From assembly GCA_017432445.1 (NCBI GenBank), contig JAFRJC010000172.1, positions 1 through 64,000 of the forward strand: 64,000 bases of DNA. The letters are read 5' to 3'. The stretch's first letter is position 1; each line of letters opens with the position of its first letter. This DNA comes from Eggerthellaceae bacterium. Its GTDB lineage: Bacteria; Actinomycetota; Coriobacteriia; Coriobacteriales; Eggerthellaceae. The notes under the pieces were generated by a model that worked only from the letters and a program-made list of their open reading frames with translations, ran no database searches and was not told the DNA's origin. A program made the translations under genes and the position numbers. Positions 1 to 64,000 of this stretch are shown here, piece by piece.

Positions 1-44
1 CCCCTCGGGGCTCGGCGACCTGAACAATCACCATGCTAGAGGGG

Positions 45-138
45 AAGGGTCTTTTTGGCAAAGCCTAAGTACCCACCACCCGCACAGCGGGTGGTTGCAT
101 GTGCCGCGCTACGCGCGGCACAGGGTTGAAGACCCTTG
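45..138. other. Cluster of nested hairpins, possible mobile-element end or structured RNA
   Basis: An outer inverted pair (AAGGGTCTT at 45-53 and AAGACCCTT at about 129-137) encloses two strong hairpins: ACCACCCGC/GCGGGTGGT at about 76-95 and GTGCCGCGC/GCGCGGCAC at about 101-121. A smaller GGC/GCC hairpin lies at 57-66. No gene covers the stretch. Such multi-hairpin ends occur in IS200/IS605-like elements and their miniature derivatives, but no transposase is visible because the window starts here. The function is unknown. Confidence 0.35.
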
Positions 139-139
139 A

Positions 140-184
140 AAACAAAATGCCGCGCTTCGTCAAAAGAGCGAAACGCGGCATTCT
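140..184 (-). terminator. Terminator of rpsA
   Basis: On the minus strand the sequence just after the rpsA stop forms a stem with arms close to AATGCCGCG and CGCGGCATT, followed by TTTTGTTTTC. This is the standard form of an intrinsic terminator. Confidence 0.8.
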
Positions 185-207
185 CATGCAACGATAAGAC
201 TCACCGT

Positions 208-1455
208 TTATTCGGCAGCGGGCTCTTCCTCGACAGGAGCTTCAGCAACCTCGTCGGCTTCGACGGCCTCGGGGGCCTCGGCCTGATCGCGACGCGGCTT
301 GCGGGCTTGGCGATCTTCGACGGCGACCGACTCGTCGATCTCGATGTCGATGCCCAACTCGGTCGCGGCAGCCTTCATGGACAGGCTGATGCGACGACGC
401 TCGGGGTTGATCTCCATGACCTTGACCTTCACCACGTCGCCAACCTTGACGACCTGTGCCGGGGTCTCGATGTGGCGCGGAGCCATCTCGGAGATGTGCA
501 CCAGGCCTTCGGTGGACTCGCCCAGCGCGACGAAGGCGCCAAACGGGACGATCTTGGTAACGGTGCCGTCGACGATGGTGCCATCCGGATAAGCCTCGAC
601 GAGCTGTACCCTCGGATCGGGCTGGGTCTGCTTCAGGCCCAGAGAACTGCGCTCGCGGTTCAGGTCGACATCGAGCACCTCGACCTCGACTTCCTGACCA
701 ACCTTCACGACCTCGGACGGATGGTTGACATGGTTCCAGGAGAGCTCGGAGATGTGCACCAGACCGTCGATGCCACCCAGGTCGACGAAGGCGCCGAAGT
801 CGACGATGGAGGAGACGGAGCCCTTCAGGCGCATGCCCTTGGTGAGCTTGGCCAGAATCTCGGCGCGCTCGTTCTTGCGGCCCTCTTCGAGAAGCACGCG
901 GCGAGAGAGCACGACGTTGTTGCGGTTGCGGTCCATCTCGATGATGCGGGCTTCGATTTCGGTGCCCAGATACATGTCGAGATCCTTGACGCGGCGAAGG
1001 TCAACCAGGGATGCGGGCAGGAAGCCGCGAAGGCCGATGTCGATGATCAGGCCGCCCTTGACGACTTCGATGACCTCGCCCACGACGGGCTCGCCGGCCT
1101 TGAACTTCTCTTCGACGGAAATCCAGGAGCGCTCGTACTCTGCGCGCTTCTTGGACAGGATCAGGCGGCCGTCCTTATCCTCCTTCTGAAGGACCAGAGC
1201 CTCGATCTTGTCGCCCACCTCGACGAGATCGGACGGATCGGCATCCTTGCGGATGGAAAGCTCGCGTACGGGAATGACGCCTTCGGACTTGAAGCCGATG
1301 TCAACGAGCACCTCGTCGCGCTCGATCTTCACGATCGTGCCGTCAACTAGGTCACCCTCGTCGAATTCGGTGAGAGTGCCATCGATCATCTGATTCATCT
1401 GCTCGTCGCTGATGTCGGAGAAGTCGATGACGTTGGGATTCTTGATCTCGGTCAT
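208..1455 (-). CDS. rpsA: 30S ribosomal protein S1
   Basis: A 415-residue protein with four S1 RNA-binding repeats at about residues 34-104, 120-186, 206-275 and 292-361, then an acidic, Ala/Glu-rich tail. Typical repeat signatures are visible, such as VDFGAFVDLGG and GLVHISELS. E. coli S1 has six repeats; four is usual for Actinobacteria and many Firmicutes. S1 helps the 30S subunit bind and unfold mRNA. The start is the ATG at 1455, which has AAAGGGG upstream; the longer frame to 1512 adds residues unlike S1. The gene stands alone between its own upstream region and terminator. Confidence 0.96.
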   Translation of the reverse strand: MTEIKNPNVIDFSDISDEQMNQMIDGTLTEFDEGDLVDGTIVKIERDEVLVDIGFKSEGVIPVRELSIRKDADPSDLVEVGDKIEALVLQKEDKDGRLILSKKRAEYERSWISVEEKFKAGEPVVGEVIEVVKGGLIIDIGLRGFLPASLVDLRRVKDLDMYLGTEIEARIIEMDRNRNNVVLSRRVLLEEGRKNERAEILAKLTKGMRLKGSVSSIVDFGAFVDLGGIDGLVHISELSWNHVNHPSEVVKVGQEVEVEVLDVDLNRERSSLGLKQTQPDPRVQLVEAYPDGTIVDGTVTKIVPFGAFVALGESTEGLVHISEMAPRHIETPAQVVKVGDVVKVKVMEINPERRRISLSMKAAATELGIDIEIDESVAVEDRQARKPRRDQAEAPEAVEADEVAEAPVEEEPAAE

Positions 1456-1717
1456 AACGGACCCCTTTCGTTGTCGGGGACCCGTCAACATGATCGTCCA
1501 GCAGTTCACCATGTTCGCTTGCGCAACAACGCTTGCAGATGCAGCCGCGTAACAAACATGTCTCGGGGGCCAATATTCACTTACCTGCGCTTCTGCAGGT
1601 CAGAGCAGTATATCACTCAATACTGCACACTGTTGTCTGTTTTTCCCTCCTGCGCGTTTTCTGCACATAGCTTTTGGATTTCGCGCACTATGCCGACGAA
1701 AGGCGCGGTATGCATTC
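1456..1717 (-). promoter_or_regulatory. rpsA upstream region
   Basis: This noncoding stretch lies upstream of rpsA and must hold its promoter. A TATACT-like -10 lies near 1611-1616 on the minus strand, but no good -35 hexamer is found at the right spacing. A small hairpin (CCTGC/GCAGG) at about 1584-1597 would fall in the leader. Nothing else is recognised. Confidence 0.3.
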
Positions 1718-1753
1718 TAAAAAACGCTCGGCCAGCATGATGCTAGCCGAGCG
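1718..1753 (-). terminator. Terminator of the secreted-protein gene
   Basis: On the minus strand the arms CGCTCGGCTAGCAT and ATGCTGGCCGAGCG form a near-perfect stem followed by TTTTTTAG. It lies about 40 bases after the stop at 1792. Confidence 0.85.
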
Positions 1754-1791
1754 CGAAGAAGCCAGTTTTCTACTGTACTTGTTTTCCGACG

Positions 1792-2625
1792 CTATTTGAT
1801 GGTGACCGTCTTCCAGGAAGTCCACTTGCCATAGTATTTCCTGTTGTTCACCACGCGGTATGGACGGATACGCACCTTATAGGGCTTCGACGAACCGTTG
1901 TACTTTACTTTGGTGTTGTAGCGGTTGTAGAAGCTCTCGGTGCGCCAGAACGTGTTGTTCTTGGTCATCTTGCCCTGCCAGCTCCACCAAAACTCAATCT
2001 GGATCTTTTCGGTGTTGTACGAAGGCTCGTTCCACGACAGATTAAGCATATGATCGCTCTTCGAGGTCGCAACAAAGCCAGTAACCGTCGGCTTGGTGAT
2101 CATTTCCTTCAGGTAAATCTTGTAAGGAGGATACACCGTCTCGGCAAGACCTTTATCAATTACGTCACCACTATCGATATAGTTCGCACCGCTGCTGACA
2201 AAGCGCCAGAGCTCGATATAGTACACGGCATTGCGCTTGAGGTTCTTGAAAATCCATGTTTTACCCTTTTTTAAGGTGGTCGACATCATGGCAATGCGAT
2301 GCTGACCTGCATCGCGGATCGTGATGTAAATCTTGTAACCCTCGCTGGACGCCACCCTCAGCTTGTAACGGGAATCACGGTCGCTCGTAGTGAACTTGTA
2401 GTGGCAATTGTCGGCATTGCCGTTGAATTCCGACCTGCGCGTAATGTCCAGGTTCTTCCTATCGGCAGCGTAATTTAATACCGTCGCCCTCTCGATTGTG
2501 CTGCCACCAACGAGTTTGGGAACGGCAGCGTGCGCTTGCTGCGTCATGCCGATAGCCAAGGCGCATCCAATTGCCAACACGAGCGCCGCCATCAGCGCGA
2601 TGGTCCGCTTTTGTACTCGAGTCAT
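1792..2625 (-). CDS. Secreted protein with fibronectin-III-like C-terminus
   Basis: A 277-residue protein. Residues 1-33 form a classic signal peptide (basic MTRVQKR, hydrophobic core, then a cleavage site after AHA), so it is exported. The middle part is Tyr/Asp-rich and resembles bacterial pre-peptidase or Ig-like modules. From about residue 185 a segment with LSWNEPSY and Trp/Tyr spacing looks like a fibronectin type III domain. There is no LPXTG motif or C-terminal membrane anchor, so it is probably released or held non-covalently. The start has AGGAGG seven bases upstream. It has its own terminator and a candidate promoter, so it is a single-gene unit. Function unknown; adhesion or binding is an inference from the fold only. 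Confidence 0.75.
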   Translation of the reverse strand: MTRVQKRTIALMAALVLAIGCALAIGMTQQAHAAVPKLVGGSTIERATVLNYAADRKNLDITRRSEFNGNADNCHYKFTTSDRDSRYKLRVASSEGYKIYITIRDAGQHRIAMMSTTLKKGKTWIFKNLKRNAVYYIELWRFVSSGANYIDSGDVIDKGLAETVYPPYKIYLKEMITKPTVTGFVATSKSDHMLNLSWNEPSYNTEKIQIEFWWSWQGKMTKNNTFWRTESFYNRYNTKVKYNGSSKPYKVRIRPYRVVNNRKYYGKWTSWKTVTIK

Positions 2626-2660
2626 TCCATCCTCCTATTTAAGTGGACAAATCTTGCATG

Positions 2661-2690
2661 ATTCTAGCACGCATGCAGTACATTACCCAA
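2661..2690 (-). promoter_or_regulatory. Candidate promoter of the secreted-protein gene
   Basis: On the minus strand TTGGGT is followed after 18 bases by TAGAAT, about 36 bases upstream of the start at 2625. The -10 matches consensus at five of six positions; the -35 is weak. Confidence 0.4.
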
Positions 2691-2811
2691 AAGCATGAAA
2701 CGCAAAAGACCAGCGTGTGGGCGCAATTGACAGCAACCAGACACAGCATATGGCAAGTTTTTGCAACAATTCGCACCGTATGTAGTGCCCTGAGAAAGAT
2801 GTGTTTTTTTA

Positions 2812-4689
2812 TCAACGCACCTCGGAATAGGCCTCCAGCGTGGAAGCCGCAATTCCCTTCGCGTCGAGGCCGAGGTCGGCCAGGAGCTTGTCGGTCTTGC
2901 CGTGCGGAATGAACAAATCCGGTATGCCGAGCACTTTCACCGGAACGAGAGCTCCAAGACGGTTGACCTCCTCGAGCACGGCTGAACCAGCCCCGCCCGC
3001 CATGACGCCGTTCTCCACCGTGACGACAAGCTTGGTTTCAGCAGCTTTGGCAATGGCCTGCATGTCGAGAGGCTTTACCCAGCGCATATCCACCACGCGC
3101 GCCTGAATACCTTGCTCGGCAAGGATTTCCGCCGCCTCGAGCGCCGGCGCCACGCGGTCTCCAAACGCCAACAGCGCCATATCTTCGCCCGCTCGCACTT
3201 CGACGGACTCGCCTTCGTGCAAGACGGCAGGACGGGCCGGGATGGCTTCTCCCCTCCCGACTCCACGGGGATAGCGGATGGCATACGGCCCCTCGCCCTT
3301 GAGTGCAGTATGCAAAGCACAGGCAAGCTCGGCCTCGCTCGAAGGCGCCAGCACGCGCATGCCGGGAATCATCCGGCAATAGGCCATGTCAAAAACACCA
3401 TGGTGCGTCGGGCCGTCATCGCCCACCAAGCCAGCTCGATCGATTGCGAACACCACATTGCACCCGGGAAGCGCACAATCGGTGATTATCTGGTCAAACG
3501 CTCGCTGCAAGAACGTCGAGTAGATGGCCACGACCGGCTTCAGCCCACCGAAGGACAAGCCTGCGGCAAGGCCTGCAGCATGCTCCTCGGCAATGCCCAC
3601 GTCCACGAAACGGTCGGGGAATTCGAGCGAGAACTTCTCGAGACCCGTGCCCGTGCGCATTCCGGCGGTGATGGCAACGATTCGCTTATCGGCCCGCGCC
3701 TCGCGCATAATCACCTTCTCGAACACGTCGGTATACGTCGGCTTTCCCGCCTTCTTTGCACATGCTCCCGTAGTCCTGTTAAAAGGCCCGATTCCGTGGA
3801 AACGCACTGGATCCTTCTCGGCAGGTGCATAGCCGAGGCCTTTTTTCGTAACAGCATGTACGAGCACCGGACCGTCGGCTTCCAGGGCTGTGCGCAAGAT
3901 AGCTCTGAGGGCTGGGATATCATGGCCGTCAATCGGCGGCGTGCACAAGATGCCCAGCTGCTCGAACAGCACCGTTTCGGGTACGAAGAACTGCTTTAGG
4001 GAGTCCTTGGCGCTACGGCCGAACGCCACGAAGGCTTTTCCGATGGGGCCGCTCTCCTCGAGCCGCTCCTGCGAGTTGTCACGCGCCTGACGATAGCGCG
4101 CCGACGAACGTACGGCACCGAGATGCCGCTCGAGCGCACCGACGTTTCTCGAAATGGACATCTCGTTGTCGTTGAGCACAATGACCATGGGCAGCTGGAG
4201 CTGGCCGATGGTGTTGAGAGCCTCGAAGGCCATGCCGCCCGAAAGCGCCGCATCGCCGATGAGCGCGACGATCTTTTCGTCGGTGCCGCGCAACTCACGC
4301 GCCTTGGCCAAACCGAGCGCCACCGACAGCGAATCAGAAGCGTGACCAGCCGTATGAACATCATGCGGACTCTCGGAAGGCTTCGGGAAGCCAGATAGCC
4401 CCCCGTAGGTGCGTAGCGTGTCGAACTCGTCGCGCCTCCCCGTAACCAGCTTGTGAGCATAGGACTGATGGCCGACATCGAACACGAACCGATCCTTCGG
4501 GGAGTCAATAAGCGAGTGGACCGCCAAGATGATGTCGACCGCGCCCAACGACGGGGCCACGTGACCACCCGTCTTGGAGGTGGTGTCCACGATCTGCTCA
4601 CGAATCTCGGCGGCGAGAATCTTCAGCTCGTCATCGCTGAGGAGCTTGAGATCAGCTGGTGATGTTATGGCATCGAGAAGGCGCAACAT
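2812..4689 (-). CDS. dxs: 1-deoxy-D-xylulose-5-phosphate synthase
   Basis: A 625-residue, full-length thiamine-diphosphate enzyme that condenses pyruvate with glyceraldehyde 3-phosphate, the first step of the MEP isoprenoid pathway. Visible family marks are GGHVAPSLG and DVGHQSYAHKL near residues 40-80, the cofactor motif GDAALSGGMAFEALN near 145, VGIAEEHAAGLAAGL with the catalytic Glu near 365, and the transketolase C-terminal domain. The ATG at 4689 has GAGG six bases upstream. A GTG at 4701 would overlap the xseB stop (TAGTG) but has no ribosome site. It is the last gene of the asp23-nusB-xseB-dxs group; no clear terminator follows. Confidence 0.96.
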   Translation of the reverse strand: MLRLLDAITSPADLKLLSDDELKILAAEIREQIVDTTSKTGGHVAPSLGAVDIILAVHSLIDSPKDRFVFDVGHQSYAHKLVTGRRDEFDTLRTYGGLSGFPKPSESPHDVHTAGHASDSLSVALGLAKARELRGTDEKIVALIGDAALSGGMAFEALNTIGQLQLPMVIVLNDNEMSISRNVGALERHLGAVRSSARYRQARDNSQERLEESGPIGKAFVAFGRSAKDSLKQFFVPETVLFEQLGILCTPPIDGHDIPALRAILRTALEADGPVLVHAVTKKGLGYAPAEKDPVRFHGIGPFNRTTGACAKKAGKPTYTDVFEKVIMREARADKRIVAITAGMRTGTGLEKFSLEFPDRFVDVGIAEEHAAGLAAGLSFGGLKPVVAIYSTFLQRAFDQIITDCALPGCNVVFAIDRAGLVGDDGPTHHGVFDMAYCRMIPGMRVLAPSSEAELACALHTALKGEGPYAIRYPRGVGRGEAIPARPAVLHEGESVEVRAGEDMALLAFGDRVAPALEAAEILAEQGIQARVVDMRWVKPLDMQAIAKAAETKLVVTVENGVMAGGAGSAVLEEVNRLGALVPVKVLGIPDLFIPHGKTDKLLADLGLDAKGIAASTLEAYSEVR

Positions 4690-4700
4690 GGATGACCTCA

Positions 4701-4916
4701 CTAGATGTCTTCCCCAATGTGCGCTTCATCAGCTGTTTCGTCGGCCTCATCCGTCCCGATCTCCAGCATATCGCCCACCTTCAAACCCAATGCGACAGCT
4801 TCCTCGAAGAGGTCAAGCGCCTCATCGAGTGGCATATCTGGACTTTCAACGGCCTCGGCGATGACCTCGAGGCGCTGTTTGACGGCCCCGAAATCTTGTT
4901 CGGGCGCATGCTCCAT
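4701..4916 (-). CDS. xseB: Exodeoxyribonuclease VII small subunit
   Basis: A 71-residue acidic protein with the XseB pattern: two helices with RLEVIAEAVESPDMPLDEAL and DLFEEAVALGLKV. It binds the large subunit XseA to form exonuclease VII, which degrades single-stranded DNA. XseA is normally encoded next to XseB, but no xseA is present in this window; nusB lies immediately upstream instead. The acidic tail after residue 50 is longer than in E. coli. Gene spacing is tight (10 bases after nusB, 11 before dxs), supporting co-transcription. Confidence 0.88.
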   Translation of the reverse strand: MEHAPEQDFGAVKQRLEVIAEAVESPDMPLDEALDLFEEAVALGLKVGDMLEIGTDEADETADEAHIGEDI

Positions 4917-4926
4917 GACAGACCCC

Positions 4927-5424
4927 CTATTCGGTCAACTGGGCTGACATGTCGCCTTCGTCAATGCCGGAGTCTGCTTTGCCTTGTTCCGCGGACTGCA
5001 CAGCTCCCTGCTCCTCGGCGCGGGCAATACGGCCTAGAACGCCGTTGACGAAACGGGAGGAGTCATCTTCACCGCCGTACAGCTTTGCAAGCTCAACAGC
5101 CTCGTTGATGGCGACGGAAACGGGGACTTCATCGACATAGAGCATCTCGTACACCGCAATGCGCAAGATGACGCGATCGACTACGGGCATACGGTCCACC
5201 GCCCAGTTTTCGGAAGTGGACGCTAGCCTCGCATCGATATCGGCAACATTCGCGCTCACGCCGGCGATAAGCGCTTCTGCGTATTCCGAAACCGCTATAT
5301 CGCCATCCGGATATGAGCCTTCCTCGACGATGGTTACTGCGTTGGTTTCGGTGATATCGCTTGAATACAGCACCGCGAGCGCGCCTTCACGAGCGCGCCT
5401 GCGATCATGCCTTCTACTTGACAT
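4927..5424 (-). CDS. nusB: Transcription antitermination protein NusB
   Basis: A 165-residue all-helical NusB-fold protein. The N-terminal RRRAREGALAVLYSSDI is the Arg-rich, boxA-binding start of the family, and VSVAINEAVELAKLYG with SRFVNGVLGRIAR is the characteristic C-terminal helix pair. It acts with NusE/S10 on rRNA transcription. The chosen ATG at 5424 gives the usual length; an upstream frame to 5472 overlaps asp23. The C-terminal extension of about 25 residues is low-complexity. It is probably translationally linked to asp23, which ends 13 bases upstream. Confidence 0.93.
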   Translation of the reverse strand: MSSRRHDRRRAREGALAVLYSSDITETNAVTIVEEGSYPDGDIAVSEYAEALIAGVSANVADIDARLASTSENWAVDRMPVVDRVILRIAVYEMLYVDEVPVSVAINEAVELAKLYGGEDDSSRFVNGVLGRIARAEEQGAVQSAEQGKADSGIDEGDMSAQLTE

Positions 5425-5437
5425 GGGTTCCCGCCGT

Positions 5438-5785
5438 CTAATCTTCGAACTGGATGCCGTCGATATACACATCGACGTAGCTTACCTTGGCTCCCACCTG
5501 GGTGTTAACCGCATCCGCGATGGCTTGGCGCACGCTGGCCGCAACATCGGGCAGGACATAGCCGCTCTTTACGGACACGCGAATAGCAACTTCGAGCTCG
5601 CTGTCCTCGTTCACGCTCACATCGACGCCCTGTGTAGAGGGTTTTCCGCCGATGAACGTACGAATGGTACTAGTGGCGAGGTCGCCCACGGCGGCGACGC
5701 CGGCCACATCGCAGGCCGCAAGCGAAACGATGGTCTCAAGGACGCCAGGCGCAATGGCCAGGCCCTCTATGTTCAAATCCGCCAT
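5438..5785 (-). CDS. Asp23/Gls24 family envelope stress protein
   Basis: A 115-residue Asp23/Gls24 (DUF322) protein. Family signs are the start GLAIAPGVLETIVSLAA, the central VDVSVNEDSELEVAIRVSV strand and the end QVGAKVSYVDVYIDGIQF. In Firmicutes such proteins form a membrane-associated layer, and the gene before nusB is typically this family. AGGAGA-like sequence lies just upstream of the ATG. The gene opens the asp23-nusB-xseB-dxs group after the efp terminator, although read-through from efp is possible. Confidence 0.9.
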   Translation of the reverse strand: MADLNIEGLAIAPGVLETIVSLAACDVAGVAAVGDLATSTIRTFIGGKPSTQGVDVSVNEDSELEVAIRVSVKSGYVLPDVAASVRQAIADAVNTQVGAKVSYVDVYIDGIQFED

Positions 5786-5850
5786 GATAGTCTCCTATCC
5801 GGGTTTCTCGTCTTCAGGCAGCGCTCGACGCTAACTGCTCGAAATAGTAA

Positions 5851-5889
5851 TTATAGAAGAAGGCCGCCGCCCGCCAGGCAGCAGCCTTC
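5851..5889 (-). terminator. Terminator after efp
   Basis: Minus-strand arms AAGGCTGCTGCC and GGCGGCGGCCTT pair over 12 positions with a five-base loop, followed by the T-rich TTCTATAATT. The TATAAT inside the tail could also be a -10 element for asp23, though no convincing -35 precedes it. Confidence 0.75.
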
Positions 5890-5920
5890 CAAAGATACGA
5901 ACACGACACAACGCGCACTA

Positions 5921-6481
5921 TTAGACGCGCTTGACGAAGCGGCCGTCGCGGGTATCGATCTGCAGGACGTCGCCGACCTCGACATACATCGGAACCTGAA
6001 CCGTGGCGCCGGTTTCGAGCGTGGCGGGCTTGGTGGAACCCTGAACCGTATCTCCCTTGAAGCCGGGCTCGGTTTCGGCTACCTCCAGCTCCACGAACAT
6101 CATGGGCTCGATGCCGATGAGCTCGTCGCCGGCATACTGCAGGGATACCTCGTCGTTCTCCTTCAGCCATTTCTGCACGTCACCGACAACATCGGCCCCA
6201 ATGGCCTGTTGCTCGTAGGTATTCGTGTCCATGAAATGGAAATCAGCGCCATCGTTGTAGAGGTACTGCATCTTGCGGGTTTCCATGCGCACGGAGTCGA
6301 ATTTCGTGCCAGCGTTGAACGTGTTGTCCACGATACGGCCCGTGCGGACGTCACGCAGCTTGGTGCGCACGAAGGCGCCGCCCTTACCAGGCTTTACATG
6401 CTGGAACTCTACGATCGTCCACAGCTTGCCGTTGTACTCGATGCACATGCCGTTTTTGAAATCTGCGGTGCTGATTGCCAT
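5921..6481 (-). CDS. efp: Translation elongation factor P
   Basis: A 186-residue, full-length EF-P. It relieves ribosomes stalled on polyproline. Three domains are recognisable: KOW-like (residues 1-65), OB central (about 68-125) and the OB C-terminus ending DTRDGRFVKRV. The tip loop reads KPGKGGAF, with Lys33 at the position that is modified in many species. This matches the Firmicutes/Actinobacteria form rather than the Arg form. efp lies 65 bases downstream of the aroQ-pepP gene, a very common arrangement (aminopeptidase P next to EF-P). Confidence 0.97.
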   Translation of the reverse strand: MAISTADFKNGMCIEYNGKLWTIVEFQHVKPGKGGAFVRTKLRDVRTGRIVDNTFNAGTKFDSVRMETRKMQYLYNDGADFHFMDTNTYEQQAIGADVVGDVQKWLKENDEVSLQYAGDELIGIEPMMFVELEVAETEPGFKGDTVQGSTKPATLETGATVQVPMYVEVGDVLQIDTRDGRFVKRV

Positions 6482-6546
6482 GTTTTCCTCCCGTCGGCTT
6501 ACCGCTGCACAACGGAAGCCCTCTTAATCCACTTATATTCGAACCG

Positions 6547-8289
6547 CTAAATTATAACCATTTCGTGGCCGAGCTGCGTGAAGACTTCGTAGCCCCTCGA
6601 CGTCACCACACCACAATCCTCGAGACGCATGCCGAATTCGCCCGGCAAGTAGATACCAGGCTCCACGGTGACCACGTTGCCGGCAACCAAGGGGGCATCG
6701 TTGCGTGGATTCAAAACGGGCTGTTCATGCACATCGATGCCCACGCCATGCCCGAGGCCATGCCCCATGCGTCCCTCGAACCCGCCTTCGGCAAGCACGC
6801 GTTCGGCGAGTTCATGGGCTTGTTTTCCCGTAACGCCTGGCTTCAAGAAGGCCTCGACCTCTTCATTTGCGCGTCGGAGCACTTCCCATGCGTCGGCGAG
6901 GCGCGCGTCGGGCTTTCCCAGGAATACGACGCGCGTCATGTCCGAGCAGTAACCATACGCCTTGGCGCCGAAATCGATGACAACGCATTGGCCCGCCTCC
7001 AGCCGCGCCTTGCCCGGGATTGCATGAGGATCGGCGCCATTGGCTCCTGTTGCCACGATTGAGCTGAATGCCAAACCCTCACCACCGTGGCGCAACATGT
7101 AATCCTCGAGCTCGATCTGCACCTCCCGCTCGGTCATCCCCGGGCGCGTGAAGCTGACGATGTGGACGAAGGCGGCATCGGTTACCGCCTGCGCCGCCAA
7201 AAGACGGCTGAGCTCCGAAGCATCCTTGACAGCGCGCAGCCCCAAGACGACGTTACTCGTCGCTTCAAGCGAATCGACCCCTATGGCTTCGACGAGCTTC
7301 GCGTATTCTGCATAGGTGATCGAATCCTCGATGGCCAACTTGCCTTCGAGTTCATCTCCTTCGCCTGCAATCAGGCGCTTTGCAAACTCTATATGGCTTA
7401 TGCGCTCATCGCTTACATCTAACGGTATCCCTCCTTGCTGCACCTTGTTGCGCAAGGCGTTGGAGTAACGCGAGTCGGTGTGCAGACAGGCAACACCATC
7501 TGCAACTAACAACGCATGCGCCCGCTCCTCGTCGAAGACGCCATCGATGCCTGTCAACCACTTGATATCGGAAGTGTTGCGCAGGTAGAAAGCCCGGACC
7601 CCCAGCTGTGCGGCAACTGCCCTCAGGCGTGCCTGTCTTCCAGCAGCCAGCTGTGCCGGATCGGCGGCTGCCACGTCCTTGTCATACGGCGCTGCAAAGT
7701 TCTCTTCGTCGATTCCGCCTGACGGAGGATCTGCCTCTTCATCTGCGGAGATGAGGTCTTCATCGCCAGCCGAATCCTGCTCGCAACCGGTAACTTTCAC
7801 AGCGCAACCCTGCGGGAAGCGCTGCTCGTAGTCCTCGCCCAAACGAACGGGTTTGGCAGCTTCGCACAACACGTCTATTGCGCGGAAATAGCCTTCGAAA
7901 CCCAACCCCGCCACCTGCGCCAGACACACGGGCGCAATGACCGAGGTCCGCCTGAAAGCCTCGCGGCTGCTCACATCGGAGAGATGGACCTCGATGACGG
8001 GAATGTCGATTGCCGCAACGGCGTCGCGCAGGGCATATGAGTAGTGCGTATGGGCGCCCGGATTGTACACGATGGCGTCGAAGCGGCTCATGGCGTCCTG
8101 GATGATATCGATGAGCTCGCCTTCGCCGTTAGACTGGAAGCATGTCACGTCGATACCGCGCTCACCTGCATAAGCAGCCACTTCCCGTTCCAAATCGGCA
8201 AGCGTGCGCGATCCGTACACCTCGGGTTCACGCGTTCCCAACATGTTGAGATTTGGCCCGTTGAGCAACAGAATCTTCTTCAGCTCCAT
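6547..8289 (-). CDS. Fused type II 3-dehydroquinate dehydratase and Xaa-Pro aminopeptidase
   Basis: A 580-residue fusion of two complete enzymes. Residues 3-150 are a type II dehydroquinase (AroQ): LNGPNLNMLGTREPEVYG with Tyr25, NPGAHTHYS with His82, and IEVHLSDVSSRE. It dehydrates 3-dehydroquinate to 3-dehydroshikimate. Residues about 190-580 are a creatinase-N/M24 peptidase with all five metal ligands: Asp439, Asp450, His514, Glu543 and Glu557. It removes N-terminal residues before proline. An acidic linker of about 40 residues joins them. No stop or frameshift separates the halves. The ATG at 8289 has GAAAGG eight bases upstream. The gene sits between aroB and efp, so the fusion joins the natural neighbours at both ends. 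Confidence 0.93.
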   Translation of the reverse strand: MELKKILLLNGPNLNMLGTREPEVYGSRTLADLEREVAAYAGERGIDVTCFQSNGEGELIDIIQDAMSRFDAIVYNPGAHTHYSYALRDAVAAIDIPVIEVHLSDVSSREAFRRTSVIAPVCLAQVAGLGFEGYFRAIDVLCEAAKPVRLGEDYEQRFPQGCAVKVTGCEQDSAGDEDLISADEEADPPSGGIDEENFAAPYDKDVAAADPAQLAAGRQARLRAVAAQLGVRAFYLRNTSDIKWLTGIDGVFDEERAHALLVADGVACLHTDSRYSNALRNKVQQGGIPLDVSDERISHIEFAKRLIAGEGDELEGKLAIEDSITYAEYAKLVEAIGVDSLEATSNVVLGLRAVKDASELSRLLAAQAVTDAAFVHIVSFTRPGMTEREVQIELEDYMLRHGGEGLAFSSIVATGANGADPHAIPGKARLEAGQCVVIDFGAKAYGYCSDMTRVVFLGKPDARLADAWEVLRRANEEVEAFLKPGVTGKQAHELAERVLAEGGFEGRMGHGLGHGVGIDVHEQPVLNPRNDAPLVAGNVVTVEPGIYLPGEFGMRLEDCGVVTSRGYEVFTQLGHEMVII

Positions 8290-8607
8290 ACGACGACCTT
8301 TCGCCTTGCGAATCATGTCTTTGCATCATTGTAACGCCCTCGCATAGAAACGGCCTGCCCAGACGTCAGCTTCGCGGGGATTCTTCGCGCCTCGCACTCG
8401 GAATGACAAAGAGCAGCGTTCAAGATGACAAGTTATGAGCTCTTTTCATGCAGTTATTGAAGCTATTTCGGCCACTTCGAAGGGCGTGAGCGATTCCACA
8501 GCCACTGCTTTGATTCATCCAAATGCTCGGCGAGGACAAGCGAATGCCCTTCAAACTGGCCGAAATGGCGAGCAATCTGGAAGATATCGCATCTGCGGCA
8601 AAACGCA
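8290..8607. other. Intergenic stretch between aroB and the aroQ-pepP fusion
   Basis: This 318-base stretch has no secure gene. Positions 8375-8413 (GGGGATTCTTCGCGCCTCG then GGAATGACA) resemble a short dispersed sequence often seen in bacterial intergenic DNA. Minus-strand reading frames after the aroB stop look gene-like in pieces but change frame (see the short open frame at 8420-8608). Confidence 0.4.
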
Positions 8608-8608
8608 T
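8420..8608 (-). pseudogene. Short frame or gene remnant after aroB
   Basis: An ATG overlaps the aroB stop (TGATG), which would allow coupled translation of a 62-residue peptide. Its composition is Ser-rich and unconvincing. A neighbouring frame ends with a plausible coding segment (SLTPFEVAEIASITA, then stop near 8454), suggesting that a small gene here has lost its frame. No family is recognised. This could equally be noncoding DNA. Confidence 0.2.
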
Positions 8609-9747
8609 CAGACCCACGAGCGAAGGTGCCCAAGAACCGCATCGTCGTCAAGGCCGACCACACGCCATTTCGACACGTCGTTGACGAGGACGAAGCGCAG
8701 CTCGCCTGCTCGAGATTTCTTGTCGCGTTTCATGGCCGCCAAGAGCGCCTCTGGATTGAGGCCAGACGAAACCGCCCCCAAATCAAACCGCACAAGACCC
8801 AGTTCATCGAGCAGTTCTGCTTGTGCCTGAGCGAACTCGCGGGCACTTTCAGCCGCTTCTGCATCGACTTGTGCAAGCTCGTCGACGGTCACCTGCGCCG
8901 CAAAGCGCATTCCCTCTGCAACACATGCGCCATGGCTGAACTTGCCGAAGCCTGCACATGCTTCAAGTGCATGTCCGAGGGTATGCCCGTAGTTCAGGCA
9001 TTCGCGTACGCCGGCGGTCTCGGTTTTGTCCCGCGCCACCACGTCGGCCTTGAAGACGACGCTTCGCGCAATGGCTTCGGCGATAACATCCTCGTCAACA
9101 CGGCCCGCAAGAGCCTCAGCGTGATCCATGAGCCAGAAGAAGAAATCATCGGAATCGATAACGGCCGACTTTGCTATCTCTCCGCAGCCGCACAGCCACT
9201 CCCGTTCGGGTAGCGTCTTGAGCGTTGACGTGTCAGCGCACACAAACGATGGCTGGAAAAAGGTGCCGACCAGGTTTTTGCCCTCGGGAAGGTTGACGGC
9301 GGTCTTTCCGCCAACTGACGAGTCGACCATCGCGAGCAGTGACGTTGGAACCTGCACCACGCCAACTCCGCGCATATACGTTGAAGCCACGAACCCGGCG
9401 AGGTCTCCCACGACGCCTCCGCCGAGGGCCACCACCAGAGCGTCGCGCCCGAGCGCAAGTTGGGCCATGGCCTGCCATATTTCACTAGCAACCTCGGGAG
9501 ATTTCGAAGCTTCCCCGGCTGGTACCGTAAGATCCGCCACCTTGAAACCCGCTTGGGAAAGCGACCCTCTCGCTTGGGCAAGGTAGAGCGGTCCCACATT
9601 GGAATCGGTTATCACGAGCACGTCGCGCGTTTGGGCGAAGCGATCGATCTTGCGCACGTCCCGACCAAGCGCATCCATTACACCCTGCCCGATGCGAACG
9701 GCGTAATCTTCCTCACCGGGCAGGCTCACGATTACCTTGGTTGCCAT
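8608..9747 (-). CDS. aroB: 3-dehydroquinate synthase
   Basis: A 379-residue enzyme that converts DAHP to 3-dehydroquinate with NAD and a metal ion, the second shikimate step. Visible motifs are the NAD-binding ALGGGVVGDLAGFVASTYMRG near residue 105, PTSLLAMVDSSVGGKTAVN near 135, and LNYGHTLGHALE with metal-binding His residues near 250. Length is normal. The start ATG at 9747 has GAGGG upstream and lies inside the 3' end of aroK (16-base overlap), which implies translational coupling. The frame remains open much further upstream, but that part is the shadow of aroK. Confidence 0.95.
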   Translation of the reverse strand: MATKVIVSLPGEEDYAVRIGQGVMDALGRDVRKIDRFAQTRDVLVITDSNVGPLYLAQARGSLSQAGFKVADLTVPAGEASKSPEVASEIWQAMAQLALGRDALVVALGGGVVGDLAGFVASTYMRGVGVVQVPTSLLAMVDSSVGGKTAVNLPEGKNLVGTFFQPSFVCADTSTLKTLPEREWLCGCGEIAKSAVIDSDDFFFWLMDHAEALAGRVDEDVIAEAIARSVVFKADVVARDKTETAGVRECLNYGHTLGHALEACAGFGKFSHGACVAEGMRFAAQVTVDELAQVDAEAAESAREFAQAQAELLDELGLVRFDLGAVSSGLNPEALLAAMKRDKKSRAGELRFVLVNDVSKWRVVGLDDDAVLGHLRSWV

Positions 9748-10322
9748 ATGATTCCCTCTTTCTTCAAGAGCCGGAACACCTCGCGGGAAATCAAGCCCGT
9801 GCCGCGGCCCGCCGTCTCTATGCAGATATCGGCCACTTCCTCGTATAGGGGCAGGCGGCTCTCGAGCACGCGCTGGGCGTTTTCCAGGTTTCCGAACAAG
9901 GGTCGCGAAGCAACGTTTGAAATGCGCGACGCAGCCTCCTGCGCCGTCACCTTCAAGTACACGACGCAGCCACCTTCTTTCAGGATCTGCCGGTTTTCGG
10001 AAGCCAACACGACTCCGCCTCCACACGAGACGAGTTGGGGCTCGCCCGTCGACAGCTCGCGCAAAACATCAGTCTCGATTGACCGGAAGCCCTCTTCGCC
10101 CACTTCGGCAAAGATCTCTCTCACCTTCATGCCGCATCTGCGCTCGATGTAAGTATCCATATCGATTGCCGCACAGCCGACAAGCCGCGCAAGCTTGCGC
10201 GCGGTCGAGGTCTTGCCAGCACCCATGAATCCCACGAAGAACACGGGGCATGTCAGCTCCCATGCAGAGGGTTCCACCTGGGAAGCCGGCGTTCGGAAAT
10301 CGAAAACCTGGCCGTCGCTCAT
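9732..10322 (-). CDS. aroK: Shikimate kinase
   Basis: A 196-residue P-loop kinase that phosphorylates shikimate at the 3-position. The Walker A motif GFMGAGKTST is at residues 31-40, IDMDTYIERRCGMKVREIF binds shikimate, FRSIETDVL follows near 80, and SCGGGVVL is the Walker B-like segment. The N-terminal extension of about 22 residues is longer than in E. coli AroK. The start codon overlaps the aroC stop (ATGA), and the 3' end overlaps aroB, so aroC-aroK-aroB is one coupled unit. Confidence 0.95.
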   Translation of the reverse strand: MSDGQVFDFRTPASQVEPSAWELTCPVFFVGFMGAGKTSTARKLARLVGCAAIDMDTYIERRCGMKVREIFAEVGEEGFRSIETDVLRELSTGEPQLVSCGGGVVLASENRQILKEGGCVVYLKVTAQEAASRISNVASRPLFGNLENAQRVLESRLPLYEEVADICIETAGRGTGLISREVFRLLKKEGIIWQPR

Positions 10323-11491
10323 CGTGCCGATGTCTTCAGCCGCTGCTTGTACGACGCGACAGCGGCGCGTATGTCAGCCATGTTGTCGCACCCGAATTTC
10401 TTTAGGTAGGCATCAGCCAACACGAAGGCGACCTCGCCTTCCGCCACGACCGCGCAAGCGGGAACGGCGCACACGTCGCTGCGCTCCTTCGAGGCTTCCG
10501 TGGGCTCGAGCGTATCCAGGTCAATAGTCTGAAGCGGGTTCATCAACGTGGGAATGGGTTTCATGGCGCAGGTGACTATCAGCGGCATGCCCGTGCTCAT
10601 CCCACCTTCGAGCCCACCGGCGTTGTTGGTAGCGCGTGTGAAGCCGAACTTGGGATCGAGCTTGATCTCATCATGCACGTGGGAGCCGGGAAGCGATGCC
10701 GCCTGGAAGCCCAGCCCGAACTCCACGCCCTTGATGGCCGGAATCGAGAACAGCGCCGCAGCAAGGCGCGCCGTTAAGCGCTCGTCTGCCGTGGCGTAGC
10801 CGCCCAGTCCCGGAACGAGCCCCCGTGCGATGACCCTGAAGGTGCCGCCCAGGCTCTCGCCGAGGTTGCGCGCCTTGTCAATCTCGAGGCGCATGGCATC
10901 GGCGGCCGCATCGTTCGGGCATCGTACGTCAGAAAGCTCTATTTCCAGCGGCTTGTAGTCAGGTGCATCGAGCATGGGTTCACGCTCGGAAAACTTCGCC
11001 TGGCCAATCGAGGTCACATACGAGAACACCTCTACGCCCAAATCGGCGAGAAACTCACGTGCAATGCCGGCAGCCGCAACGCGTGCGGCCGTCTCGCGGG
11101 CGCTTGCGCGCTCGAGCACGTCACGGCAATCATCGGAATTGGTCTTCAGCACGCCCACCAGGTCGGCATGCCCCGGACGCGGCGTAGTCTCGCGCACGAG
11201 GTCCTCTGGGGGATCGCCGAACGCCGACATGGTCTCGGACCAGTTCTGCCAGTCGCGGTTCTCCACCTGAAGCGCGATGGGAGAGCCCAACGTGCGCCCG
11301 AAACGCACGCCCGAAACGATTCGGACGCGATCGCTTTCGATTTGCTGGCGCTGACCGCGCCCGTAGCCACCTTGGCGTCGCACGAGATCGGCGTTGATGC
11401 TCTCTTCTGAAATGCGCAAGCCCGCCGGCACACCTTCGACAATCGCCGTTAGCTGCGGCCCGTGGCTCTCTCCTGCAGTCGTATAGCGCAT
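10319..11491 (-). CDS. aroC: Chorismate synthase
   Basis: A 390-residue FMN-dependent enzyme that makes chorismate from EPSP, the last common step of aromatic synthesis. The first residues MRYTTAGESHGPQ are the family signature, followed by RRQGGYGRGQRQQIE, EATR-like RASARETAARVAAAGIARE and GGLEGGMSTGMPL. Start ATG at 11491 has GGAAAGGTG upstream; the frame is open further but the extra residues do not belong. It ends at the aroK start (ATGA overlap). The mltG gene is 83 bases upstream. Confidence 0.96.
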   Translation of the reverse strand: MRYTTAGESHGPQLTAIVEGVPAGLRISEESINADLVRRQGGYGRGQRQQIESDRVRIVSGVRFGRTLGSPIALQVENRDWQNWSETMSAFGDPPEDLVRETTPRPGHADLVGVLKTNSDDCRDVLERASARETAARVAAAGIAREFLADLGVEVFSYVTSIGQAKFSEREPMLDAPDYKPLEIELSDVRCPNDAAADAMRLEIDKARNLGESLGGTFRVIARGLVPGLGGYATADERLTARLAAALFSIPAIKGVEFGLGFQAASLPGSHVHDEIKLDPKFGFTRATNNAGGLEGGMSTGMPLIVTCAMKPIPTLMNPLQTIDLDTLEPTEASKERSDVCAVPACAVVAEGEVAFVLADAYLKKFGCDNMADIRAAVASYKQRLKTSAR

Positions 11492-11574
11492 GCAATCACC
11501 TTTCCGCCGAGGATGGGCAAGCAGACCTTCACCCATGGCGAGAAGGTCGGTTCAACCGCCCTGTTATCGGGCTT

Positions 11575-12702
11575 CTACTCGTATGCCGCTTGATGCTCCT
11601 CGTACGTTTCGCTGAACGTGTACTTCATATCGCCCTTATCGTCAGGCTCGAAATAGAAGTAGAAGTAATTCGTCTTTTCGGGATTGCATGCCGCCTTAAG
11701 GCACTCGAGGCTCGGCGAATTGATCGGCGTGGGAGGCAGGCCATAGATGAAATAGGTGTTGTAATCGGTTTCGGTCTGAACGTCTTCGGGGGTGGGATCG
11801 TGGCCCACGGTATAAGCCACCGTGGCATCGGATTGGAGCTGCCAGCCATTTTCCAAGCGGTTGTAGAAGACCGACGCGACCGTAGCGCGGTGGTCAGCGT
11901 CCGACTCCTTCTCGATGATGGAAGCGAGCTTTACGACATCGTAGTGCGAATATCCCAGGTTTTCGGCATACGACCAGTCCAAAGTGGCAGTTTCCGATGC
12001 AAACTGCTTAAGCATGTCGCGGATGATGGACTCCGCCGTGGAGTCGACATTGATGGGATAGGTCTTCGGGAACAGGAATCCCTCGAGCGAAGCAGTGCCC
12101 GCATCGGCCAGGAACGAGTACTCGGAAGCGAATTTCGACGCATCGCTTGCCGCGTTCACGAAGTCGTCGGCCGATATGCGGCCTTCAGATGCTTCGGCTA
12201 CAATGGCGGCGGTTTGCGCCAGCGTGCTCCCCTCGGGAACGGTGAAGGTCGGAGCAGCCACCGGCGTGCTCAGTATGGCAATGATCTCGTCAATCGATTG
12301 ACCGCCGGTGAGGGTATAGGTTCCTGGCTGCAGCGAATCCTGCGCTCCCAGCTCGTTGACGCGCTCGGTGAACGAAGAGGAATTCTCGATCATGCCTGCG
12401 TCGATAAGCGTCTTTGCGATGGACTTGGGGCCCTCCCCCTCGACGACGACGATCTCCACCTGCTCGCCTTCGGGCAGCAAGTTGGATGCAGTGCAGCCCT
12501 TCAGGAAGGAGAACACGCCGAATACGATGGCGGCAATAGCCGCGATAAGCAGCAATATGCCCAAGACTGTAACTATGAGACTGCGCTTCGGGCGAATATA
12601 GCTCGTGTCATATGTGCGGAACTGCTTCTCGCCTTTGGCGTGGGCCGCGCGTGCAGCTCGGTTGGGGTTTTGGGAGTACGTTACTTGCTTTCGAGGTGAC
12701 AT
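11575..12702 (-). CDS. mltG: Endolytic murein transglycosylase MltG
   Basis: A 375-residue membrane protein of the YceG/MltG family, which cuts nascent glycan strands and so ends peptidoglycan polymerisation. A basic cytoplasmic part (1-44) is followed by one membrane helix (about 45-65). The extracellular YceG domain follows, with KLASIIEKESDADHRATVASVFYNRL containing the catalytic Glu; the family end LPPTPINSPSLECLKAACNP is also present. ATG at 12702 has AAGGA upstream. It lies eight bases after ruvX, the usual neighbour in Gram-positives. Confidence 0.95.
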   Translation of the reverse strand: MSPRKQVTYSQNPNRAARAAHAKGEKQFRTYDTSYIRPKRSLIVTVLGILLLIAAIAAIVFGVFSFLKGCTASNLLPEGEQVEIVVVEGEGPKSIAKTLIDAGMIENSSSFTERVNELGAQDSLQPGTYTLTGGQSIDEIIAILSTPVAAPTFTVPEGSTLAQTAAIVAEASEGRISADDFVNAASDASKFASEYSFLADAGTASLEGFLFPKTYPINVDSTAESIIRDMLKQFASETATLDWSYAENLGYSHYDVVKLASIIEKESDADHRATVASVFYNRLENGWQLQSDATVAYTVGHDPTPEDVQTETDYNTYFIYGLPPTPINSPSLECLKAACNPEKTNYFYFYFEPDDKGDMKYTFSETYEEHQAAYE

Positions 12703-12710
12703 GCGATTCC

Positions 12711-13139
12711 TTACCGATCGAGACCGGCCGGCCTGCGGGCGTCCAGCCATGCTTGCAGGAAAAGGCTTGCGGCTATCATATCCACTTTACCGCGCATGGC
12801 CTTTTCACTCAGCCCCTTTTCACGCAAACTCCGTTTGGCTTCCGCAGAGCTAAGCCTCTCATCTGCGAATTCGATGGGGATACCGGTCGCTTGCCCCACA
12901 GCGTCGGCAAACTCGCGGATGCGCTGCGCTTGCGGCCCCTCTTCGCCCGCAAGCGTATAGGGTAGCCCGCACAGCAGAAGATCGGGTTCCCAATCCTCGA
13001 TTACCAGCCGAAACGACTTTGCATTCGCGCGCACGTCAGCGGACGGAAGCACGCACACCGGAGAGGCCACGCGCTCGTCCGGATCGCTCACCGCAATCCC
13101 CACGCGCTTCTCGCCTATGTCCAACGCCATGATTCTCAT
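12711..13139 (-). CDS. ruvX: RuvX/YqgF family Holliday-junction resolvase-like nuclease
   Basis: A 142-residue RNase H-fold protein. The start MRIMALDIGEKRVGIAVSD carries the first catalytic Asp, LLCGLPYTLAGEEGPQA the second segment, and FADERLSSAEAKRSL with the late Asp in KVDMIAASLFLQ. In E. coli YqgF helps process pre-16S rRNA; a recombination role was proposed from the fold. It heads the ruvX-mltG-aroCKB operon. The SD at the first ATG is poor; an in-frame ATG three codons later could also be used. Confidence 0.92.
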   Translation of the reverse strand: MRIMALDIGEKRVGIAVSDPDERVASPVCVLPSADVRANAKSFRLVIEDWEPDLLLCGLPYTLAGEEGPQAQRIREFADAVGQATGIPIEFADERLSSAEAKRSLREKGLSEKAMRGKVDMIAASLFLQAWLDARRPAGLDR

Positions 13140-13269
13140 GGCCTAAGTATACGACATCCCGATGATGCGCCATGCACGCCAAAACACGCTGGAAGAATGG
13201 CGGGCATACGGGTACAATGCATCAGGCACGTTTTGTGCTTACGGAAATAAAGGGGACTAGGGGAACTGT

Positions 13270-14673
13270 ATGGAACGAGAACGATTCGCAAGCCGCTTGG
13301 GCTTCATTCTTATCAGCGCTGGATGCGCTATCGGACTGGGAAACGTGTGGCGTTTCCCCTATATCACGGGACAATACGGTGGCGCAGCGTTCGTCATCAT
13401 GTATATCATCTTCCTCATCGCGTTCAGCCTGCCTATCTTGGTGATGGAGTTCGCAGTCGGCCGCGGTTCGCAGAAATCGTCAGCACGCGCTTACGACGTC
13501 TTGGAACCCAAGGGCTCGAAGTGGCATCGGGTGAAGTGGTTCAGCTACTGCGGCATGATCCTGCTCATGATGTTCTACACCGTCGTAGCCGGCTGGATGC
13601 TCGCCTACGTGTACAAGAGCGCATCCGGCGCGTTTATCGGCCAGGATGCCGCAGGCACTGGAGCCGTCTTCGGCGCCATGCTGGGCAACCCAGGTGAGCT
13701 GATCTTCTGGATGCTCGTCGTGTGCGTCATCGGCCTGGCCTGCTGTGCCGCCGGTGTGCAGAAGGGCGTCGAGCGAGTGACGAAGGTCATGATGATCTGC
13801 CTGCTCGCGGTCCTGCTCCTTCTCTGCATCCGCTCGGTCACGCTCGAAGGCGCCGGCGAGGGTCTGGCGTTCTACCTCATTCCCGACTTTTCGAAGCTCT
13901 TCGCGGGCGCAACCCTAACCGAGCAGTTGGGCAATTTCGGCCAGGCAGCCTATGCGGCCATGGGCCAGTCGTTCTTCACGATGTCACTCGGTATCGGCTC
14001 CATGCTGATCTTCGGTAGCTACATCGGAAAAGACCGCTCTCTGACCGGCGAGTCGATTCGCGTTGGCGCGCTCGACACGTTTGTCGCCCTCATGGCGGGC
14101 CTCATCATCTTCCCCGCTTGCTTCGCGTTCGGCGTCCAGCCTGATGCCGGCCCGGGCCTCGTGTTCATCACGCTACCCAGCGTCTTCGAGCAGATGCCGC
14201 TCGGCCAGCTGTGGTGCTCGCTGTTCTTTGTATTCATGAGCTTCGCCGCGCTTTCCACCATCATCGCGGTGTTCGAGGGCATCATCGCGTTCGCCATGGA
14301 TCAATGGGGCTGGTCGCGCGGCAAGTCCGTTGCCGTCAACGGCATCCTCATCATCGTCCTGTCACTGCCTTGCGCGCTCGGCTTCAACGTTTGGTCCGGC
14401 TTCACGATTCCGGGCCTCGGCGACATCCAGGGCATCGAGGACTTCATCCTGTCGAACAACATCCTGCCGCTCGGCGCGCTGATCATCTGCCTGTTCTGCA
14501 CGTCGAAAAAGGGCTGGGGCTGGAAGAACTTCACCGCCGAGGCCGATACGGGCGCAGGCGCCAAGTTCCCGAAGTGGACGTATGGCTACATGAGGTACGT
14601 CGTCCCCGCGCTGATCGTCGTCGTGCTCATCATGGGCTGGGTGCCGGTGGTCACCACTTGGATAGGTGCGTAA
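13270..14673 (+). CDS. Sodium-dependent symporter of the NSS (SLC6) family
   Basis: A 467-residue membrane protein with about 12 helices. The N-terminal ISAGCAIGLGNVWRFPYI is the NSS signature that forms the unwound helix 1 and binds sodium and substrate; NGGGAF-like QYGGAAFVIMY follows. Bacterial members carry amino acids such as Leu, Trp or Tyr, but the substrate cannot be read from the sequence. ATG at 13270 has AGGGG eight bases upstream. It is a single-gene unit, divergent from ruvX, with its own terminator. Confidence 0.92.
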   Translation: MERERFASRLGFILISAGCAIGLGNVWRFPYITGQYGGAAFVIMYIIFLIAFSLPILVMEFAVGRGSQKSSARAYDVLEPKGSKWHRVKWFSYCGMILLMMFYTVVAGWMLAYVYKSASGAFIGQDAAGTGAVFGAMLGNPGELIFWMLVVCVIGLACCAAGVQKGVERVTKVMMICLLAVLLLLCIRSVTLEGAGEGLAFYLIPDFSKLFAGATLTEQLGNFGQAAYAAMGQSFFTMSLGIGSMLIFGSYIGKDRSLTGESIRVGALDTFVALMAGLIIFPACFAFGVQPDAGPGLVFITLPSVFEQMPLGQLWCSLFFVFMSFAALSTIIAVFEGIIAFAMDQWGWSRGKSVAVNGILIIVLSLPCALGFNVWSGFTIPGLGDIQGIEDFILSNNILPLGALIICLFCTSKKGWGWKNFTAEADTGAGAKFPKWTYGYMRYVVPALIVVVLIMGWVPVVTTWIGA

Positions 14674-14698
14674 CGCTAACCAGGCTCACCACCCTCAA

Positions 14699-14738
14699 CG
14701 TTGACGGCCCGCTCAAAATGAGCGGGCCGTTTCTCTTG
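14699..14738 (+). terminator. Terminator of the NSS symporter gene
   Basis: Arms ACGGCCCGCTCA and TGAGCGGGCCGT with a short AAA loop, then TTCTCTT. It lies about 30 bases after the stop. Confidence 0.85.
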
Positions 14739-14756
14739 GATGTTAAGCATATAACG

Positions 14757-14790
14757 AGCCGAAGATGCGTTCTTCGGCTCATTCTGTTCA
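14757..14790 (-). terminator. Terminator of the M18 aminopeptidase gene
   Basis: Arms GAGCCGAAGA and TCTTCGGCTC with a short loop. On the minus strand it lies just after the aminopeptidase stop and is followed by TTATATG. The two genes converge here. Confidence 0.65.
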
Positions 14791-14811
14791 GCCAAGCACC
14801 TGAAGACGCGT

Positions 14812-16275
14812 CTACACCAGCGGTACGCGAGCACTTGGGCCGACGTCGCGCAGGAAGGCCAGGTAACCCTTGTAGGCCTCGTAGATGTCGGCCTTGCTCG
14901 TAACCTCCCATGGCGCGTGCATGGAGAGCACGGCTACGCCGGAATCGATGACGTCCATGCCGTACTTGGCAGGAATATAGGCAATCGTGCCGCCGCCGCC
15001 TGCGTCGACCTTGCCCAACTCGGCGGTCTGGAACGACACGTCGGCGTCGTCCATGATGCGGCGGATACGCGCCATGTACTCGGCCGAGGCATCGTTGCTG
15101 CCCGACTTGCCACGCGCGCCAGTATACTTGTTAAACACCAGGCCATGGCCCAGGTAGCAAGCATTCCGCGGCTCGAAAACGCTCGCATACGCGGGGTCGA
15201 AGCCTGCCGACACGTCGCTGGAAAGCATGCTGGAAGCAGCCATCGCACGACGTAGGTTGATGTCTCCGCCTTCGCCAGCAAGCTCCATAATCACAGCGAT
15301 CACGTTCTCGAAGAACTGCGAAGCCATGCCGGTAGCGCCCACGCTGCCGATTTCCTCTTTGTCGACAAGCACGGTCATGGCCGTGCGAGCAGGAGTTTCG
15401 GTAAGGGCAAGTTGCGCAAGAAGCGAAGGGTGCGCGCAGGAGGAGTCGTCCTGGCCGTAGCCCAAGATCATGGAGCGGTCAAAGCCCATCTCGCGCGCAG
15501 GACCCGCCGGAACGACCTCGATTTCGGCTGAGAGGAAGTCGTCTTCCTCGATCCCGTACTTTTCTGCGAGCAGCGAAAGCGCAAAGGCCTTTACAGGCTC
15601 CTTTGCCGCCAGCTTTTCAAGCTCAGTCTTGTCGGCGTCGTCTTTCTTGCTTGCCTCCTCGTCGATTATCATCGGACGGCTCCCGATGAGCACGTCCAGA
15701 TCCTCGCCTGCAACCACTTCCGAGGCGGTCTTCTTCATCTGGTCTTTCGCCAGATGAATGAGCAAATCGGATACGCAGAACACCGGGTCGCCCGCATCTT
15801 CGCCCACGTTCACGCACACGACCGAACCATCCTTCTTCGCCACGACGCCGTGCAGTGCCAAGGGCAGGGTAACCCACTGGTAGTGCTTGATGCCGCCATA
15901 GTAATGCGTGTCCAAGTGCACCAGACCGTTGCGCTCGAACAGCGGATTCTGCTTCAGGTCGAGCCGTGGCGAATCGATATGCGCACCCAAAATGTTAAAG
16001 CCGTTCACAAGCGGCTCGGTGCCGAGATAAGCCAGGATAACGGCCTTTCCATGGGTCTGGGCATACACCTTGTCACCGGCTGTAAGCTTGCGCCCCTCTT
16101 CAAAGGCTTTGAACAGGTCGATATAGCCGGCCTCCTCGGCACGCGCGATCGTCGCAGCCGCAATCTCTCGCTCGGTCTTGTTTTCCGAAATGAACTGGAT
16201 ATAATCGGCGCATACAGCCTCAAGCTCGGCTAACGCCTTGTCATCGTACTTTTTCCATGCAGCTACGGTTTCCAT
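14812..16275 (-). CDS. M18 family aspartyl-type aminopeptidase
   Basis: A 487-residue zinc peptidase of the M18 family. These enzymes remove N-terminal residues, often acidic ones, and form large tetrahedral complexes. Metal-binding motifs are seen in order: GAHIDSPRLDLK near residue 97, GYGQDDSSCAHPSLLA near 273, VDKEEIGSVGATG near 307 and a C-terminal SMHAPWEVTSKAD with a His ligand. A bacterial-type ILGAH rather than GVD motif places it with the longer ApeA/ApeB-like branch. The start ATG has AGGAAC upstream. It is a monocistronic gene convergent with the symporter. Confidence 0.92.
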   Translation of the reverse strand: METVAAWKKYDDKALAELEAVCADYIQFISENKTEREIAAATIARAEEAGYIDLFKAFEEGRKLTAGDKVYAQTHGKAVILAYLGTEPLVNGFNILGAHIDSPRLDLKQNPLFERNGLVHLDTHYYGGIKHYQWVTLPLALHGVVAKKDGSVVCVNVGEDAGDPVFCVSDLLIHLAKDQMKKTASEVVAGEDLDVLIGSRPMIIDEEASKKDDADKTELEKLAAKEPVKAFALSLLAEKYGIEEDDFLSAEIEVVPAGPAREMGFDRSMILGYGQDDSSCAHPSLLAQLALTETPARTAMTVLVDKEEIGSVGATGMASQFFENVIAVIMELAGEGGDINLRRAMAASSMLSSDVSAGFDPAYASVFEPRNACYLGHGLVFNKYTGARGKSGSNDASAEYMARIRRIMDDADVSFQTAELGKVDAGGGGTIAYIPAKYGMDVIDSGVAVLSMHAPWEVTSKADIYEAYKGYLAFLRDVGPSARVPLV

Positions 16276-16386
16276 GACGTTCCTTTCTTCCGTCGTTTCA
16301 CGTATGCCATTATAGCTGCAAAGCCCATGGGTGAACCAACGTCTGGATGCGTATTTGGGGATAAGCCAACCATGCTTACTTGCTTA

Positions 16387-16469
16387 ATCTGAGTCTTATA
16401 GACTAAAGTTTTCAGAAAAGTAACGCTTAGATTTTTTGACTTGTATAAGCTCACTATCGAGCGTATAAC
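16387..16469 (+). promoter_or_regulatory. Candidate operator and promoter of the small heat-shock gene
   Basis: TTGTAT (16441-16446) and TATAAC (16464-16469) are separated by 17 bases. Upstream, an imperfect inverted repeat (CTGAGTC at 16389-16395 and GACTAAAG at 16401-16408) could bind a repressor. It is neither CIRCE nor a clear HAIR box. Confidence 0.4.
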
Positions 16470-16548
16470 AGATGCTGTAAAAGAAAGCGGGACAAAAGGC
16501 AGGCATCGAAAACGAGAAGCGCCTGCCATCGAAAGGAAGATGAGAACC

Positions 16549-16989
16549 ATGACGATGTTAGTTCCCCGTAGACGCCGCAGCATGTTCGACGAATTCATGA
16601 CCGATCCGTTTGACTCGTTCTTCGGCAGTTTGGCACAGCCGCAAGCCACGCCCAACCTGATGCGCACCGATATCAAGGAAGACGAGGCAGGCTACGAGAT
16701 CGTTATCGACCTCCCCGGCTTCGACAAGGAGAACGTCTCCGCCGAGCTGAAGGACGGTATTCTTAAGGTTTCTGCCAAGACCAGCCACGAGACCGAGGAT
16801 AAGACGGGTACCTACCTGCGTCGCGAGCGTTTCACCGGTCAGTGCAGCCGTCAGTTCTACGTCGGCGAGGACGTCGAGGAAGCCGATATCAAGGCGAAGT
16901 TCGACAATGGCACGCTGCAGATCACGGTTCCGAAGAAAATCGAGCAGCCCAAGCTCGAGGAACCGCGCACCATTGCCATCGAAGGTTAG
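16549..16989 (+). CDS. Small heat-shock protein (Hsp20/alpha-crystallin)
   Basis: A 146-residue chaperone that holds unfolding proteins under stress. It has a short N-terminus (RRRRSMFDEFMTDPFDSFFG), an alpha-crystallin domain from about residue 40 to 135 (DIKEDEAGYEIVIDLPGF, FDNGTLQITVPKK) and a short C-terminus lacking an obvious IXI motif (ends RTIAIEG). The ATG at 16549 is preceded by AAAGGAAG at workable spacing. An ATG three codons earlier is too close to that site. Single gene with its own terminator. Confidence 0.92.
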   Translation: MTMLVPRRRRSMFDEFMTDPFDSFFGSLAQPQATPNLMRTDIKEDEAGYEIVIDLPGFDKENVSAELKDGILKVSAKTSHETEDKTGTYLRRERFTGQCSRQFYVGEDVEEADIKAKFDNGTLQITVPKKIEQPKLEEPRTIAIEG

Positions 16990-17088
16990 TCACCCCTTTC
17001 CGCGCGCCGCCAATCCCCTCCTCCTAGCGGCGCGCGGGCTCTCTCTAAATACTCGGGCTGCTGGGCGCATCCCCTCGCCTGGCAGTAA

Positions 17089-17125
17089 AGAAGGCACCCG
17101 GTTTTTCGGGTGCCTTCCATTTTTG
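17089..17125. terminator. Bidirectional terminator between the Hsp20 gene and guaB
   Basis: Arms GAAGGCACCCG and CGGGTGCCTTC with a GTTTTT loop, then CATTTTT on the plus strand and CTTTACT on the minus strand. The two flanking genes converge, so it can serve both. Confidence 0.88.
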
Positions 17126-17159
17126 GCGATCCATCCGGGGTAGAGCCCCGAACACGTTA

Positions 17160-18686
17160 TTAGCGCGAAACGGTGTTCGACACGAACGGAGTCTTGTCCT
17201 TGAGCAACACGTCATGCGCGCCACCCTCGACGATGCTCGTGGATGACACGATCGTGAGCTTGGCTTTCTCTTGGAGCTCGGGGATTGTGATGGCGCCGCA
17301 GTTGCACATTGTCGACTTCACCTTGGCAAGCGTCACGGCAACGTTGTCCTTCAAGGGGCCAGCATAGGGCACATACGAATCCACGCCCTCTTCGAAGGTC
17401 ATGCCCTTCTTGTCGCCGCCCAAATCGTAACGCTGCCAGTTGCGCGCGCGACTGGAGCCCTCGCCCCAGTACTCCTTCATATAAGACCCGTTGACCTGCA
17501 CGCGGTTGGAGGGAGACTCGTCGAAGCGGGCGAAGTAACGGCCCAGCATCACGAAATCGCTGCCCATGGCCAACGCTAACGTGATGTGGTGGTCGTAGAC
17601 GATGCCACCATCGGAGCACAGCGGGATATACACGCCAGTTTCCTCGAAGTAGGCGTTGCGCGCCTTGGCAACCTCGATTGTGGCAGTGGCCTGACCACGG
17701 CCGATGCCCTTCTGTTCGCGCGTGATGCAGATGGAACCGCCGCCGATGCCGATCTTGATGAAATCGGCGCCCGCGTCGGCCAGGAAGCGGAAACCCTCTT
17801 CATCCACGACGTTGCCGGCGCCCACCTTCACGGTATCGCCGTAATGCTCGCGAATCCATTCGATGGTCTTCTTCTGCCAGACGGAATAGCCCTCGGACGA
17901 GTCGATGCACACGACGTCGACGCCAGCCTTGACCAGCGCCGGCACACGCTCGGCGTAATCACGCGAGTTGATGCCCGCGCCCACCATGTAACGCTTGTGC
18001 TCGTCGAGCATCTCGAGCGGGTTGGACTTATGCTGGTCGTAGTCCTTGCGAAAGACGAGGTACTTCAGGCAGTCATTCTCGTCGACGATGGGCAGCGAAT
18101 TGAGCTTGTGCTCCCAGATGATATCGTTCGCCAACTTGAGGGAGGTGTCCACTGATGCCACGTAAAGGCTGTCACGCGGTGTCATGATGTCGGAAACCTT
18201 CGTATCGAGGCTCATGCGCGTGAGGCGGTAGTCGCGCTCTGTCACGATGCCGAGGAGCTTGCCGTGCGGATCGGCGCCCTCTGTAACGGGCATGGTCGAG
18301 TGGTCGGTTTTCTCGAGCAAGTCGACGACGTTTGCGAGCGTCATGTCGGGTGATAGGTTTGCGTCCGATACGACAAATCCAGCCTTGTAGTCCTTTACCC
18401 GCGCGACCATGGCCGCTTGGTCCTCGATAGACTGGGAACCGTATATGAACGACAGGCCGCCCTCGGTGGCGAGAGCGATGGCCATCTTGTCGTCGGAGAC
18501 CGCCTGCATGATGGCCGACACCATGGGAATGTTCAGGCTAATGGCAGGTTCTTCCTCACCGCGACGATATTTGCCCAGCGGCGTTGTCAGGCAGACGTTA
18601 GCCGGAACGGTCTCTTCTGAGGTGTAACCCGGAACGAGCAGATACTCGTTAAACGTCCGCGAAGGTTCTTCGAAGTAGTAAGCCAT
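17160..18686 (-). CDS. guaB: IMP dehydrogenase
   Basis: A 508-residue enzyme that oxidises IMP to XMP with NAD, the committed step of GTP synthesis. The barrel is interrupted by two CBS domains at about residues 100-220 ([20 protein letters not shown]). The catalytic loop reads [20 protein letters not shown], with the Cys near residue 320. This form differs from the common GPGSICTTR version and resembles the variant seen in anaerobic Firmicutes. Start ATG at 18686 has GGAGGGGG upstream. A TATAAT lies at 18724-18729 on the minus strand without a clear -35. Monocistronic. Confidence 0.94.
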
Positions 18687-18854
18687 GAACGTGCCCCCTC
18701 CGTATAGCCGTGCAATTTTCAATATTATACGCACCTTGAAGAACTACAGCACAGCAAACCCTAGGTTTTCGGGAGGAAAAACGCACAAAAGAGCCGATAA
18801 AAGCCGACTTTTTCAATCGACTATCGGAATGGATGCAACCTCATGCCGCACGCT

Positions 18855-18955
18855 CAAGGCGGTTGCGGTGGGGGTGCGAGCGATTCTGCAGGCACTGATT
18901 TCTAAAAACTTAGGATTAGCCGAAGCCAAGCGAGCACCCCACCGCAGCCGCCTTG
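18855..18955. repeat. Long imperfect inverted repeat between guaB and the hydrolase gene
   Basis: Arms of about 23 bases (CAAGGCGGTTGCGGTGGGGG at 18855 and the matching complement ending CCGCCTTG at 18955) flank a loop of about 54 bases. The arms differ by one substitution and one base in a G run. GAGCGATTCT occurs in the loop side (18878) and again at 18980. The rest of the 324-base gap holds only the guaB promoter region. It may act as a terminator for the hydrolase gene or be a mobile palindromic element. Confidence 0.6.
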
Positions 18956-19010
18956 ATTAGATGATATTAGGTGGGATTAGGAGCGATTCTCTTGTCACGT
19001 CAGGCGGATA

Positions 19011-19568
19011 TCAGCGGTTGATGACGTTGATTTGTAGGCCTTCCATGATGTCGAGGGCTTTTTCGTGCATGTCTGGATCGGGACACAGGGTGCACGAGGC
19101 GTCCACGATGATGGGAACATCGGGGCAAGCGGTGCGCGCTATGACCGCGTTCGAGAGAACGCACATGTTCGACACCAGACCCACCAACTCTATGCTCTCA
19201 TAGGGCAAAGACCCCACGCTCACAGCCACGCCCTGGCGCTCTATCAAACGTTCGAACAAAGCAGATGAACCGAAGGTGGGCTTGCGGAACACAGAATCCG
19301 ATTCGAGCAACCGCTGGGCTACCTGACCGTAGAGCTCATAACCCTCCGTGCCCTCGATGCAGTGCGGGATGGGCAACTTCTGGCCTTCTTGAGTTTCGAG
19401 ATAGTTCCCGTGATGCGTATCGTACGTGAAGTAGATGGAATCACCCGCATCGCGATACTCGTCTATCTTGCGCGCAATGCGCTCGTCAAGCGTTTCGGCC
19501 CCCTCGAAGCCCAAAGCGCCATCGACGAAGTCGACCTGGTAGTCGACCACAATTAGTAACCGTTTCAT
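19011..19568 (-). CDS. Isochorismatase-fold cysteine hydrolase, nicotinamidase-like
   Basis: A 185-residue protein with the catalytic triad Asp9 (VVDYQVDFV), Lys96 (FRKPTFGSS) and Cys136 (GLVSNMCVLSN), plus PHCIEGTEG, which is typical of PncA-like enzymes. Nicotinamidases release nicotinic acid for NAD salvage. The metal-binding His/Asp set (YDTHHGNY) is partly present, so nicotinamidase is likely but another amide substrate is possible. The start has AAGGG upstream. It follows cimA-yerC on the same strand, 66 bases after yerC. Confidence 0.85.
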   Translation of the reverse strand: MKRLLIVVDYQVDFVDGALGFEGAETLDERIARKIDEYRDAGDSIYFTYDTHHGNYLETQEGQKLPIPHCIEGTEGYELYGQVAQRLLESDSVFRKPTFGSSALFERLIERQGVAVSVGSLPYESIELVGLVSNMCVLSNAVIARTACPDVPIIVDASCTLCPDPDMHEKALDIMEGLQINVINR

Positions 19569-19634
19569 GCAAACCCTTCCCTTGCTTGCTAAAACGTCTC
19601 TATGTGGATTTACCCTTTGGCAAATCTGCAGGGG

Positions 19635-19931
19635 CTATTGTTCTTCAATTCGTGCCAATACGTCAAGTGCCGCACGATATCCCCCCGAACCGTAGCCGAG
19701 GCATTTCGAGACGCGCGCGATGGTCGTTGCTGACGCGCCCGTCGCCTCTTCGATTTTGGAATACGATTTTCCCTGGTCAAGCATGCGTGCAACCGCCAGG
19801 CGCTGCGAGCTTTCCCGTATTTCGCGGATGGTGAAAAGATCCTCCATGAGCGCGAAGAGGGTATCTTTGTCGTCCAGCTCCGCCAAAACGCACAGCAACG
19901 ATTCCACATCGGGCGTTCGCAAATCCGTCAT
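19635..19931 (-). CDS. YerC/YecD-family TrpR-like DNA-binding protein
   Basis: A 98-residue protein of the Trp-repressor-like YerC family. The core reads FTIREIRESSQRLAVARMLDQGKSYSKIEEATGASATTIARVSKCLGYG, with a clear helix-turn-helix. The Firmicutes homologue YerC is a transcriptional regulator whose ligand is not settled in general. Start ATG at 19931 lies six bases after the cimA stop. A longer frame to 20033 overlaps cimA and is not needed. Its place after cimA raises the possibility that it regulates this operon, which is an inference. Confidence 0.87.
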   Translation of the reverse strand: MTDLRTPDVESLLCVLAELDDKDTLFALMEDLFTIREIRESSQRLAVARMLDQGKSYSKIEEATGASATTIARVSKCLGYGSGGYRAALDVLARIEEQ

Positions 19932-19936
19932 AAGCC

Positions 19937-21541
19937 TTATGCTCCAATTCTCATGAGGCCGTATTCCAACGACTCGACGAGCGCGTTCCAAGACGCTTCG
20001 ATGATGTTTTCCGACACGCCCACGGTACCCCACGCGCCGTTCTCGTCACGCGAGGTGATGGACACCCTCGTGATGGCGTCGGTTCCGGTGCTTTCATCGA
20101 GCAGACGCACCTTGAAGTCGATTAGCTCCATGTCGTACACCTGAGGGTAGAACTCGCCTAATGCCATGTGCAGTGCGTTGTCCAGCGCACCAATCGGGCC
20201 CGTACCCTCGCCAGTAGCAACGAAGCGCCGATTGCCCACGTTGATCTTGATGGTCGCCTCCGACTGGGCATCTTTTGCCAAGGCGCCCGTGTCTTCGCGG
20301 TCGTCCACGATCACGCGGAAGCTTTCCAGCGTGAAATAAGGTTCGTACAAATCCAGCGCCCGCGCTATGAGCAGGGCAAGCGACCCGTCAGCAAGCTCGT
20401 ATGAATACCCCTGCGATTCTCGCTCTTTCACCTGGTCCAAGATCAGCTGGATCATGTCAGGATGCTTTTCAAGGTCGTAGCCCATCAGAGATGCCTTGGC
20501 GACGATTGTGGCTTTTCCGGCTAGCTCGCTCACCACCATGCGATTCGAATTGCCCACGGCTTCTGGCCTCACATGGTCGTATGCCTCGGGGAAACGCGCG
20601 ATGGCGCTCGCATGCAAGCCCCCTTTGTGTGCAAAAGCAGAAGAACCTACATAAGGCGCGTGCTGCCATACCGAGAAGTTGCACACCTCGGCAACGTACG
20701 CGGCGACGCTGGAGAGCTGCTTCAGCTTGCCGAACCCCACGCAGAGGCGTCCCATCTTCAACTCAAGATCGGCAATGACGGTAAGGAGATCGGCATTGCC
20801 CACTCGCTCGCCATACCCATTGACAGTACCTTGAACTTGCGTTGCCCCCGCACGCACCGCCGCGAGCGTATTAGCCACCGCACAACCACTGTCGTTGTGG
20901 CAGTGAATGCCGATTCGCGGGCGTGTGGGAAGATCACGCGCCTCATCTAGTGCTCGAGCCACAGCCAACACGCCCTCTTCGACATCAAAGGGAAGCGCGC
21001 CTCCGTTCGTGTCGCACAAGTCGATGGAATCCGCCCCCGCACGTGCGGCAGCCATGATGCATTCCAGGGCATATGTGGAATTGTTCTTCAAGCCGTCGAA
21101 GAAGTGTTCGGCATCGAAGATAACTTCGCGACCATGCTGTTTCAAATAGGCAACCGAGTCGGCGATCATACGCACGTTTTCGGCGAGAGTCGTCTGCAAG
21201 GCGCGTTCGACCTGGGCATCCCATGCCTTCCCGACGATGGCCACAACAGGGGCGCCGCTGTTCAACAAGTCGTTCAAGCCAATATCGCGCGACGCGTCGA
21301 CGTCCTTTTTGCAAGTTGTCCCGAAAGCTGCGACGCGCGCATGGGACAGCGGGTGCTCGCGCAACTCTCGGAAGAAGGCGATGTCTTTGGGGTTGGAGGC
21401 GGGGAAACCCCCCTCTATCACATCCACGCCGAACTCGTCTAGACGCCGTGCTATGCGCAGCTTATCCTCGAGCGAGAGCGTCACGCCTTCGGCCTGCTCG
21501 CCATCGCGCAAGGTGGTGTCATATGTGATTATCTTTTTCAT
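19937..21541 (-). CDS. cimA: (R)-citramalate synthase
   Basis: A 534-residue DRE-TIM metallolyase that condenses acetyl-CoA with pyruvate to citramalate, opening the threonine-independent isoleucine route. Intact catalytic motifs are TYDTTLRDGEQAEG at residues 6-19, DLCDTNGG, and GIHCHNDSGCAVANTLAAV with the HxH metal ligands. VNGYGERVGNADL follows, then a C-terminal LeuA-type regulatory domain. It belongs to the branch of length about 530. The products would pass to LeuCD and LeuB, encoded at 49-52 kb. A 16-base palindrome lies 13 bases upstream of the start, and the surface-protein gene ends 48 bases upstream. Confidence 0.92.
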   Translation of the reverse strand: MKKIITYDTTLRDGEQAEGVTLSLEDKLRIARRLDEFGVDVIEGGFPASNPKDIAFFRELREHPLSHARVAAFGTTCKKDVDASRDIGLNDLLNSGAPVVAIVGKAWDAQVERALQTTLAENVRMIADSVAYLKQHGREVIFDAEHFFDGLKNNSTYALECIMAAARAGADSIDLCDTNGGALPFDVEEGVLAVARALDEARDLPTRPRIGIHCHNDSGCAVANTLAAVRAGATQVQGTVNGYGERVGNADLLTVIADLELKMGRLCVGFGKLKQLSSVAAYVAEVCNFSVWQHAPYVGSSAFAHKGGLHASAIARFPEAYDHVRPEAVGNSNRMVVSELAGKATIVAKASLMGYDLEKHPDMIQLILDQVKERESQGYSYELADGSLALLIARALDLYEPYFTLESFRVIVDDREDTGALAKDAQSEATIKINVGNRRFVATGEGTGPIGALDNALHMALGEFYPQVYDMELIDFKVRLLDESTGTDAITRVSITSRDENGAWGTVGVSENIIEASWNALVESLEYGLMRIGA

Positions 21542-21550
21542 GACGCCCTA

Positions 21551-21572
21551 TTGTACTCCAACGCGTTGGAGC
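21551..21572. promoter_or_regulatory. Perfect palindrome before cimA
   Basis: CTCCAACGCGTTGGAG is a 16-base perfect palindrome. On the minus strand it is followed at once by TACAAT and then AGGGCGTC and the cimA ATG. The placement fits an operator overlapping the -10 region, or a short hairpin after the surface-protein gene. Confidence 0.5.
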
Positions 21573-21589
21573 AAAGCGACCTGTTCTGT

Positions 21590-24500
21590 TTACTTGATCT
21601 GACGGCGGAAGGCCAGCAGCTTCTCGACAACGCCCGCTGCGGTCAACCCCAAAGCAAAGGGAGCTGTAAGCGGAGCAAATGGATTCGAAGCCAATACTCG
21701 GCGAACTTCTTCGGGCTCTGGTGTAGCCGAGATCTTGGTCCAGCGCGCTCCAGGCGTTTTCGCCTCGTTCGCCTTCTCCTTGATTTCCTTAGCCATTTTC
21801 TTGTCTACGACTATCTCGGGTTTGGCAATGGGCTTGAAGTTCTCGGGCAGTTCCTGAGTCGGCGCTACCTGATTGGTTCTTTCAGGCACGTACTCCTCCT
21901 CATCATCGCCATCGCCATCGTCGCCATCGTCCTCATCTTCGAAGTCGTAGTCGTCGCCGTCGTCCCCATCATCAAAGTCCTCGTCAACGTCTAAATCCTC
22001 AGCGTCGGGGAGATTGGGGCTTGGAGACGGCTTGGAACTCTCGCCGCTCTTCTCGCTGTCTGGAGTTTCATTCCCCTCGTTTTCGGTTGAATCGTGGCCA
22101 TCTGGATCATCGCCAACTTGGACGGTCAAAAGCTGTGGGCCTGAGACGCCGGAATTGGATCCCAGAACCGCCACGACGCGGATATAGGTCAGCACCGTGG
22201 CGCCGCCCCCATCGTCGGATCCCGGGGTTATCGGGTTTGTCTTGACGCGCAGTGTCTTGCCGGTCTCGTTGGGAATCTCGGTCCACGTCTTGCATCCATC
22301 GGTCGACTGTTCCCAACGGTACTTGATGTTGGGATCGTTTTCGTCAGCCCCGATGATGTGCGAGGTAAAACTCGCCCAGCCGCCCGCGAAAGGAGGTTGG
22401 TAGTCCAGTTGAACCACCATGCCATTGCCTTCCTTGATCTGGACCGGCTTCGACGGCTTGGACGCACCTTCATCCACGATGACCGACACTCGATAGTAAT
22501 TACCGATATGCTCGTCATCGGTCGGCACGTGAATCGTCTGTTCCACGTTGGTGGCAACCTCTTCCCAAGCTCCGCTCTTCTCAGTCCAGCGCTCCCACTT
22601 GTATCCGAAACTCTGGCTACCAACCGACTCGGGCGGAACAACCGTGAGCAGCGCCGTGACGCCCTTCGGAACGGGTTGGTAGTTGATGGTGGGACGCAGG
22701 CTCTCGTCCCCCTCTTCTTCTTCGATGCCCTTCATATGCACGGTGATCGTGTTAACCCAGCGCAGCGCCGCCATGACTTCGGTGAGCGCGGGTGCTGCGT
22801 CGGATTGGTCGAACATGATCTGGAACCGCGTGTTATCGAGCAGCTTCGTGTTCCCAGTGGAATCTGCGGCGCCGTCACTTGCCGCCGCGGCGCTTCCGTC
22901 TTGAGCGCCGAGCACGGTCGCCTGCGTGGCAACGATGACATAGGAGGTTTCGGCATGCGATGCGTTGACGAGATCGGTCCAATAGACGCGCGTCGTCACC
23001 GCCTCGGCGTTTGTGAACTCCAGATACTCGATGCTCTTTTGCTTTTCGAGCGATACGCCCGCATCGTCGAGCAGAAGCGACAACGTGGTGCCGAAGCCCG
23101 CCACCGACACCAGCTCTCCATTCGGATGCGCGCCGGTCGGCAGCGTCATCGAATAAGTTTTCGAGTTGCGTTCGAGCTGCTTGCCCGTCGCCACGTTCTT
23201 CAAATCCTTGTCGTAGACGGTTGTGATCTCTCTGTAGTTCTTAGCCTCTTCGCCCTCCGAACTAGCTTCGGAATCAGTGGATTCCGGGGTGTCGTTTCCC
23301 GCGGGCGTCTCGTTCAACTCGCCGGGTTCCGTTACATTGTCCGCCGATTCAGCGGCGTCGCCTTCCGTGGATGCAGAAGCAGAGCTATCCGAGCTTTCGG
23401 ATTCGGTCCCCGCATCGAATTTGGGAACTTGCACTACAACGGTCAGCTGATCTTGATGCCGGTCTTCGCCCTGCAGCAAATCTTGGCTCCAGTCGCCGAA
23501 ATAAACGTATTCGGAATAGTCGCCGTTTTCGCCGTTCGCGCTCGTGCAGCGGACAGCATACTGCGAAGGCGCTCCTTCGCCTACCGCTACCGTCAACACG
23601 CCGCCTTGCGTGATCGAGGCGACAGTCGGATCGGTGATCTCATTCAATTCTCCATCGAGGACACTCCACCTCAAATCGGAAAGCAGCTTGCCACTCGACA
23701 TCGAGAGCGTGTTTTCCGGTGTGCTCTCGAACGTTTCTGAACCTCCTTCGGAGGCGATAGTCGATACGTTTGCCTTGGCAGTTAGGCCAAAGCCGCTCTT
23801 CTGCTCGTCAGTGAGCAAAAGCGGATGCTCTTTCGAACCATCGCCTTCTGGCGGAACTTCTTGACCGATGCCGCCGCCCACAAGGGCGTTCGTATCGGAG
23901 CGATACAGCTCGAGCGAGCTCACGTACACGATTGTGACTTGGAATTTCATCTCGAAGTCGGCAGCGCTCATGCCCTCGGGAAGCTCGTAGGCAACTGCCC
24001 CGTTCCCATCGTCTTTCAACTTGCAGGAAACCTCGACTTTTCCGGGCGACACGCCCGTGAGGGTAGCAACACCCTGCTCGAAGGTGACGGTGGCGCTCGC
24101 CGAGTCGTCGATGGGCGTTACCTTCCACTCAAGCAGGTCGTCGTTTGCAACGAGCACGGTATTGTCATCTGGCTCGTCGGCATAAGCGACCGCAGGGCGC
24201 ATGATGAAGGAGAGGGCCCCGCTTGCAGCTTGAGATAGCGAATTAGGTTCATCTTGATCGAGCCCGTTTGGGGTGAGGTCGTCCGATGGGGGTGTGGTGG
24301 GCTCGCTAGGCTGCCGGGGAATTACCGTCCAGGTGGCCTCGTAAGAGGCGTCTCCCGCAACCGGAGTGGGGGTTGGATTCCAGCCCGCGAACTCATACGT
24401 GTAGTTATCGTCATCGGGCCTCGTCACCGTACCGGAGTAAGACGGGGTGTCACCGTAGTAGTACTGCTCGCTGTATAGGTCGCCTTTGTAGCCATCGTTC

Positions 24501-25519
24501 CAGGTCACGGTATATAATCTCAGGTTTTGCGAATAAACCGCCCTATACTCTTGATCCTTGTCCGCAGCATAGGGCACGGGATCCCAATGTGAGAACAAAT
24601 AGGTGTATTCATCGTCGGGATTCTTGGAGGGGCCTTCGCGGCTCGGCACCTCACCCGCTTTCACCTCATCGCTTCCCAAGAGGCTGTTATCCGAATCGTA
24701 CCATTTGATCGTATAGGTCTTGCCAGCCTTCGGAGTGTAGGTCAGGTCCTTGTCCTTGTTGAGCTTGCGGTCTGCCGGCAGCCCTTCGCCATCGCCGTCA
24801 ATCCAAGACTCCTCGTCAATGGAAGTCCCGCTCGGTACGGGTATGGTGTCGCCAAAACGGATAGTGTAGCCGGCAATCTCATTGCCATCGGAGTCCTTGT
24901 ACGTAATCGTATGCTCGTTTCCCTCCCACTGCGCAGCATAGACGACGTCTTTTTCGACCTTCTCGGCAACGGGCGCATAGCCCTTCTCGGAATCATATGG
25001 CCATTGCCTGCCTTCGTCATCCAGCCAACCGGCGAACGAGTAACCGTATCGCTTGCCATCATAGTTTTCGGCAATCTCGAAACTCGGGGTTTTCGATCCC
25101 TTCGAGAGGTGTTCATGCACATCGTCTGGAAAGACCAACTCGTCATCGACGCCATCGGTGTAGGTCACCTTGAGGTCGCCGCCCCAATCGGGAATGACGA
25201 CGAACTGCATTCGACCTTGGGTCGCCAACTTGAGTTCGGGAGCCTCGAAGTGCTCGCCCTCACCCGTTTTGACCACAGCCACACGTTGCTTCAGGTCATC
25301 CTTTCCCGCATTCGCCCAATCGATGTTATCGGGATCGGCCACTTGCCATATCTCGAGATTCGAGAGGGTTCCGTCTGCATGATTGGCGAGCGGGTCTAGG
25401 TTGATTGCCGCGAACGCCAAGCATTCGACACGGAATGACGACCAGAACACGAGCGCGAACACGAGCAACATACGTATTGCCCTTACTGCGTGCTCTCTAT
25501 TCAAGAATCGCTTCTGCAT
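21590..25519 (-). CDS. Giant surface protein with InlB-type repeats and a C-terminal membrane anchor
   Basis: A 1309-residue exported protein. Residues 1-38 are a signal peptide (basic start, AFAA cleavage region). Residues about 150-400 hold several Flg_new/InlB-type beta-grasp repeats, each with a YTITWYDSD-like start and a FAGWNPTP or FSHWDPVP end. A Big-like Ig module follows near 450-540, then Ig-like segments. A Thr/Ser/Glu-rich linker occurs near 705-770. A tract of almost pure Asp/Glu lies near 1190-1230. The protein ends with a hydrophobic helix (PFALGLTAAGVVEKLLAF) and RRQIK. There is no LPXTG motif, so it is likely anchored by this helix. A second AxA-like stretch (RPAVAYADEP near 441) hints at internal processing. 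It is the third gene after exbB-like and DUF2149 genes (63-base gap). Confidence 0.85.
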   Translation of the reverse strand: MQKRFLNREHAVRAIRMLLVFALVFWSSFRVECLAFAAINLDPLANHADGTLSNLEIWQVADPDNIDWANAGKDDLKQRVAVVKTGEGEHFEAPELKLATQGRMQFVVIPDWGGDLKVTYTDGVDDELVFPDDVHEHLSKGSKTPSFEIAENYDGKRYGYSFAGWLDDEGRQWPYDSEKGYAPVAEKVEKDVVYAAQWEGNEHTITYKDSDGNEIAGYTIRFGDTIPVPSGTSIDEESWIDGDGEGLPADRKLNKDKDLTYTPKAGKTYTIKWYDSDNSLLGSDEVKAGEVPSREGPSKNPDDEYTYLFSHWDPVPYAADKDQEYRAVYSQNLRLYTVTWNDGYKGDLYSEQYYYGDTPSYSGTVTRPDDDNYTYEFAGWNPTPTPVAGDASYEATWTVIPRQPSEPTTPPSDDLTPNGLDQDEPNSLSQAASGALSFIMRPAVAYADEPDDNTVLVANDDLLEWKVTPIDDSASATVTFEQGVATLTGVSPGKVEVSCKLKDDGNGAVAYELPEGMSAADFEMKFQVTIVYVSSLELYRSDTNALVGGGIGQEVPPEGDGSKEHPLLLTDEQKSGFGLTAKANVSTIASEGGSETFESTPENTLSMSSGKLLSDLRWSVLDGELNEITDPTVASITQGGVLTVAVGEGAPSQYAVRCTSANGENGDYSEYVYFGDWSQDLLQGEDRHQDQLTVVVQVPKFDAGTESESSDSSASASTEGDAAESADNVTEPGELNETPAGNDTPESTDSEASSEGEEAKNYREITTVYDKDLKNVATGKQLERNSKTYSMTLPTGAHPNGELVSVAGFGTTLSLLLDDAGVSLEKQKSIEYLEFTNAEAVTTRVYWTDLVNASHAETSYVIVATQATVLGAQDGSAAAASDGAADSTGNTKLLDNTRFQIMFDQSDAAPALTEVMAALRWVNTITVHMKGIEEEEGDESLRPTINYQPVPKGVTALLTVVPPESVGSQSFGYKWERWTEKSGAWEEVATNVEQTIHVPTDDEHIGNYYRVSVIVDEGASKPSKPVQIKEGNGMVVQLDYQPPFAGGWASFTSHIIGADENDPNIKYRWEQSTDGCKTWTEIPNETGKTLRVKTNPITPGSDDGGGATVLTYIRVVAVLGSNSGVSGPQLLTVQVGDDPDGHDSTENEGNETPDSEKSGESSKPSPSPNLPDAEDLDVDEDFDDGDDGDDYDFEDEDDGDDGDGDDEEEYVPERTNQVAPTQELPENFKPIAKPEIVVDKKMAKEIKEKANEAKTPGARWTKISATPEPEEVRRVLASNPFAPLTAPFALGLTAAGVVEKLLAFRRQIK

Positions 25520-25582
25520 TAGCTTACCTGCCTATTGAAACGGCCGTCGGATGAGTAGGTAACCTAGTCTCGGGACGCACCG

Positions 25583-25924
25583 TTACGAATTGTCTTTGCC
25601 TGTCTGGGCATCGTCCTCTTCGACGAGGTAGTACTGGCCCGTCTGCGGGTCCTGGTACACTTTGCCCCGCTCGATGAAGCCGTTGCCTTCGCCGTAGAGT
25701 TGCTCCGTCATTTCCTTGACGGCGTCAGAATCGAGCTCCTGCGTGGCATCAACCTTCTGGAACTCCGCCAAGTCGACGTTCCAAGCCACGACGAGCGCCA
25801 CCATGAGGCCGCAGGCGAAAACCAGCATGACGTCGCCGATGTTGCTCAACGAGGACATCGGATCCACTTCTTCGGCGGGCTTGCGTGATCTGAAGCTGCC
25901 TTCTTGGCTGAAATAGCTGCTCAT
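25583..25924 (-). CDS. DUF2149 protein, ExbD-like
   Basis: A 113-residue protein with one membrane helix (about 32-49) and a short basic cytoplasmic start. The run NIGDVMLVFACGLMVAL places Asp31 at the helix mouth, exactly like the proton-carrying Asp of ExbD/TolR (compare IDVMLVLL in ExbD). The outside part (50-113) is short and acidic, with YQDPQTGQYYLVEE. It matches the DUF2149 family, which is known in archaea and some anaerobes next to MotA/TolQ/ExbB genes. The start has GGAGGG five bases upstream. It lies 10 bases after the channel gene. Its role as a stator partner is an inference. Confidence 0.82.
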   Translation of the reverse strand: MSSYFSQEGSFRSRKPAEEVDPMSSLSNIGDVMLVFACGLMVALVVAWNVDLAEFQKVDATQELDSDAVKEMTEQLYGEGNGFIERGKVYQDPQTGQYYLVEEDDAQTGKDNS

Positions 25925-25933
25925 AATCCCTCC

Positions 25934-27100
25934 TTAGCGCGAAGACGGGACGTCGGTGCTGGAGCTCTGGCGAGGCTGCGCCCCGTCGCCCTCGGCAGCA
26001 CGCGAGGTATTCCAGCTCGTACGGGAGTTCCATTCGACAGCGGCAAATTCGCTTCCGGGCTGGTTCGTCTGCGTCGTCGCGACATTGGTGGAAGGACGAC
26101 TTGGGGTTGTCTCGCTTGTCTGCGGCTTCGCGTCGCGAGAGGACTCGACAGCTTTTTGCGAGAGCGGCGTATTGGAAATGGCCGATGTACGGTTGCTGTC
26201 CGCCGGAGCCGCAGCAACATCGCGAACTGCGTTCGCGCTGACACGCGCCCGATGGAAATCAGCCTCGCTCACGCCTTCGAAAGAGCTGGTTTTGTCGCTC
26301 GCGCCTGCAGCCACGTGCGATCCGCGCTTGTTGCTTGCTCTGGATGGGGCGCTGACATCTTCTTCGGGCTTATCTTCATGCTTGGCGGGCTTCACGTGCT
26401 TCGACTCGTACAGAAACGCGTAATCTGAAGGCTCCTCCACCGTAATCTTGCCCTCAGCGCGCATATCTTCGATCTTCTGCAGCATCGTGGCCATGGCGCT
26501 GTCCAAAGCAGACATGTAGTTGCCATACCAGTTAGTGCGAATCTTGCCGACTACTAGGCATACCGCAGCCGTCACCAAGCCGGCAACGGTCGTGTCGAAA
26601 GCCACGAGCAGGGAGCTGGAAAGCGTGGCTGTGTCGGCATTGCCCAAGGCTTGGATGCCAGGGCCCAAGGGAATGAGCGTGCCCATGAGGCCGAGCATCG
26701 GGGAGATGCGTGCAGCCATGTTGTTGCGCCCGGTGATGCGATCGTAACGCGTCTCTTCCTCGTTGACGAGGCGACGGATGAGGGCCACGAGGGCATCGCC
26801 TGGCAACATGCGATAGTCATAAACGGTAAGGAGGGCTATCTTCTGGCGGTTCAACAGGCCCGATTGCTCTATGACGGCAGGAATTTCATCTTCCTTCGCC
26901 GCCATGAGCGCAGCTAGGAACTTCGGCATGACAACATTGAAGTGACGCCGTTCGGAGAAGCTCTCGGCAATGATGCTGCCGATGCAGAACAGCGCATAGC
27001 CTATGAAGACGAGCAACAGAACGATATCGGGTGCGAGCAGTGACTGCGCTACGGCATGCAGAATGTCGCTGAGATATGTTTGAATGATAGACCCGTCCAT
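25934..27100 (-). CDS. MotA/TolQ/ExbB-type proton channel with long cytoplasmic tail
   Basis: A 388-residue protein. Helix 1 lies at about 26-46 (IVLLLVFIGYALFCIGSIIA), helix 2 at 130-149 (ISPMLGLMGTLIPLGPGI) and helix 3 at 162-186 (SLLVAFDTTVAGLVTAAVCLVV). The middle parts carry the MotA/TolQ/ExbB family pattern with the Thr-rich third helix. From about residue 225 a tail of 160 residues, rich in Ser, Thr, Lys and Glu, is predicted to be disordered; most ExbB proteins lack it. ATG at 27100 has GGGAG upstream; a GTG at 27118 is less well placed. It opens the operon with the DUF2149 and surface-protein genes. Confidence 0.88.
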   Translation of the reverse strand: MDGSIIQTYLSDILHAVAQSLLAPDIVLLLVFIGYALFCIGSIIAESFSERRHFNVVMPKFLAALMAAKEDEIPAVIEQSGLLNRQKIALLTVYDYRMLPGDALVALIRRLVNEEETRYDRITGRNNMAARISPMLGLMGTLIPLGPGIQALGNADTATLSSSLLVAFDTTVAGLVTAAVCLVVGKIRTNWYGNYMSALDSAMATMLQKIEDMRAEGKITVEEPSDYAFLYESKHVKPAKHEDKPEEDVSAPSRASNKRGSHVAAGASDKTSSFEGVSEADFHRARVSANAVRDVAAAPADSNRTSAISNTPLSQKAVESSRDAKPQTSETTPSRPSTNVATTQTNQPGSEFAAVEWNSRTSWNTSRAAEGDGAQPRQSSSTDVPSSR

Positions 27101-27249
27101 TGATAAAGCTCCCTTCACTTACTAGTAATACGCGATAGAGGCGCACTTCAGCTCACATTACCATTCACATAGCAAAGAATCGCCTACTCTCGAAAAAACG
27201 CAATCATCCAACGATTTCTTGACATTTCTTCGTGAATTTTGATTGAATC

Positions 27250-27632
27250 GTGCGCCGTGGCCGCGCTACGTATAGTAGTTGCGCGTGCCGCCAATCCGGG
27301 AGCCCGGCCGGACAGCCAACGGAGCGAGCGGCCTCGGGGTGCGCCAGGTTCGCGGGAGGGCCGAGCGAAGCGACCTTTGGGGTCGTGAGCGAGGGCCGCA
27401 GCGCGAAGATGGCGTGCGCCGTGGCCGCGCAGCGTATAGCAGTTGCGCGTGCCGCCAATCCGGGAGGCCGACCGGACAGCCAACGGAGCGAGCGGCCTCG
27501 GGGTGCGCTGTATTGACGTGAAAGACAAGCGAAGCGGCCTTCGGGCCGCGAGCGCAGGCTTGAACGGCAAGACGACGTGCGCCGTGGCTGCGCAGCGTAT
27601 AGTAGTTGCGCGTGCCGTTAGGCACGCGCAAC
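27250..27632. repeat. 164-bp tandem repeat, two full units and one partial
   Basis: Units begin GTGCGCCGTGGC at 27250, 27414 and 27577, giving periods of 164 and 163. Each full unit has a conserved first part (GTATAGTAGTTGCGCGTGCC, then CGGACAGCCAACGGAGCGAG), a variable middle, and a hairpin: GCGACC/GGTCGT in unit 1 and GCGGCC/GGCCGC with a TTCG loop in unit 2. The array ends with a 12-base-arm hairpin (GTTGCGCGTGCC/GGCACGCGCAAC) at 27605-27632, next to the glnA stop. The rest of the 535-base gap (27101-27249) is the AT-richer upstream region of the ExbB-like gene, with no clear promoter. Confidence 0.85.
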
Positions 27633-27635
27633 CAT

Positions 27636-29735
27636 TTAATCGTAGAAGAGGATGTCGTTGTAACTTGGGACGGGCCAGTGCTTGGCGCTTACCACGATCT
27701 CGAGCGCATCCACCTCTGCACGCAGACGCTCCATCAGCGGAACGACTTCGTAAGCATTTCGGTCCGCGCAATTCTGTTGGTCGATGATGGCGCGTACGGC
27801 GTGATGCGTCTCATCCAGCTCGACAAGCAGATCGTTTATCGTCTTCAAGCCCTCTGTCAACTTGCGCAGGATACACTCTTGAGGCGAAAGGTCTGCCTCC
27901 GGCAGCACCGACTTCACCTTCCACAAGTTCTCGGCCACCTCGGCGGCAAACGATGCGATGGCCGGCAGGTAGAGCTGGCGCACCATGCGCTTCATGACGC
28001 GGGCCTCGATGTTGATGAGCTTGTTGTACTTCTCGAGCTTGACTTCGTAGCGGCTACGAATCTCGGATTCGTTCAAGACGGCGAACTCCTCGAACAGCTC
28101 GATGTTCTTGCGGTCGAGCAGGCACGGCAGCGCATCGGCTGTGGTGCGGTAGTTCGCGAGCCCGCGACGCTCGGCCTCCTCCTGCCATTCGTCAGAGTAG
28201 CCGTTGCCATCGAAGATGATGCGCTCGTGGTCGCGCAGCGTCTTCTTTATCCAAGCCAGAGCGGCGCGCTCGAAACCCTCGCCGGAAAGGCCATCCATGG
28301 CGTCCGCGAAGCCCTTCATGCTCTTGGCCACCGCCGTGTTTAGAATCGTATTGGCTTCGGAGGGATTGCACGAGCTTCCGGGCATACGGAACTCGAACTT
28401 GTTGCCCGTGAACGCAAAGGGCGAGGTGCGGTTGCGGTCGGTGTTGTCCTTGAGGAAGGCGGGCAGCACCGAAACGCCCAGGTCCATAGCGACTTTGTGC
28501 GCGCTTGCGTATTCAGACTCATGGTCGTTGACAAGCGCGTCCACGATTTCAGACAACTCATCTCCCAAGAATATGGACACGATGGCTGGAGGCGCTTCCT
28601 GCGCGCCTAGACGATGATCGTTGCCAGCGGAGGCCACGGACATGCGCAGCAGCTCCTGATACTCGTCGACCGCCTCGATGATGCAGGTCAAAAGCACGAG
28701 GAAACGCAAGTTCTCGATCGGGTTCTCGCCTGGCTCCAGCAAGTTCTTCCCATCGGCCGCCAGCGACCAGTTGTCGTGCTTGCCCGAACCGTTGATGCCG
28801 GCGAAGGGCTTCTCGTGCTGCAGGCACACCAAGCCGTGATGGCTGGCCAAGAGGCGCATCTTCTCCATCGTAAGCAGGTTGTGGTCGATGGCGCGGTTGG
28901 CGTTTTCGTATATGGGAGCGAGCTCGTGCTGCGCAGGCGCCACCTCGTTGTGCTTCGTCTTTGCCGGAATGCCGAGCTTCCACAGCTCGTCGTCCAGCTC
29001 CTTCATGAACTCGTTCACCGTCGGGCGGATGGCGCCGAAGTAATGCTCCTCAAGCTCTTGGCCTTTCGAGGGCGCGTAACCGAACAGCGTGCGGTTGGTC
29101 AGCATGAGGTCCAGGCGCTTGCGGTAGGAATCCTCCGAGATCAGGAAGTATTCCTGCTCGCAGCCGACTGTGACCTCTATGCGCTGGGCCGGCTCGCCAA
29201 ACAGCGAGAGCACGCGGTTGGCCTGTTCTTCTATGACATCGCGCGAACGCAGAAGCGGCGTCTTCTCGTCAAGTGCCTCGCCGGTGTAGCTGCAGAAGGC
29301 CGTAGGGATGCACAGCACTTCGTCCTTGATGAACGCGAAGCTGGTTGGATCCCAGGCCGTGTAGCCACGCGCTTCGAACGTGGCGCGCAAACCGCCGTTG
29401 GGGAAACTCGACGCGTCGGGCTCGCTCTGGATGAGCTCCTTGCCGGAAAAACGCATGAGTGCGCGGCCGTCCCTGATGGGATCGATGAAGCCGTCGTGTT
29501 TTTCGGACGTGATGCCCGTAAGCGGCTGGAACCAATGCGTGAAGTGCGTGGCACCCTTCTCGATGGCCCATTCCTTCATGGAGTGGGCGACGACGTTTGC
29601 CACTTCGATATCGAGCGGTTCGCCGTTCTGGATGGTGCGCATGAGCGCCTTGTAAGTGACTGACGGCAGCCGCTCGGCCATGACATGCTCGTTGAATACG
29701 AGCGACCCGTAGATTTCGGACACGTTTGCAGACAT
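27636..29735 (-). CDS. glnN: Type III glutamine synthetase
   Basis: A 699-residue enzyme that makes glutamine from glutamate, ammonia and ATP. Length and motifs identify the GSIII class: THFTHWFQPLTG near residue 63, SEKHDGF, VGCEQEYFLI near 196, NEVAPAQHELAPIYENAN near 262, and SCNPSEANTILNT for the substrate region. GSIII works as a dodecamer and is common in Bacteroidetes and anaerobic Gram-positives. Start ATG has GAAGGAAG upstream; a TAATAT -10 element lies just after the rpsI terminator. It is monocistronic. The stop lies a few bases from the repeat array. Confidence 0.96.
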   Translation of the reverse strand: MSANVSEIYGSLVFNEHVMAERLPSVTYKALMRTIQNGEPLDIEVANVVAHSMKEWAIEKGATHFTHWFQPLTGITSEKHDGFIDPIRDGRALMRFSGKELIQSEPDASSFPNGGLRATFEARGYTAWDPTSFAFIKDEVLCIPTAFCSYTGEALDEKTPLLRSRDVIEEQANRVLSLFGEPAQRIEVTVGCEQEYFLISEDSYRKRLDLMLTNRTLFGYAPSKGQELEEHYFGAIRPTVNEFMKELDDELWKLGIPAKTKHNEVAPAQHELAPIYENANRAIDHNLLTMEKMRLLASHHGLVCLQHEKPFAGINGSGKHDNWSLAADGKNLLEPGENPIENLRFLVLLTCIIEAVDEYQELLRMSVASAGNDHRLGAQEAPPAIVSIFLGDELSEIVDALVNDHESEYASAHKVAMDLGVSVLPAFLKDNTDRNRTSPFAFTGNKFEFRMPGSSCNPSEANTILNTAVAKSMKGFADAMDGLSGEGFERAALAWIKKTLRDHERIIFDGNGYSDEWQEEAERRGLANYRTTADALPCLLDRKNIELFEEFAVLNESEIRSRYEVKLEKYNKLINIEARVMKRMVRQLYLPAIASFAAEVAENLWKVKSVLPEADLSPQECILRKLTEGLKTINDLLVELDETHHAVRAIIDQQNCADRNAYEVVPLMERLRAEVDALEIVVSAKHWPVPSYNDILFYD

Positions 29736-29771
29736 AGCACTTCCTTCGTTTTTGCCGATGCGCCTATATTA

Positions 29772-29806
29772 CAAGAAGAAGGCCCGCGCTGTGCGGGCCT
29801 TCTTTC
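29772..29806 (-). terminator. Terminator of rplM-rpsI
   Basis: Minus-strand arms AAGAAGGCCCGC and GCGGGCCTTCTT, followed by CTTGTAATAT. It lies about 70 bases after the rpsI stop and ends just before the glnN promoter region. Confidence 0.85.
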
Positions 29807-29876
29807 CTATATGGCGTACACTGCAGCTTCGCAGCGTCACAGATGCGCCGCCCGGAAGAACAGCGCAACCAGAAAA

Positions 29877-30269
29877 CTAACGCTTCGAGAACTGCGGACG
29901 CTTGCGAGCCTTCTTCAGGCCGTACTTCTTGCGCTCGACCATACGCGGGTCGCGCGTGAGGAAGCCAGCCTTCTTCAGCTCGAGGCGATAGTCGCCAGCC
30001 TCAAGCAGAGCACGGGAGATGCCGTGACGCAGAGCGCCGGCCTGACCCGCGACGCCGCCGCCGTTCAGGCGGGCGATGACGTCAAAATGACCCTCGGTGT
30101 CAGTGACCTTGAACGGCGCCATGAAGGTGTCGATCAGGGCCTGACGGCCAAAGTAATCCATTGCCTCACGGCCGTTGACCGTGACCTTACCGGTGCCGGG
30201 AACCAGGCGGACGCGCGCGACTGCGTTCTTGCGACGGCCGGTGCCGTAATACAGAGCTTCGTTAGCCAT
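29877..30269 (-). CDS. rpsI: 30S ribosomal protein S9
   Basis: A 130-residue S9. It begins with [21 protein letters not shown], contains [19 protein letters not shown], and ends RKRPQFSKR, the basic tail that reaches the decoding centre. Normal length. It lies 11 bases after rplM, the universal L13-S9 pair, and is followed by a strong terminator. Confidence 0.98.
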
Positions 30270-30280
30270 GACGTGTCCTC

Positions 30281-30709
30281 CTACAGTTCAATCTTGCGCG
30301 GGTTCTGAGCTGCATGCGGATGATCGGGGCCCGCGTACACCTTCAGCTTCTTGCCCTGGGCGCGACCCAGCGTGTTCTTCGGCAGCATGCCCTTGACGGC
30401 ATGCTCGATAACGCGCTCGGGATGCTTGGCCATGGCCTGCTCGAACGACTCGGACTTCAGTCCGCCGGGGTAACCGCTGTGGCGGTAGTAGCGCTTGTCC
30501 TTGGCCTTGTTGCCCGTAACGCGGATCTTGTCGGCATTGACGATGATGATGAAATCGCCGGTGTCGACATGGGGCGTGTACTGGGGCTTGTGCTTGCCGC
30601 GCAGGATGTGCGCAGCCTTGGCGGCCACACGACCGAGAACCTGATCTTCAGCATCGATCAGGAGCCACTCGCGCTCGACCTCGCCGGGCTTTGCGTAGTA
30701 CGTCTTCAC
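30281..30709 (-). CDS. rplM: 50S ribosomal protein L13
   Basis: A 142-residue L13. Motifs [38 protein letters not shown]-like segment, [12 protein letters not shown] and [19 protein letters not shown] are all present. The start is a GTG at 30709 with GGAGG eight bases upstream; the open frame continues to 30856 but the extra part is leader sequence. A strong promoter lies 258 bases upstream, so the leader is long and could carry autoregulatory structure. Confidence 0.97.
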
Positions 30710-30960
30710 TGTTCTTTCCTCCAAATTCCTATTGGGCGGCTGCGGTTGAAGCTGCCGCATCCGTCCTGCGATCGCCAATCGAACACCCCGCAGGTGATCG
30801 ATCACCCCAGAGTTACTGATTCGCTCTCGCGTTGTGTTTTCAAAAGTGCAGGTCACGTGCTACGCCGGTTTCCTACGCCGACAACGCCATGCTCGGGCTG
30901 GACGACCCTCGCGCCAGGCGTTTAGCACCCTTACTGCTTCACGGGGCTTTTGAAAGCAAC
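30710..30960 (-). promoter_or_regulatory. Long rplM leader RNA
   Basis: About 250 transcribed bases separate the promoter at 30967-30996 from the rplM start. The leader contains a GGTGATC/GATCACC palindrome at about 30795-30808, a GC-rich block near 30740-30770 and further possible stems near 30870-30930. L13 leaders that bind L13 are known in Firmicutes; whether this leader matches that family was not tested. The rest of the gap (30997-31227) shows nothing recognisable. Confidence 0.4.
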
Positions 30961-30966
30961 TGTTGA

Positions 30967-30996
30967 AGTATACGACCGCCCTTTTGCGCTCGTCAA
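30967..30996 (-). promoter_or_regulatory. Promoter of rplM-rpsI
   Basis: On the minus strand TTGACG is followed after 18 bases by TATACT. Both hexamers match consensus at five of six positions, giving one of the strongest promoters in the window. Confidence 0.75.
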
Positions 30997-31227
30997 CGCG
31001 TAAATGCTTCTCACCTGCGCAATCTTTACAGTTTTCACAAACATTAACGCGCGCGTTGGTGGGTATTTTGGCATGGGCACAACATGATGGGGATGGGCGA
31101 AAGCAGCCTAAATCCCAGAAAACTATCTAGGCACCAGAATTTCTGCCGAATGTCTCGGCTGGGATCACTTCAAATAGCCCTAAAGAGGCATCAAGGCGCC
31201 ACAAGGCAATTCTCAGAGAACCTTTGA

Positions 31228-31593
31228 TTACTTCCCAGCCTCTTTAGCCAGATCGCTAGCGATTTCAAGAGCATCGAGAGTGGCCAACACGTCGTTCTTC
31301 AGCTGTCGCGGCAACTCGCGGTTTTCCTGAATTGCCTGGAGGAATGCGAAACGCTTGGCGTGAAGTTCTGTTGAAAGCTCCTCGCCAGCCTGCTCTTCCC
31401 CGCCAGCATCCTGCACGACGCTGCGCGCCTCTTGGAACGCATTTAAAAGCTCGATCTCTTCGGGAGAAAGCAGGTCGCTGAATTCTTCTGCGGTGATGTC
31501 GATCAGCTCGTCGAGCTGCTCCTTGATTTCGGCAATGGTCACTACGCCCATCGCAATACTTCTCACAATGTTGACACCGTCGAGTGCGCCCAT
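31228..31593 (-). CDS. Hypothetical helical protein
   Basis: A 121-residue acidic, almost entirely helical protein with no signal peptide or membrane segment. It has a short Leu/Ile/Asp-rich N-terminal helix (IAEIKEQLDELIDITAEEF) and a Leu-rich C-terminal helix region (LPRQLKNDVLATLDALEIA). No family is recognised. ATG at 31593 has AAGGAG six bases upstream, which argues for a real gene; an extended frame to 31629 has no comparable site. It stands alone, with no clear terminator. Confidence 0.6.
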   Translation of the reverse strand: MGALDGVNIVRSIAMGVVTIAEIKEQLDELIDITAEEFSDLLSPEEIELLNAFQEARSVVQDAGGEEQAGEELSTELHAKRFAFLQAIQENRELPRQLKNDVLATLDALEIASDLAKEAGK

Positions 31594-31853
31594 GCTTTCT
31601 CCTTTCCTTCCTTTTTGCAAGTATGACATGTGAACAGGGGCTTGTCATCTTGCCAACGTGACCAATGGAAAAGCTCCTTCACCGCCTATCTCGCCACCGG
31701 GCATCATGACGATACCGCATCGCATCAAGCGGTTCTGGGGCTTTTCCGCAGTTTGTACAGACAATTTGAATTCGCGAACGTGTTTTTTGATTACGCTATC
31801 ATCTAACGATGAAAGCTACTTAAGAGAAAAGACCAGCTATTCTTGGAGCAATC

Positions 31854-33206
31854 ATGACCGAACTGCAGCGTAAGCCAATCAAATACTATATCGACTTCGA
31901 GAACGTGCACGGCGCCGGCCTCAAGGGCGTCGACGCGCTTGACGAGCACGACGAGGTCATCATCATCTACAGCCAAGCAGCCGAAACCTTCCATATCGAA
32001 CACGCCATCGACATCCTCAAGAGCAAGGCGCGCATAGAGTTCGTCGAGGTTGACGGCGGCACCCGCAATGCAGCTGACTTCCAGCTGATCGTGGCGTTGT
32101 TCGGAGCCATGGACGAGAAGTTCGATTACGCGATTGTCAGCGGTGACACGGGCTTCGACGCAGCGATAAAGATGGGTGAGCGCATGGGCTTGCCGAACGT
32201 ATGCCGCCTTGCGAACATCCGCGGTGACATCGAAGTCGAAAAGCCAGAAAAGCCAAAAAGCCGACGGTCCCGCCGCAGCCGCTCCGGACGCGATTCGGCC
32301 GCCGAAACCGAGCCGCAGCCGCAAGAACCCCAGGCAGAAGATGCCAACGCCACGCCCGAAGCTCAAGACCAAACGCAATCCGACAAGCAAGCAGAAACCC
32401 CTAGCCTCTCCACACCAGAGATTCCCGCGAAAGACGTCGATCTACTAGTTGAAGGCCAGGCTGAAGAGCAGGCAGCACCTCCAAAGCGTAGGATGCGTCG
32501 CCGCAAACGCAGCAATGGAGCGCAGGACGGGCAAGCCACCGTGCAAGCCGAAACGATCCAGCAGAGGGATGAGGCTGCTGTTGCCGTTGAGCACACCGCA
32601 GACGACACTGAAGTCGAAGCGGCTTTAGACGCCGCTATCGAAGTTGCATCCGACGAGATTGCCGCCGAAGCAGCAAACAATACGGTATCTGCCGAAGCGA
32701 CTACCAAAACAGCTTCCGCAAAAACCGCCAAGACCTCTTCGGCGCCCAAGAAGAAAGCTTCCTCTAGGGCGCGCGAGGAAGCCCGGCAGGACTCAGCCGC
32801 CGCTCGCGCAAGGGCAGCTGAGGCTATGAAGCTCGCGTTTGCCGAACCCGCAAAGGCGGCAGAAGAAGTATTCGCCCCCGAGAGCGTTGAGCCCACTGAT
32901 GCGACAGAGGAAGCGGTTTCCACCGAAACAATCCCCGAAGTCACCCCTGAGAAACTAGAGCCGACCACCAACCCCGAAGAGCAGGATGGGGCTTCCCTTG
33001 TCAAGGCTCTGCTCGCCGAGAGAGGTGTCGAGCTCTCCGATGCGCAGCTCGCCACGGTTACGAGCGCCCTCGACGGAGCCAGCGGCCGTCAGGACTTCTA
33101 CCACCGCATCATCAAAATCGAGCGTCAGCAGAAGGGACGGGCACTGTACCGTCAGGTTCGCGAGCACTACAGCGCCCTGATGGAAGCCCTGCAGAGCCAA
33201 GGCTAA
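31854..33206 (+). CDS. NYN-domain (PIN-like) putative ribonuclease with long disordered tail
   Basis: A 450-residue protein. Residues 9-125 are a NYN/PIN-like nuclease domain: YYIDFENVHG with Asp14, DGGTRNAADFQLIVAL near 70, and YAIVSGDTGFDAAI with Asp near 98. These acidic residues are expected to bind metal and cut RNA. Residues about 130-375 are Ala, Glu, Lys and Arg-rich, with basic clusters (RRSRRSRSGR, RRMRRRKRS), and look disordered and suited to RNA or ribosome contact. Residues about 380-450 form a conserved-looking helical domain (LVKALLAERGVELSDAQLATV). GGAG lies eight bases before the ATG. Its 3' end overlaps the kinase gene on the other strand by 95 bases. Confidence 0.82.
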   Translation: MTELQRKPIKYYIDFENVHGAGLKGVDALDEHDEVIIIYSQAAETFHIEHAIDILKSKARIEFVEVDGGTRNAADFQLIVALFGAMDEKFDYAIVSGDTGFDAAIKMGERMGLPNVCRLANIRGDIEVEKPEKPKSRRSRRSRSGRDSAAETEPQPQEPQAEDANATPEAQDQTQSDKQAETPSLSTPEIPAKDVDLLVEGQAEEQAAPPKRRMRRRKRSNGAQDGQATVQAETIQQRDEAAVAVEHTADDTEVEAALDAAIEVASDEIAAEAANNTVSAEATTKTASAKTAKTSSAPKKKASSRAREEARQDSAAARARAAEAMKLAFAEPAKAAEEVFAPESVEPTDATEEAVSTETIPEVTPEKLEPTTNPEEQDGASLVKALLAERGVELSDAQLATVTSALDGASGRQDFYHRIIKIERQQKGRALYRQVREHYSALMEALQSQG

Positions 33207-33954
33207 CGCCTGGAAGCCTTACGGAACTGCTGCGCCGCCTTTGTTGCAGCATCACACGCACAGTGAGCAGGCGGGTTTGCGGGTCAAAGGTTATATCCTT
33301 TCCGCCGCCATAGGACGTCGCGATATCCTCGACTACCTTCAAACCGACGCCATGCTGCTCGGGATTTGACTTGGTCGTTTCGAACGTCGGCATCTCACTT
33401 GATGCGACACGGTTCGTCGCCTCGATGCGCAGCCTCCCATCCGAACCGCCCATGCGAAATCCAATTAGCCGGCTCGATTCGGGAAAGACTTCGAGGCTCG
33501 CCTCGTAGGCGTTCTGCAGCAGGTTTTGAGCAACCGCCTGCACGTCCACCTCCTCAATTCCGCGTTCTTGTACAAGCGACTTCCAGCCTGCATCCACGTC
33601 ACTCGAAAAGGCAATTTGAGCGCTATCGCACTGAGCTCGCTTCAACGCCAACAGGGCATCTACAAGTGAATCCGACTTCCGGCAGAATGCCTGATCGACC
33701 TCGCTGGAGTCCGTGCCATCGCCCGCAGCCCGCGCCTCCGACTCGTGCTCAATTGCCTGTAGCACGCCGCTGACGTCATGACGAAATCGTTGCATCTCCT
33801 TCATGCGCGCGTCGAACGCTTCGTCGTACATCTGGGTTGCATGAAGCTCGGCCTCGACCGCACGGTTCTCGCTTTCCAGGTTTGCCACGATTTGCAAACC
33901 CAAACCCAAGATGATTAGAACCGCTATCGTGATTAGTATCGAAAGCAACCACAT
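33112..33954 (-). CDS. GHKL-type sensor histidine kinase, short form
   Basis: A 280-residue protein with one N-terminal membrane helix (about 3-24). A DHp-like region has MQRFRHDVSGVLQAIEHE, with His59 as the likely phosphorylation site. The HATPase domain has an N box (QAVAQNLLQNAYEAS) and G box (HGVGLKVVEDIATSYGG). This is the AgrC/HPK10-like layout of LytTR systems. The tail after residue 230 is Arg/Ser-rich and of low complexity, and its coding region overlaps the NYN gene. It is the third gene of the regulator-sensor-kinase operon, 13 bases after the sensor gene. Confidence 0.8.
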   Translation of the reverse strand: MWLLSILITIAVLIILGLGLQIVANLESENRAVEAELHATQMYDEAFDARMKEMQRFRHDVSGVLQAIEHESEARAAGDGTDSSEVDQAFCRKSDSLVDALLALKRAQCDSAQIAFSSDVDAGWKSLVQERGIEEVDVQAVAQNLLQNAYEASLEVFPESSRLIGFRMGGSDGRLRIEATNRVASSEMPTFETTKSNPEQHGVGLKVVEDIATSYGGGKDITFDPQTRLLTVRVMLQQRRRSSSVRLPGVSLGSAGLPSGRCSAREPDGTVPVPSADARF

Positions 33955-33967
33955 GGTTCAAACTCCC

Positions 33968-35308
33968 CTACGAGGCAGATGCCAGGACGGCATCCCGCTT
34001 TTCCAGCACCAGGGCCCGAATCATCTTGCGCACGCCGTCATCCTCTTCCAACAGCATGCTCTCGGAAACTGGCACGCGCTCCGCGAGCAGACGCTTGGGG
34101 AAACGGCGCCTGCGATTCGTGGGTGCATTGAGCACGAACACGAGCTGCTCGCCCTCTCGGATGATCTTGAATTCGACAGCCGATTCGCTTTCGCAATTGG
34201 CAGGTTGAACGCGCGAAGCGCCAAAGCGGCTTGCAGGCTGACGCTTTGCCGCCTTGCAGGAATCGAGAGCCCAGGAAAGCATCGTCTGCGAGACCATCGC
34301 TGCCGTCACGGCCTCGTCGCCGAGCGGGGAGATGCGATATACAACATGAAAGCCTGCTTCCTCGAACTCTCTTTCAGCCGTAACCAGTGCTACGTCGAGC
34401 ACCGGCGAGTCGCTGTACAGACCATACCTGAGCTTATTGCAGAGATTGCTCAACCTCGCGACCTGCTCCTTCAGGTCTGCATTATCCACGTCCCTTCCAA
34501 TGCGCGCCGCTTCGAACGCAATCTCGTCAAGTTGCGCAGCGCATTCCTCAAGGAACGGAAGCTGCTCGTGGATGGAGCTGACATAATTCTGGGCAAGCTT
34601 GACCTCGTTTTCGAGAAGAGCCTTGCGCTTGCGCTCGGTTCGTGCTCGTGAAAACAGGTAGAAACCAAAGGGTATGAGCAGAAACACCGCGAGCGCTAAT
34701 GCTATGAGCACAGGGTGGGCGACTTGTGCGGTCGAAACCATCCGCGGCAATGTAGCCATGACAATGCTGGCGATAACTACGACTTGCCATATGTTTTTAT
34801 GGACGAACTCGTAAGACCCAAACCACCTGAGCAAGGGCCTAGCAATGCACAAGAACAGGAGATACAGCGCCGACATGCCACTGCATTTGAACAGCGTTGC
34901 CAGCCCCAACTCCCCCCGGTAATCAAACGGAATTACCGGCACAAACATCTGATCCGCCAAAATGAACACCGGCATCATCGCGGCGCTCATCATAACGTCC
35001 AGAATGAAGCCGCCCAGACCAACCTTGTAGAAGTCGCCTTTCCAGGTGTAATACAAAACGATGTAGGACAGCACCCCCAGTATCGGCGTGCCCACAACCT
35101 GGAACAAGTATTCGGGCGTATCCATAGTGCCAAGCACATACGAGGCATCATAGAGCGACCAGAGCAACCCTTTGATCAGCATGTACGCAACGAACACGTA
35201 CAGCGGGCGCCTTCTGGGAAACATGAATCCCATACCCACATAGACCATGGCAGCGCCCACGATCATGAAGACTATGCTGTTCAGAAATACGCTGAGCCAA
35301 AAATCCAT
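33968..35308 (-). CDS. Seven-helix sensor with degenerate kinase domain
   Basis: A 446-residue protein. Residues 1-220 hold about seven membrane helices, as in AgrC-type peptide or ligand receptors. A coiled segment follows, with SIHEQLPFLEECAAQLDE (His247). The region where the HATPase N box should be reads MLSWALDSCKAA: the family Asn is missing and no G box is visible, so ATP binding is doubtful. It may sense a signal and pass it to the neighbouring short kinase, which has intact boxes. It sits between the LytTR regulator gene and that kinase in one operon. Confidence 0.75.
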   Translation of the reverse strand: MDFWLSVFLNSIVFMIVGAAMVYVGMGFMFPRRRPLYVFVAYMLIKGLLWSLYDASYVLGTMDTPEYLFQVVGTPILGVLSYIVLYYTWKGDFYKVGLGGFILDVMMSAAMMPVFILADQMFVPVIPFDYRGELGLATLFKCSGMSALYLLFLCIARPLLRWFGSYEFVHKNIWQVVVIASIVMATLPRMVSTAQVAHPVLIALALAVFLLIPFGFYLFSRARTERKRKALLENEVKLAQNYVSSIHEQLPFLEECAAQLDEIAFEAARIGRDVDNADLKEQVARLSNLCNKLRYGLYSDSPVLDVALVTAEREFEEAGFHVVYRISPLGDEAVTAAMVSQTMLSWALDSCKAAKRQPASRFGASRVQPANCESESAVEFKIIREGEQLVFVLNAPTNRRRRFPKRLLAERVPVSESMLLEEDDGVRKMIRALVLEKRDAVLASAS

Positions 35309-35323
35309 GTTTCGAAACGCCCG

Positions 35324-36043
35324 TTAGACGTTGCGGGATTCGGCCCACATAAGGTACTTGGATCGGAATTGCTTAGAACGGCTGCGGCTGACCGGCAGGC
35401 GCACGCCGTTGTCAAGCACGAGCTCCGATGCACGCAACGTGCGCACACGCCCGAAATGCACTGCATAGCTATTGTGGCATCGACCAAACCAGGTCTCCGG
35501 CAACTTGTCCAGCAACTCGGAAACCTTTTCCCGCACGTCAAATTCCACATCGTCGCGCATGAAAACACGCGTGACACGATTCTGGCGTTCTAAGTAGCGG
35601 ATATCGTCGCAAAAGACGCTGACGATTCCCCCTCCGCCAACGGGCTTGATGGCGATGGCCGCCCTTCGGACGCCATCCACGAACGCGAGCTTCTCAAACA
35701 CCTCGGGAAGGCGTTGCTCAAGCTGGCTTTTTAGGACGAACCAAGCATGATTCGTGCGGTATACGTCGAGCGAGTAGTGTAGGTAATTCGTCAGGTACAC
35801 GATCTGGCAATTGGGGGCAGCGGCGTTTATTCGGGCGGCAGCGTCGATGCCAAGTGGACCTTCTTCGAACTCGATATCCATGAACACAACGTTGTACTGC
35901 GGAGAATTGCGAACGCATTCCTCCACATTGCCGAGCACGTCAAGGCACACTTCATAGCCCGCCTCGTCAACAAAACGACGTATTGTTTGAGCGGTCTGCT
36001 TGAGCTCAACTTCGTTGTCGTCACAAATGGCAATCGTACGCAT
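35324..36043 (-). CDS. LytTR-family response regulator
   Basis: A 239-residue AgrA-like regulator. The receiver domain (1-125) has the acidic pocket (CDDNEVE), phosphoacceptor Asp56 in VVFMDIEF, Thr in VYLTNYLHYSLDVY and Lys in FVLKSQLE. The LytTR DNA-binding domain (about 140-235) has DIRYLERQNRVTRVF, WFGRCHNSYAVHFGRV and RLPVSRSRSKQF. It lies first in the operon, 16 bases before the sensor gene. The target genes are not known; the only visible candidates are its own operon and the flanking PH-domain genes. Confidence 0.9.
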   Translation of the reverse strand: MRTIAICDDNEVELKQTAQTIRRFVDEAGYEVCLDVLGNVEECVRNSPQYNVVFMDIEFEEGPLGIDAAARINAAAPNCQIVYLTNYLHYSLDVYRTNHAWFVLKSQLEQRLPEVFEKLAFVDGVRRAAIAIKPVGGGGIVSVFCDDIRYLERQNRVTRVFMRDDVEFDVREKVSELLDKLPETWFGRCHNSYAVHFGRVRTLRASELVLDNGVRLPVSRSRSKQFRSKYLMWAESRNV

Positions 36044-36113
36044 CCGTCAGTATCCCTAAATAATGGCTGAATCCAATTAATGGTTATTAACTTGGGTAAC
36101 ATATTTGCGTTGA

Positions 36114-36143
36114 AATATATTATGAAACTGCTGTTCATTTCAA
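36114..36143 (-). promoter_or_regulatory. Candidate promoter of the LytTR operon
   Basis: Minus-strand TTGAAA and TATATT are separated by 18 bases, about 70 bases upstream of the regulator start. Palindromic ATTAATTGG-like sequence just downstream could be a regulator site. The remaining gap up to 36274 contains imperfect repeats of CATTTTTGGC near 36174-36190. Confidence 0.5.
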
Positions 36144-36274
36144 ATCATTTCGGTGAACTGACCCACGATTGCCATTTTTGGCATTTTTGACGAAAGGCAT
36201 CAGCATCGAACTGGCACATCGAACGCAGCTGAGTCCAGGGTGATTAGAACAGCAAGAACGCTCCCTCGCGTCAC

Positions 36275-38179
36275 TTATCTGCGAGGCTTCACCCAATCGA
36301 GGTAATCGGAGCACGTGTCCGCGGGAACGTCGACGAGGCGCGCCGTCGTCGCGCGCGTCCCAGCGGCTGTCACAGCTTGCAGGGTTGCAAGTGACAACCT
36401 GCGCTGGAAGGGGTTGCTACGCATGACGCCAGCTTGAATCTTCTGGCGGGGGATGATGCTTTGGCCAGTCGACAAGCCGTCGTTATAGATCAGCAAGTAG
36501 CGCCTATTCCACGCATACCCCGAATAACGCGCCCACAGAACCGCACCGACTCCTCGGGCAACCGTGATAACCGCACACACCCCGATGACAACGATCAACG
36601 ACCCTACCATGAACCTGTCGTATTGGGCGTAGGCCGTCGCATTGGCAAAATGAACACCACCAGAAACCACGAGCGTGCCTATGACCGCCCAGCAAACACC
36701 AAAGGCAACGACAATCCACAGCGCCCAGTTGTACCAGATGCAGCGACGGAGCACCGCCCGTCGCAAAGCAGGCTTGGGCAGTGGCGCGCAGTCAACGCGA
36801 CGAGGCCGGTCGGCAAACTCGGGCGCGAGGCCGTCTATGATCTCATCTACGCGATCGAGCTTCACGAAGGGGTGGATGACGAGACCTTTCCCGTTCATTT
36901 TTGCGTCGTTGTTGCCCTTGTTCTTCTCGCTGGCAATATCGATGCGCCCTAGCGACAACTCGCAGTAGCCGATGATGCGGCGAATGAACGATTGCCGGAT
37001 CTCGATAGACTGGACACGCTCGATGTCGATGCCGCTAAAGCTGCGCGCGAGCAGCCCCCGCTCAACCTCGATACGCGAACCGCGACGACGAGCTCGGAAA
37101 TTGCCGTACGAGAACATCACGGCAAACAGGCCGAAGACCCACGTCAGCAACGTTGAGCCTACGACGATTGGAAGCGTGAACGTGGCAATTGCCAAGGCAA
37201 CCTCGTCTTGCGCGAGCATCACGAACGCCAACGTAAGCACGAATGTGAAGCACACGATGAGGGCGACGGTTAGGGGCGAGTCGTGCGATACGGTCGTCAA
37301 CAGCAACTCATTGTTTGAAAGGCCGAACTCGTAGGATGCCGGCTCCTCGCCGAACAGGGCTGTACCACCATATATCCCGCGCCAATCCCCGAGGGGCGCA
37401 GCCGCGGTGTCCAGCATATTGGGAGTCGCCCGTGCCGGCCGCGGCGCACCGCAATCGCCGCAAAAGTTCTCTGCGTTCGACTTACCGCATTGAGGACACG
37501 TCCACGATGTAGGCATAGTGCCGTCTTGACCAGGCGGTACTGGCGCCTGGTCGGTCTCTGCACGCATGCGGTCCTCATACGCCCGCATGCCCTCGGCCGT
37601 CGCTATATCGGCTTGGGGCATATACGCGACGGTTGATTCCAGACCTGCCGCGACAGCGGCTTTGCGCATGAACAGTTCCGCACGCAAACGCTCGGCCGTC
37701 TCCAATTGGAGGTAAGGCACGCGCACGGCCTTGTTGGATGAACCGCCAGCTGAATCGATAGAAACCGTGCACACGCCGAACAGGCGCTGGATAATCGACG
37801 CCCGATGATTCACCGATTGAACGCGCGCGTACGGTACGTGCACGCGGCGCTTCGTGATGATGCCGGAGTAGTAGCTGAACTCACGTTCGTCGAACACATA
37901 CGACATATTGCGCCATGCCAGCGCATACATTCCGGTAAAAGCCGCCGTGACCACGGCCAAGCCCAACACAATCAGACCGACAACCAGAAACGGATTGAAG
38001 CTGATGTCGCCCCTTTGCAGGGCGAAATACAGCTCGACCAAACCTTGTATTCCGTTCAAGAGCGTGACGAACACCACAGCAGCAACTGCCACGATGGGTG
38101 CTACATAAATATAGCTCTTGTGCACCTTGTAGTGACGCCCCGTCTCGAACGTGGCAATGAAGGGATTTGCCTCGTTCAT
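36275..38179 (-). CDS. YdbT-like membrane protein with PH domains and a zinc ribbon
   Basis: A 634-residue protein with two or three bacterial PH (bPH2, formerly DUF304) domains, each beside a pair of membrane helices (about 25-45, 65-90, 305-330, 335-360, 485-530). Domain marks are YYSGIITKRRVHVPYARVQSV near 103 and VERGLLARSFSGIDIERVQSIEI near 374. Between them, residues 225-245 form a zinc ribbon (CPQCGKSNAENFCGDCG), not part of usual YdbT proteins. It lies three bases after the ydbS-like gene and forms its standard pair. Function is not established for the family; roles in envelope stress have been proposed. Confidence 0.85.
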   Translation of the reverse strand: MNEANPFIATFETGRHYKVHKSYIYVAPIVAVAAVVFVTLLNGIQGLVELYFALQRGDISFNPFLVVGLIVLGLAVVTAAFTGMYALAWRNMSYVFDEREFSYYSGIITKRRVHVPYARVQSVNHRASIIQRLFGVCTVSIDSAGGSSNKAVRVPYLQLETAERLRAELFMRKAAVAAGLESTVAYMPQADIATAEGMRAYEDRMRAETDQAPVPPGQDGTMPTSWTCPQCGKSNAENFCGDCGAPRPARATPNMLDTAAAPLGDWRGIYGGTALFGEEPASYEFGLSNNELLLTTVSHDSPLTVALIVCFTFVLTLAFVMLAQDEVALAIATFTLPIVVGSTLLTWVFGLFAVMFSYGNFRARRRGSRIEVERGLLARSFSGIDIERVQSIEIRQSFIRRIIGYCELSLGRIDIASEKNKGNNDAKMNGKGLVIHPFVKLDRVDEIIDGLAPEFADRPRRVDCAPLPKPALRRAVLRRCIWYNWALWIVVAFGVCWAVIGTLVVSGGVHFANATAYAQYDRFMVGSLIVVIGVCAVITVARGVGAVLWARYSGYAWNRRYLLIYNDGLSTGQSIIPRQKIQAGVMRSNPFQRRLSLATLQAVTAAGTRATTARLVDVPADTCSDYLDWVKPRR

Positions 38180-38182
38180 GGA

Positions 38183-38665
38183 TTACACATCCTCGCGGGC
38201 AAGACGCGCAAGCTCGGCGGCACGATCGCGCAGCTGTTCTGCGGCATCGAATTGCAATCCGGGAATCTCATGCTCTTTCGCTGCCGTCGCCACGGTGACG
38301 CTCGCAAGGCCGAACGCACGCAGGATGGGGCCTTGGCGCGTATCGGTGTTTTGTACGCGTATGAACGGGATGGTATAGCGCTTTCGCCAGATAATGCCCT
38401 TGGCGATGTCGAGGTAGTCTTCGGAAACCTCGTAGCGCCAGCGCATATAGCGGATTGGCGGCAATACGGCAAGCCACACTACATAGGCGACGACCATGCA
38501 TGCGGCGACCACGATGAGCGGCCACGTCCCCACATTTGGAAGGAGCATCAGCGGTGCGGCACACAGCCCTACGCATATTCCGATGACCGTGATCCAAATG
38601 GCGTCGTTGATGCGCCATACCGCTTTCACCCGCGGATCGAGCTGGTTCGCCGGCATTTCCTTCAT
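38183..38665 (-). CDS. YdbS-like PH-domain membrane protein
   Basis: A 160-residue protein with two membrane helices (about 24-42 and 47-70) and a bPH2 domain: YEVSEDYLDIAKGIIWRKRYTIPFIRVQNTDTRQGPILRAFGLASVTVATA. This is the YdbS branch of the family. It is co-transcribed with the larger YdbT-like gene three bases downstream. The charged C-terminal helix (AAEQLRDRAAELARLARED) may be a contact site. Confidence 0.88.
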   Translation of the reverse strand: MKEMPANQLDPRVKAVWRINDAIWITVIGICVGLCAAPLMLLPNVGTWPLIVVAACMVVAYVVWLAVLPPIRYMRWRYEVSEDYLDIAKGIIWRKRYTIPFIRVQNTDTRQGPILRAFGLASVTVATAAKEHEIPGLQFDAAEQLRDRAAELARLAREDV

Positions 38666-38785
38666 GACACGTCCCTTCTGTACCTAACGGGAATTATAGC
38701 GGACAAAGATGAGACAAAGGGACCGCCCTTTGCCTCATATATATCGCGAAGAAAGTAAATACCTTCAGGTCGCACAAAAGTAGCT

Positions 38786-39011
38786 GAGCGTGCAGCTGGC
38801 GAGTGCAGGAGGCGCAACCGCCGACCCAAGCGTGCTTCGCACGTGCCGTGGTCGGTGATTGCGCCTCCTGTGCCGCCAGATGTGCGCTCGGCGGACGGCG
38901 ATTCCGCTGTTTGTCAAAACAGCGGAACCTCTAGGTCGGTGATTGCGCCTCCTGTGCCGCCAGATGTGCGCTCGGCGGACAGCGGTTCCGCAGTTCGTCA
39001 GAACTGCGGAA
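38786..39011. repeat. Palindromic repeat cluster with paired base changes
   Basis: Two direct copies begin GGTCGGTGATTGCGCC at 38850 and 38934 (period 84). Each ends in a hairpin 52 bases on: TTCCGCTGTTT with AAACAGCGGAA in copy 1, and TTCCGCAGTTC with GAACTGCGGAA in copy 2, both with a GTCA loop. At 38786-38826 an inverted, diverged copy of the first 40 bases lies opposite. Between the arms is a CGTGCTTCGCACG hairpin. The cluster lies right after the fusion gene's stop at 39015 and fills most of the 349-base gap to the ydbS-like gene. Confidence 0.85.
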
Positions 39012-39014
39012 TAA

Positions 39015-41519
39015 TTAAGACCCGAGTTTGTCGGCTTCTTCCACGTCGAAGCCCAGTTCGCGAGCTGCATCTTGGCGCATCTTGTACTTGAGCACCTTGC
39101 CTGCCGCGTTCATGGGGAACGTGTCGACGAAGCGGATATAGCGCGGCACCTTGTGGCGTGCGATGCGCTGGAGTGCGTACTCGCGCATCTCGTCCTCGGT
39201 GGCCTCCTCGCCTTCCATCAAGATGATGCAGGCCATGGCCTCCTCGCCGTACTTCTGGTCAGGCACGCCGATGACCTGGCAGTCACTCACCTTCGGGTGC
39301 GTGATCATGAAGTCCTCGATCTCCTTGGGGTAAATGTTCTCGCCGCCGCGGATGATCATGTCCTTGATGCGCCCCGTCACGCGGAAGTTACCGTTCTCGT
39401 CGCGCATGACCAGGTCGCCCGAATGCAGCCAGCCATCCTCGTCGACGGTGGCACGCGTGGCATCGGGCATCTTGTAGTAGCCCTTCATGATGTTGTAGCC
39501 GCGACTGCAGAACTCGCCCGCCACGCCGTCGGGCATTTCCTCGCCTGTGCCGGGATTGATGATCTTGCACTGCACGTGCGGGTATTCGTAACCAACCGTC
39601 TCGGTGCGCCAGTCGAGCGGGTCGGTCCACTCGGTCATGACGGAACCTGGCGCGCTTTCCGTCTGCCCGTACACGCTGACGATGCCGCCCATGTTCATCT
39701 CTTCGGGCAGGGAGGCCTTCACCATCAAGTCAGGCGGGCAACCGGCACCGGCCATGATGCCCGTACGCATATGACTGAAATCGGTCTTGCGGTAATCGGG
39801 ATGGTTGAACATGGCGATGAACATCGTGGGCACGCCATTGAAGCAGGTGATCTTCTCATTGTCGATGCACGAAAGCGAGGTCTTCGCATTGAAGTACGGC
39901 ATGGGGCACATCGTGGTCCCGTGCGTCATCGACGAGGTCATCGAGAGCGTCATGCCGAAACAGTGGAACATGGGCACCTGGATCATCATGCGGTCGGCGG
40001 TGGAAAGCCCCATGCGGTCGCCGATGCACTTGCCGTCGTTGACCACGTTGCGATGCGTCAGCATGACGCCCTTGGGGAAACCCGTGGTGCCAGACGTGTA
40101 CTGCATGTTGCACACGTCATCTGGGCGGACGGCGTCGGCCATGCGCTGCACCGTCTCCAGAGGCACCGATTCGGCCCGCTCGAACGCCTCGTCGAGCGTC
40201 AGACAGCCGGGCATGCTGAAGCCCACGGTGATGACATTGCGCAAGAAGGGCAGCTTCTTGCAGTGCAGGGGCTTGCCCGGCTCGGTGGTGGCGATTTCGG
40301 GGCACAGCTCGTTGATGATGCCTGCATAGTCAGAGTCGAGCGCGCGGTCGATCATGACGAGCGTATGCGTGTCGCTCTGGCGCAGCAGGTATTCCGCCTC
40401 GTGAATCTTGTAAGCCGTGTTCACCGTGACCAACACGGCACCGATCTTGGTCGACGCCCAGAACGTGATGTACCACGCAGGCACGTTCGTCGCCCAAATG
40501 GCCACCTTGCTACCGGCCTTCACGCCCATCGACACGAGCGCGCGGGCGAAGGTGTCCACGTCGTCGCGGAACTCCTCGTAAGTGCGCGTGTAATCCAGCG
40601 TCGTATACTTGAACGCCAGTTGATCGGGGATTTCCTCGACCATCTTGTCGAGCACCTGCGGGAACGTGTAGTCGATGAGGTCGTACTTCTTCCAGATGTA
40701 CTCACCTGTGCCGTCGTGGTTCAGATACAAGGGCTTGCGGCGGCCGCGCGTGTCCTCGAAGCGATCCATGTAGTTAACGAAATGCGGCAGGATGATGTCC
40801 ATGTCCGGCAGATCCGGCATCCATTCGGGTTTCCATTCAAGCGAGACGAAACCGTCGTAGTCGATGGAAGCCAGCGCTCGCACGACGTCGTCGATGGGCA
40901 TAGTCCCTTCACCTACCAGGTTATACGTTCCGTCATCGTCGGAGTCGCGCATGTGAACGTGCTTGACGTAGGCGCCCAGGTTCTTGATGGTGGCACTGGG
41001 CGTTTCGCCACAATCGCGATAGGGGTGATGAACATCCCACAACGCAGCCAGGTAATCGCTCGCATAACCGTCCAAAAGCTCAGTCAAGCGCGCGGTGTCG
41101 CCGTAGATGCCGCTCGTCTCCATGAGCAGCACCACGTTGCGCTCCTCGACATAGGGCAGAAGCTCGTCGAGCGATGCGCGCACGACGTCCTCGGCGCCAT
41201 GCTGGCCCTTTACGCAAACATAGTCCGCACCAGCTTCGGCGGCCATGTCCACGAGCTGTTGCACGAGGCGCACCTGTTCGCCTGAAACCGAGATATCGAT
41301 GGGCGTGTCGAATACGGGAATCCGCAAACCCCGACTACGCATGTCGCGCACGGTGGCGCGCAGGTTGTACTTGTCGAACGGGCCCGCCTTGCCCGAAAGC
41401 TTGGCATTGCCCAACACATCGTAGACCTCTACGCCGGCAAAACCCATTTCGGCGGCAGTGGCGACCAGCTCATCCCAGGGTACGTCGCCCCATCCCCTTG
41501 TAGAAAACGAAAGCCTCAT
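39015..41519 (-). CDS. Fused TIM-barrel sugar-phosphate isomerase-like domain and acyl-CoA synthetase
   Basis: An 834-residue fusion. Residues 1-250 are an AP-endonuclease-2/xylose-isomerase-like barrel with likely metal ligands Glu134 (LLMETSGIYG), Asp162 (WDVHHPYRD), His189 (KHVHMRD) and Glu228 (LEWKPEW). Residues about 290-834 are a complete adenylating enzyme: A3 QYTSGTTGFPKGVMLTHRN, A5 YGQTESAPGSV, A7 WLHSGDL, A8 GRIKDMIIRGGENIYPKEIE and the C-terminal catalytic Lys in AAGKVLKYKMR. This half resembles medium-chain and branched fatty acyl-CoA synthetases. AAGGAG lies ahead of the ATG. The gene follows the LeuA-like gene by 52 bases and is probably in the same leucine-attenuated transcript. 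Confidence 0.88.
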   Translation of the reverse strand: MRLSFSTRGWGDVPWDELVATAAEMGFAGVEVYDVLGNAKLSGKAGPFDKYNLRATVRDMRSRGLRIPVFDTPIDISVSGEQVRLVQQLVDMAAEAGADYVCVKGQHGAEDVVRASLDELLPYVEERNVVLLMETSGIYGDTARLTELLDGYASDYLAALWDVHHPYRDCGETPSATIKNLGAYVKHVHMRDSDDDGTYNLVGEGTMPIDDVVRALASIDYDGFVSLEWKPEWMPDLPDMDIILPHFVNYMDRFEDTRGRRKPLYLNHDGTGEYIWKKYDLIDYTFPQVLDKMVEEIPDQLAFKYTTLDYTRTYEEFRDDVDTFARALVSMGVKAGSKVAIWATNVPAWYITFWASTKIGAVLVTVNTAYKIHEAEYLLRQSDTHTLVMIDRALDSDYAGIINELCPEIATTEPGKPLHCKKLPFLRNVITVGFSMPGCLTLDEAFERAESVPLETVQRMADAVRPDDVCNMQYTSGTTGFPKGVMLTHRNVVNDGKCIGDRMGLSTADRMMIQVPMFHCFGMTLSMTSSMTHGTTMCPMPYFNAKTSLSCIDNEKITCFNGVPTMFIAMFNHPDYRKTDFSHMRTGIMAGAGCPPDLMVKASLPEEMNMGGIVSVYGQTESAPGSVMTEWTDPLDWRTETVGYEYPHVQCKIINPGTGEEMPDGVAGEFCSRGYNIMKGYYKMPDATRATVDEDGWLHSGDLVMRDENGNFRVTGRIKDMIIRGGENIYPKEIEDFMITHPKVSDCQVIGVPDQKYGEEAMACIILMEGEEATEDEMREYALQRIARHKVPRYIRFVDTFPMNAAGKVLKYKMRQDAARELGFDVEEADKLGS

Positions 41520-41571
41520 GGCGTAATCTCCTTATCTGGAAACCTGGCAGGGAATCTGACCCTGCATCAGG

Positions 41572-42987
41572 TTAGTTCTGCTCCTCGTAGACGATCTTGT
41601 TCAGCGCATTGATGTAAGCGCGGATGCTCGAGCCGATGATGTCGGTCGAGATGCCGCGACCGGAGTACACCTTGCCTTCCCAGATGAGCTTCACCACGGT
41701 CTCGCCCATAGCCTCCTGGCCTTCCGTAACGGAGTTGACCTGGAAGTCGTCGAGTTCGTAGTGCTGTCCTGCAATCTGCTCGATGGCCAAGAGCGCCGCG
41801 TCGATGGGACCGTCGCCCATAGACACGGCCTGAAGCACTTCGTCGCCCTTGCGGATGCAGACGTTGGCGGTCGCCTTTATCTGGTTACCCGAATTGATGA
41901 CGTAGCTGTCCAGCACGTAAGTTGCGGGAACCTGCAGAGCTGCAGAGGCGACGATGGCGTCGAGCTCGCGGCTGCCGACGCTCTCCTTCTTGGAGGCGAC
42001 GCGCAAGAACGCCTCGTAAACGGCCGCCTGGTCCTCGAGGGACAGATCGTACCCAAGTTTTGCCACGCACTGCTTAACCGCTTCGGCGTCATCGTTCTCG
42101 GTAAGGACGATGGTCTCGTCAGCCTCGCGCACACCCGTCTCGAACGGGGAGTACTGGGAGCGGCCGGACTCGCAAATCCAGGACACTTGGCTGATGGCGC
42201 GCTTGAGCTCGGTGGTGCGGACGGTGGTCGTCGCCTGGCAGGCGTCGGCTTTGTCGGCGAGTATCTTGCTCAGATGGCCGACCGATACCACGTCCATGGG
42301 ATAGGTGGTCGCCTTCACCTCGCCCACGCCCTCGATAATGCCGGCAATAGCGCACGCATCGGCCATGTAAAGCGCGTTGTTGCACGAAATGCTCAGCGTC
42401 ACGTCGGAAAGGGCGGGAACGTCGGCCTTCAGCGAGCGGATGAACTCGGCAAACTCCTCGGGAAGCATAGCGCCGGCGGCATCGCACACGGTGACGGTCG
42501 TCGCTCCGGCCTCAATGGCGCAGGCGATAGCCTCGCGCAGGTAGGCGCCATCTGCACGCGTCGCGTCGTTGGCGATGAAATCGACCTCGTCGGCGCGCTT
42601 CCTGCACTCAGTGATGGCCATTGCAATGTCCTCGAGCATAGCATCGGCCTTTTTGCGGTAAACGTACTCCATGCGCGCGGGGCTCACGGCCGCCTTCACG
42701 ATCAAACGGGGATGAACAGCGTCCTTGAGGGCATTCCACACCAGGTCGATGTTTTCGACGTCCAAGTTCACGGGCACGCCGAGCACGCTGTTGCGCACCA
42801 GCGAGGCAAGCGATTTGATGCGCAGGCTGTCGGCCTTGGGGTTCTCGATTCCTTCCACTTCGATGGCATACACCCCGAGATGGTCGAGCAGCTTGGCCAT
42901 TTCAAGCTTTTCCTTGAATGACAGCGTCATGTCTTTGACGCCCGCCGCTCTGCGCATGGTTACGTCGCTAATGCGTATTTCCCTCAT
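41572..42987 (-). CDS. LeuA-like protein with altered catalytic motifs
   Basis: A 471-residue homologue of 2-isopropylmalate synthase. The barrel covers about 1-270 and a LeuA regulatory dimer domain covers 360-471 (VPATYVLDSYVINSGNQ and SGRGISTDIIGSSIRAYINALNKI). But the start reads SDVTMRRAAG where isopropylmalate synthases have DTTLRDGEQ, and the metal-binding HCHND is replaced by SISCNNA near residue 205. DTVG is DAAG. The scaffold is kept but the usual metal site is not. It might be a distinct enzyme, a regulatory subunit or a non-canonical isopropylmalate synthase. The leucine-rich leader upstream argues for a real role. Start ATG at 42987 matches the family beginning. Confidence 0.85.
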   Translation of the reverse strand: MREIRISDVTMRRAAGVKDMTLSFKEKLEMAKLLDHLGVYAIEVEGIENPKADSLRIKSLASLVRNSVLGVPVNLDVENIDLVWNALKDAVHPRLIVKAAVSPARMEYVYRKKADAMLEDIAMAITECRKRADEVDFIANDATRADGAYLREAIACAIEAGATTVTVCDAAGAMLPEEFAEFIRSLKADVPALSDVTLSISCNNALYMADACAIAGIIEGVGEVKATTYPMDVVSVGHLSKILADKADACQATTTVRTTELKRAISQVSWICESGRSQYSPFETGVREADETIVLTENDDAEAVKQCVAKLGYDLSLEDQAAVYEAFLRVASKKESVGSRELDAIVASAALQVPATYVLDSYVINSGNQIKATANVCIRKGDEVLQAVSMGDGPIDAALLAIEQIAGQHYELDDFQVNSVTEGQEAMGETVVKLIWEGKVYSGRGISTDIIGSSIRAYINALNKIVYEEQN

Positions 42988-43180
42988 GATGATGTAAACC
43001 TTCCTGTTCGTGTGCGGTGTTTCACTCTGCCTTGACCTGTCCGCCTCGATGCTCGCAAAAAGCTTTCGGCGACGCCATCCCGCACGATGACCCAGTATGG
43101 GCAAAGGCGATTTAACGGAGTTCCACGATTTTGAACGGCAACCAGCCTCGCGGAAGCAAAAAGCGGTTTGAGATTTATAA

Positions 43181-43217
43181 GGCGCAGACCCGCGTTCAGC
43201 CGAGACGCAGGCGCGCC
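43181..43217 (-). terminator. Candidate attenuator hairpin after the leucine leader
   Basis: The minus-strand stem starts on the last base of the leader stop codon: GGCGC then GCCTGCG pairs with CGCGGGT and GCGCC (a CT bulge), loop TCTCGGCTGAA, followed by TTATAAATCT. Its position directly after the leader peptide fits an attenuator, though the T tract is weak. Confidence 0.5.
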
Positions 43218-43324
43218 TAGATAAGCAGCAGGCCGAGAAGCTCGTTTCCGAGGATCGTACGCAACGGATGGGCGGCGGGTGCGCCGTCGATGATGAAAAT
43301 CCTCTGTCCGCTTGCGTAATTCAT
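43217..43324 (-). CDS. leuL: Leucine leader peptide
   Basis: A 35-codon frame ending NELLGLLLI, with Leu codons CTT, CTC, CTG, CTG and CTT clustered just before the stop. Stalling at these codons when leucyl-tRNA is short would alter folding of the following RNA, as in classic leu attenuators. Its ATG lies about 12 bases from the -10 element, so the transcript would be leaderless or nearly so, and no Shine-Dalgarno sequence is visible. The LeuA-like gene begins 229 bases downstream. No other leader peptide was found in the window. Confidence 0.75.
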   Translation of the reverse strand: MNYASGQRIFIIDGAPAAHPLRTILGNELLGLLLI

Positions 43325-43335
43325 GCTGATGGGAA

Positions 43336-43365
43336 AGTATAGCCATTCGATTAGCATTTTGCCAA
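43336..43365 (-). promoter_or_regulatory. Promoter of the leucine-attenuated operon
   Basis: Minus-strand TTGGCA and TATACT are separated by 18 bases. Each matches consensus at five of six positions. The start of transcription falls about five bases before the leader ATG. Confidence 0.7.
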
Positions 43366-43776
43366 CAATTTTTTCCGCGTCTGCGAAAACACCTCGTTTT
43401 CACGCTGCGGGTCGCGACTGGCCGAGCCTTTGAGAATGTCGTGAGCACCCTTCTGCGAGGCCTGAACTACAGCTGGATTCGGTCGTTTATTGGCAAATAA
43501 GCCTATTCGGCGATGAACAACCTCTTACCGTCAATTCAAAAAAACCCATAGGCCTTTGTCGGCATTTGCCGTATGATGGTTCAACGATTCGAATCCGTGT
43601 TCGAGGCAGGGCCACCCGAAGGGAGGGAAAAGGGCATTTGCGCAGGCGAACTAAGGCATTCGAATTCATTTACCCTTTCTCGGCGTAAAGCCGCATTTGC
43701 TATTCACCTCTTTTCGTCACCCCACCTCGAACGCGGATTCCAAACGATTTAAGCCGCATTTCGGAAAGGTGGGCGC
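43366..43776 (+). other. Gene-free region upstream of fruK
   Basis: About 410 bases without a gene. It must contain the fru operon promoter, but no hexamer pair with correct spacing stands out. AAGCCGCATTT occurs twice (43687 and 43750), 63 bases apart, close to fruK; this could be a regulator site. GGAAAGG at about 43763-43769 is the fruK ribosome site. Confidence 0.4.
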
Positions 43777-44730
43777 ATGATTTACACCGTCACGTTCAAT
43801 CCCGCGATTGATTGCATCATGCAGGTCCAGGACCTCGAGTTCGGACGGGTCAACCGGGCGGTCACCCAAGAGTTCTACTTCGGCGGCAAGGGCGTGAACG
43901 TCTCCTACGTGCTGCGCAACCTCGGCCGTACGAGCACTGCGTGGGGATTTGTCGCAGGTTGGACTGGTGCCGCTTTGGAGCGCGCCTTGCAGGATGACGG
44001 CATCGAAACCGGCTTCGTGCACCTGCCTGCAGGCAATACACGCATGAACGCCAAGTTGAAGGGAACCGTCCTCGGCTCCGATGACGACGTCGAGACTGCC
44101 GTCAATGCTGGCGGCGCGCCTATCGACGATGCTTCGCTCCAGGAATTCTTCGATTTGCTCGACACGGTGCAGCCCGACGATTTCGTCATACTTTCGGGCG
44201 GCGTTCCCAAAGGAACCCCGAAAGACATCTACGCGCGCATCATGGAAGCTCTCGACGGACGCGGCGCGCATATCATCGTCGATGCCACCGAAGAGGTGCT
44301 CGTGCAATCGCTTTCCCACAAGCCCTTCCTGGTGAAGCCCAACGACGAGGAGCTGGCCGAGATCGTAGACTGCGACCCGTACGACGTGGACGCGCTCATC
44401 GAAGGCGCGCGCAAGCTGCAAAGCCTCGGTGCGGAAAACGTATTGGTAAGCCGCGGCGGATTGGGCAGCCTGCTTCTGGACGAGACGGGCAATCTGCAAA
44501 TCGCCCCCGTCATCCCCGGCACCCTGGTCAACAGCGTCGGCGCAGGCGACAGCGTGGTCGCCGGCTTCGTCGAAGGATACCTGCGCGCAACCGAAGCGGG
44601 CCTGAGCGGCGCCGATGCGTATGCCGAAGCTTACAAGCTGGCGCAAGCCTGCGGCAGCGCGACAGCCTTCTCTCCATGGCTTGCCCCCACGGAATTGGTG
44701 GAACAGCTGCTCTCGCAGCTTGATTCATAG
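43777..44730 (+). CDS. fruK: 1-phosphofructokinase
   Basis: A 317-residue PfkB-family sugar kinase. Motifs: MIYTVTFNPAIDCIM at the start, YFGGKGVNVSYVLRNLG near residue 34, KPNDEEL near 190, and NSVGAGDSVVAGF near 252 with the catalytic Asp. It phosphorylates fructose 1-phosphate made by FruA, yielding fructose 1,6-bisphosphate. It begins the fruK-fruA-ptsH-ptsI operon; fruA starts 58 bases downstream. GGAAAGG lies seven bases before the ATG. Confidence 0.95.
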   Translation: MIYTVTFNPAIDCIMQVQDLEFGRVNRAVTQEFYFGGKGVNVSYVLRNLGRTSTAWGFVAGWTGAALERALQDDGIETGFVHLPAGNTRMNAKLKGTVLGSDDDVETAVNAGGAPIDDASLQEFFDLLDTVQPDDFVILSGGVPKGTPKDIYARIMEALDGRGAHIIVDATEEVLVQSLSHKPFLVKPNDEELAEIVDCDPYDVDALIEGARKLQSLGAENVLVSRGGLGSLLLDETGNLQIAPVIPGTLVNSVGAGDSVVAGFVEGYLRATEAGLSGADAYAEAYKLAQACGSATAFSPWLAPTELVEQLLSQLDS

Positions 44731-44788
44731 GAACAGCGCGGCCGCGGCGCTCGATGCGGCAAATGGTAATCCCCGGGAAGGAGCCCCC

Positions 44789-46774
44789 ATGAGAATTACC
44801 GACCTCCTGGCACCTGAGGCAATTGAGCTGGGCGTTGCGCTCGCGTCGAAAAACGACGCCATCGAAAAGCTCATCTCGTTGCACGACGGCGCCGGCAACC
44901 TGAGCGATGTCGAGGGATATCGTTCAGCCATCCTTGCGCGCGAGGCGCAGGGCACCACGGCAATTGGTGAAGGCATGGCAATACCCCATGCTAAAACCGA
45001 CGCCGTAGCACATCCGGCCTTGGCCGCAATCACCGTACCTGACGGCGTCGATTACGAAGCGCCCGACGGGCAGCCGAGCAAGCTCTTGTTCATGATCGCT
45101 GCGCCGAGCGACGGCGAAGTGCACCTGGAAGTCCTGGCCCGCCTGATGACCATGCTCATGGACGTCGACTGGCGCAACAAGCTGTTGGGCGCTGCGTCCG
45201 CCGAGGAATTCCTGAAGCTCATCGACGACAAGGAGCGCGAGAAGTTCCCCGAGGAGACCGCTGATGAGGCGCCCGCTGCGGCTGCCCCAGCTGCTGCAGC
45301 CGCCGGAGACGACGACCGCTACCGCGTGCTAGCCGTCACCGCCTGCCCCACCGGCATCGCGCACACCTACATGGCCGCCGAAGCGCTCGTGCAGCAGGCC
45401 GAGAAGATGGGCATCCGCCTGAAGGCCGAGACCAACGGTTCGGGCGGCGCAAAGAACATCCTGACCAAAGACGAAATCGCAGCCGCAGACGGTATCATCG
45501 TGGCTGCTGACAAGAACGTCGAGATGGCTCGCTTCGACGGCAGGCGCGTCGTCATCACCAAGGTGGCCGACGGCATCAACAAGCCCGAAGAGCTCATCAA
45601 CCGTGCATTGGCCGGCGACGCTCCGGTCTATCACCACAGCGGTGGCGCAGGAGAAGCTGCCGGCGATTCCGCCGAAGGCGAAAGCGTTGGCCGTCAGATC
45701 TACAAGCACCTGATGGAGGGCGTCTCCCACATGCTGCCCTTCGTCGTTGCAGGCGGCATCTTCATTGCGCTTGCCTTCTTGATCGACACCATCATGGGCG
45801 CCCCCCAGGACGGCGGCTTCGGTAGCAACACGCCGATCGCAGCCTGGTTCAAGGGCATTGGCGGCGTGAGCTTCGGCTTCATGCTCGCCATACTTGGCGG
45901 ATACATTGGCCGCTCCATTGCCGACCGTCCCGGCCTGCTCGTCGGTTTCGTCGGCGGCGCCATGGCCGCTGCCGGCTGCACCTTCGCCGATCCTTCTGGC
46001 CAGTCGGTTTCCGCCGGCTTCTTGGGTGCTTTGCTCGCCGGCTTCGTCGGCGGCTACTTCATGCTGTGGTTCGAGAAAGTCTGCGAGCATATTCCGCAGG
46101 CGCTCGACGGCATGAAGCCCATGCTCATATTCCCGCTGGTGGGCCTTGCGTTCATCGGCTTGTTCATGTGCGCCGTCAACCCCATCATGATCATCATCAA
46201 CCAGGGCATCAGCGACTTCCTCAACAGCTTGGGTGATGCGAAGATCCTGCTCGGCATACTTCTGGGCGGCATGATGGCCATCGACATGGGCGGCCCCATC
46301 AACAAGGCAGCCTACCTGTTCGGTGTCGCCTCCATCGAGCTTGGCAACTACGACATGATGGCCGCCGTCATGATCGGCGGCATGGTGCCGCCGCTGGCCA
46401 TCGCACTTGCCTGCACGCTGTTCAAGGATCGTTGGACCGAGACAGAGCTCAAGAGCGCTCCTGTCAACTGGGTCATGGGCCTGTCGTTCATCACCGAGGG
46501 CGCCATCCCCTACGCTGCAGCTGACCCGCTGCGCGTCATCCCGGCCTGTGTCGTCGGCTCGGCTGTTGCCGGTGCCATCTCGATGATGTTCGGCTGCACC
46601 CTCATGGCCCCACACGGCGGCATCTTCGTGTTCGCCGTCGTCGGCAACTGGCCTATGTACCTGGTTGCGCTCGCATGCGGCACTGTCGTCGGCGCCCTGA
46701 TGCTGCGCATCCTGAAAAAGCCGGTCACTCCTGCTGAGGAGAAGCTGGCCGAGGAAATCGCCGCTGAAGCGTAA
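44789..46774 (+). CDS. fruA: Fructose PTS permease, IIABC
   Basis: A 661-residue three-domain permease in the order IIA, IIB, IIC. IIA (1-150) has the phosphorylated His67 in AIPHAKTDAV. An Ala/Pro linker follows. IIB (about 178-275) has Cys186 in VTACPTGIAHTYMAAEAL. IIC (about 310-650) has roughly nine helices. It takes up fructose as fructose 1-phosphate. ATG at 44789 has GGAAGGAG upstream; the frame is open earlier only through shadowing of fruK. Phosphate comes from PtsH and PtsI encoded next. Confidence 0.96.
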   Translation: MRITDLLAPEAIELGVALASKNDAIEKLISLHDGAGNLSDVEGYRSAILAREAQGTTAIGEGMAIPHAKTDAVAHPALAAITVPDGVDYEAPDGQPSKLLFMIAAPSDGEVHLEVLARLMTMLMDVDWRNKLLGAASAEEFLKLIDDKEREKFPEETADEAPAAAAPAAAAAGDDDRYRVLAVTACPTGIAHTYMAAEALVQQAEKMGIRLKAETNGSGGAKNILTKDEIAAADGIIVAADKNVEMARFDGRRVVITKVADGINKPEELINRALAGDAPVYHHSGGAGEAAGDSAEGESVGRQIYKHLMEGVSHMLPFVVAGGIFIALAFLIDTIMGAPQDGGFGSNTPIAAWFKGIGGVSFGFMLAILGGYIGRSIADRPGLLVGFVGGAMAAAGCTFADPSGQSVSAGFLGALLAGFVGGYFMLWFEKVCEHIPQALDGMKPMLIFPLVGLAFIGLFMCAVNPIMIIINQGISDFLNSLGDAKILLGILLGGMMAIDMGGPINKAAYLFGVASIELGNYDMMAAVMIGGMVPPLAIALACTLFKDRWTETELKSAPVNWVMGLSFITEGAIPYAAADPLRVIPACVVGSAVAGAISMMFGCTLMAPHGGIFVFAVVGNWPMYLVALACGTVVGALMLRILKKPVTPAEEKLAEEIAAEA

Positions 46775-46787
46775 GCCAAGAGAGCTT

Positions 46788-46882
46788 GAGGGGCACGACC
46801 CCTTTAGTTAGGGAACCGGTTTGATCGTTGGATGAAGCCACGGGTTCCAATAGGTAAACGGGGAGGACACCGTCCTCCCCTT
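46788..46882 (+). other. Two hairpins between fruA and ptsH
   Basis: AGGGG/CCCCT with TTTAGTT after it (46790-46808) and a strong GGGGAGGAC/GTCCTCCCC hairpin (46860-46882) just upstream of the ptsH ribosome site. They could reduce read-through or stabilise the ptsHI message. Confidence 0.45.
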
Positions 46883-46906
46883 GCAAGAAACAGGAAAGGA
46901 CCCATC

Positions 46907-47170
46907 ATGTTTTCCGAAAAAGTTACCCTCGTAAACCCGCAAGGCTTCCACATGCGTCCCGCAAGCCTGCTCGTCGGCGAAGTCGCCAAGTATGATGCTG
47001 TCGTCACCATCGTCCGCAATGGAAATGAGATTCCCGGCAACTCCCTGATGGCCATCATGGCCGCCGGCATCAAGTGCGGCGAGGAAATCGAAATCCGCGC
47101 AGAAGGCGCCCAGGAAAACGAGGCTGGACGCGCTGTCGTCGACTTCATCGCTGCAGGAATGGGCGACTAA
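46907..47170 (+). CDS. ptsH: Phosphocarrier protein HPr
   Basis: An 87-residue HPr. His15 in NPQGFHMRPASLLV carries phosphate from enzyme I to IIA. Ser46 in GNSLMAIMAAGI is the site used by HPr kinase in Gram-positives; its presence suggests, but does not prove, that such regulation occurs. AGGAAAGG lies upstream of the ATG at 46907. It lies 35 bases before ptsI. Confidence 0.96.
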   Translation: MFSEKVTLVNPQGFHMRPASLLVGEVAKYDAVVTIVRNGNEIPGNSLMAIMAAGIKCGEEIEIRAEGAQENEAGRAVVDFIAAGMGD

Positions 47171-47205
47171 TAGAGGTTCCGCCTCATAAAAATAGGAGGG
47201 ATCAT

Positions 47206-48912
47206 ATGGAATTGAAGGGTACTGCCGCGAGCGCCGGCATCGGCATCGGGCGCGTTACCGTTGTCGAAGAACCCGACCTGTCGTACACAAGCCGCACTGT
47301 CGAGGATACGGCTGCTGAAAACGAGCGTTTGAACGCTGCTATTTCGGGGTATATCGCCTACACCAACGCGCAGGCGGACACGATGCGCGAGCAGGTGGGC
47401 GAAAAGGAAGCCGAGATTCTCACCGGTCACATCGTCATGATTTCCGACCCGTTCATGCAGGGCGAGATGACGAAGCTCATCGAGGGCGGAACCTGCGCCG
47501 AGGATGCGCTCGTTCAGATCTGCGAGATGTTCGCCACGATGTTCGAGTCCACGGGCGACGAGCTCACCATGCAGCGCGCCACCGATGTACGCGACGTGAA
47601 AACCGGCGTACTCGCCGAACTCCTGAACAAGCGTCCCGTCGACATCGGCGGCCTGCCGCAAGACACCATCATCGTCACGCACGATCTCACCCCGTCGATG
47701 ACAGCCGGCATCCGTCCGGGCGTCATCGCCGGTGTCGTCACCGAGACCGGTGGCCTTACGAGCCACTCCGCCATTCTCGCACGCGCCATGGAGCTGCCCG
47801 CGGTGTTGAGCGTGCCCGCAGCGTGCACGTCGCTGAAAGACGGCGACCTGCTCATCGTCGACGGCTCCAACGGCATCGTAACCGTCGAGCCCGACGAGGC
47901 GGCTATTGCCGCAGCGCGCGAGGCCCAGGCGGCCTATGCCGCCGAGAAGGCAGAACTCGCCAAGTTCGTCGGCTGCCGCTCCGTCACTGCGGACGGCGTT
48001 GTCATCGAGCTCTTCGCCAACATCGGCAAGCCCGAAGACGCCACCCAGGCCATGGAGAAAGACGCCGAAGGCATCGGCCTGTTCCGCACTGAGTTCCTGT
48101 TCATGGACAAGCCCACCGTGCCCACCGAAGACGAGCAGTTCGAGGCCTACAAGAAAGCCGCGCTCATCTGCAAGGGCAAGCCGGTCATCATCCGTACGCT
48201 CGACATCGGCGGCGATAAGGACGTTCCGAGCCTGGGCATGGAGCCCGAGGAGAACCCGTTCCTCGGCTTCCGCGCCATCCGCTATTGCCTCGCGCGCGAA
48301 GACCTGTACCGTACTCAGCTGCGCGCCCTGCTGCGTGCAAGCGCGTTCGGAGATATCCGCATCATGGTACCGCTCGTCACCTGCGTCGACGAACTCACTG
48401 CCGTGAAGGATCTGCTGAAGCGCTACATGATCGAATTCGATCAGGAGGGCATTGCCTACAACCCAGATATCATGGTGGGCATCATGGTCGAGACGCCAGC
48501 GTCCGCCATCATGGCTGACGCCCTTGCCGCCGAGGCCGATTTCTTCAGCATCGGCACGAACGACCTCACCGGTTACACAATGTGCGCCGACCGCGGCAAT
48601 GAGAAGGTTCGCTACCTGTACTCCACCTACAATCCCGCGGTGCTGCGCAGCATCAAGCGCGTCATCGAAGAGGGCAACAAGGCAGGCATCCTCGTGGGCA
48701 TGTGCGGCGAAGCTGCTGCCGACCCGCTGCTCATCCCGCTGTGGATTTCCTTCGGGCTGGGCGAGTACAGCGTGTCAGCCACGAGCGTTCTGGCTACCCG
48801 CAAGCAGGTGTCGCTCTGGACGAAGGAAGACGCCGACGCTCTTGCCAGCAAGGTTATGCAGCTGAATACAGCAGCCGAAATCTACGAGGTCCTGAAGGAA
48901 GCCGCTCGCTAA
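47206..48912 (+). CDS. ptsI: PTS enzyme I
   Basis: A 568-residue enzyme that moves phosphate from phosphoenolpyruvate to HPr. GGLTSHSAILARAMELPAVL carries the phosphorylated His near 186. The C-terminal barrel has the PEP-binding RTLDIGGDKDVP, EENPFLGFRAIRY and IGTNDLTGYTMCADRGN motifs and GMCGEAAADP with the catalytic Cys. Start ATG at 47206 has AGGAGGG upstream. Last gene of the fru-pts operon, with a clear terminator behind it. Confidence 0.96.
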   Translation: MELKGTAASAGIGIGRVTVVEEPDLSYTSRTVEDTAAENERLNAAISGYIAYTNAQADTMREQVGEKEAEILTGHIVMISDPFMQGEMTKLIEGGTCAEDALVQICEMFATMFESTGDELTMQRATDVRDVKTGVLAELLNKRPVDIGGLPQDTIIVTHDLTPSMTAGIRPGVIAGVVTETGGLTSHSAILARAMELPAVLSVPAACTSLKDGDLLIVDGSNGIVTVEPDEAAIAAAREAQAAYAAEKAELAKFVGCRSVTADGVVIELFANIGKPEDATQAMEKDAEGIGLFRTEFLFMDKPTVPTEDEQFEAYKKAALICKGKPVIIRTLDIGGDKDVPSLGMEPEENPFLGFRAIRYCLAREDLYRTQLRALLRASAFGDIRIMVPLVTCVDELTAVKDLLKRYMIEFDQEGIAYNPDIMVGIMVETPASAIMADALAAEADFFSIGTNDLTGYTMCADRGNEKVRYLYSTYNPAVLRSIKRVIEEGNKAGILVGMCGEAAADPLLIPLWISFGLGEYSVSATSVLATRKQVSLWTKEDADALASKVMQLNTAAEIYEVLKEAAR

Positions 48913-48943
48913 GAGCAACTTGACTCGATTGATTTGAGCAATG

Positions 48944-48976
48944 GAAGGCCGGACTCGATGCAGTCCGGCCTTTTTC
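48944..48976 (+). terminator. Terminator of the fru-pts operon
   Basis: Arms AAGGCCGGACT and AGTCCGGCCTT followed by TTTC, about 30 bases after the ptsI stop. Confidence 0.9.
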
Positions 48977-49121
48977 ATTGGGTGAATGAGAAGCAGGCTC
49001 AATCCACCCCTGATGCAATACGTGAAATGCGACTAATCGCTCCAAAAATCGGACATATGCACTAAACTTAAGACGAGCCGCAGCTCGACGCGCAAGCGAA
49101 ATGCCCAGAGAGGAGCTCGCT

Positions 49122-50384
49122 ATGGGAATGACCATGACGCAGAAGATTCTCGCAGCGCACGCTGGTCTCGACGAGGTCGTATCTGGACAGCTCATCGAGG
49201 CCAAGCTCGACCTGACGCTGGCCAACGACGTCACGGCTCCTATGGCAATCCGAATCATGCGCGACAACGGTTTCGATCGCATCTTCGATCGCGAACGCGT
49301 GTGCTTGGTGTTGGACCACTTCACCCCCAACAAGGACATCAAGAGCGCCGAGCAATGCAAACTGTGCCGCGAGTTTGCTTGGAGCCACGAGCTGCTAAAC
49401 TTCTTCGATGTGGGCACCATGGGCATCGAACATGCTTTGTTGCCTGAAAAGGGGCTGATCACGGCGGGCGATTTAATCATCGGCGCCGACAGCCACACTT
49501 GCACATACGGTGCTTTGGGCGCGTTTTCCACCGGCGTGGGCTCCACCGACATCGCCGCGGGCATGGCTACGGGACGTGCTTGGTTCCGCGTGCCCGCCGC
49601 CCTGCGTTTTAACCTCTTCGGCCAGCTAGAGCCATGGGTTTCCGGCAAAGACGTCATCTTGTGGATCATCGGGCAAATCGGAGTTGACGGGGCGCTATAC
49701 CAGAGCATGGAATTCAGCGGCCCCGGCGTAGCAGAGCTATCGATGGACGCCCGCTTCACCATCTGCAACATGGCCATCGAAGCTGGTGCGAAAAACGGCA
49801 TCTTCCCCGTCGACGACATCACTCGCGCTTATCTCGATAATCGCGCATTGCGCTCGCCCGTGGAGTTTTCCGCTGACGAGGATGCCATATACGAACGCAC
49901 CATTGACGTTGATCTTTCCGCCATAGCGCCTACGGTCGCCGTGCCGCACTTGCCCGAAAACGCGCGACCCGCTGCCGAGTTGTCCGACATCGAGCTCGAC
50001 CAATGCGTCATCGGCAGCTGCACGAACGGCCGCATGGAGGACTTACGCGTAGCGGCTGACATCCTCAAAGGCCGCAAAGTGCAACCGCGCGTGCGTACGA
50101 TTGTGATTCCCGGCACGCAAGATATCTACTTGCAGTGCGTTCGCGAGGGCTTGGCCGAGCTTTTCGTGAGGGCGGGCGCCGTTTTCAGCACCCCCACCTG
50201 CGGTCCGTGCTTGGGTGGTCACATGGGCGTCCTCGCTTCAGGAGAGCGAGCTATCTCCACGACAAACCGCAACTTCGTCGGCCGCATGGGACATCCGGAA
50301 AGCGAGGTCTACCTCGCCAGCCCCGCCGTTGCCGCCGCATCGGCCTTGACCGGCCACATCACCGATCCGCGCGAAACGATGTGA
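49122..50384 (+). CDS. leuC: 3-isopropylmalate dehydratase large subunit
   Basis: A 420-residue aconitase-type subunit of the shorter LeuC/HacA-like class. The three cluster Cys lie in SCTNGR near residue 308 and [10 protein letters not shown] near 366. [23 protein letters not shown] and [21 protein letters not shown] are also seen. With LeuD it moves the hydroxyl of isopropylmalate; related enzymes act on citramalate, so the CimA product could be handled too. ATG at 49122 has AGAGGAG upstream. First gene of leuCDB; no leader peptide with Leu runs was found upstream. Confidence 0.94.
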
Positions 50385-50432
50385 TGGTTTACGCGGTGCA
50401 AATTGTCACATTCGACAGTTGGGAGACGAGAG

Positions 50433-50915
50433 ATGAAAGTACGCGGTAGGGTTTTCAAGTACGGCGACAACGTGGATACCGATGTCATCATCCCGGCGCG
50501 CTATCTCAATATCGCCGATGCCGAGGAGCTGGCCTCGCATGCGATGGAGGACATCGACGCCGACTTCGTGCGCAACGTGCAGCCCGGCGACATCATCGTT
50601 GCAGGCGCCAATTTCGGCTGCGGCTCATCGCGCGAGCATGCTCCGCGCGTCCTGAAAGACAAGGGGATAAGCTGCATCATCGCACCGAGCTTCGCACGCA
50701 TCTTCTACCGCAACGCAATCAACATCGGCCTTCCCATATTGGAATGCGAAAAGGCCGCACAGGATATCGCTGCCGGCGACGAGATCGAGATCGACTTCGA
50801 AACCGGGCGTATCGACGACCTCACGACAGAAGAGATGTTCGAATCGCGCCCCTTCCCCGAATTCATCCAGCATATAATCGACTGTGGCGGCTTGCTGAAC
50901 AGTCTAGCCGAATAG
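50433..50915 (+). CDS. leuD: 3-isopropylmalate dehydratase small subunit
   Basis: A 160-residue swivel subunit. Motifs: [19 protein letters not shown] at the start, [14 protein letters not shown] near 58 and [15 protein letters not shown] near 80. Length matches the short LeuD of this LeuC class. ATG at 50433 is preceded by GGGAGACGAGAG. It lies 48 bases after leuC and 84 bases before leuB, so the three genes probably share a transcript. Confidence 0.95.
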
Positions 50916-50999
50916 CCGCATCTGGTGCGGCAGTTTGCGTCGGACAACCTGCCGCTTCGCAGGCAGGCCATACATTCCCGCTTGAAAGGACGGCGGACG

Positions 51000-52061
51000 A
51001 TGGAATACCGGATTGCACTGCTGAAGGGCGATGGCATCGGACCCGAAATCATCGACGAGACCGTAAAGTGCCTCGATGCCGTAAGCGAGAAGTTCGGGCA
51101 TTCGTTTGCGTACGAGGAGCTCCTCATCGGCGGCGCAGCTATCGATGAGACGGGCGAGCCCTTGCCGAAGGCCACCATCGACGCATGCCTGGCATCTGAC
51201 GCCGTGCTCATGGGCGCAGTTGGCGGACCGAAGTGGGATACGATTGACCCGGCGATCAGGCCCGAGGTGGGATTGCTGGGAATCCGCAAGGCGCTGGGCA
51301 CGTTCGTCAACATTCGCCCCGCCAAGCTTTATGCACCGCTCGCAGATGCGTGTCCCCTCAAACCCGAGCGTATCGGCGAAGGACTTGACCTGGTCGTGTG
51401 CCGCGAGTTGACCGGCGATGTCTACTTCGGCCGCAAATGGCGCGACGAAGACGGCACGGGCCACGACGACATGAACTACACCATTCCCGAAATCGAGCGC
51501 ATCGCACGATGGGGATACGCGCTCGCTCGCCAGCGTCGCAATCATGTGACCTGCATAGACAAGGCAAACGTGTTGGAGACGAGCCGCGTGTGGCGCGAGA
51601 CGTTCGAGCGCATCGCCTCCGAATACCCCGACGTGCGCACCGACTACCTCTACGTCGACAACGCCGCCATGCAGCTCGTGTTGAATCCAGGGCAGTTCGA
51701 CGTCATCGTCACCGGCAACCTGTTCGGCGACATCCTCTCCGACGAAGCCAGCTGCATCACCGGATCAATCGGCATGCTGCCTTCGGCATCCCTGGGAGAT
51801 ACGAGCCTGGGCCTATATGAGCCCATCCATGGCAGCGCCCCCGACATAGCTGGCCAGAACAAGGCGAACCCCATCGCGACGATTCTCTCCGCAGCCATGA
51901 TGCTGCGCTATAGCTTTGGCCTGAGCGCCGAGGCCGACGCCGTCGAAGCCGCCGTGAGCGCCGTGCTCGACGCCGGGCACCGCACGGGCGATATCGCCAA
52001 ACCTGGCGAGACCATCCTCACCTGCTCAGAAATGGGAAACCTGATAGCCTCCGCAATTTGA
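51000..52061 (+). CDS. leuB: 3-isopropylmalate dehydrogenase
   Basis: A 353-residue NAD-dependent beta-decarboxylating dehydrogenase. Signature pieces: ALLKGDGIGPEII at the start, IRPEVGLLGIRKALGTFVNIRP with substrate residues, NHVTCIDKANVLETS, TGNLFGDILSDEAS with metal-binding Asp residues, and EPIHGSAPDIAGQNKANPIA. It oxidises 3-isopropylmalate; the related citramalate-derived substrate is also plausible here. Last gene of leuCDB, with a terminator 12 bases on. Confidence 0.95.
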   Translation: MEYRIALLKGDGIGPEIIDETVKCLDAVSEKFGHSFAYEELLIGGAAIDETGEPLPKATIDACLASDAVLMGAVGGPKWDTIDPAIRPEVGLLGIRKALGTFVNIRPAKLYAPLADACPLKPERIGEGLDLVVCRELTGDVYFGRKWRDEDGTGHDDMNYTIPEIERIARWGYALARQRRNHVTCIDKANVLETSRVWRETFERIASEYPDVRTDYLYVDNAAMQLVLNPGQFDVIVTGNLFGDILSDEASCITGSIGMLPSASLGDTSLGLYEPIHGSAPDIAGQNKANPIATILSAAMMLRYSFGLSAEADAVEAAVSAVLDAGHRTGDIAKPGETILTCSEMGNLIASAI

Positions 52062-52072
52062 TTAATCGCCAG

Positions 52073-52105
52073 AAATGAGTCTCAGGACAGTCCTGCGACT
52101 CATTT
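52073..52105 (+). terminator. Terminator of leuCDB
   Basis: AATGAGTCTCAGGACAGTCC with its complement TGCGACTCATTT forms a long stem, followed by TCTG. It is nearly the same hairpin as that after metA, with paired base changes. Confidence 0.75.
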
Positions 52106-52237
52106 CTGCGGCCCATCCGAGGGCGAACGACTTTGACGATAACCGCTATCCCATTTTGCAAATAACGACATTGCGGCAATACGTGGCGCGATGCGCTATG
52201 ATAGTCATTCACCTCCAACAAGCGAAACGAGGACAGC

Positions 52238-53404
52238 ATGCCCATCCGCATACCCGACGCCTTGCCGGCAACAGACCAGCTTGCAAGCGAGAACATATTC
52301 GTCATGACCGAGTACCGCGCCATGCACCAGGACATTCGTCCGCTGCGTGTGGTGCTGCTCAACCTCATGCCCACCAAAATCGCGACCGAAACGCAAATCC
52401 TGCGTAAGCTTTCGAATACGCCCCTGCAGATCGAGATAACGCTTTTGCGTATGGCGAGCCACGATGCGAAAAACGTCTCCGAACAGCATCTCGAAACGTT
52501 CTATCGCACGTTTGACCTGATAGAGTCACTGCACTTCGATGGGATGATCATCACGGGCGCCCCGGTCGAGCTCCTGGAGTTCGAAGATGTGGACTATTGG
52601 CCCGAGCTTTGCGAGATCATGGAATGGTCGCGCACTCACGTGCACTCCACGCTCCACATCTGCTGGGGCGCGCAAGCGGGAATCTACTACCACTACGGCA
52701 TCTGCAAACATGAGCTCTCGGCAAAAGTCTCTGGCGTGTTCGAACATCGCCAGATTAAACCGACATCGCCTCTACTCCGCGGGTTCGACGACTTCTTCTG
52801 GGCCCCTCATTCGCGCTATACCGAAGTTCGCGCCGAAGACATCGATCGGCATCCGCACCTAGAATTGCTCGCGGTTTCAGACGAGGTGGGGGTATATATT
52901 GCCAAGAGCACAAACAGCCGCCACTTCTTCGTGTTCGGCCACCCCGAATACGACCGCGCGACGCTGAATTCGGAATACGAGCGCGACATTGCGCGCGGGC
53001 TCGACATTGCGATGCCCGCGAACTACTACCCTGGCGACGACCCCTCAAACGCGCCGCGGGCCAACTGGCGTGCACACGCTCAGCTTCTGTACACGAATTG
53101 GCTGAACTACTACGTCTACCAGACCACACCATACGAAGTGGAGCGCGCCGGTACCGAAGAGGCAGAGCAGCTCGACGAAGACGCAGCCCATCAGGTTAAT
53201 GTTGCGAAAGCCGCAGCAAAGCGCGCTCAAGCAAAAGCAGCCAGCCAAAACGTTGCATCCGATGCGTCAATGGCACCTGGAAAGCGCGCAAGCTCGAACG
53301 CTTCTGAGTTCATCCGCGCGGCAAACGAGGACGACGACGGCTATGACCCGTACTCCGACCGCCGCGAGGAGCCCCCTCTCTTCGAGCCCGATCCTTGGAA
53401 ATAA
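52238..53404 (+). CDS. metA: Homoserine O-acyltransferase, predicted acetyl-CoA dependent
   Basis: A 388-residue MetA-family enzyme that acylates homoserine for methionine synthesis. The catalytic Cys142 lies in [12 protein letters not shown]; the family His and Glu lie in FVFGHPEYD near 233. Residue 111 is Glu ([11 protein letters not shown]). In this family Gly111 goes with succinyl-CoA and Glu111 with acetyl-CoA, so acetyl transfer is predicted. About 80 C-terminal residues after 305 are Ala, Lys and Asp-rich and not part of the usual enzyme (about 300-310 residues). GAGGAC lies upstream of the ATG. Single gene with its own terminator. Confidence 0.92.
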
Positions 53405-53469
53405 TCAACTCCATGCTAAATCAGGACTGACGTTGGCTGATACGGCGGACGCAGGAAAATGAGTTACAG

Positions 53470-53501
53470 AATGAGCCGCAGGACAGTCCTGTGGCTCATT
53501 T
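53470..53501 (+). terminator. Terminator of metA
   Basis: AATGAGCCGCAGGACAGTCC and its complement TGTGGCTCATTT form a long stem about 65 bases after the stop. It covaries with the leuB terminator. Confidence 0.75.
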
Positions 53502-53514
53502 AACATGGAGACAA

Positions 53515-53535
53515 CCAAAAGGGATTGCCTTCTGG
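53515..53535 (-). terminator. Hairpin abutting the ABC gene stop codon
   Basis: Minus-strand arms CCAGAAGG and CCTTTTGG with loop CAATC begin directly after the TAG stop at 53536-53538. There is no long T tract. Confidence 0.45.
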
Positions 53536-56500
53536 CTATTCGCTTCTGAGGGCTTCGACGGGGTCCTTGCGCGAGGCCGACCGCGAGGGAATAAGGCCGG
53601 CGATGAAGGTCAGGAGCACGCTAACGCCCACGAGAATGGCAGCGGCCTGCGGGGGCAAAATCGCCACGTTGGGCACATCGAAGTTGGCGTAGACGATGGC
53701 GTTCGCAGGAATGCAGGCAAGCGCCGTGAAGCCCACGCCGAGAAGGCCGGAGATGAGGCCCTCGATGATGGTTTCAGCGTTGAACACGCGGCTGATATCG
53801 CCCTTCGAGGCACCGATGGAGCGTAGGATGCCGATTTCTTTTCGCCGTTCGAGCACAGAGATGTAGGTGATCACGCCGATCATGATCGACGAGACGATCA
53901 GCGAGATTGCAACGAACGCGATCAGCACGTACGAGATCATGTCCACGATGGTCGTCACGGAATCCATGAGCGTGCCCACGATGTCGGTGTAGGAAATGAC
54001 CTTGTCCTCGTCCACTTCGCGCATGTTGTCGTTGTAGGCGTCAAGTATCTCGATGACATGCTCCTTGCTAGCGAAGTCGATGGGATAGATGCTGATCTCG
54101 GATGGTTTGTCGAAGCTCGCATAGCCGAGCTTCTTCAGGTTGTTGTCGTAGGAGCGCTCTTCGGTGCGCATCATCGACATCATGAGCTCCGTGAGCTCCT
54201 CCTCGTCCATATCGAACTGGAAGGCGTTCATGAAAGCTTCCTCGTCGAAGCCCATGTTGCTGAAGGCTGACGTGAGCTTGCTGCTCAGCTGGCTCATCAT
54301 CTTGCCAAGCTGGGTTTGGAGGGTTTTGGAGATGGTTTCGGCGAACTGCGTCATCATGCTCTGCATGGCCTTGGACAGCGCAGGTTGGAGCACTTTGGTC
54401 ATGTACTGCTCCATGACTTGGCCAATGTATTCCTGCATGATTTCGCCCATCTGCGTTTGCATGCTCTCGGTCATGGACTGGGCGTACTTCGCGGCAACGC
54501 GTTTCGTTACCTCTTGATTCAGCTGATCGGGAGTCGTCCCCAGAAGAGTGGCGAGCTCCCCACTGAGCTGCTGCCCCAAATCATCGGTGTCAATTGACGC
54601 TATGAGCGCTGGCATGAACTGCTTCCAGCGCCCAGTTTGCAGGTAAGCGTTAATGCGGGCATCCGGGTTGGGCGTGGGCCCATCTTGGCCCGAGCTAGCC
54701 CTCCATTGCATGTAATCCTGCCCGATGCTGACGACCGTCGCCATCAGCTGCCCTTCGTCCTTAATTTTCACGTTCACGTTTTCGAGCGCCTTGGCGATGT
54801 TCTCGCCACTCAATTCGGGGAAGAGCTCAGCCAGGTCTTCGTTGGTGAGCGTCGGTGCCGTCATGTTGAGTTGGGAGAAATCCGGCGGATCGACATCGAG
54901 GTTAGACATGTCGATGTCGGACAAGTCGAGTTTCGATAAGTCTATCTGCGACAAGTCCATTTTCGAGAAGTCGAGCCCGGAAAGATCTAGCCCCGAAAAG
55001 TCCATCCCAGATAAATCCAGGGAAGACATGTCGAAATTGAAAGCCGATGCCATCGCGTCCTCATCGATCGAGAACAGCGAAGTCATGTCAAAATCGCCGC
55101 CCTCCTCGTCTTCGAGCTCGTCGAACGTCTTACCGCTGAAGACATCGACCTTGGGTTTGGCCAGCTGGTCCTTCACGATTTTGGATTTGGCGGCCGTCTC
55201 GGCGAGATGGCGCGTCAGGGCAGGCGTGTAGTAGATGCCCATGGTCAAAGCGAGCGCCTTCGCATCGGGTTTGGACTGGACGATGCCGCTAATGACCAGA
55301 TCCTCGCCCGATTCGACTACCTTCTTCATGTATTTCTTGTCATCGGTCTTGTCGACCCAGACTTTGCGTTCCTCATCGTACTTGTAGAAATCAACTGCGT
55401 TGACCAGCTTGAACTTCATGTTCAAGATGTCGTCGTAGGTGACGTCTATCGTCGTGTCAGGCATTTCGACGTCCTGCTCCTCGGAGAACTGCTTGACCAT
55501 ATCCTTTAGCTCTTCCGGATCGCGCAGACCTAACACGTAGGACAGGAAGTCGTTGATACGCCCGGTCGGCGAGAGTACCAACACAAGCTCATTCGCCTTC
55601 TCTGGCCAGTGGCCGGCTTTGAGGTCGTACTGTTCTGCGACGACGTCGTTGTCCATCATCTCGTTGAACATGTCGGAGGACATGGACATGGACATGAGAC
55701 TGTTGGAATATGCGCTCGAGCCCATGCCAAAAGCCGACAGCGAATTGTCGGGGTTGATTTGCCGCACCCCGTCGGACGTATCGGCGTCGAAGATCTGCGG
55801 CGTTACGGCGTATTCGTAGTAGATGTTGCTTACGTATTCATCGATGCCGCTTTCACCGCTGTCGAAGTACGCTTTAAGAGCGGCGAGATCGTTGTTGCCG
55901 AAACTGGCGAACATGCGCGAGATGATGCGCGCTTCGCCGATATGGCCTTCCTCAAGTTCGCCGATCACCTCGTCACGCAATGTTGAATCCTGCGAGTCAT
56001 CTCCTGCGTCATCGTCTCCACCCATGCCGACGAACATCGTCGTGAGATCGAAGCCGGTCGAGAGTATTTGCAATGGGTAAACCGAGAGCGTTTCCTCCTC
56101 GACGTTCTTGATGTAGTTGTTGACGCCGTTGGCAAGCGAAAGGATGGCTGCGATGCCGATGATGCCAATCGAGCCAGCGATGGCCGTCATCAGCGTGCGC
56201 CCCTTCTTCGTCAGCAGGTTGTTAGCCGAAAGCGAGAGTGCCGTGAGGAAGGACATCTTCGTGTGGCGCACGGGTTTTGCCTGAACAGCGGCTATTTCCC
56301 CTGCAGTCGGGGTGTATGGATCTGTGTCCGACATGATTCGGCCGTCAGCTAAGTTGACGATGCGCGTGGCATACTTTTCGGCAAGCTCAGGATTGTGCGT
56401 GACCATGACCACCAGGCGATCTTCTGCAATCTCGGTGAGCAAGTCCATGATTTGGACGCTGGTTTTGGAATCGAGCGCGCCGGTGGGTTCGTCGGCCAGC

Positions 56501-56988
56501 AGGATTTCCGGGTCGTTGATGAGCGCGCGTGCGATGGCCACGCGCTGCATTTGACCGCCTGACATCTGGGAGGGCTTCTTGTCCATGTGCTCGGCGAGAC
56601 CGACGCGTTCAAGCGCCTCCTGGGCGCGCTTGCGGCGCTCATTGCGCGACACGCCAGAAAGCGTCAATGCCAGCTCGACGTTGGCCAGCACCGTCTGGTG
56701 CGGAATCAGGTTGTAGCTTTGGAAGACGAAGCCAATGCGGTTGTTGCGGTAGGCGTCCCAGTCCCGGTCTCTGTACTTCTTCGTGGAAACGCCGTCGATG
56801 ACAAGGTCTCCCGAATCGTAGTGGTCCAACCCGCCCACGATGTTGAGCAACGTTGTCTTACCCGAGCCGCTCGGGCCAAGAATGGCTACGAACTCGTTGT
56901 CGCGAAACGAAATCGAGACGTCGTCGAGCGCCTTTTGCGTAAAGGTGCCCGTGGTGTAAGACTTGCGTATGTTGCGAAGCTGCAGCAA
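53536..56988 (-). CDS. ABC transporter ATPase-permease with large ectodomain (MacB/FtsX type)
   Basis: An 1150-residue fused protein. Residues 1-235 are an ATPase: Walker A GPSGSGKT (38-45), signature MSGGQ (142-146), Walker B ILLADE (162-167). A membrane helix follows near 265-290. A very large outside domain spans about 290-1040. Within it residues about 650-700 are nine pentads of the form S-x-[LMI]-D-[LFM], and residues about 840-960 are Met/Gln-rich helices. Three further helices (about 1043-1145) form an FtsX domain with ERRKEIGILRSIGASKGDI. This layout matches mechanotransmission-type exporters. The start is TTG at 56988, with GAGG five bases upstream. The exported substrate is unknown. 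Confidence 0.88.
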   Translation of the reverse strand: MLQLRNIRKSYTTGTFTQKALDDVSISFRDNEFVAILGPSGSGKTTLLNIVGGLDHYDSGDLVIDGVSTKKYRDRDWDAYRNNRIGFVFQSYNLIPHQTVLANVELALTLSGVSRNERRKRAQEALERVGLAEHMDKKPSQMSGGQMQRVAIARALINDPEILLADEPTGALDSKTSVQIMDLLTEIAEDRLVVMVTHNPELAEKYATRIVNLADGRIMSDTDPYTPTAGEIAAVQAKPVRHTKMSFLTALSLSANNLLTKKGRTLMTAIAGSIGIIGIAAILSLANGVNNYIKNVEEETLSVYPLQILSTGFDLTTMFVGMGGDDDAGDDSQDSTLRDEVIGELEEGHIGEARIISRMFASFGNNDLAALKAYFDSGESGIDEYVSNIYYEYAVTPQIFDADTSDGVRQINPDNSLSAFGMGSSAYSNSLMSMSMSSDMFNEMMDNDVVAEQYDLKAGHWPEKANELVLVLSPTGRINDFLSYVLGLRDPEELKDMVKQFSEEQDVEMPDTTIDVTYDDILNMKFKLVNAVDFYKYDEERKVWVDKTDDKKYMKKVVESGEDLVISGIVQSKPDAKALALTMGIYYTPALTRHLAETAAKSKIVKDQLAKPKVDVFSGKTFDELEDEEGGDFDMTSLFSIDEDAMASAFNFDMSSLDLSGMDFSGLDLSGLDFSKMDLSQIDLSKLDLSDIDMSNLDVDPPDFSQLNMTAPTLTNEDLAELFPELSGENIAKALENVNVKIKDEGQLMATVVSIGQDYMQWRASSGQDGPTPNPDARINAYLQTGRWKQFMPALIASIDTDDLGQQLSGELATLLGTTPDQLNQEVTKRVAAKYAQSMTESMQTQMGEIMQEYIGQVMEQYMTKVLQPALSKAMQSMMTQFAETISKTLQTQLGKMMSQLSSKLTSAFSNMGFDEEAFMNAFQFDMDEEELTELMMSMMRTEERSYDNNLKKLGYASFDKPSEISIYPIDFASKEHVIEILDAYNDNMREVDEDKVISYTDIVGTLMDSVTTIVDMISYVLIAFVAISLIVSSIMIGVITYISVLERRKEIGILRSIGASKGDISRVFNAETIIEGLISGLLGVGFTALACIPANAIVYANFDVPNVAILPPQAAAILVGVSVLLTFIAGLIPSRSASRKDPVEALRSE

Positions 56989-57132
56989 TAAAACCTCGAT
57001 GCCCGCATCATGTTTGAAATTCGTGAATACTTAGTATGACATGACCCGGCAGTCGCCACTGCTGGCATGACGAAAACGCGATGAGATTGTAAGAAACCCG
57101 ATACTTACTATGAGGAAAAGCCCCCATGTTAC

Positions 57133-57168
57133 CGAATAGCCAAAAGGGCCAGGCTTTTTGGCTATTCG
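57133..57168 (-). terminator. Terminator containing the aminotransferase stop codon
   Basis: Perfect 13-base arms CGAATAGCCAAAA and TTTTGGCTATTCG with a ten-base loop. On the minus strand the gene's last codon and TAG lie inside the first arm. T-rich sequence follows downstream. Confidence 0.7.
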
Positions 57169-58340
57169 TAGTCGGCTTTCAGCGCAGCCCAAGCTTTGCG
57201 GGAATTCGCAATGGTATCGGCGCTGACGCAGTAGCCGGCACGAGCCCAGCCTGGAACGCCGAAGCAGTCGGACTGCACGAGCAGCAAGTCATGAGAGCGC
57301 GCCTTGTCCACGAAGGACTGCGAATCATCCTCGAGGGCTTTCACCCACAAGTAGAACGCGCCGTCAGGCTCGATGTAGTCATAGCCCAGATCATCCAAGA
57401 TGCCGCAGAGAAGCTCGCGATTGCGCGCATAGGCCTCGACGTCGGTGGACAGGCCAACGCAAGTCTCGACCACGCGCTGGAACAGCACCGGCGCGCAGAT
57501 GAACCCGAGCGCGCGGCCCGCGCCGCCCACGGCGGCGGATACATCGGCGGCATCGGGCATGTTGTCCGACACGTAGATGTAGCCGATGCGCTCGCCGGGG
57601 AGCGATAGGCTCTTCGCCCACGAATAGCAGACGATGGTGTCGCGGTAGAAATTGGCCGTGAACGGCACTTCCTTGCCATAGGTGATCTCGCGGTAGGGCT
57701 CGTCGCTGATCAGGTAGATGGGATGTCCGAGTTCTTCCTCCTTGGCGGAGAGCATAGCTGCCAGCTCCTCGATGTTCTGCTGCGTGTAGATGCAGCCCAC
57801 CGGGTTGTTGGGGGAGTTGATGACCACCGCCGCGGTCTTCTCGTTGATGGCTTCGCGCAGTGCATCGATGTCGAGCTGGAAGTCGGTCTGGCGCATGGGA
57901 ACCTCGACGCAAGTGCACTGCGCCGTCTCGATCATGACCTTGTATTCAGTGAAATACGGCGCATTGACGATGACTTCGTCGCCAGGATGCGTAATGGCAG
58001 CCGTTGTGATGTAAAGGGCAGCGGTGGCGCCAGCCGTAAAGTACACGTTGGCAGCCGTCGCAGGTATGCCAAAACGCTCTCGCAGGTTGTCGGCAATCGC
58101 CTGTCGGGCGTTCATCAGGCCGGCCGCCATGCTGTAGGCGTGCAGTTGCTGCGGCGGCTCCTGGAGCAGCTCCTCGATGCGGGCACGCACCTCGGGCGGC
58201 GCAGGGATAGACGGGTTACCGATGCTCAGGTCGTACACGTTCTCTTCGCCGATCTCGGCCTTGCGCTGCAGCCCGTAGGCAAATTGCACGCGAATGGGAT
58301 TAGGCTGCTTTCCCAGCCCCAGCATTCTTTCGTTGATCAT
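57162..58340 (-). CDS. Class I/II pyridoxal-phosphate aminotransferase
   Basis: A 392-residue fold-type I aminotransferase. PLP contacts visible: NSPNNPVGCIY near residue 168, SDEPYREITYG near 200 with Asp, and SWAKSLSLPGERIGYIY near 233 with the Schiff-base Lys. YDLSIGNPSIPAPPE is the N-terminal substrate loop. The substrate cannot be set; aspartate, alanine and aromatic types are possible. ATG at 58340 has GGAGC upstream; a longer frame to 58448 lacks family features. It lies 55 bases after the universal stress gene. Confidence 0.9.
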   Translation of the reverse strand: MINERMLGLGKQPNPIRVQFAYGLQRKAEIGEENVYDLSIGNPSIPAPPEVRARIEELLQEPPQQLHAYSMAAGLMNARQAIADNLRERFGIPATAANVYFTAGATAALYITTAAITHPGDEVIVNAPYFTEYKVMIETAQCTCVEVPMRQTDFQLDIDALREAINEKTAAVVINSPNNPVGCIYTQQNIEELAAMLSAKEEELGHPIYLISDEPYREITYGKEVPFTANFYRDTIVCYSWAKSLSLPGERIGYIYVSDNMPDAADVSAAVGGAGRALGFICAPVLFQRVVETCVGLSTDVEAYARNRELLCGILDDLGYDYIEPDGAFYLWVKALEDDSQSFVDKARSHDLLLVQSDCFGVPGWARAGYCVSADTIANSRKAWAALKADYE

Positions 58341-58395
58341 GATTAGCTCCGTTCGGCTTCTTTTCAGAACAGTTGTCTTGTGTGAACTCGGCTGA

Positions 58396-58872
58396 TTATT
58401 CCGGCCACGCGTCCTGCGGGAAATCGTCCAGGGTTTCGGGACGCACAACCAGGACGTCGCACTTCACGTTGCGGATGAGCTGGGTCGACACGCTGCCCAC
58501 AAACGCATACTTGATGTTGGACAAACCGCGGACACCGCAGATGACCAAATCGGGATCGAATGGCTCGATAAGCGTCTCGATGAGCGTTTCAGCCACGCGG
58601 CCAGCACGGACCTTCACCTCGACGGAGGGGATGCACTCGTCGTTGCGGGCGCGCGTGAAGTACTTCTCTAGCTCTTCCTCGATGCGCTGCAGGCCATCTT
58701 CGGTGAGCGCCGCGAAGTCAATGCCGTTAGCCTCATAGGGCACCGAATCGATGACGTGACCGAACATCACTTCGGCATTGTTGTCGTGCGCAATGGAAAA
58801 CGCACGGCGTGCGACGGCTTCCTGCGTTGCCGCGCCATCGAGCGCCGCGAAAATCCTGTTGTAGCGAGCCAT
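58396..58872 (-). CDS. Universal stress protein A family
   Basis: A 158-residue UspA-fold protein. It starts RYNRIFAALDGAATQEAVARRAFSIA and ends with the ATP-binding pattern CGVRGLSNIKYAFVGSVSTQLIRNVKCDVLVVRP, which holds the G-x-G and G-S turns. Such proteins bind ATP or AMP and help survival in stress or stasis. AGGAGGCAGACT lies upstream of the ATG at 58872. The gene heads the pair with the aminotransferase. Confidence 0.92.
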   Translation of the reverse strand: MARYNRIFAALDGAATQEAVARRAFSIAHDNNAEVMFGHVIDSVPYEANGIDFAALTEDGLQRIEEELEKYFTRARNDECIPSVEVKVRAGRVAETLIETLIEPFDPDLVICGVRGLSNIKYAFVGSVSTQLIRNVKCDVLVVRPETLDDFPQDAWPE

Positions 58873-59153
58873 AGTCTGCCTCCTGTTTACGGTGTGGATG
58901 GAGCTATTGTAACCCCAATTGCTCCGTTTTGCCCTTGGAGAGAAACGCGGTCGAAACAGAGTCTCCCCTTCACCACATTCCAAGTATCATTTCCGGGCAC
59001 CCTGGGTCAAAGCCAGCAACTTATCGCAGGGCGATGAGCGGGCTTTCCGCTTCGCGGAACCCTTCGCCTTCAGCTCGGGATGATAGGAGAAGACGGCTCG
59101 AACGCCGCTTCATGGCAGGACGAGCTTATAGAATGCCCTCTCGTATCCAAGCG
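58873..59153. other. Gap between the stress gene and the permease gene
   Basis: A 281-base stretch. A GC-rich patch at about 59040-59085 (CTTTCCGCTTCGCGGAACCC) resembles the short dispersed sequence at 8375. No gene, terminator or strong promoter was recognised. Confidence 0.3.
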
Positions 59154-60560
59154 CTACATGCTCGAAAGCTTTTCGGGCGAAACGGCAGAATTGTCGGCAT
59201 CAGCTGCACTCGGAGCCTCTTCGAGTTTTTCCTCCACGACACCGGGGTTCAGCGCGCGCTTGGCTTCCTTCACGGCCTTCTTCTTTTCCTTCTTGATCTG
59301 AGCGTTGCCGTTGCCAGCCAGGCGCTCTTCCAAGCGGCCAACCAAGTTGGCCAGCGGAATCGTAAGCACCAGGTAGAAGATGGCCGCCACGATGTAAGGC
59401 GTAATCGAGCCGGTCGAGGCCACGATCGTCTTCGCGTACATGACGATTTCCATGACGCCGACGGCTGCCAGCAGCGAGGTGTCCTTGTACAGCAAGATGA
59501 ACTCGCTGGTCATGGTCGGAAGCACGCGGCGCACCGTCTGCGGGATGATGACGAAAGCCATGGTCTGGGAGCCTGTCATGCCCAGCGAACGAGCCGCTTC
59601 GAACTGGCCCTTGCTGATGGACTGGATGCCCGCGCGGAAAATCTCGCACTGGTAAGCCGATGAATTGAGAGCCAGCACGATGATGCCCAAGATGAAAGGT
59701 GGAATTTGGATGCCGGCCAGCGGCAAGCCGAAGAACGCGATGTAAATCTGCAGGAACACGGGCGTACCGCGGACCACGTTCACGTAAAGCGAGCCGATAC
59801 CGCGCAGGATGCGAATCTTGGACATGCGCATGAACGAGAACATGAGACCGATCGGGATAGCCAGCGGGAAAGCGATGAGCACGATGGCGATGGCCATGAA
59901 GAAGCCATGCAGCACGACCGGCAGGCTCGATACCAAGATGGGCGGGTTGAAGAACAGGCGCAGGAACTTGTTGGAGTTCCATGCCTGGACCCACGGCTGC
60001 TCCTCGAGATATTTCGCCAACTGCTGGGTAGGAGACGTAACCGTCACGGAAATCGCCGGGATGTCGTCGAGGGAACGTGAGCTTCCGTCCGCAAGCTCAT
60101 AGGTTCCGCTTAGGCGCATATCGCCGCCCGCCACGGGAAACTCGACGCCGTAAACCTCGATGCGGAAGTAACCGCCGGGCTTAGCCGGTTCGGCAAACCT
60201 GCATACAACGGCTTGGCCTTCGGCCTTGAACTCGCATTCTGGGTTTTCGCGCGTCATCAGGTCGTCGCCGGAAAGAATCGTCAAGCGTGCGTCATCGACC
60301 TCGTATTCCGTGCTCTCAGGCATCACGATCGTGATGCCCTTGATGGATTCTTCTGGATCCGCCTGTCCCTCCCAGGTGATGCGCGTCTCGACGCCACCGA
60401 GCACCTCGCTGCCCGTGTCGCCGTTCGGCCGTGCCGTGCATTTGACCGTGTCAAGCGCGTACGCCGCTTGCGAGAAGCTGCTTGCCGCCACCATGACTAT
60501 GAGAAGCGCCGTGAGAAACAGGTCTATTGCCCGCAAAGTTCGAGATTGTGCAAAGTTCAT
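59154..60560 (-). CDS. Amino-acid ABC permease with fused extracellular domain
   Basis: A 468-residue protein. Residues about 10-36 form a signal anchor. Residues 40-200 are an extracellular beta-rich domain (TWEGQADPEESIKGI, VYGVEFPVAGGD) of unknown role. Residues about 215-435 are a His/Glu/Gln-type permease with FLQIYIAFFGLPLAGIQIP and the ATPase-contact motif EAARSLGMTGSQTMAFVIIPQ. A charged tail ends the protein. The binding protein is encoded upstream, with a terminator between that would favour more lipoprotein than permease. No ATPase gene is adjacent. The ATG at 60560 is chosen because AGG lies upstream; a GTG at 60593 is possible. Confidence 0.85.
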   Translation of the reverse strand: MNFAQSRTLRAIDLFLTALLIVMVAASSFSQAAYALDTVKCTARPNGDTGSEVLGGVETRITWEGQADPEESIKGITIVMPESTEYEVDDARLTILSGDDLMTRENPECEFKAEGQAVVCRFAEPAKPGGYFRIEVYGVEFPVAGGDMRLSGTYELADGSSRSLDDIPAISVTVTSPTQQLAKYLEEQPWVQAWNSNKFLRLFFNPPILVSSLPVVLHGFFMAIAIVLIAFPLAIPIGLMFSFMRMSKIRILRGIGSLYVNVVRGTPVFLQIYIAFFGLPLAGIQIPPFILGIIVLALNSSAYQCEIFRAGIQSISKGQFEAARSLGMTGSQTMAFVIIPQTVRRVLPTMTSEFILLYKDTSLLAAVGVMEIVMYAKTIVASTGSITPYIVAAIFYLVLTIPLANLVGRLEERLAGNGNAQIKKEKKKAVKEAKRALNPGVVEEKLEEAPSAADADNSAVSPEKLSSM

Positions 60561-60649
60561 CTGAAAGCCTAACCGTCTGCGAATAACGAACACCCATTAT
60601 AAACCCGACAAGGAGACTAGCCCCCTGTCAGGTTTGGAAAGGCAGAAAC

Positions 60650-60683
60650 GAAAACCCCCGCCGACAGAATGCGGGCGGGGGTT
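60650..60683 (-). terminator. Terminator between the lipoprotein and permease genes
   Basis: Minus-strand arms CCCCCGCC and GGCGGGGG with a loop of about 11 bases, then TTTTCGTTTC. It follows the binding-protein gene and likely lets part of the transcripts continue into the permease gene. Confidence 0.8.
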
Positions 60684-60727
60684 TGTGCGCAATTGCTGCT
60701 CGGGGACGGCCCCCGAACCGTTAACAA

Positions 60728-61600
60728 TTACATGAACTGGCCGATGAGCTGGTCAATCGTACCGTCACCCTGCAGCTTGGCAAGAGCGGCGTTGATGGCT
60801 TCGGTCAGAGCCGGGTTGTCCTTGCTCACGACGATGGCATATTCCTCGCCGGTGGCGATGGACTTCACGACCTCGGCATCCTGATAGGCATCGGCGAGCA
60901 TCTTGTCGACGACGGCCTTGTTGGTGCACACGGCAACGGCCTGGCCGGACTGCATGGCTGCAAACGCATCGGTGGAGTTGCCATACGGCTGGGCGGTGGC
61001 GTTCGGGAAGTTCTCCTGGACATAAGCCTCGCCGGTCGTGCCGCTCTGAACGGCGATCTTGACGCCTTCGGCGTTCAGGGCCTCGTCAGCGTTGTCGGCG
61101 GTGATCTCGCCGCCCTTCATGACGGCGATTGCCTGGTCGTCAATGTAGTAGCTCGACGAGAAGTCGATCTCCTTGGCGCGCTCGGGGTCAACCGAGAAGC
61201 CCGAGATGCCCATGTCAGCCTGGCCGCCAGCGGCGATGGCCGGGATGATGGCATCGAACTGCAGCGTCTTGAACTCGGGCTCGAGGCCGAGCTCTGCAGC
61301 AACAGCCTTGGCGATCTCGATGTCGAGACCGACGTACTCACCATTCTCGAGGTTCTCGAACGGCGGGTAGTCAGGCGAGGTTGCGATGGTCAGCTTGCCC
61401 TCGGTGACCAAGGTCATATCGCCCGCGGCAGCGCTTGCAGACGCTTCGCTCGAAGCGCTTGCAGAGGCTTCACTCGAAGCGCTTGCGGAAGCATCGCCCG
61501 AAGCGCTTGCGGAGCTGGCAGAACCTCCCGAAGAGCAGCCCACCAGGGCCAGTGCTGCCACCATGACGGCTGCGGCAGCCAGAACAAGATACTTCTTCAT
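60728..61600 (-). CDS. Extracellular solute-binding lipoprotein for amino acids
   Basis: A 290-residue family-3 binding protein. Lipobox ALVGC ends at Cys22. A Ser/Ala/Glu linker made of repeated SASASSEA units (about 26-58) tethers it. The binding domain starts LTIATSPDYPPFENLENGEYVGLDIEIAKAVAAELG and continues with DFSSSYYIDDQ and VQSGTTGEAYVQ. It would deliver an amino acid to the permease encoded after it. GGAAGG lies upstream of the ATG. The linker is encoded by short tandem DNA repeats. Confidence 0.94.
   Translation of the reverse strand: MKKYLVLAAAAVMVAALALVGCSSGGSASSASASGDASASASSEASASASSEASASAAAGDMTLVTEGKLTIATSPDYPPFENLENGEYVGLDIEIAKAVAAELGLEPEFKTLQFDAIIPAIAAGGQADMGISGFSVDPERAKEIDFSSSYYIDDQAIAVMKGGEITADNADEALNAEGVKIAVQSGTTGEAYVQENFPNATAQPYGNSTDAFAAMQSGQAVAVCTNKAVVDKMLADAYQDAEVVKSIATGEEYAIVVSKDNPALTEAINAALAKLQGDGTIDQLIGQFM
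61435..61512 (-). repeat. Short tandem repeat encoding the lipoprotein linker
   Basis: Units close to GCTTCGCTCGAAGCGCTTGC (24 to 30 bases) recur three times and encode Ser/Ala/Glu-rich segments just after the lipobox. Such in-frame arrays can change copy number and linker length. Confidence 0.7.
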
Positions 61601-61790
61601 GTCTTTCCTTCCCTCTCATTCCGTTGCTGAACGCCTTTTCGCGTTCGTTGCATACAATACCGCAAATCGAACCTCCTCGAAACCCCGTTCTGTTTTGTCA
61701 TGCAGACAGACTGTTTGGGGAGGTGCGCTGACTCTGAATTGCAACACCCTGGGCACATGTTTGCATGATGCGCGCGCGGTTGAGGGCAAT

Positions 61791-61937
61791 CATTGGGGGA
61801 AGCTTTCCCCCAATGGCGGAAAAGCCATGTTCCTCGCAACGAGACACACAATATTTTGTAGTTGGGAAAAGCTGACTCACAAGCATAAAAAAACCTTATT
61901 CATCAGGGAAAAACCCTTTTCCCTTACAGTAAAAAGG
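61791..61937. other. Palindrome and rival hairpins upstream of the MBOAT gene
   Basis: CATTGGGGGAA and TTCCCCCAATG form a perfect 11-base stem with a GCT loop at 61791-61815. Further on, GGGAAAA/TTTTCCC and the overlapping ACCCTTTT/AAAAGGGT (about 61899-61932) are two mutually exclusive hairpins. The rest of the gap (61601-62005) holds the divergent promoter regions of the lipoprotein and MBOAT genes, where no consensus pair is clear. Confidence 0.5.
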
Positions 61938-62005
61938 GTGTAGTATTCACGTTGCAAAAACACGCGCCCAGGCAAACGCAACTAAAACGAAAGGAGGCCG
62001 GGGCT

Positions 62006-63427
62006 TTGGTGTTTTCAAGCCTCATATTCCTTTTCGTATTCCTGGTTGCGCATCTGATTACGTATGCGTTGGTACCCGAGAAGTACCGCAACGCCGTGCT
62101 CCTCGTATCATCGCTCATCTTCTACTCGTGGGGCGGGCCGCGCTACCTCGTCCTGCTCGTAGGAGACACCTTTGCAAGCTGGCTTTTCGCCCGTCTTATC
62201 GACGGCACCGACAAGCCCGCGCTCAAAAAGCTGTTCTTGGTGCTGGAATGCTTGACGTTGCTTGGCGTGCTTGCCGTGTTCAAATACCTGGGATTCATCT
62301 TGGGCAACGTGCAGGCGATCTTCGGCGTGCCCGAGTTGATTCCGCAAATCGTCCTGCCCATCGGCATTTCGTTCTACACTTTCCAGCTCATCTCGTACGT
62401 GGTGGACGTCTACCGCGGTTCCATCCATGCACAGCCGCGGTTCACGCGGCTTCTCCTGTATTCGTCGCTGTTCCACCAGTGCATCGCCGGCCCTATCGTA
62501 CGCTACGAGACCGTCCAGGACGAAATCGAGAGCCGTCGCCCCTCACGCACCGACATCTACTACGGTATTCGCCGTTTTAGCATCGGCGTCGCGAAGAAAG
62601 CCGTCCTCGCAAACTCTTGCGCTTCGGTAGCCGATACGCTGCTGCCCATCGGAACCGATGCGCTATTCACGCAAGTGACCACTGGATACTGGCTGGGAAT
62701 GGCGTTTTTCATGCTTCAGATCTACCTAGACTTCTCCGCGTATTCCGACATGGCCATCGGCATGGGACGCATGGTGGGCTTCCACTACCTGGAAAACTTC
62801 AACTACCCTTACATGGCCACGTCAATCCGCGATTTCTGGCGCCGCTGGCACATCTCGTTGTCGAGCTTCTTCCGTGACTACGTCTACATCCCGCTCGGCG
62901 GTAGCCGCTGCTCGCACGCCAAATACGTGCGCAACATCTTTATCGTGTGGTTCTTAACCGGCATGTGGCACGGCGCAAGCTGGAACTATATCCTGTGGGG
63001 ACTGTACTTCGCCGTGTTCCTCCTACTCGAGAAGTTCGTTATCAAGGATCGGTTGCCCAAAGCGCTCGGCCACGTATATGCCATCGTCGTGGTGTACTTC
63101 GGATGGGTGCTGTTCCACTTTGAAAGCTTCGCCGAAATGGGCTGCGTAGCCGCAGGCGTCTTCGGGCTGGCGGGAAACGGCTTCACGAGCCTGGAGGTTC
63201 ACACGTTGTTCCTTCAGAACATCTTCCTGCTGCTGTTCTGCATCATCGCCTGCACCAACCTGGGCAAGAAGCTGCACAGCACCCTGTTCGAAGCTGCAAA
63301 GCGAAACGATATGGCCCTCATGGTGTACAGCGTGCTCGAAGCAGTGACGCCCGTGGCCCTGCTCATCGTGGCGGTAATCGGACTGGCAGGCGCCAGCTAC
63401 AACCCGTTCATATATTTCCAGTTCTAG
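62006..63427 (+). CDS. MBOAT-family O-acyltransferase (AlgI/DltB-like)
   Basis: A 473-residue membrane protein with about 11 helices. Family motifs: SLIFYSWGGPRYLVLL near 35, FHQCIAGPIVRYE near 155, FNYPYMATSIRDFWRRWHISLSSFFRDYVYIPLGG near 268, and TGMWHGASWNYILWG with the catalytic His. AlgI/PatA proteins of this kind pass acetyl groups across the membrane to cell-surface polymers. The start is probably TTG at 62006 with AAGGAGG eight bases upstream; GTG at 62009 is the alternative, and a frame further upstream lacks a ribosome site. The next gene, 16 bases on, is the expected extracytoplasmic partner. Confidence 0.92.
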   Translation: MVFSSLIFLFVFLVAHLITYALVPEKYRNAVLLVSSLIFYSWGGPRYLVLLVGDTFASWLFARLIDGTDKPALKKLFLVLECLTLLGVLAVFKYLGFILGNVQAIFGVPELIPQIVLPIGISFYTFQLISYVVDVYRGSIHAQPRFTRLLLYSSLFHQCIAGPIVRYETVQDEIESRRPSRTDIYYGIRRFSIGVAKKAVLANSCASVADTLLPIGTDALFTQVTTGYWLGMAFFMLQIYLDFSAYSDMAIGMGRMVGFHYLENFNYPYMATSIRDFWRRWHISLSSFFRDYVYIPLGGSRCSHAKYVRNIFIVWFLTGMWHGASWNYILWGLYFAVFLLLEKFVIKDRLPKALGHVYAIVVVYFGWVLFHFESFAEMGCVAAGVFGLAGNGFTSLEVHTLFLQNIFLLLFCIIACTNLGKKLHSTLFEAAKRNDMALMVYSVLEAVTPVALLIVAVIGLAGASYNPFIYFQF

Positions 63428-63443
63428 GGGGGAGGTGAAGAAC

Positions 63444-64000
63444 ATGTACGATCCGAGCGAATACACGAGCCGTTTCGACCCCATCGTCGATGGGAGCGGC
63501 AAAGCTGGACAATCAGAGCGCAGTGTGCAGTTGAACGTGCAAGACCTCGATCCCGCCGAGCAACCTCGCGTTCAGCAGCCAGCCGAGGCGCCGCGCATGC
63601 GGCGTGCGCAACGCTTCAGGGAGCGCATCACACGCTGGCGCATGGCCGGCGTCGCCGCTTGGGGAGCCGTCATGGTGCTCGGAGCCCTCATAGGCCTGCT
63701 GTTCTTCGCACGCCCTGTCACCTCCGCCGTGGAAATGCGCAACCTCACAACATTCCCCCAAATCACCGCCGAGAGTTTCTTTGATGGCTCGTTCTTCACC
63801 GACCTGTCGCTGTGGTATGCCGACACGTATCCGCTACGCGAGCCCATGGTTGCAGCCGACCACGCCATTGACAGCTTGTTTGGCGTGACGGTAAACGGCG
63901 CCATGGTCGGCGGCAACGTGCGCGCCGACGAGATTCCCGTCGACGAGGGTTCTGCTAGCAGCGGCAGCGAGGACGGCGTCGAGGCTTCTTCAGAGCCTTC
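63444..64000 (+). CDS. DHHW-type partner of the MBOAT protein, partial
   Basis: The first 185 residues of a protein cut by the window edge. A basic cytoplasmic part (1-66) is followed by one membrane helix (about 69-91) and an outside domain with SAVEMRNLTTFPQITAESFFDGSFF and YADTYPLREPMV. These are hallmarks of DHHW/AlgX-like proteins, which place acetyl groups on polymers together with MBOAT proteins; the catalytic part would lie beyond 64000. GGAGGTGA lies upstream of the ATG. A Ser/Gly/Glu-rich stretch begins near residue 170. Confidence 0.85.
   Translation, partial: MYDPSEYTSRFDPIVDGSGKAGQSERSVQLNVQDLDPAEQPRVQQPAEAPRMRRAQRFRERITRWRMAGVAAWGAVMVLGALIGLLFFARPVTSAVEMRNLTTFPQITAESFFDGSFFTDLSLWYADTYPLREPMVAADHAIDSLFGVTVNGAMVGGNVRADEIPVDEGSASSGSEDGVEASSEP

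Follow-up and report, generated by a model that had tools for sequence, protein, structure and literature searches.

A gene trio of a single-membrane gut bacterium may encode a nutrient-import motor of a kind so far understood only in two-membrane bacteria

Proton-driven machines built around ExbB and ExbD have been described as a Gram-negative property, with their function in Gram-positive bacteria untested (PMC9389320), and in a recent survey Ton systems that are incomplete in monoderms were judged likely to be non-functional (PMC12204202). Within ExbBD the residues Asp25, Thr148 and Thr181 form the essential set (PMC12905483). A close counterpart of the locus described here is the haem operon hmuYRSTUV of Bacteroidota, which is induced by iron limitation and in which HmuU is ExbB-like and HmuV is a DUF2149 protein, named there only as an iron-regulated gene (PMC10434189). 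HmuU and HmuV have been proposed to power haem uptake with the membrane gradient (PMC12583661). The pairing of an ExbB-like channel with a DUF2149 protein, noted at the present locus by a sequence-only reading, is thus already known as HmuU/HmuV.

Gene order and conservation of the unit

The window, a stretch of 64,000 nucleotides at the start of contig JAFRJC010000172.1 from an Eggerthellaceae bacterium, contains at positions 21590-27100 a three-gene unit that lies entirely on the minus strand and is transcribed in the order channel, DUF2149, surface protein, with a gap of 9 bases between the channel and DUF2149 genes and of 63 bases between the DUF2149 and surface-protein genes. The strand, the gaps and all the open reading frames are as the sequence-only reading had given them. 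The first gene (25934..27100, minus strand) encodes a MotA/TolQ/ExbB-family proton-channel protein of 388 residues when read from the ATG at 27100; its open reading frame spans 25934-27118 and opens at a GTG at 27118, the ATG at 27100, preceded by GGGAG, being the likelier start. It is followed by a gene for a DUF2149 protein of 113 residues (25583..25924, minus strand), in the position of ExbD/TolR, and by an open reading frame for a large exported surface protein of 1309 residues (21590..25519, minus strand), which has orthologues in the same order across the genus. The 3.17 Mb assembly holds no other members of either the MotA_ExbB or the DUF2149 family. No riboswitch was matched within the window. 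In the surroundings of the trio, intrinsic terminators and sigma-70 promoters were as numerous as in shuffled sequences. Long antisense open reading frames in GC-rich loci were set aside by strand in our gene listings.

The genus was sampled through 15 genomes of ruminant-gut Eggerthellaceae. DUF2149 is present in 14 of these, and the three-gene order, whose recurrence the sequence-only reading had put forward as a check, is found in 13 (11 on a single contig and two, G209 and G211, split by a contig end). In both of the latter the contig stops inside the surface-protein gene and the remainder opens another contig, where in G211 it is followed by the usual citramalate synthase. Genome G208 retains the DUF2149 and surface-protein genes with an unrelated sequence at the place of the channel, and G204 has neither DUF2149 nor the C-terminal anchor of the surface protein discussed below. 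At most orthologous loci the trio is preceded by a type III glutamine synthetase gene (glnA type III) and followed by the gene for citramalate synthase, and these shared flanks indicate vertical inheritance. The conservation of the gene order across the genus indicates that the arrangement is not due to chance, and the trio is very probably a functional unit. A candidate fusion of the channel to DUF2149, L099_30, was discarded as its first 208 residues are unrelated. None of the three proteins gave a PADLOC match to Zorya or any other listed defence system.

The host family is Gram-positive, and the closest named records are metagenome genomes of Eggerthellaceae or Coriobacteriaceae, several of them from the ruminant gut. 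A search of the window genome (G000) recovered no Omp85, and the control search was positive in diderm genomes, in agreement with the earlier statement that nothing else in the window points to an outer membrane; with the assembly at 96% completeness and 4.8% contamination, single absences call for caution.

The channel and its DUF2149 partner

The channel protein matches the Pfam family MotA_ExbB (PF01618) with 40.6 bits (cut-off 22.9), and its hydrophobic segments at residues 34-50, 142-158 and 177-193 are arranged as in ExbB; this match and these three segments uphold the three-helix TolQ/ExbB layout ascribed to it from the letters of the window. An alignment of 25 channel homologues displays invariant T140, T170, P133 and E45 and an invariant TLIP motif (T140 and T170 in the numbering of the alignment). 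A comparison of the channel profile with E. coli ExbB using the hhalign program returned a P value of 8e-6, and T140 and T170 fall at the positions of ExbB Thr148 and Thr181 in the region so aligned. Against the PDB the best matches of the profile are ExbB, MotA and PomA at marginal E values of 0.03-0.4, and a single-sequence phmmer search with the channel recovered chance matches only. The low-complexity C-terminal tail of roughly 160 residues, singled out at the outset as an unusual disordered extension, is real; however, neither its length nor its composition is constant and distant homologues lack it, and hence it carries little weight.

The second protein is recognized by the Pfam DUF2149 model (PF09919; 35.7 bits, cut-off 27.1), and P22, D31, G39 and G87 are invariant among 28 DUF2149 proteins. 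The codon of Asp31, presumed to be the proton-carrying carboxylate, lies at 25832..25834 (minus strand) within the motif NIGDVMLV. The placement of this aspartate at the ExbD position in an IDVMLV-like context, already suggested by the sequence-only reading, is borne out by its invariance (28/28) and by a 19-column alignment in which it pairs with Asp25 of E. coli ExbD (P = 0.0028, with a probability of only 11%). Given the 19 columns and this probability, we take a common origin of DUF2149 and ExbD as a lead and not as a result, and the weak similarity counts against the reading preferred below. The similarity of DUF2149 to TolR is weaker than that to ExbD, and a direct sequence search for relatives in the PDB returned chance matches only. 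The AF2 model (mean pLDDT 59) predicts one membrane helix (residues 22-49) and strands at 88-91 and 98-101, such that the short extracellular part ends in a predicted β-hairpin; an ExbD-type extracellular domain is not seen in this low-confidence model, which again counts against that reading. Taken together with the ExbB-like features of the channel, we consider it likely that the two proteins constitute a proton-driven motor.

The surface protein and its C-terminal anchor

No Pfam family matches the third protein anywhere along its length. Hydrophobicity is highest in two segments, the N-terminal signal (residues 11-27) and residues 1288-1304, the latter directly before the sequence FRRQIK, consistent with the original description of an exported protein with a C-terminal membrane helix. 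The signal peptide region (residues 1-37; 25409..25519, minus strand) is conserved among orthologues, and is followed by an N-terminal insert (residues 121-445; 24185..25159, minus strand) which appears repeat-like by eye and is lineage-specific, column occupancy showing it in only 14-29% of orthologues. An AF2 model of residues 440-1309 (mean pLDDT 67) contains a domain at residues about 680-930 (22730..23482, minus strand) that matches the fold of sulfite oxidase (SUOX; 2a99, Z 9.7, rmsd 3.4 over 145 residues), after which come two immunoglobulin-like domains (residues 938-1135; 22115..22708, minus strand), identified from structure-search matches at model positions 499-696. The protein has no cysteine between residues 659 and 1075, and the SUOX-fold domain is consequently unlikely to hold a molybdenum cofactor as sulfite oxidase does. 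An acidic low-complexity linker with 37 D/E among 90 residues (residues 1141-1230; 21830..22099, minus strand) leads to the C-terminal anchor.

The anchor (21593..21751, minus strand) comprises a tryptophan, an amphipathic helix, an NPxxPxxxP break, a short membrane helix and an FRR tail. In an alignment of the ends of 21 third-gene proteins it takes the form W-x16-18-NPxxPxxxP-x8-G-x7-FRR, with N28, P29, P32 and P36 of the alignment invariant (n=21) and a conserved glycine in the short membrane helix. In the AF2 prediction, too, an amphipathic helix (830-839 of the model) is separated by a break from a helix of 27 residues (843-869; pLDDT near 60). This is the best-conserved region of the orthologues, with a mean column conservation of 0.65-0.70 against 0.1-0.6 elsewhere; the hydrophobicity of the anchor helix is moderate (1.62), a point that we count against the reading preferred below. 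The LPXTG motif of sortase substrates is absent from the window protein and from all 21 tails, so this class of anchoring was rejected.

Searches of 199 whole genomes of the class recovered strong anchor matches (E below 1e-19) in seven, exactly those with f1-type DUF2149; no more than about 6 kb separates each strong match from the channel pair, and no strong copy occurs elsewhere in these genomes. The rows of the anchor alignment were drawn from trio loci, such that presence there is by construction and it is the absence elsewhere that is informative; the Fisher value of 4.5e-13 for the perfect overlap of anchor and DUF2149 is to be read with the same caveat. Among 396 genomes of the phylum the anchor was not found outside those already known to carry it. 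We found no description of such an element in the open-licence literature. A mirror-tree comparison of the channel and the third protein gave a modest correlation of r 0.54 on a rough alignment, a further point against the preferred reading, if hardly an informative one. On balance, we slightly favor the view that the surface protein acts as an arm of the motor through its C-terminal element. The TonB-like arm of the sequence-only reading survives in part: the conserved anchor is specific and found only beside the channel pair, but the topology is reversed and the SHLS motif is missing.

Importer-linked relatives, competing readings and known systems

In the nearest relatives of the window trio the operon also encodes a Peripla_BP_2 binding protein and, as a rule, a FecCD permease and an ATPase; such importer-linked homologous trios are found in other Eggerthellaceae genomes and in genome G022 of another family. 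One of these loci, L044, encodes at the least a binding-protein-like lipoprotein, between DUF2149 and the third gene. Profile HMM searches showed that the third genes of the importer-linked operons are homologs of the window protein (L092_34, E 5e-52; L045_73, 4e-42; L044_30, 1.5e-38), the SUOX-fold region and the anchor being common to both. Genomes of relatives hold several paralogous copies of the trio. With the lone-trio orthologues left out, an exported, C-terminally hydrophobic protein belongs to the cluster at 20 of 22 ExbB-DUF2149 loci, at L053 and L057 by virtue of a weak hydrophobic segment only, and at several loci its gene shares a 4-base stop/start overlap with the channel gene; its absence at the other two, L049 and L051, counts against our preferred reading. 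In the channel tree the lone trios are nested with the importer-type loci L044, L045 and L092 with a support of 100/100, so the lone form was probably derived from an importer-linked one. Neither in the window nor at the orthologous loci of the genus does the trio have a linked ABC importer, which again counts against that reading. The window genome contains an unlinked FecCD permease that is 48% identical to that of locus L046, and the binding protein adjoining it matches those of the linked operons at an E value of 1e-63.

The neighborhoods of the relatives also bear on the cargo. At locus L046 there are two FmdE genes, a gene for heavy-metal chelation (DUF364/DUF4213) and a molybdenum/tungsten riboswitch. 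The same riboswitch adjoins four less closely related loci of the beta-propeller type (L052, L053, L057 and L058), and L053 also has genes for an ABC transporter, MobA/FdhD, MoeA and MobB. These riboswitches precede neighboring genes, and are not in themselves proof of a common operon with the motor. None of the three FecCD loci of the window genome has a riboswitch beside it. We regard import of a metal or metal complex as a job of this clade with a confidence just short of even, and with less for the lone form.

From these observations we infer a complex whose parts are in contact with each other, together with proton flow, movement of the arm and a cargo. The channel and DUF2149 would form an ExbB-ExbD-like motor in the cytoplasmic membrane, with Asp31 of DUF2149 and the two conserved threonines of the channel on the proton path. 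The surface protein would be exported, display its Ig-like and SUOX-fold ectodomains and be rooted in the membrane by its dedicated C-terminal element, which is predicted to dock on the motor much as TonB docks on ExbB with its membrane helix, in the opposite topology, so that proton flow might drive movement of the arm across the wall. Originally the clade would most likely have imported a metal or metal complex by means of the motor, an ABC importer of the FecCD type and the binding protein of this importer; in the window lineage the unit stands by itself, with the related importer elsewhere in the genome. Our preferred reading is thus a proton-driven motor with a C-terminally anchored surface-protein arm, the probable role of which is to import a metal or metal complex, and it falls a little below an even chance. 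The more specific proposal, that such ExbB-DUF2149 motors are a monoderm counterpart of Ton in which a C-terminally rooted, reverse-topology surface protein spans a thick wall to supply importers of metals or metal complexes and an outer membrane plays no part, is tentative and rather doubtful.

The sequence-only reading had supposed that proton flow moves or exposes the surface protein. On such a view the trio is a cell-surface machine that shifts, extends or displays an adhesin-like protein and, in this lineage, has given up import, in keeping with the separation of the trio from any importer across the genus, the gain in the window subclade of a long insert near the N-terminus, as is typical of surface proteins, and the stalk-like tandem Ig-like domains. 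However, most orthologues lack the insert, a related importer is present in the window genome, and the core of the ectodomain as well as the anchor are homologous to third genes within importer operons. These metal-chelate binding-protein and ABC-importer operons of the relatives point to uptake instead, and we hold the surface machine to be unlikely, at roughly one chance in several. Even less probable is that the C-terminal element serves in sorting, being recognized by a processing enzyme of its own, with the surface protein not kept on the motor: the element does have the known three-part layout of a motif, a hydrophobic stretch and a basic end, but general sorting signals recur on many proteins whereas this one occurs once per motor operon with no strong copy elsewhere, and no processing enzyme is seen in the shared neighborhood of the trio.

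The idea of an hmu-type module for haem uptake, adapted to a monoderm, draws on the ExbB-like HmuU, the DUF2149 protein HmuV and their induction by iron limitation (PMC10434189). Against this, the flanks of the trio are glutamine synthetase III and citramalate synthase rather than hmuY, hmuR and hmuS, and what adjoins some relatives is not haem genes but molybdenum/tungsten riboswitches, FmdE genes and Moco genes, leaving it improbable. That the unit is a non-functional Ton remnant, as suggested for incomplete Ton systems of monoderms (PMC12204202), accords with the want of a TonB-like SHLS-helix protein, by which Ton standards it is incomplete; but the reading frames are intact, residues of the catalytic type are invariant, the order is stable in 13 species and relatives carry several paralogous copies per genome, all of which make this by far the least credible of the alternatives. 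Set beside that description of incomplete systems (PMC12204202), the present locus offers, in bacteria lacking Omp85, a conserved putative motor that has been duplicated repeatedly and comes with a surface arm of its own and, in relatives, an importer of its own. The question of function in monoderms becomes directly testable with a single residue (Asp31) and an anchor of 50 residues, and DUF2149, a part of a medically relevant haem operon, gains a defined set of neighbors.

Among the known systems, hmuU-hmuV resembles the window trio in that an ExbB-family gene adjoins a DUF2149 gene. It differs in its diderm host, its TonB-dependent receptor HmuR and its CobN-like HmuS; hmuY, hmuR and hmuS are not found beside the window trio, whose immediate flanks are glnA type III and citramalate synthase, and the available parts of PMC10434189 and PMC12583661 describe no C-terminally anchored surface protein with the NPxxPxxxP...FRR pattern. 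The TonB-ExbB-ExbD and TolA-TolQ-TolR systems share with the trio the homology of the channel, an aspartate in the helix of the partner and a membrane-rooted arm beside the channel. In contrast to the trio, they serve hosts with an outer membrane and have a partner with a recognizable ExbD extracellular domain, and TonB and TolA are rooted by an N-terminal SHLS helix whereas the window surface protein is rooted C-terminally. No SHLS match was detected in the anchor and there is no histidine in the last 60 residues of the protein, on account of which a TonB/TolA arm by sequence was rejected. MotAB, PomAB and other 5:2 ion-driven motors belong to the same channel superfamily as the window channel, but the partner in the trio is DUF2149, devoid of a peptidoglycan-binding domain. 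The SUOX-fold domain matches sulfite oxidase in fold but not in the cysteine ligand of the molybdenum cofactor. Finally, FecCD-type ABC importers with Peripla_BP_2 proteins, which ordinarily operate without an ExbB-like motor, are linked to the homologous trios and unlinked in the window. Set beside all of these, it is the conserved arm in a monoderm that appears to be the new part.

Exported proteins at the more distant loci

Among the more distant ExbB-DUF2149 loci, the exported protein adjoining the channel in L052, L053 and L058 looks like a beta-propeller, in place of the surface protein with Ig-like and SUOX-fold domains: the L052 protein (9691-11475) has a PQQ_2 match, and those of L053 (7023-8906) and L058 (1274-3196) show weak arylsulfotransferase-type matches. 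These loci and L057 also encode, immediately after DUF2149, a protein of 250-265 residues bearing FDDTD...GTGKL (L052 16108-16860; L053 9928-10680; L057 9703-10500; L058 4137-4919), for whose L053 copy a Pfam search returned no match.

The channel gene in the window and in its genus

Upstream of the window channel gene, the gap of about 500 bases that separates it from the glutamine synthetase III gene contains two mutually overlapping direct-repeat families at 27249-27617 (133 nt at 86% and 78 nt at 81%), with a spacing of 163-164. In the genus genome G208 the channel is absent: DUF2149 follows an unrelated coding stretch (locus L099, 3447-5509) that has transposase-like ORFs behind it. An insertion, or a chimera made in assembly, could account for this arrangement.

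Riboswitches and further clusters

Five loci from Coriobacteriia have a molybdenum/tungsten (Moco) riboswitch no more than a few kb away from an ExbB-DUF2149 pair: L046 (3592-3746), L052 (12158-12288), L053 (11046-11172), L057 (10865-10991) and L058 (5090-5216). A second ExbB-DUF2149 type, found in L049 and L051, lacks an arm-like neighbour; it has a cysteine-containing ORF on its upstream side and a hydrophobic one downstream. Two other ExbB-DUF2149 clusters include an M28 peptidase as well as a SurA-like/rotamase protein (L083 178-1428; L084 2101-3360). In the importer-linked operons L045, L047, L048, L085 and L092, the binding proteins carry N-terminal twin-arginine-like lipoprotein signals, such as TRRRFLQFGGA...GC.
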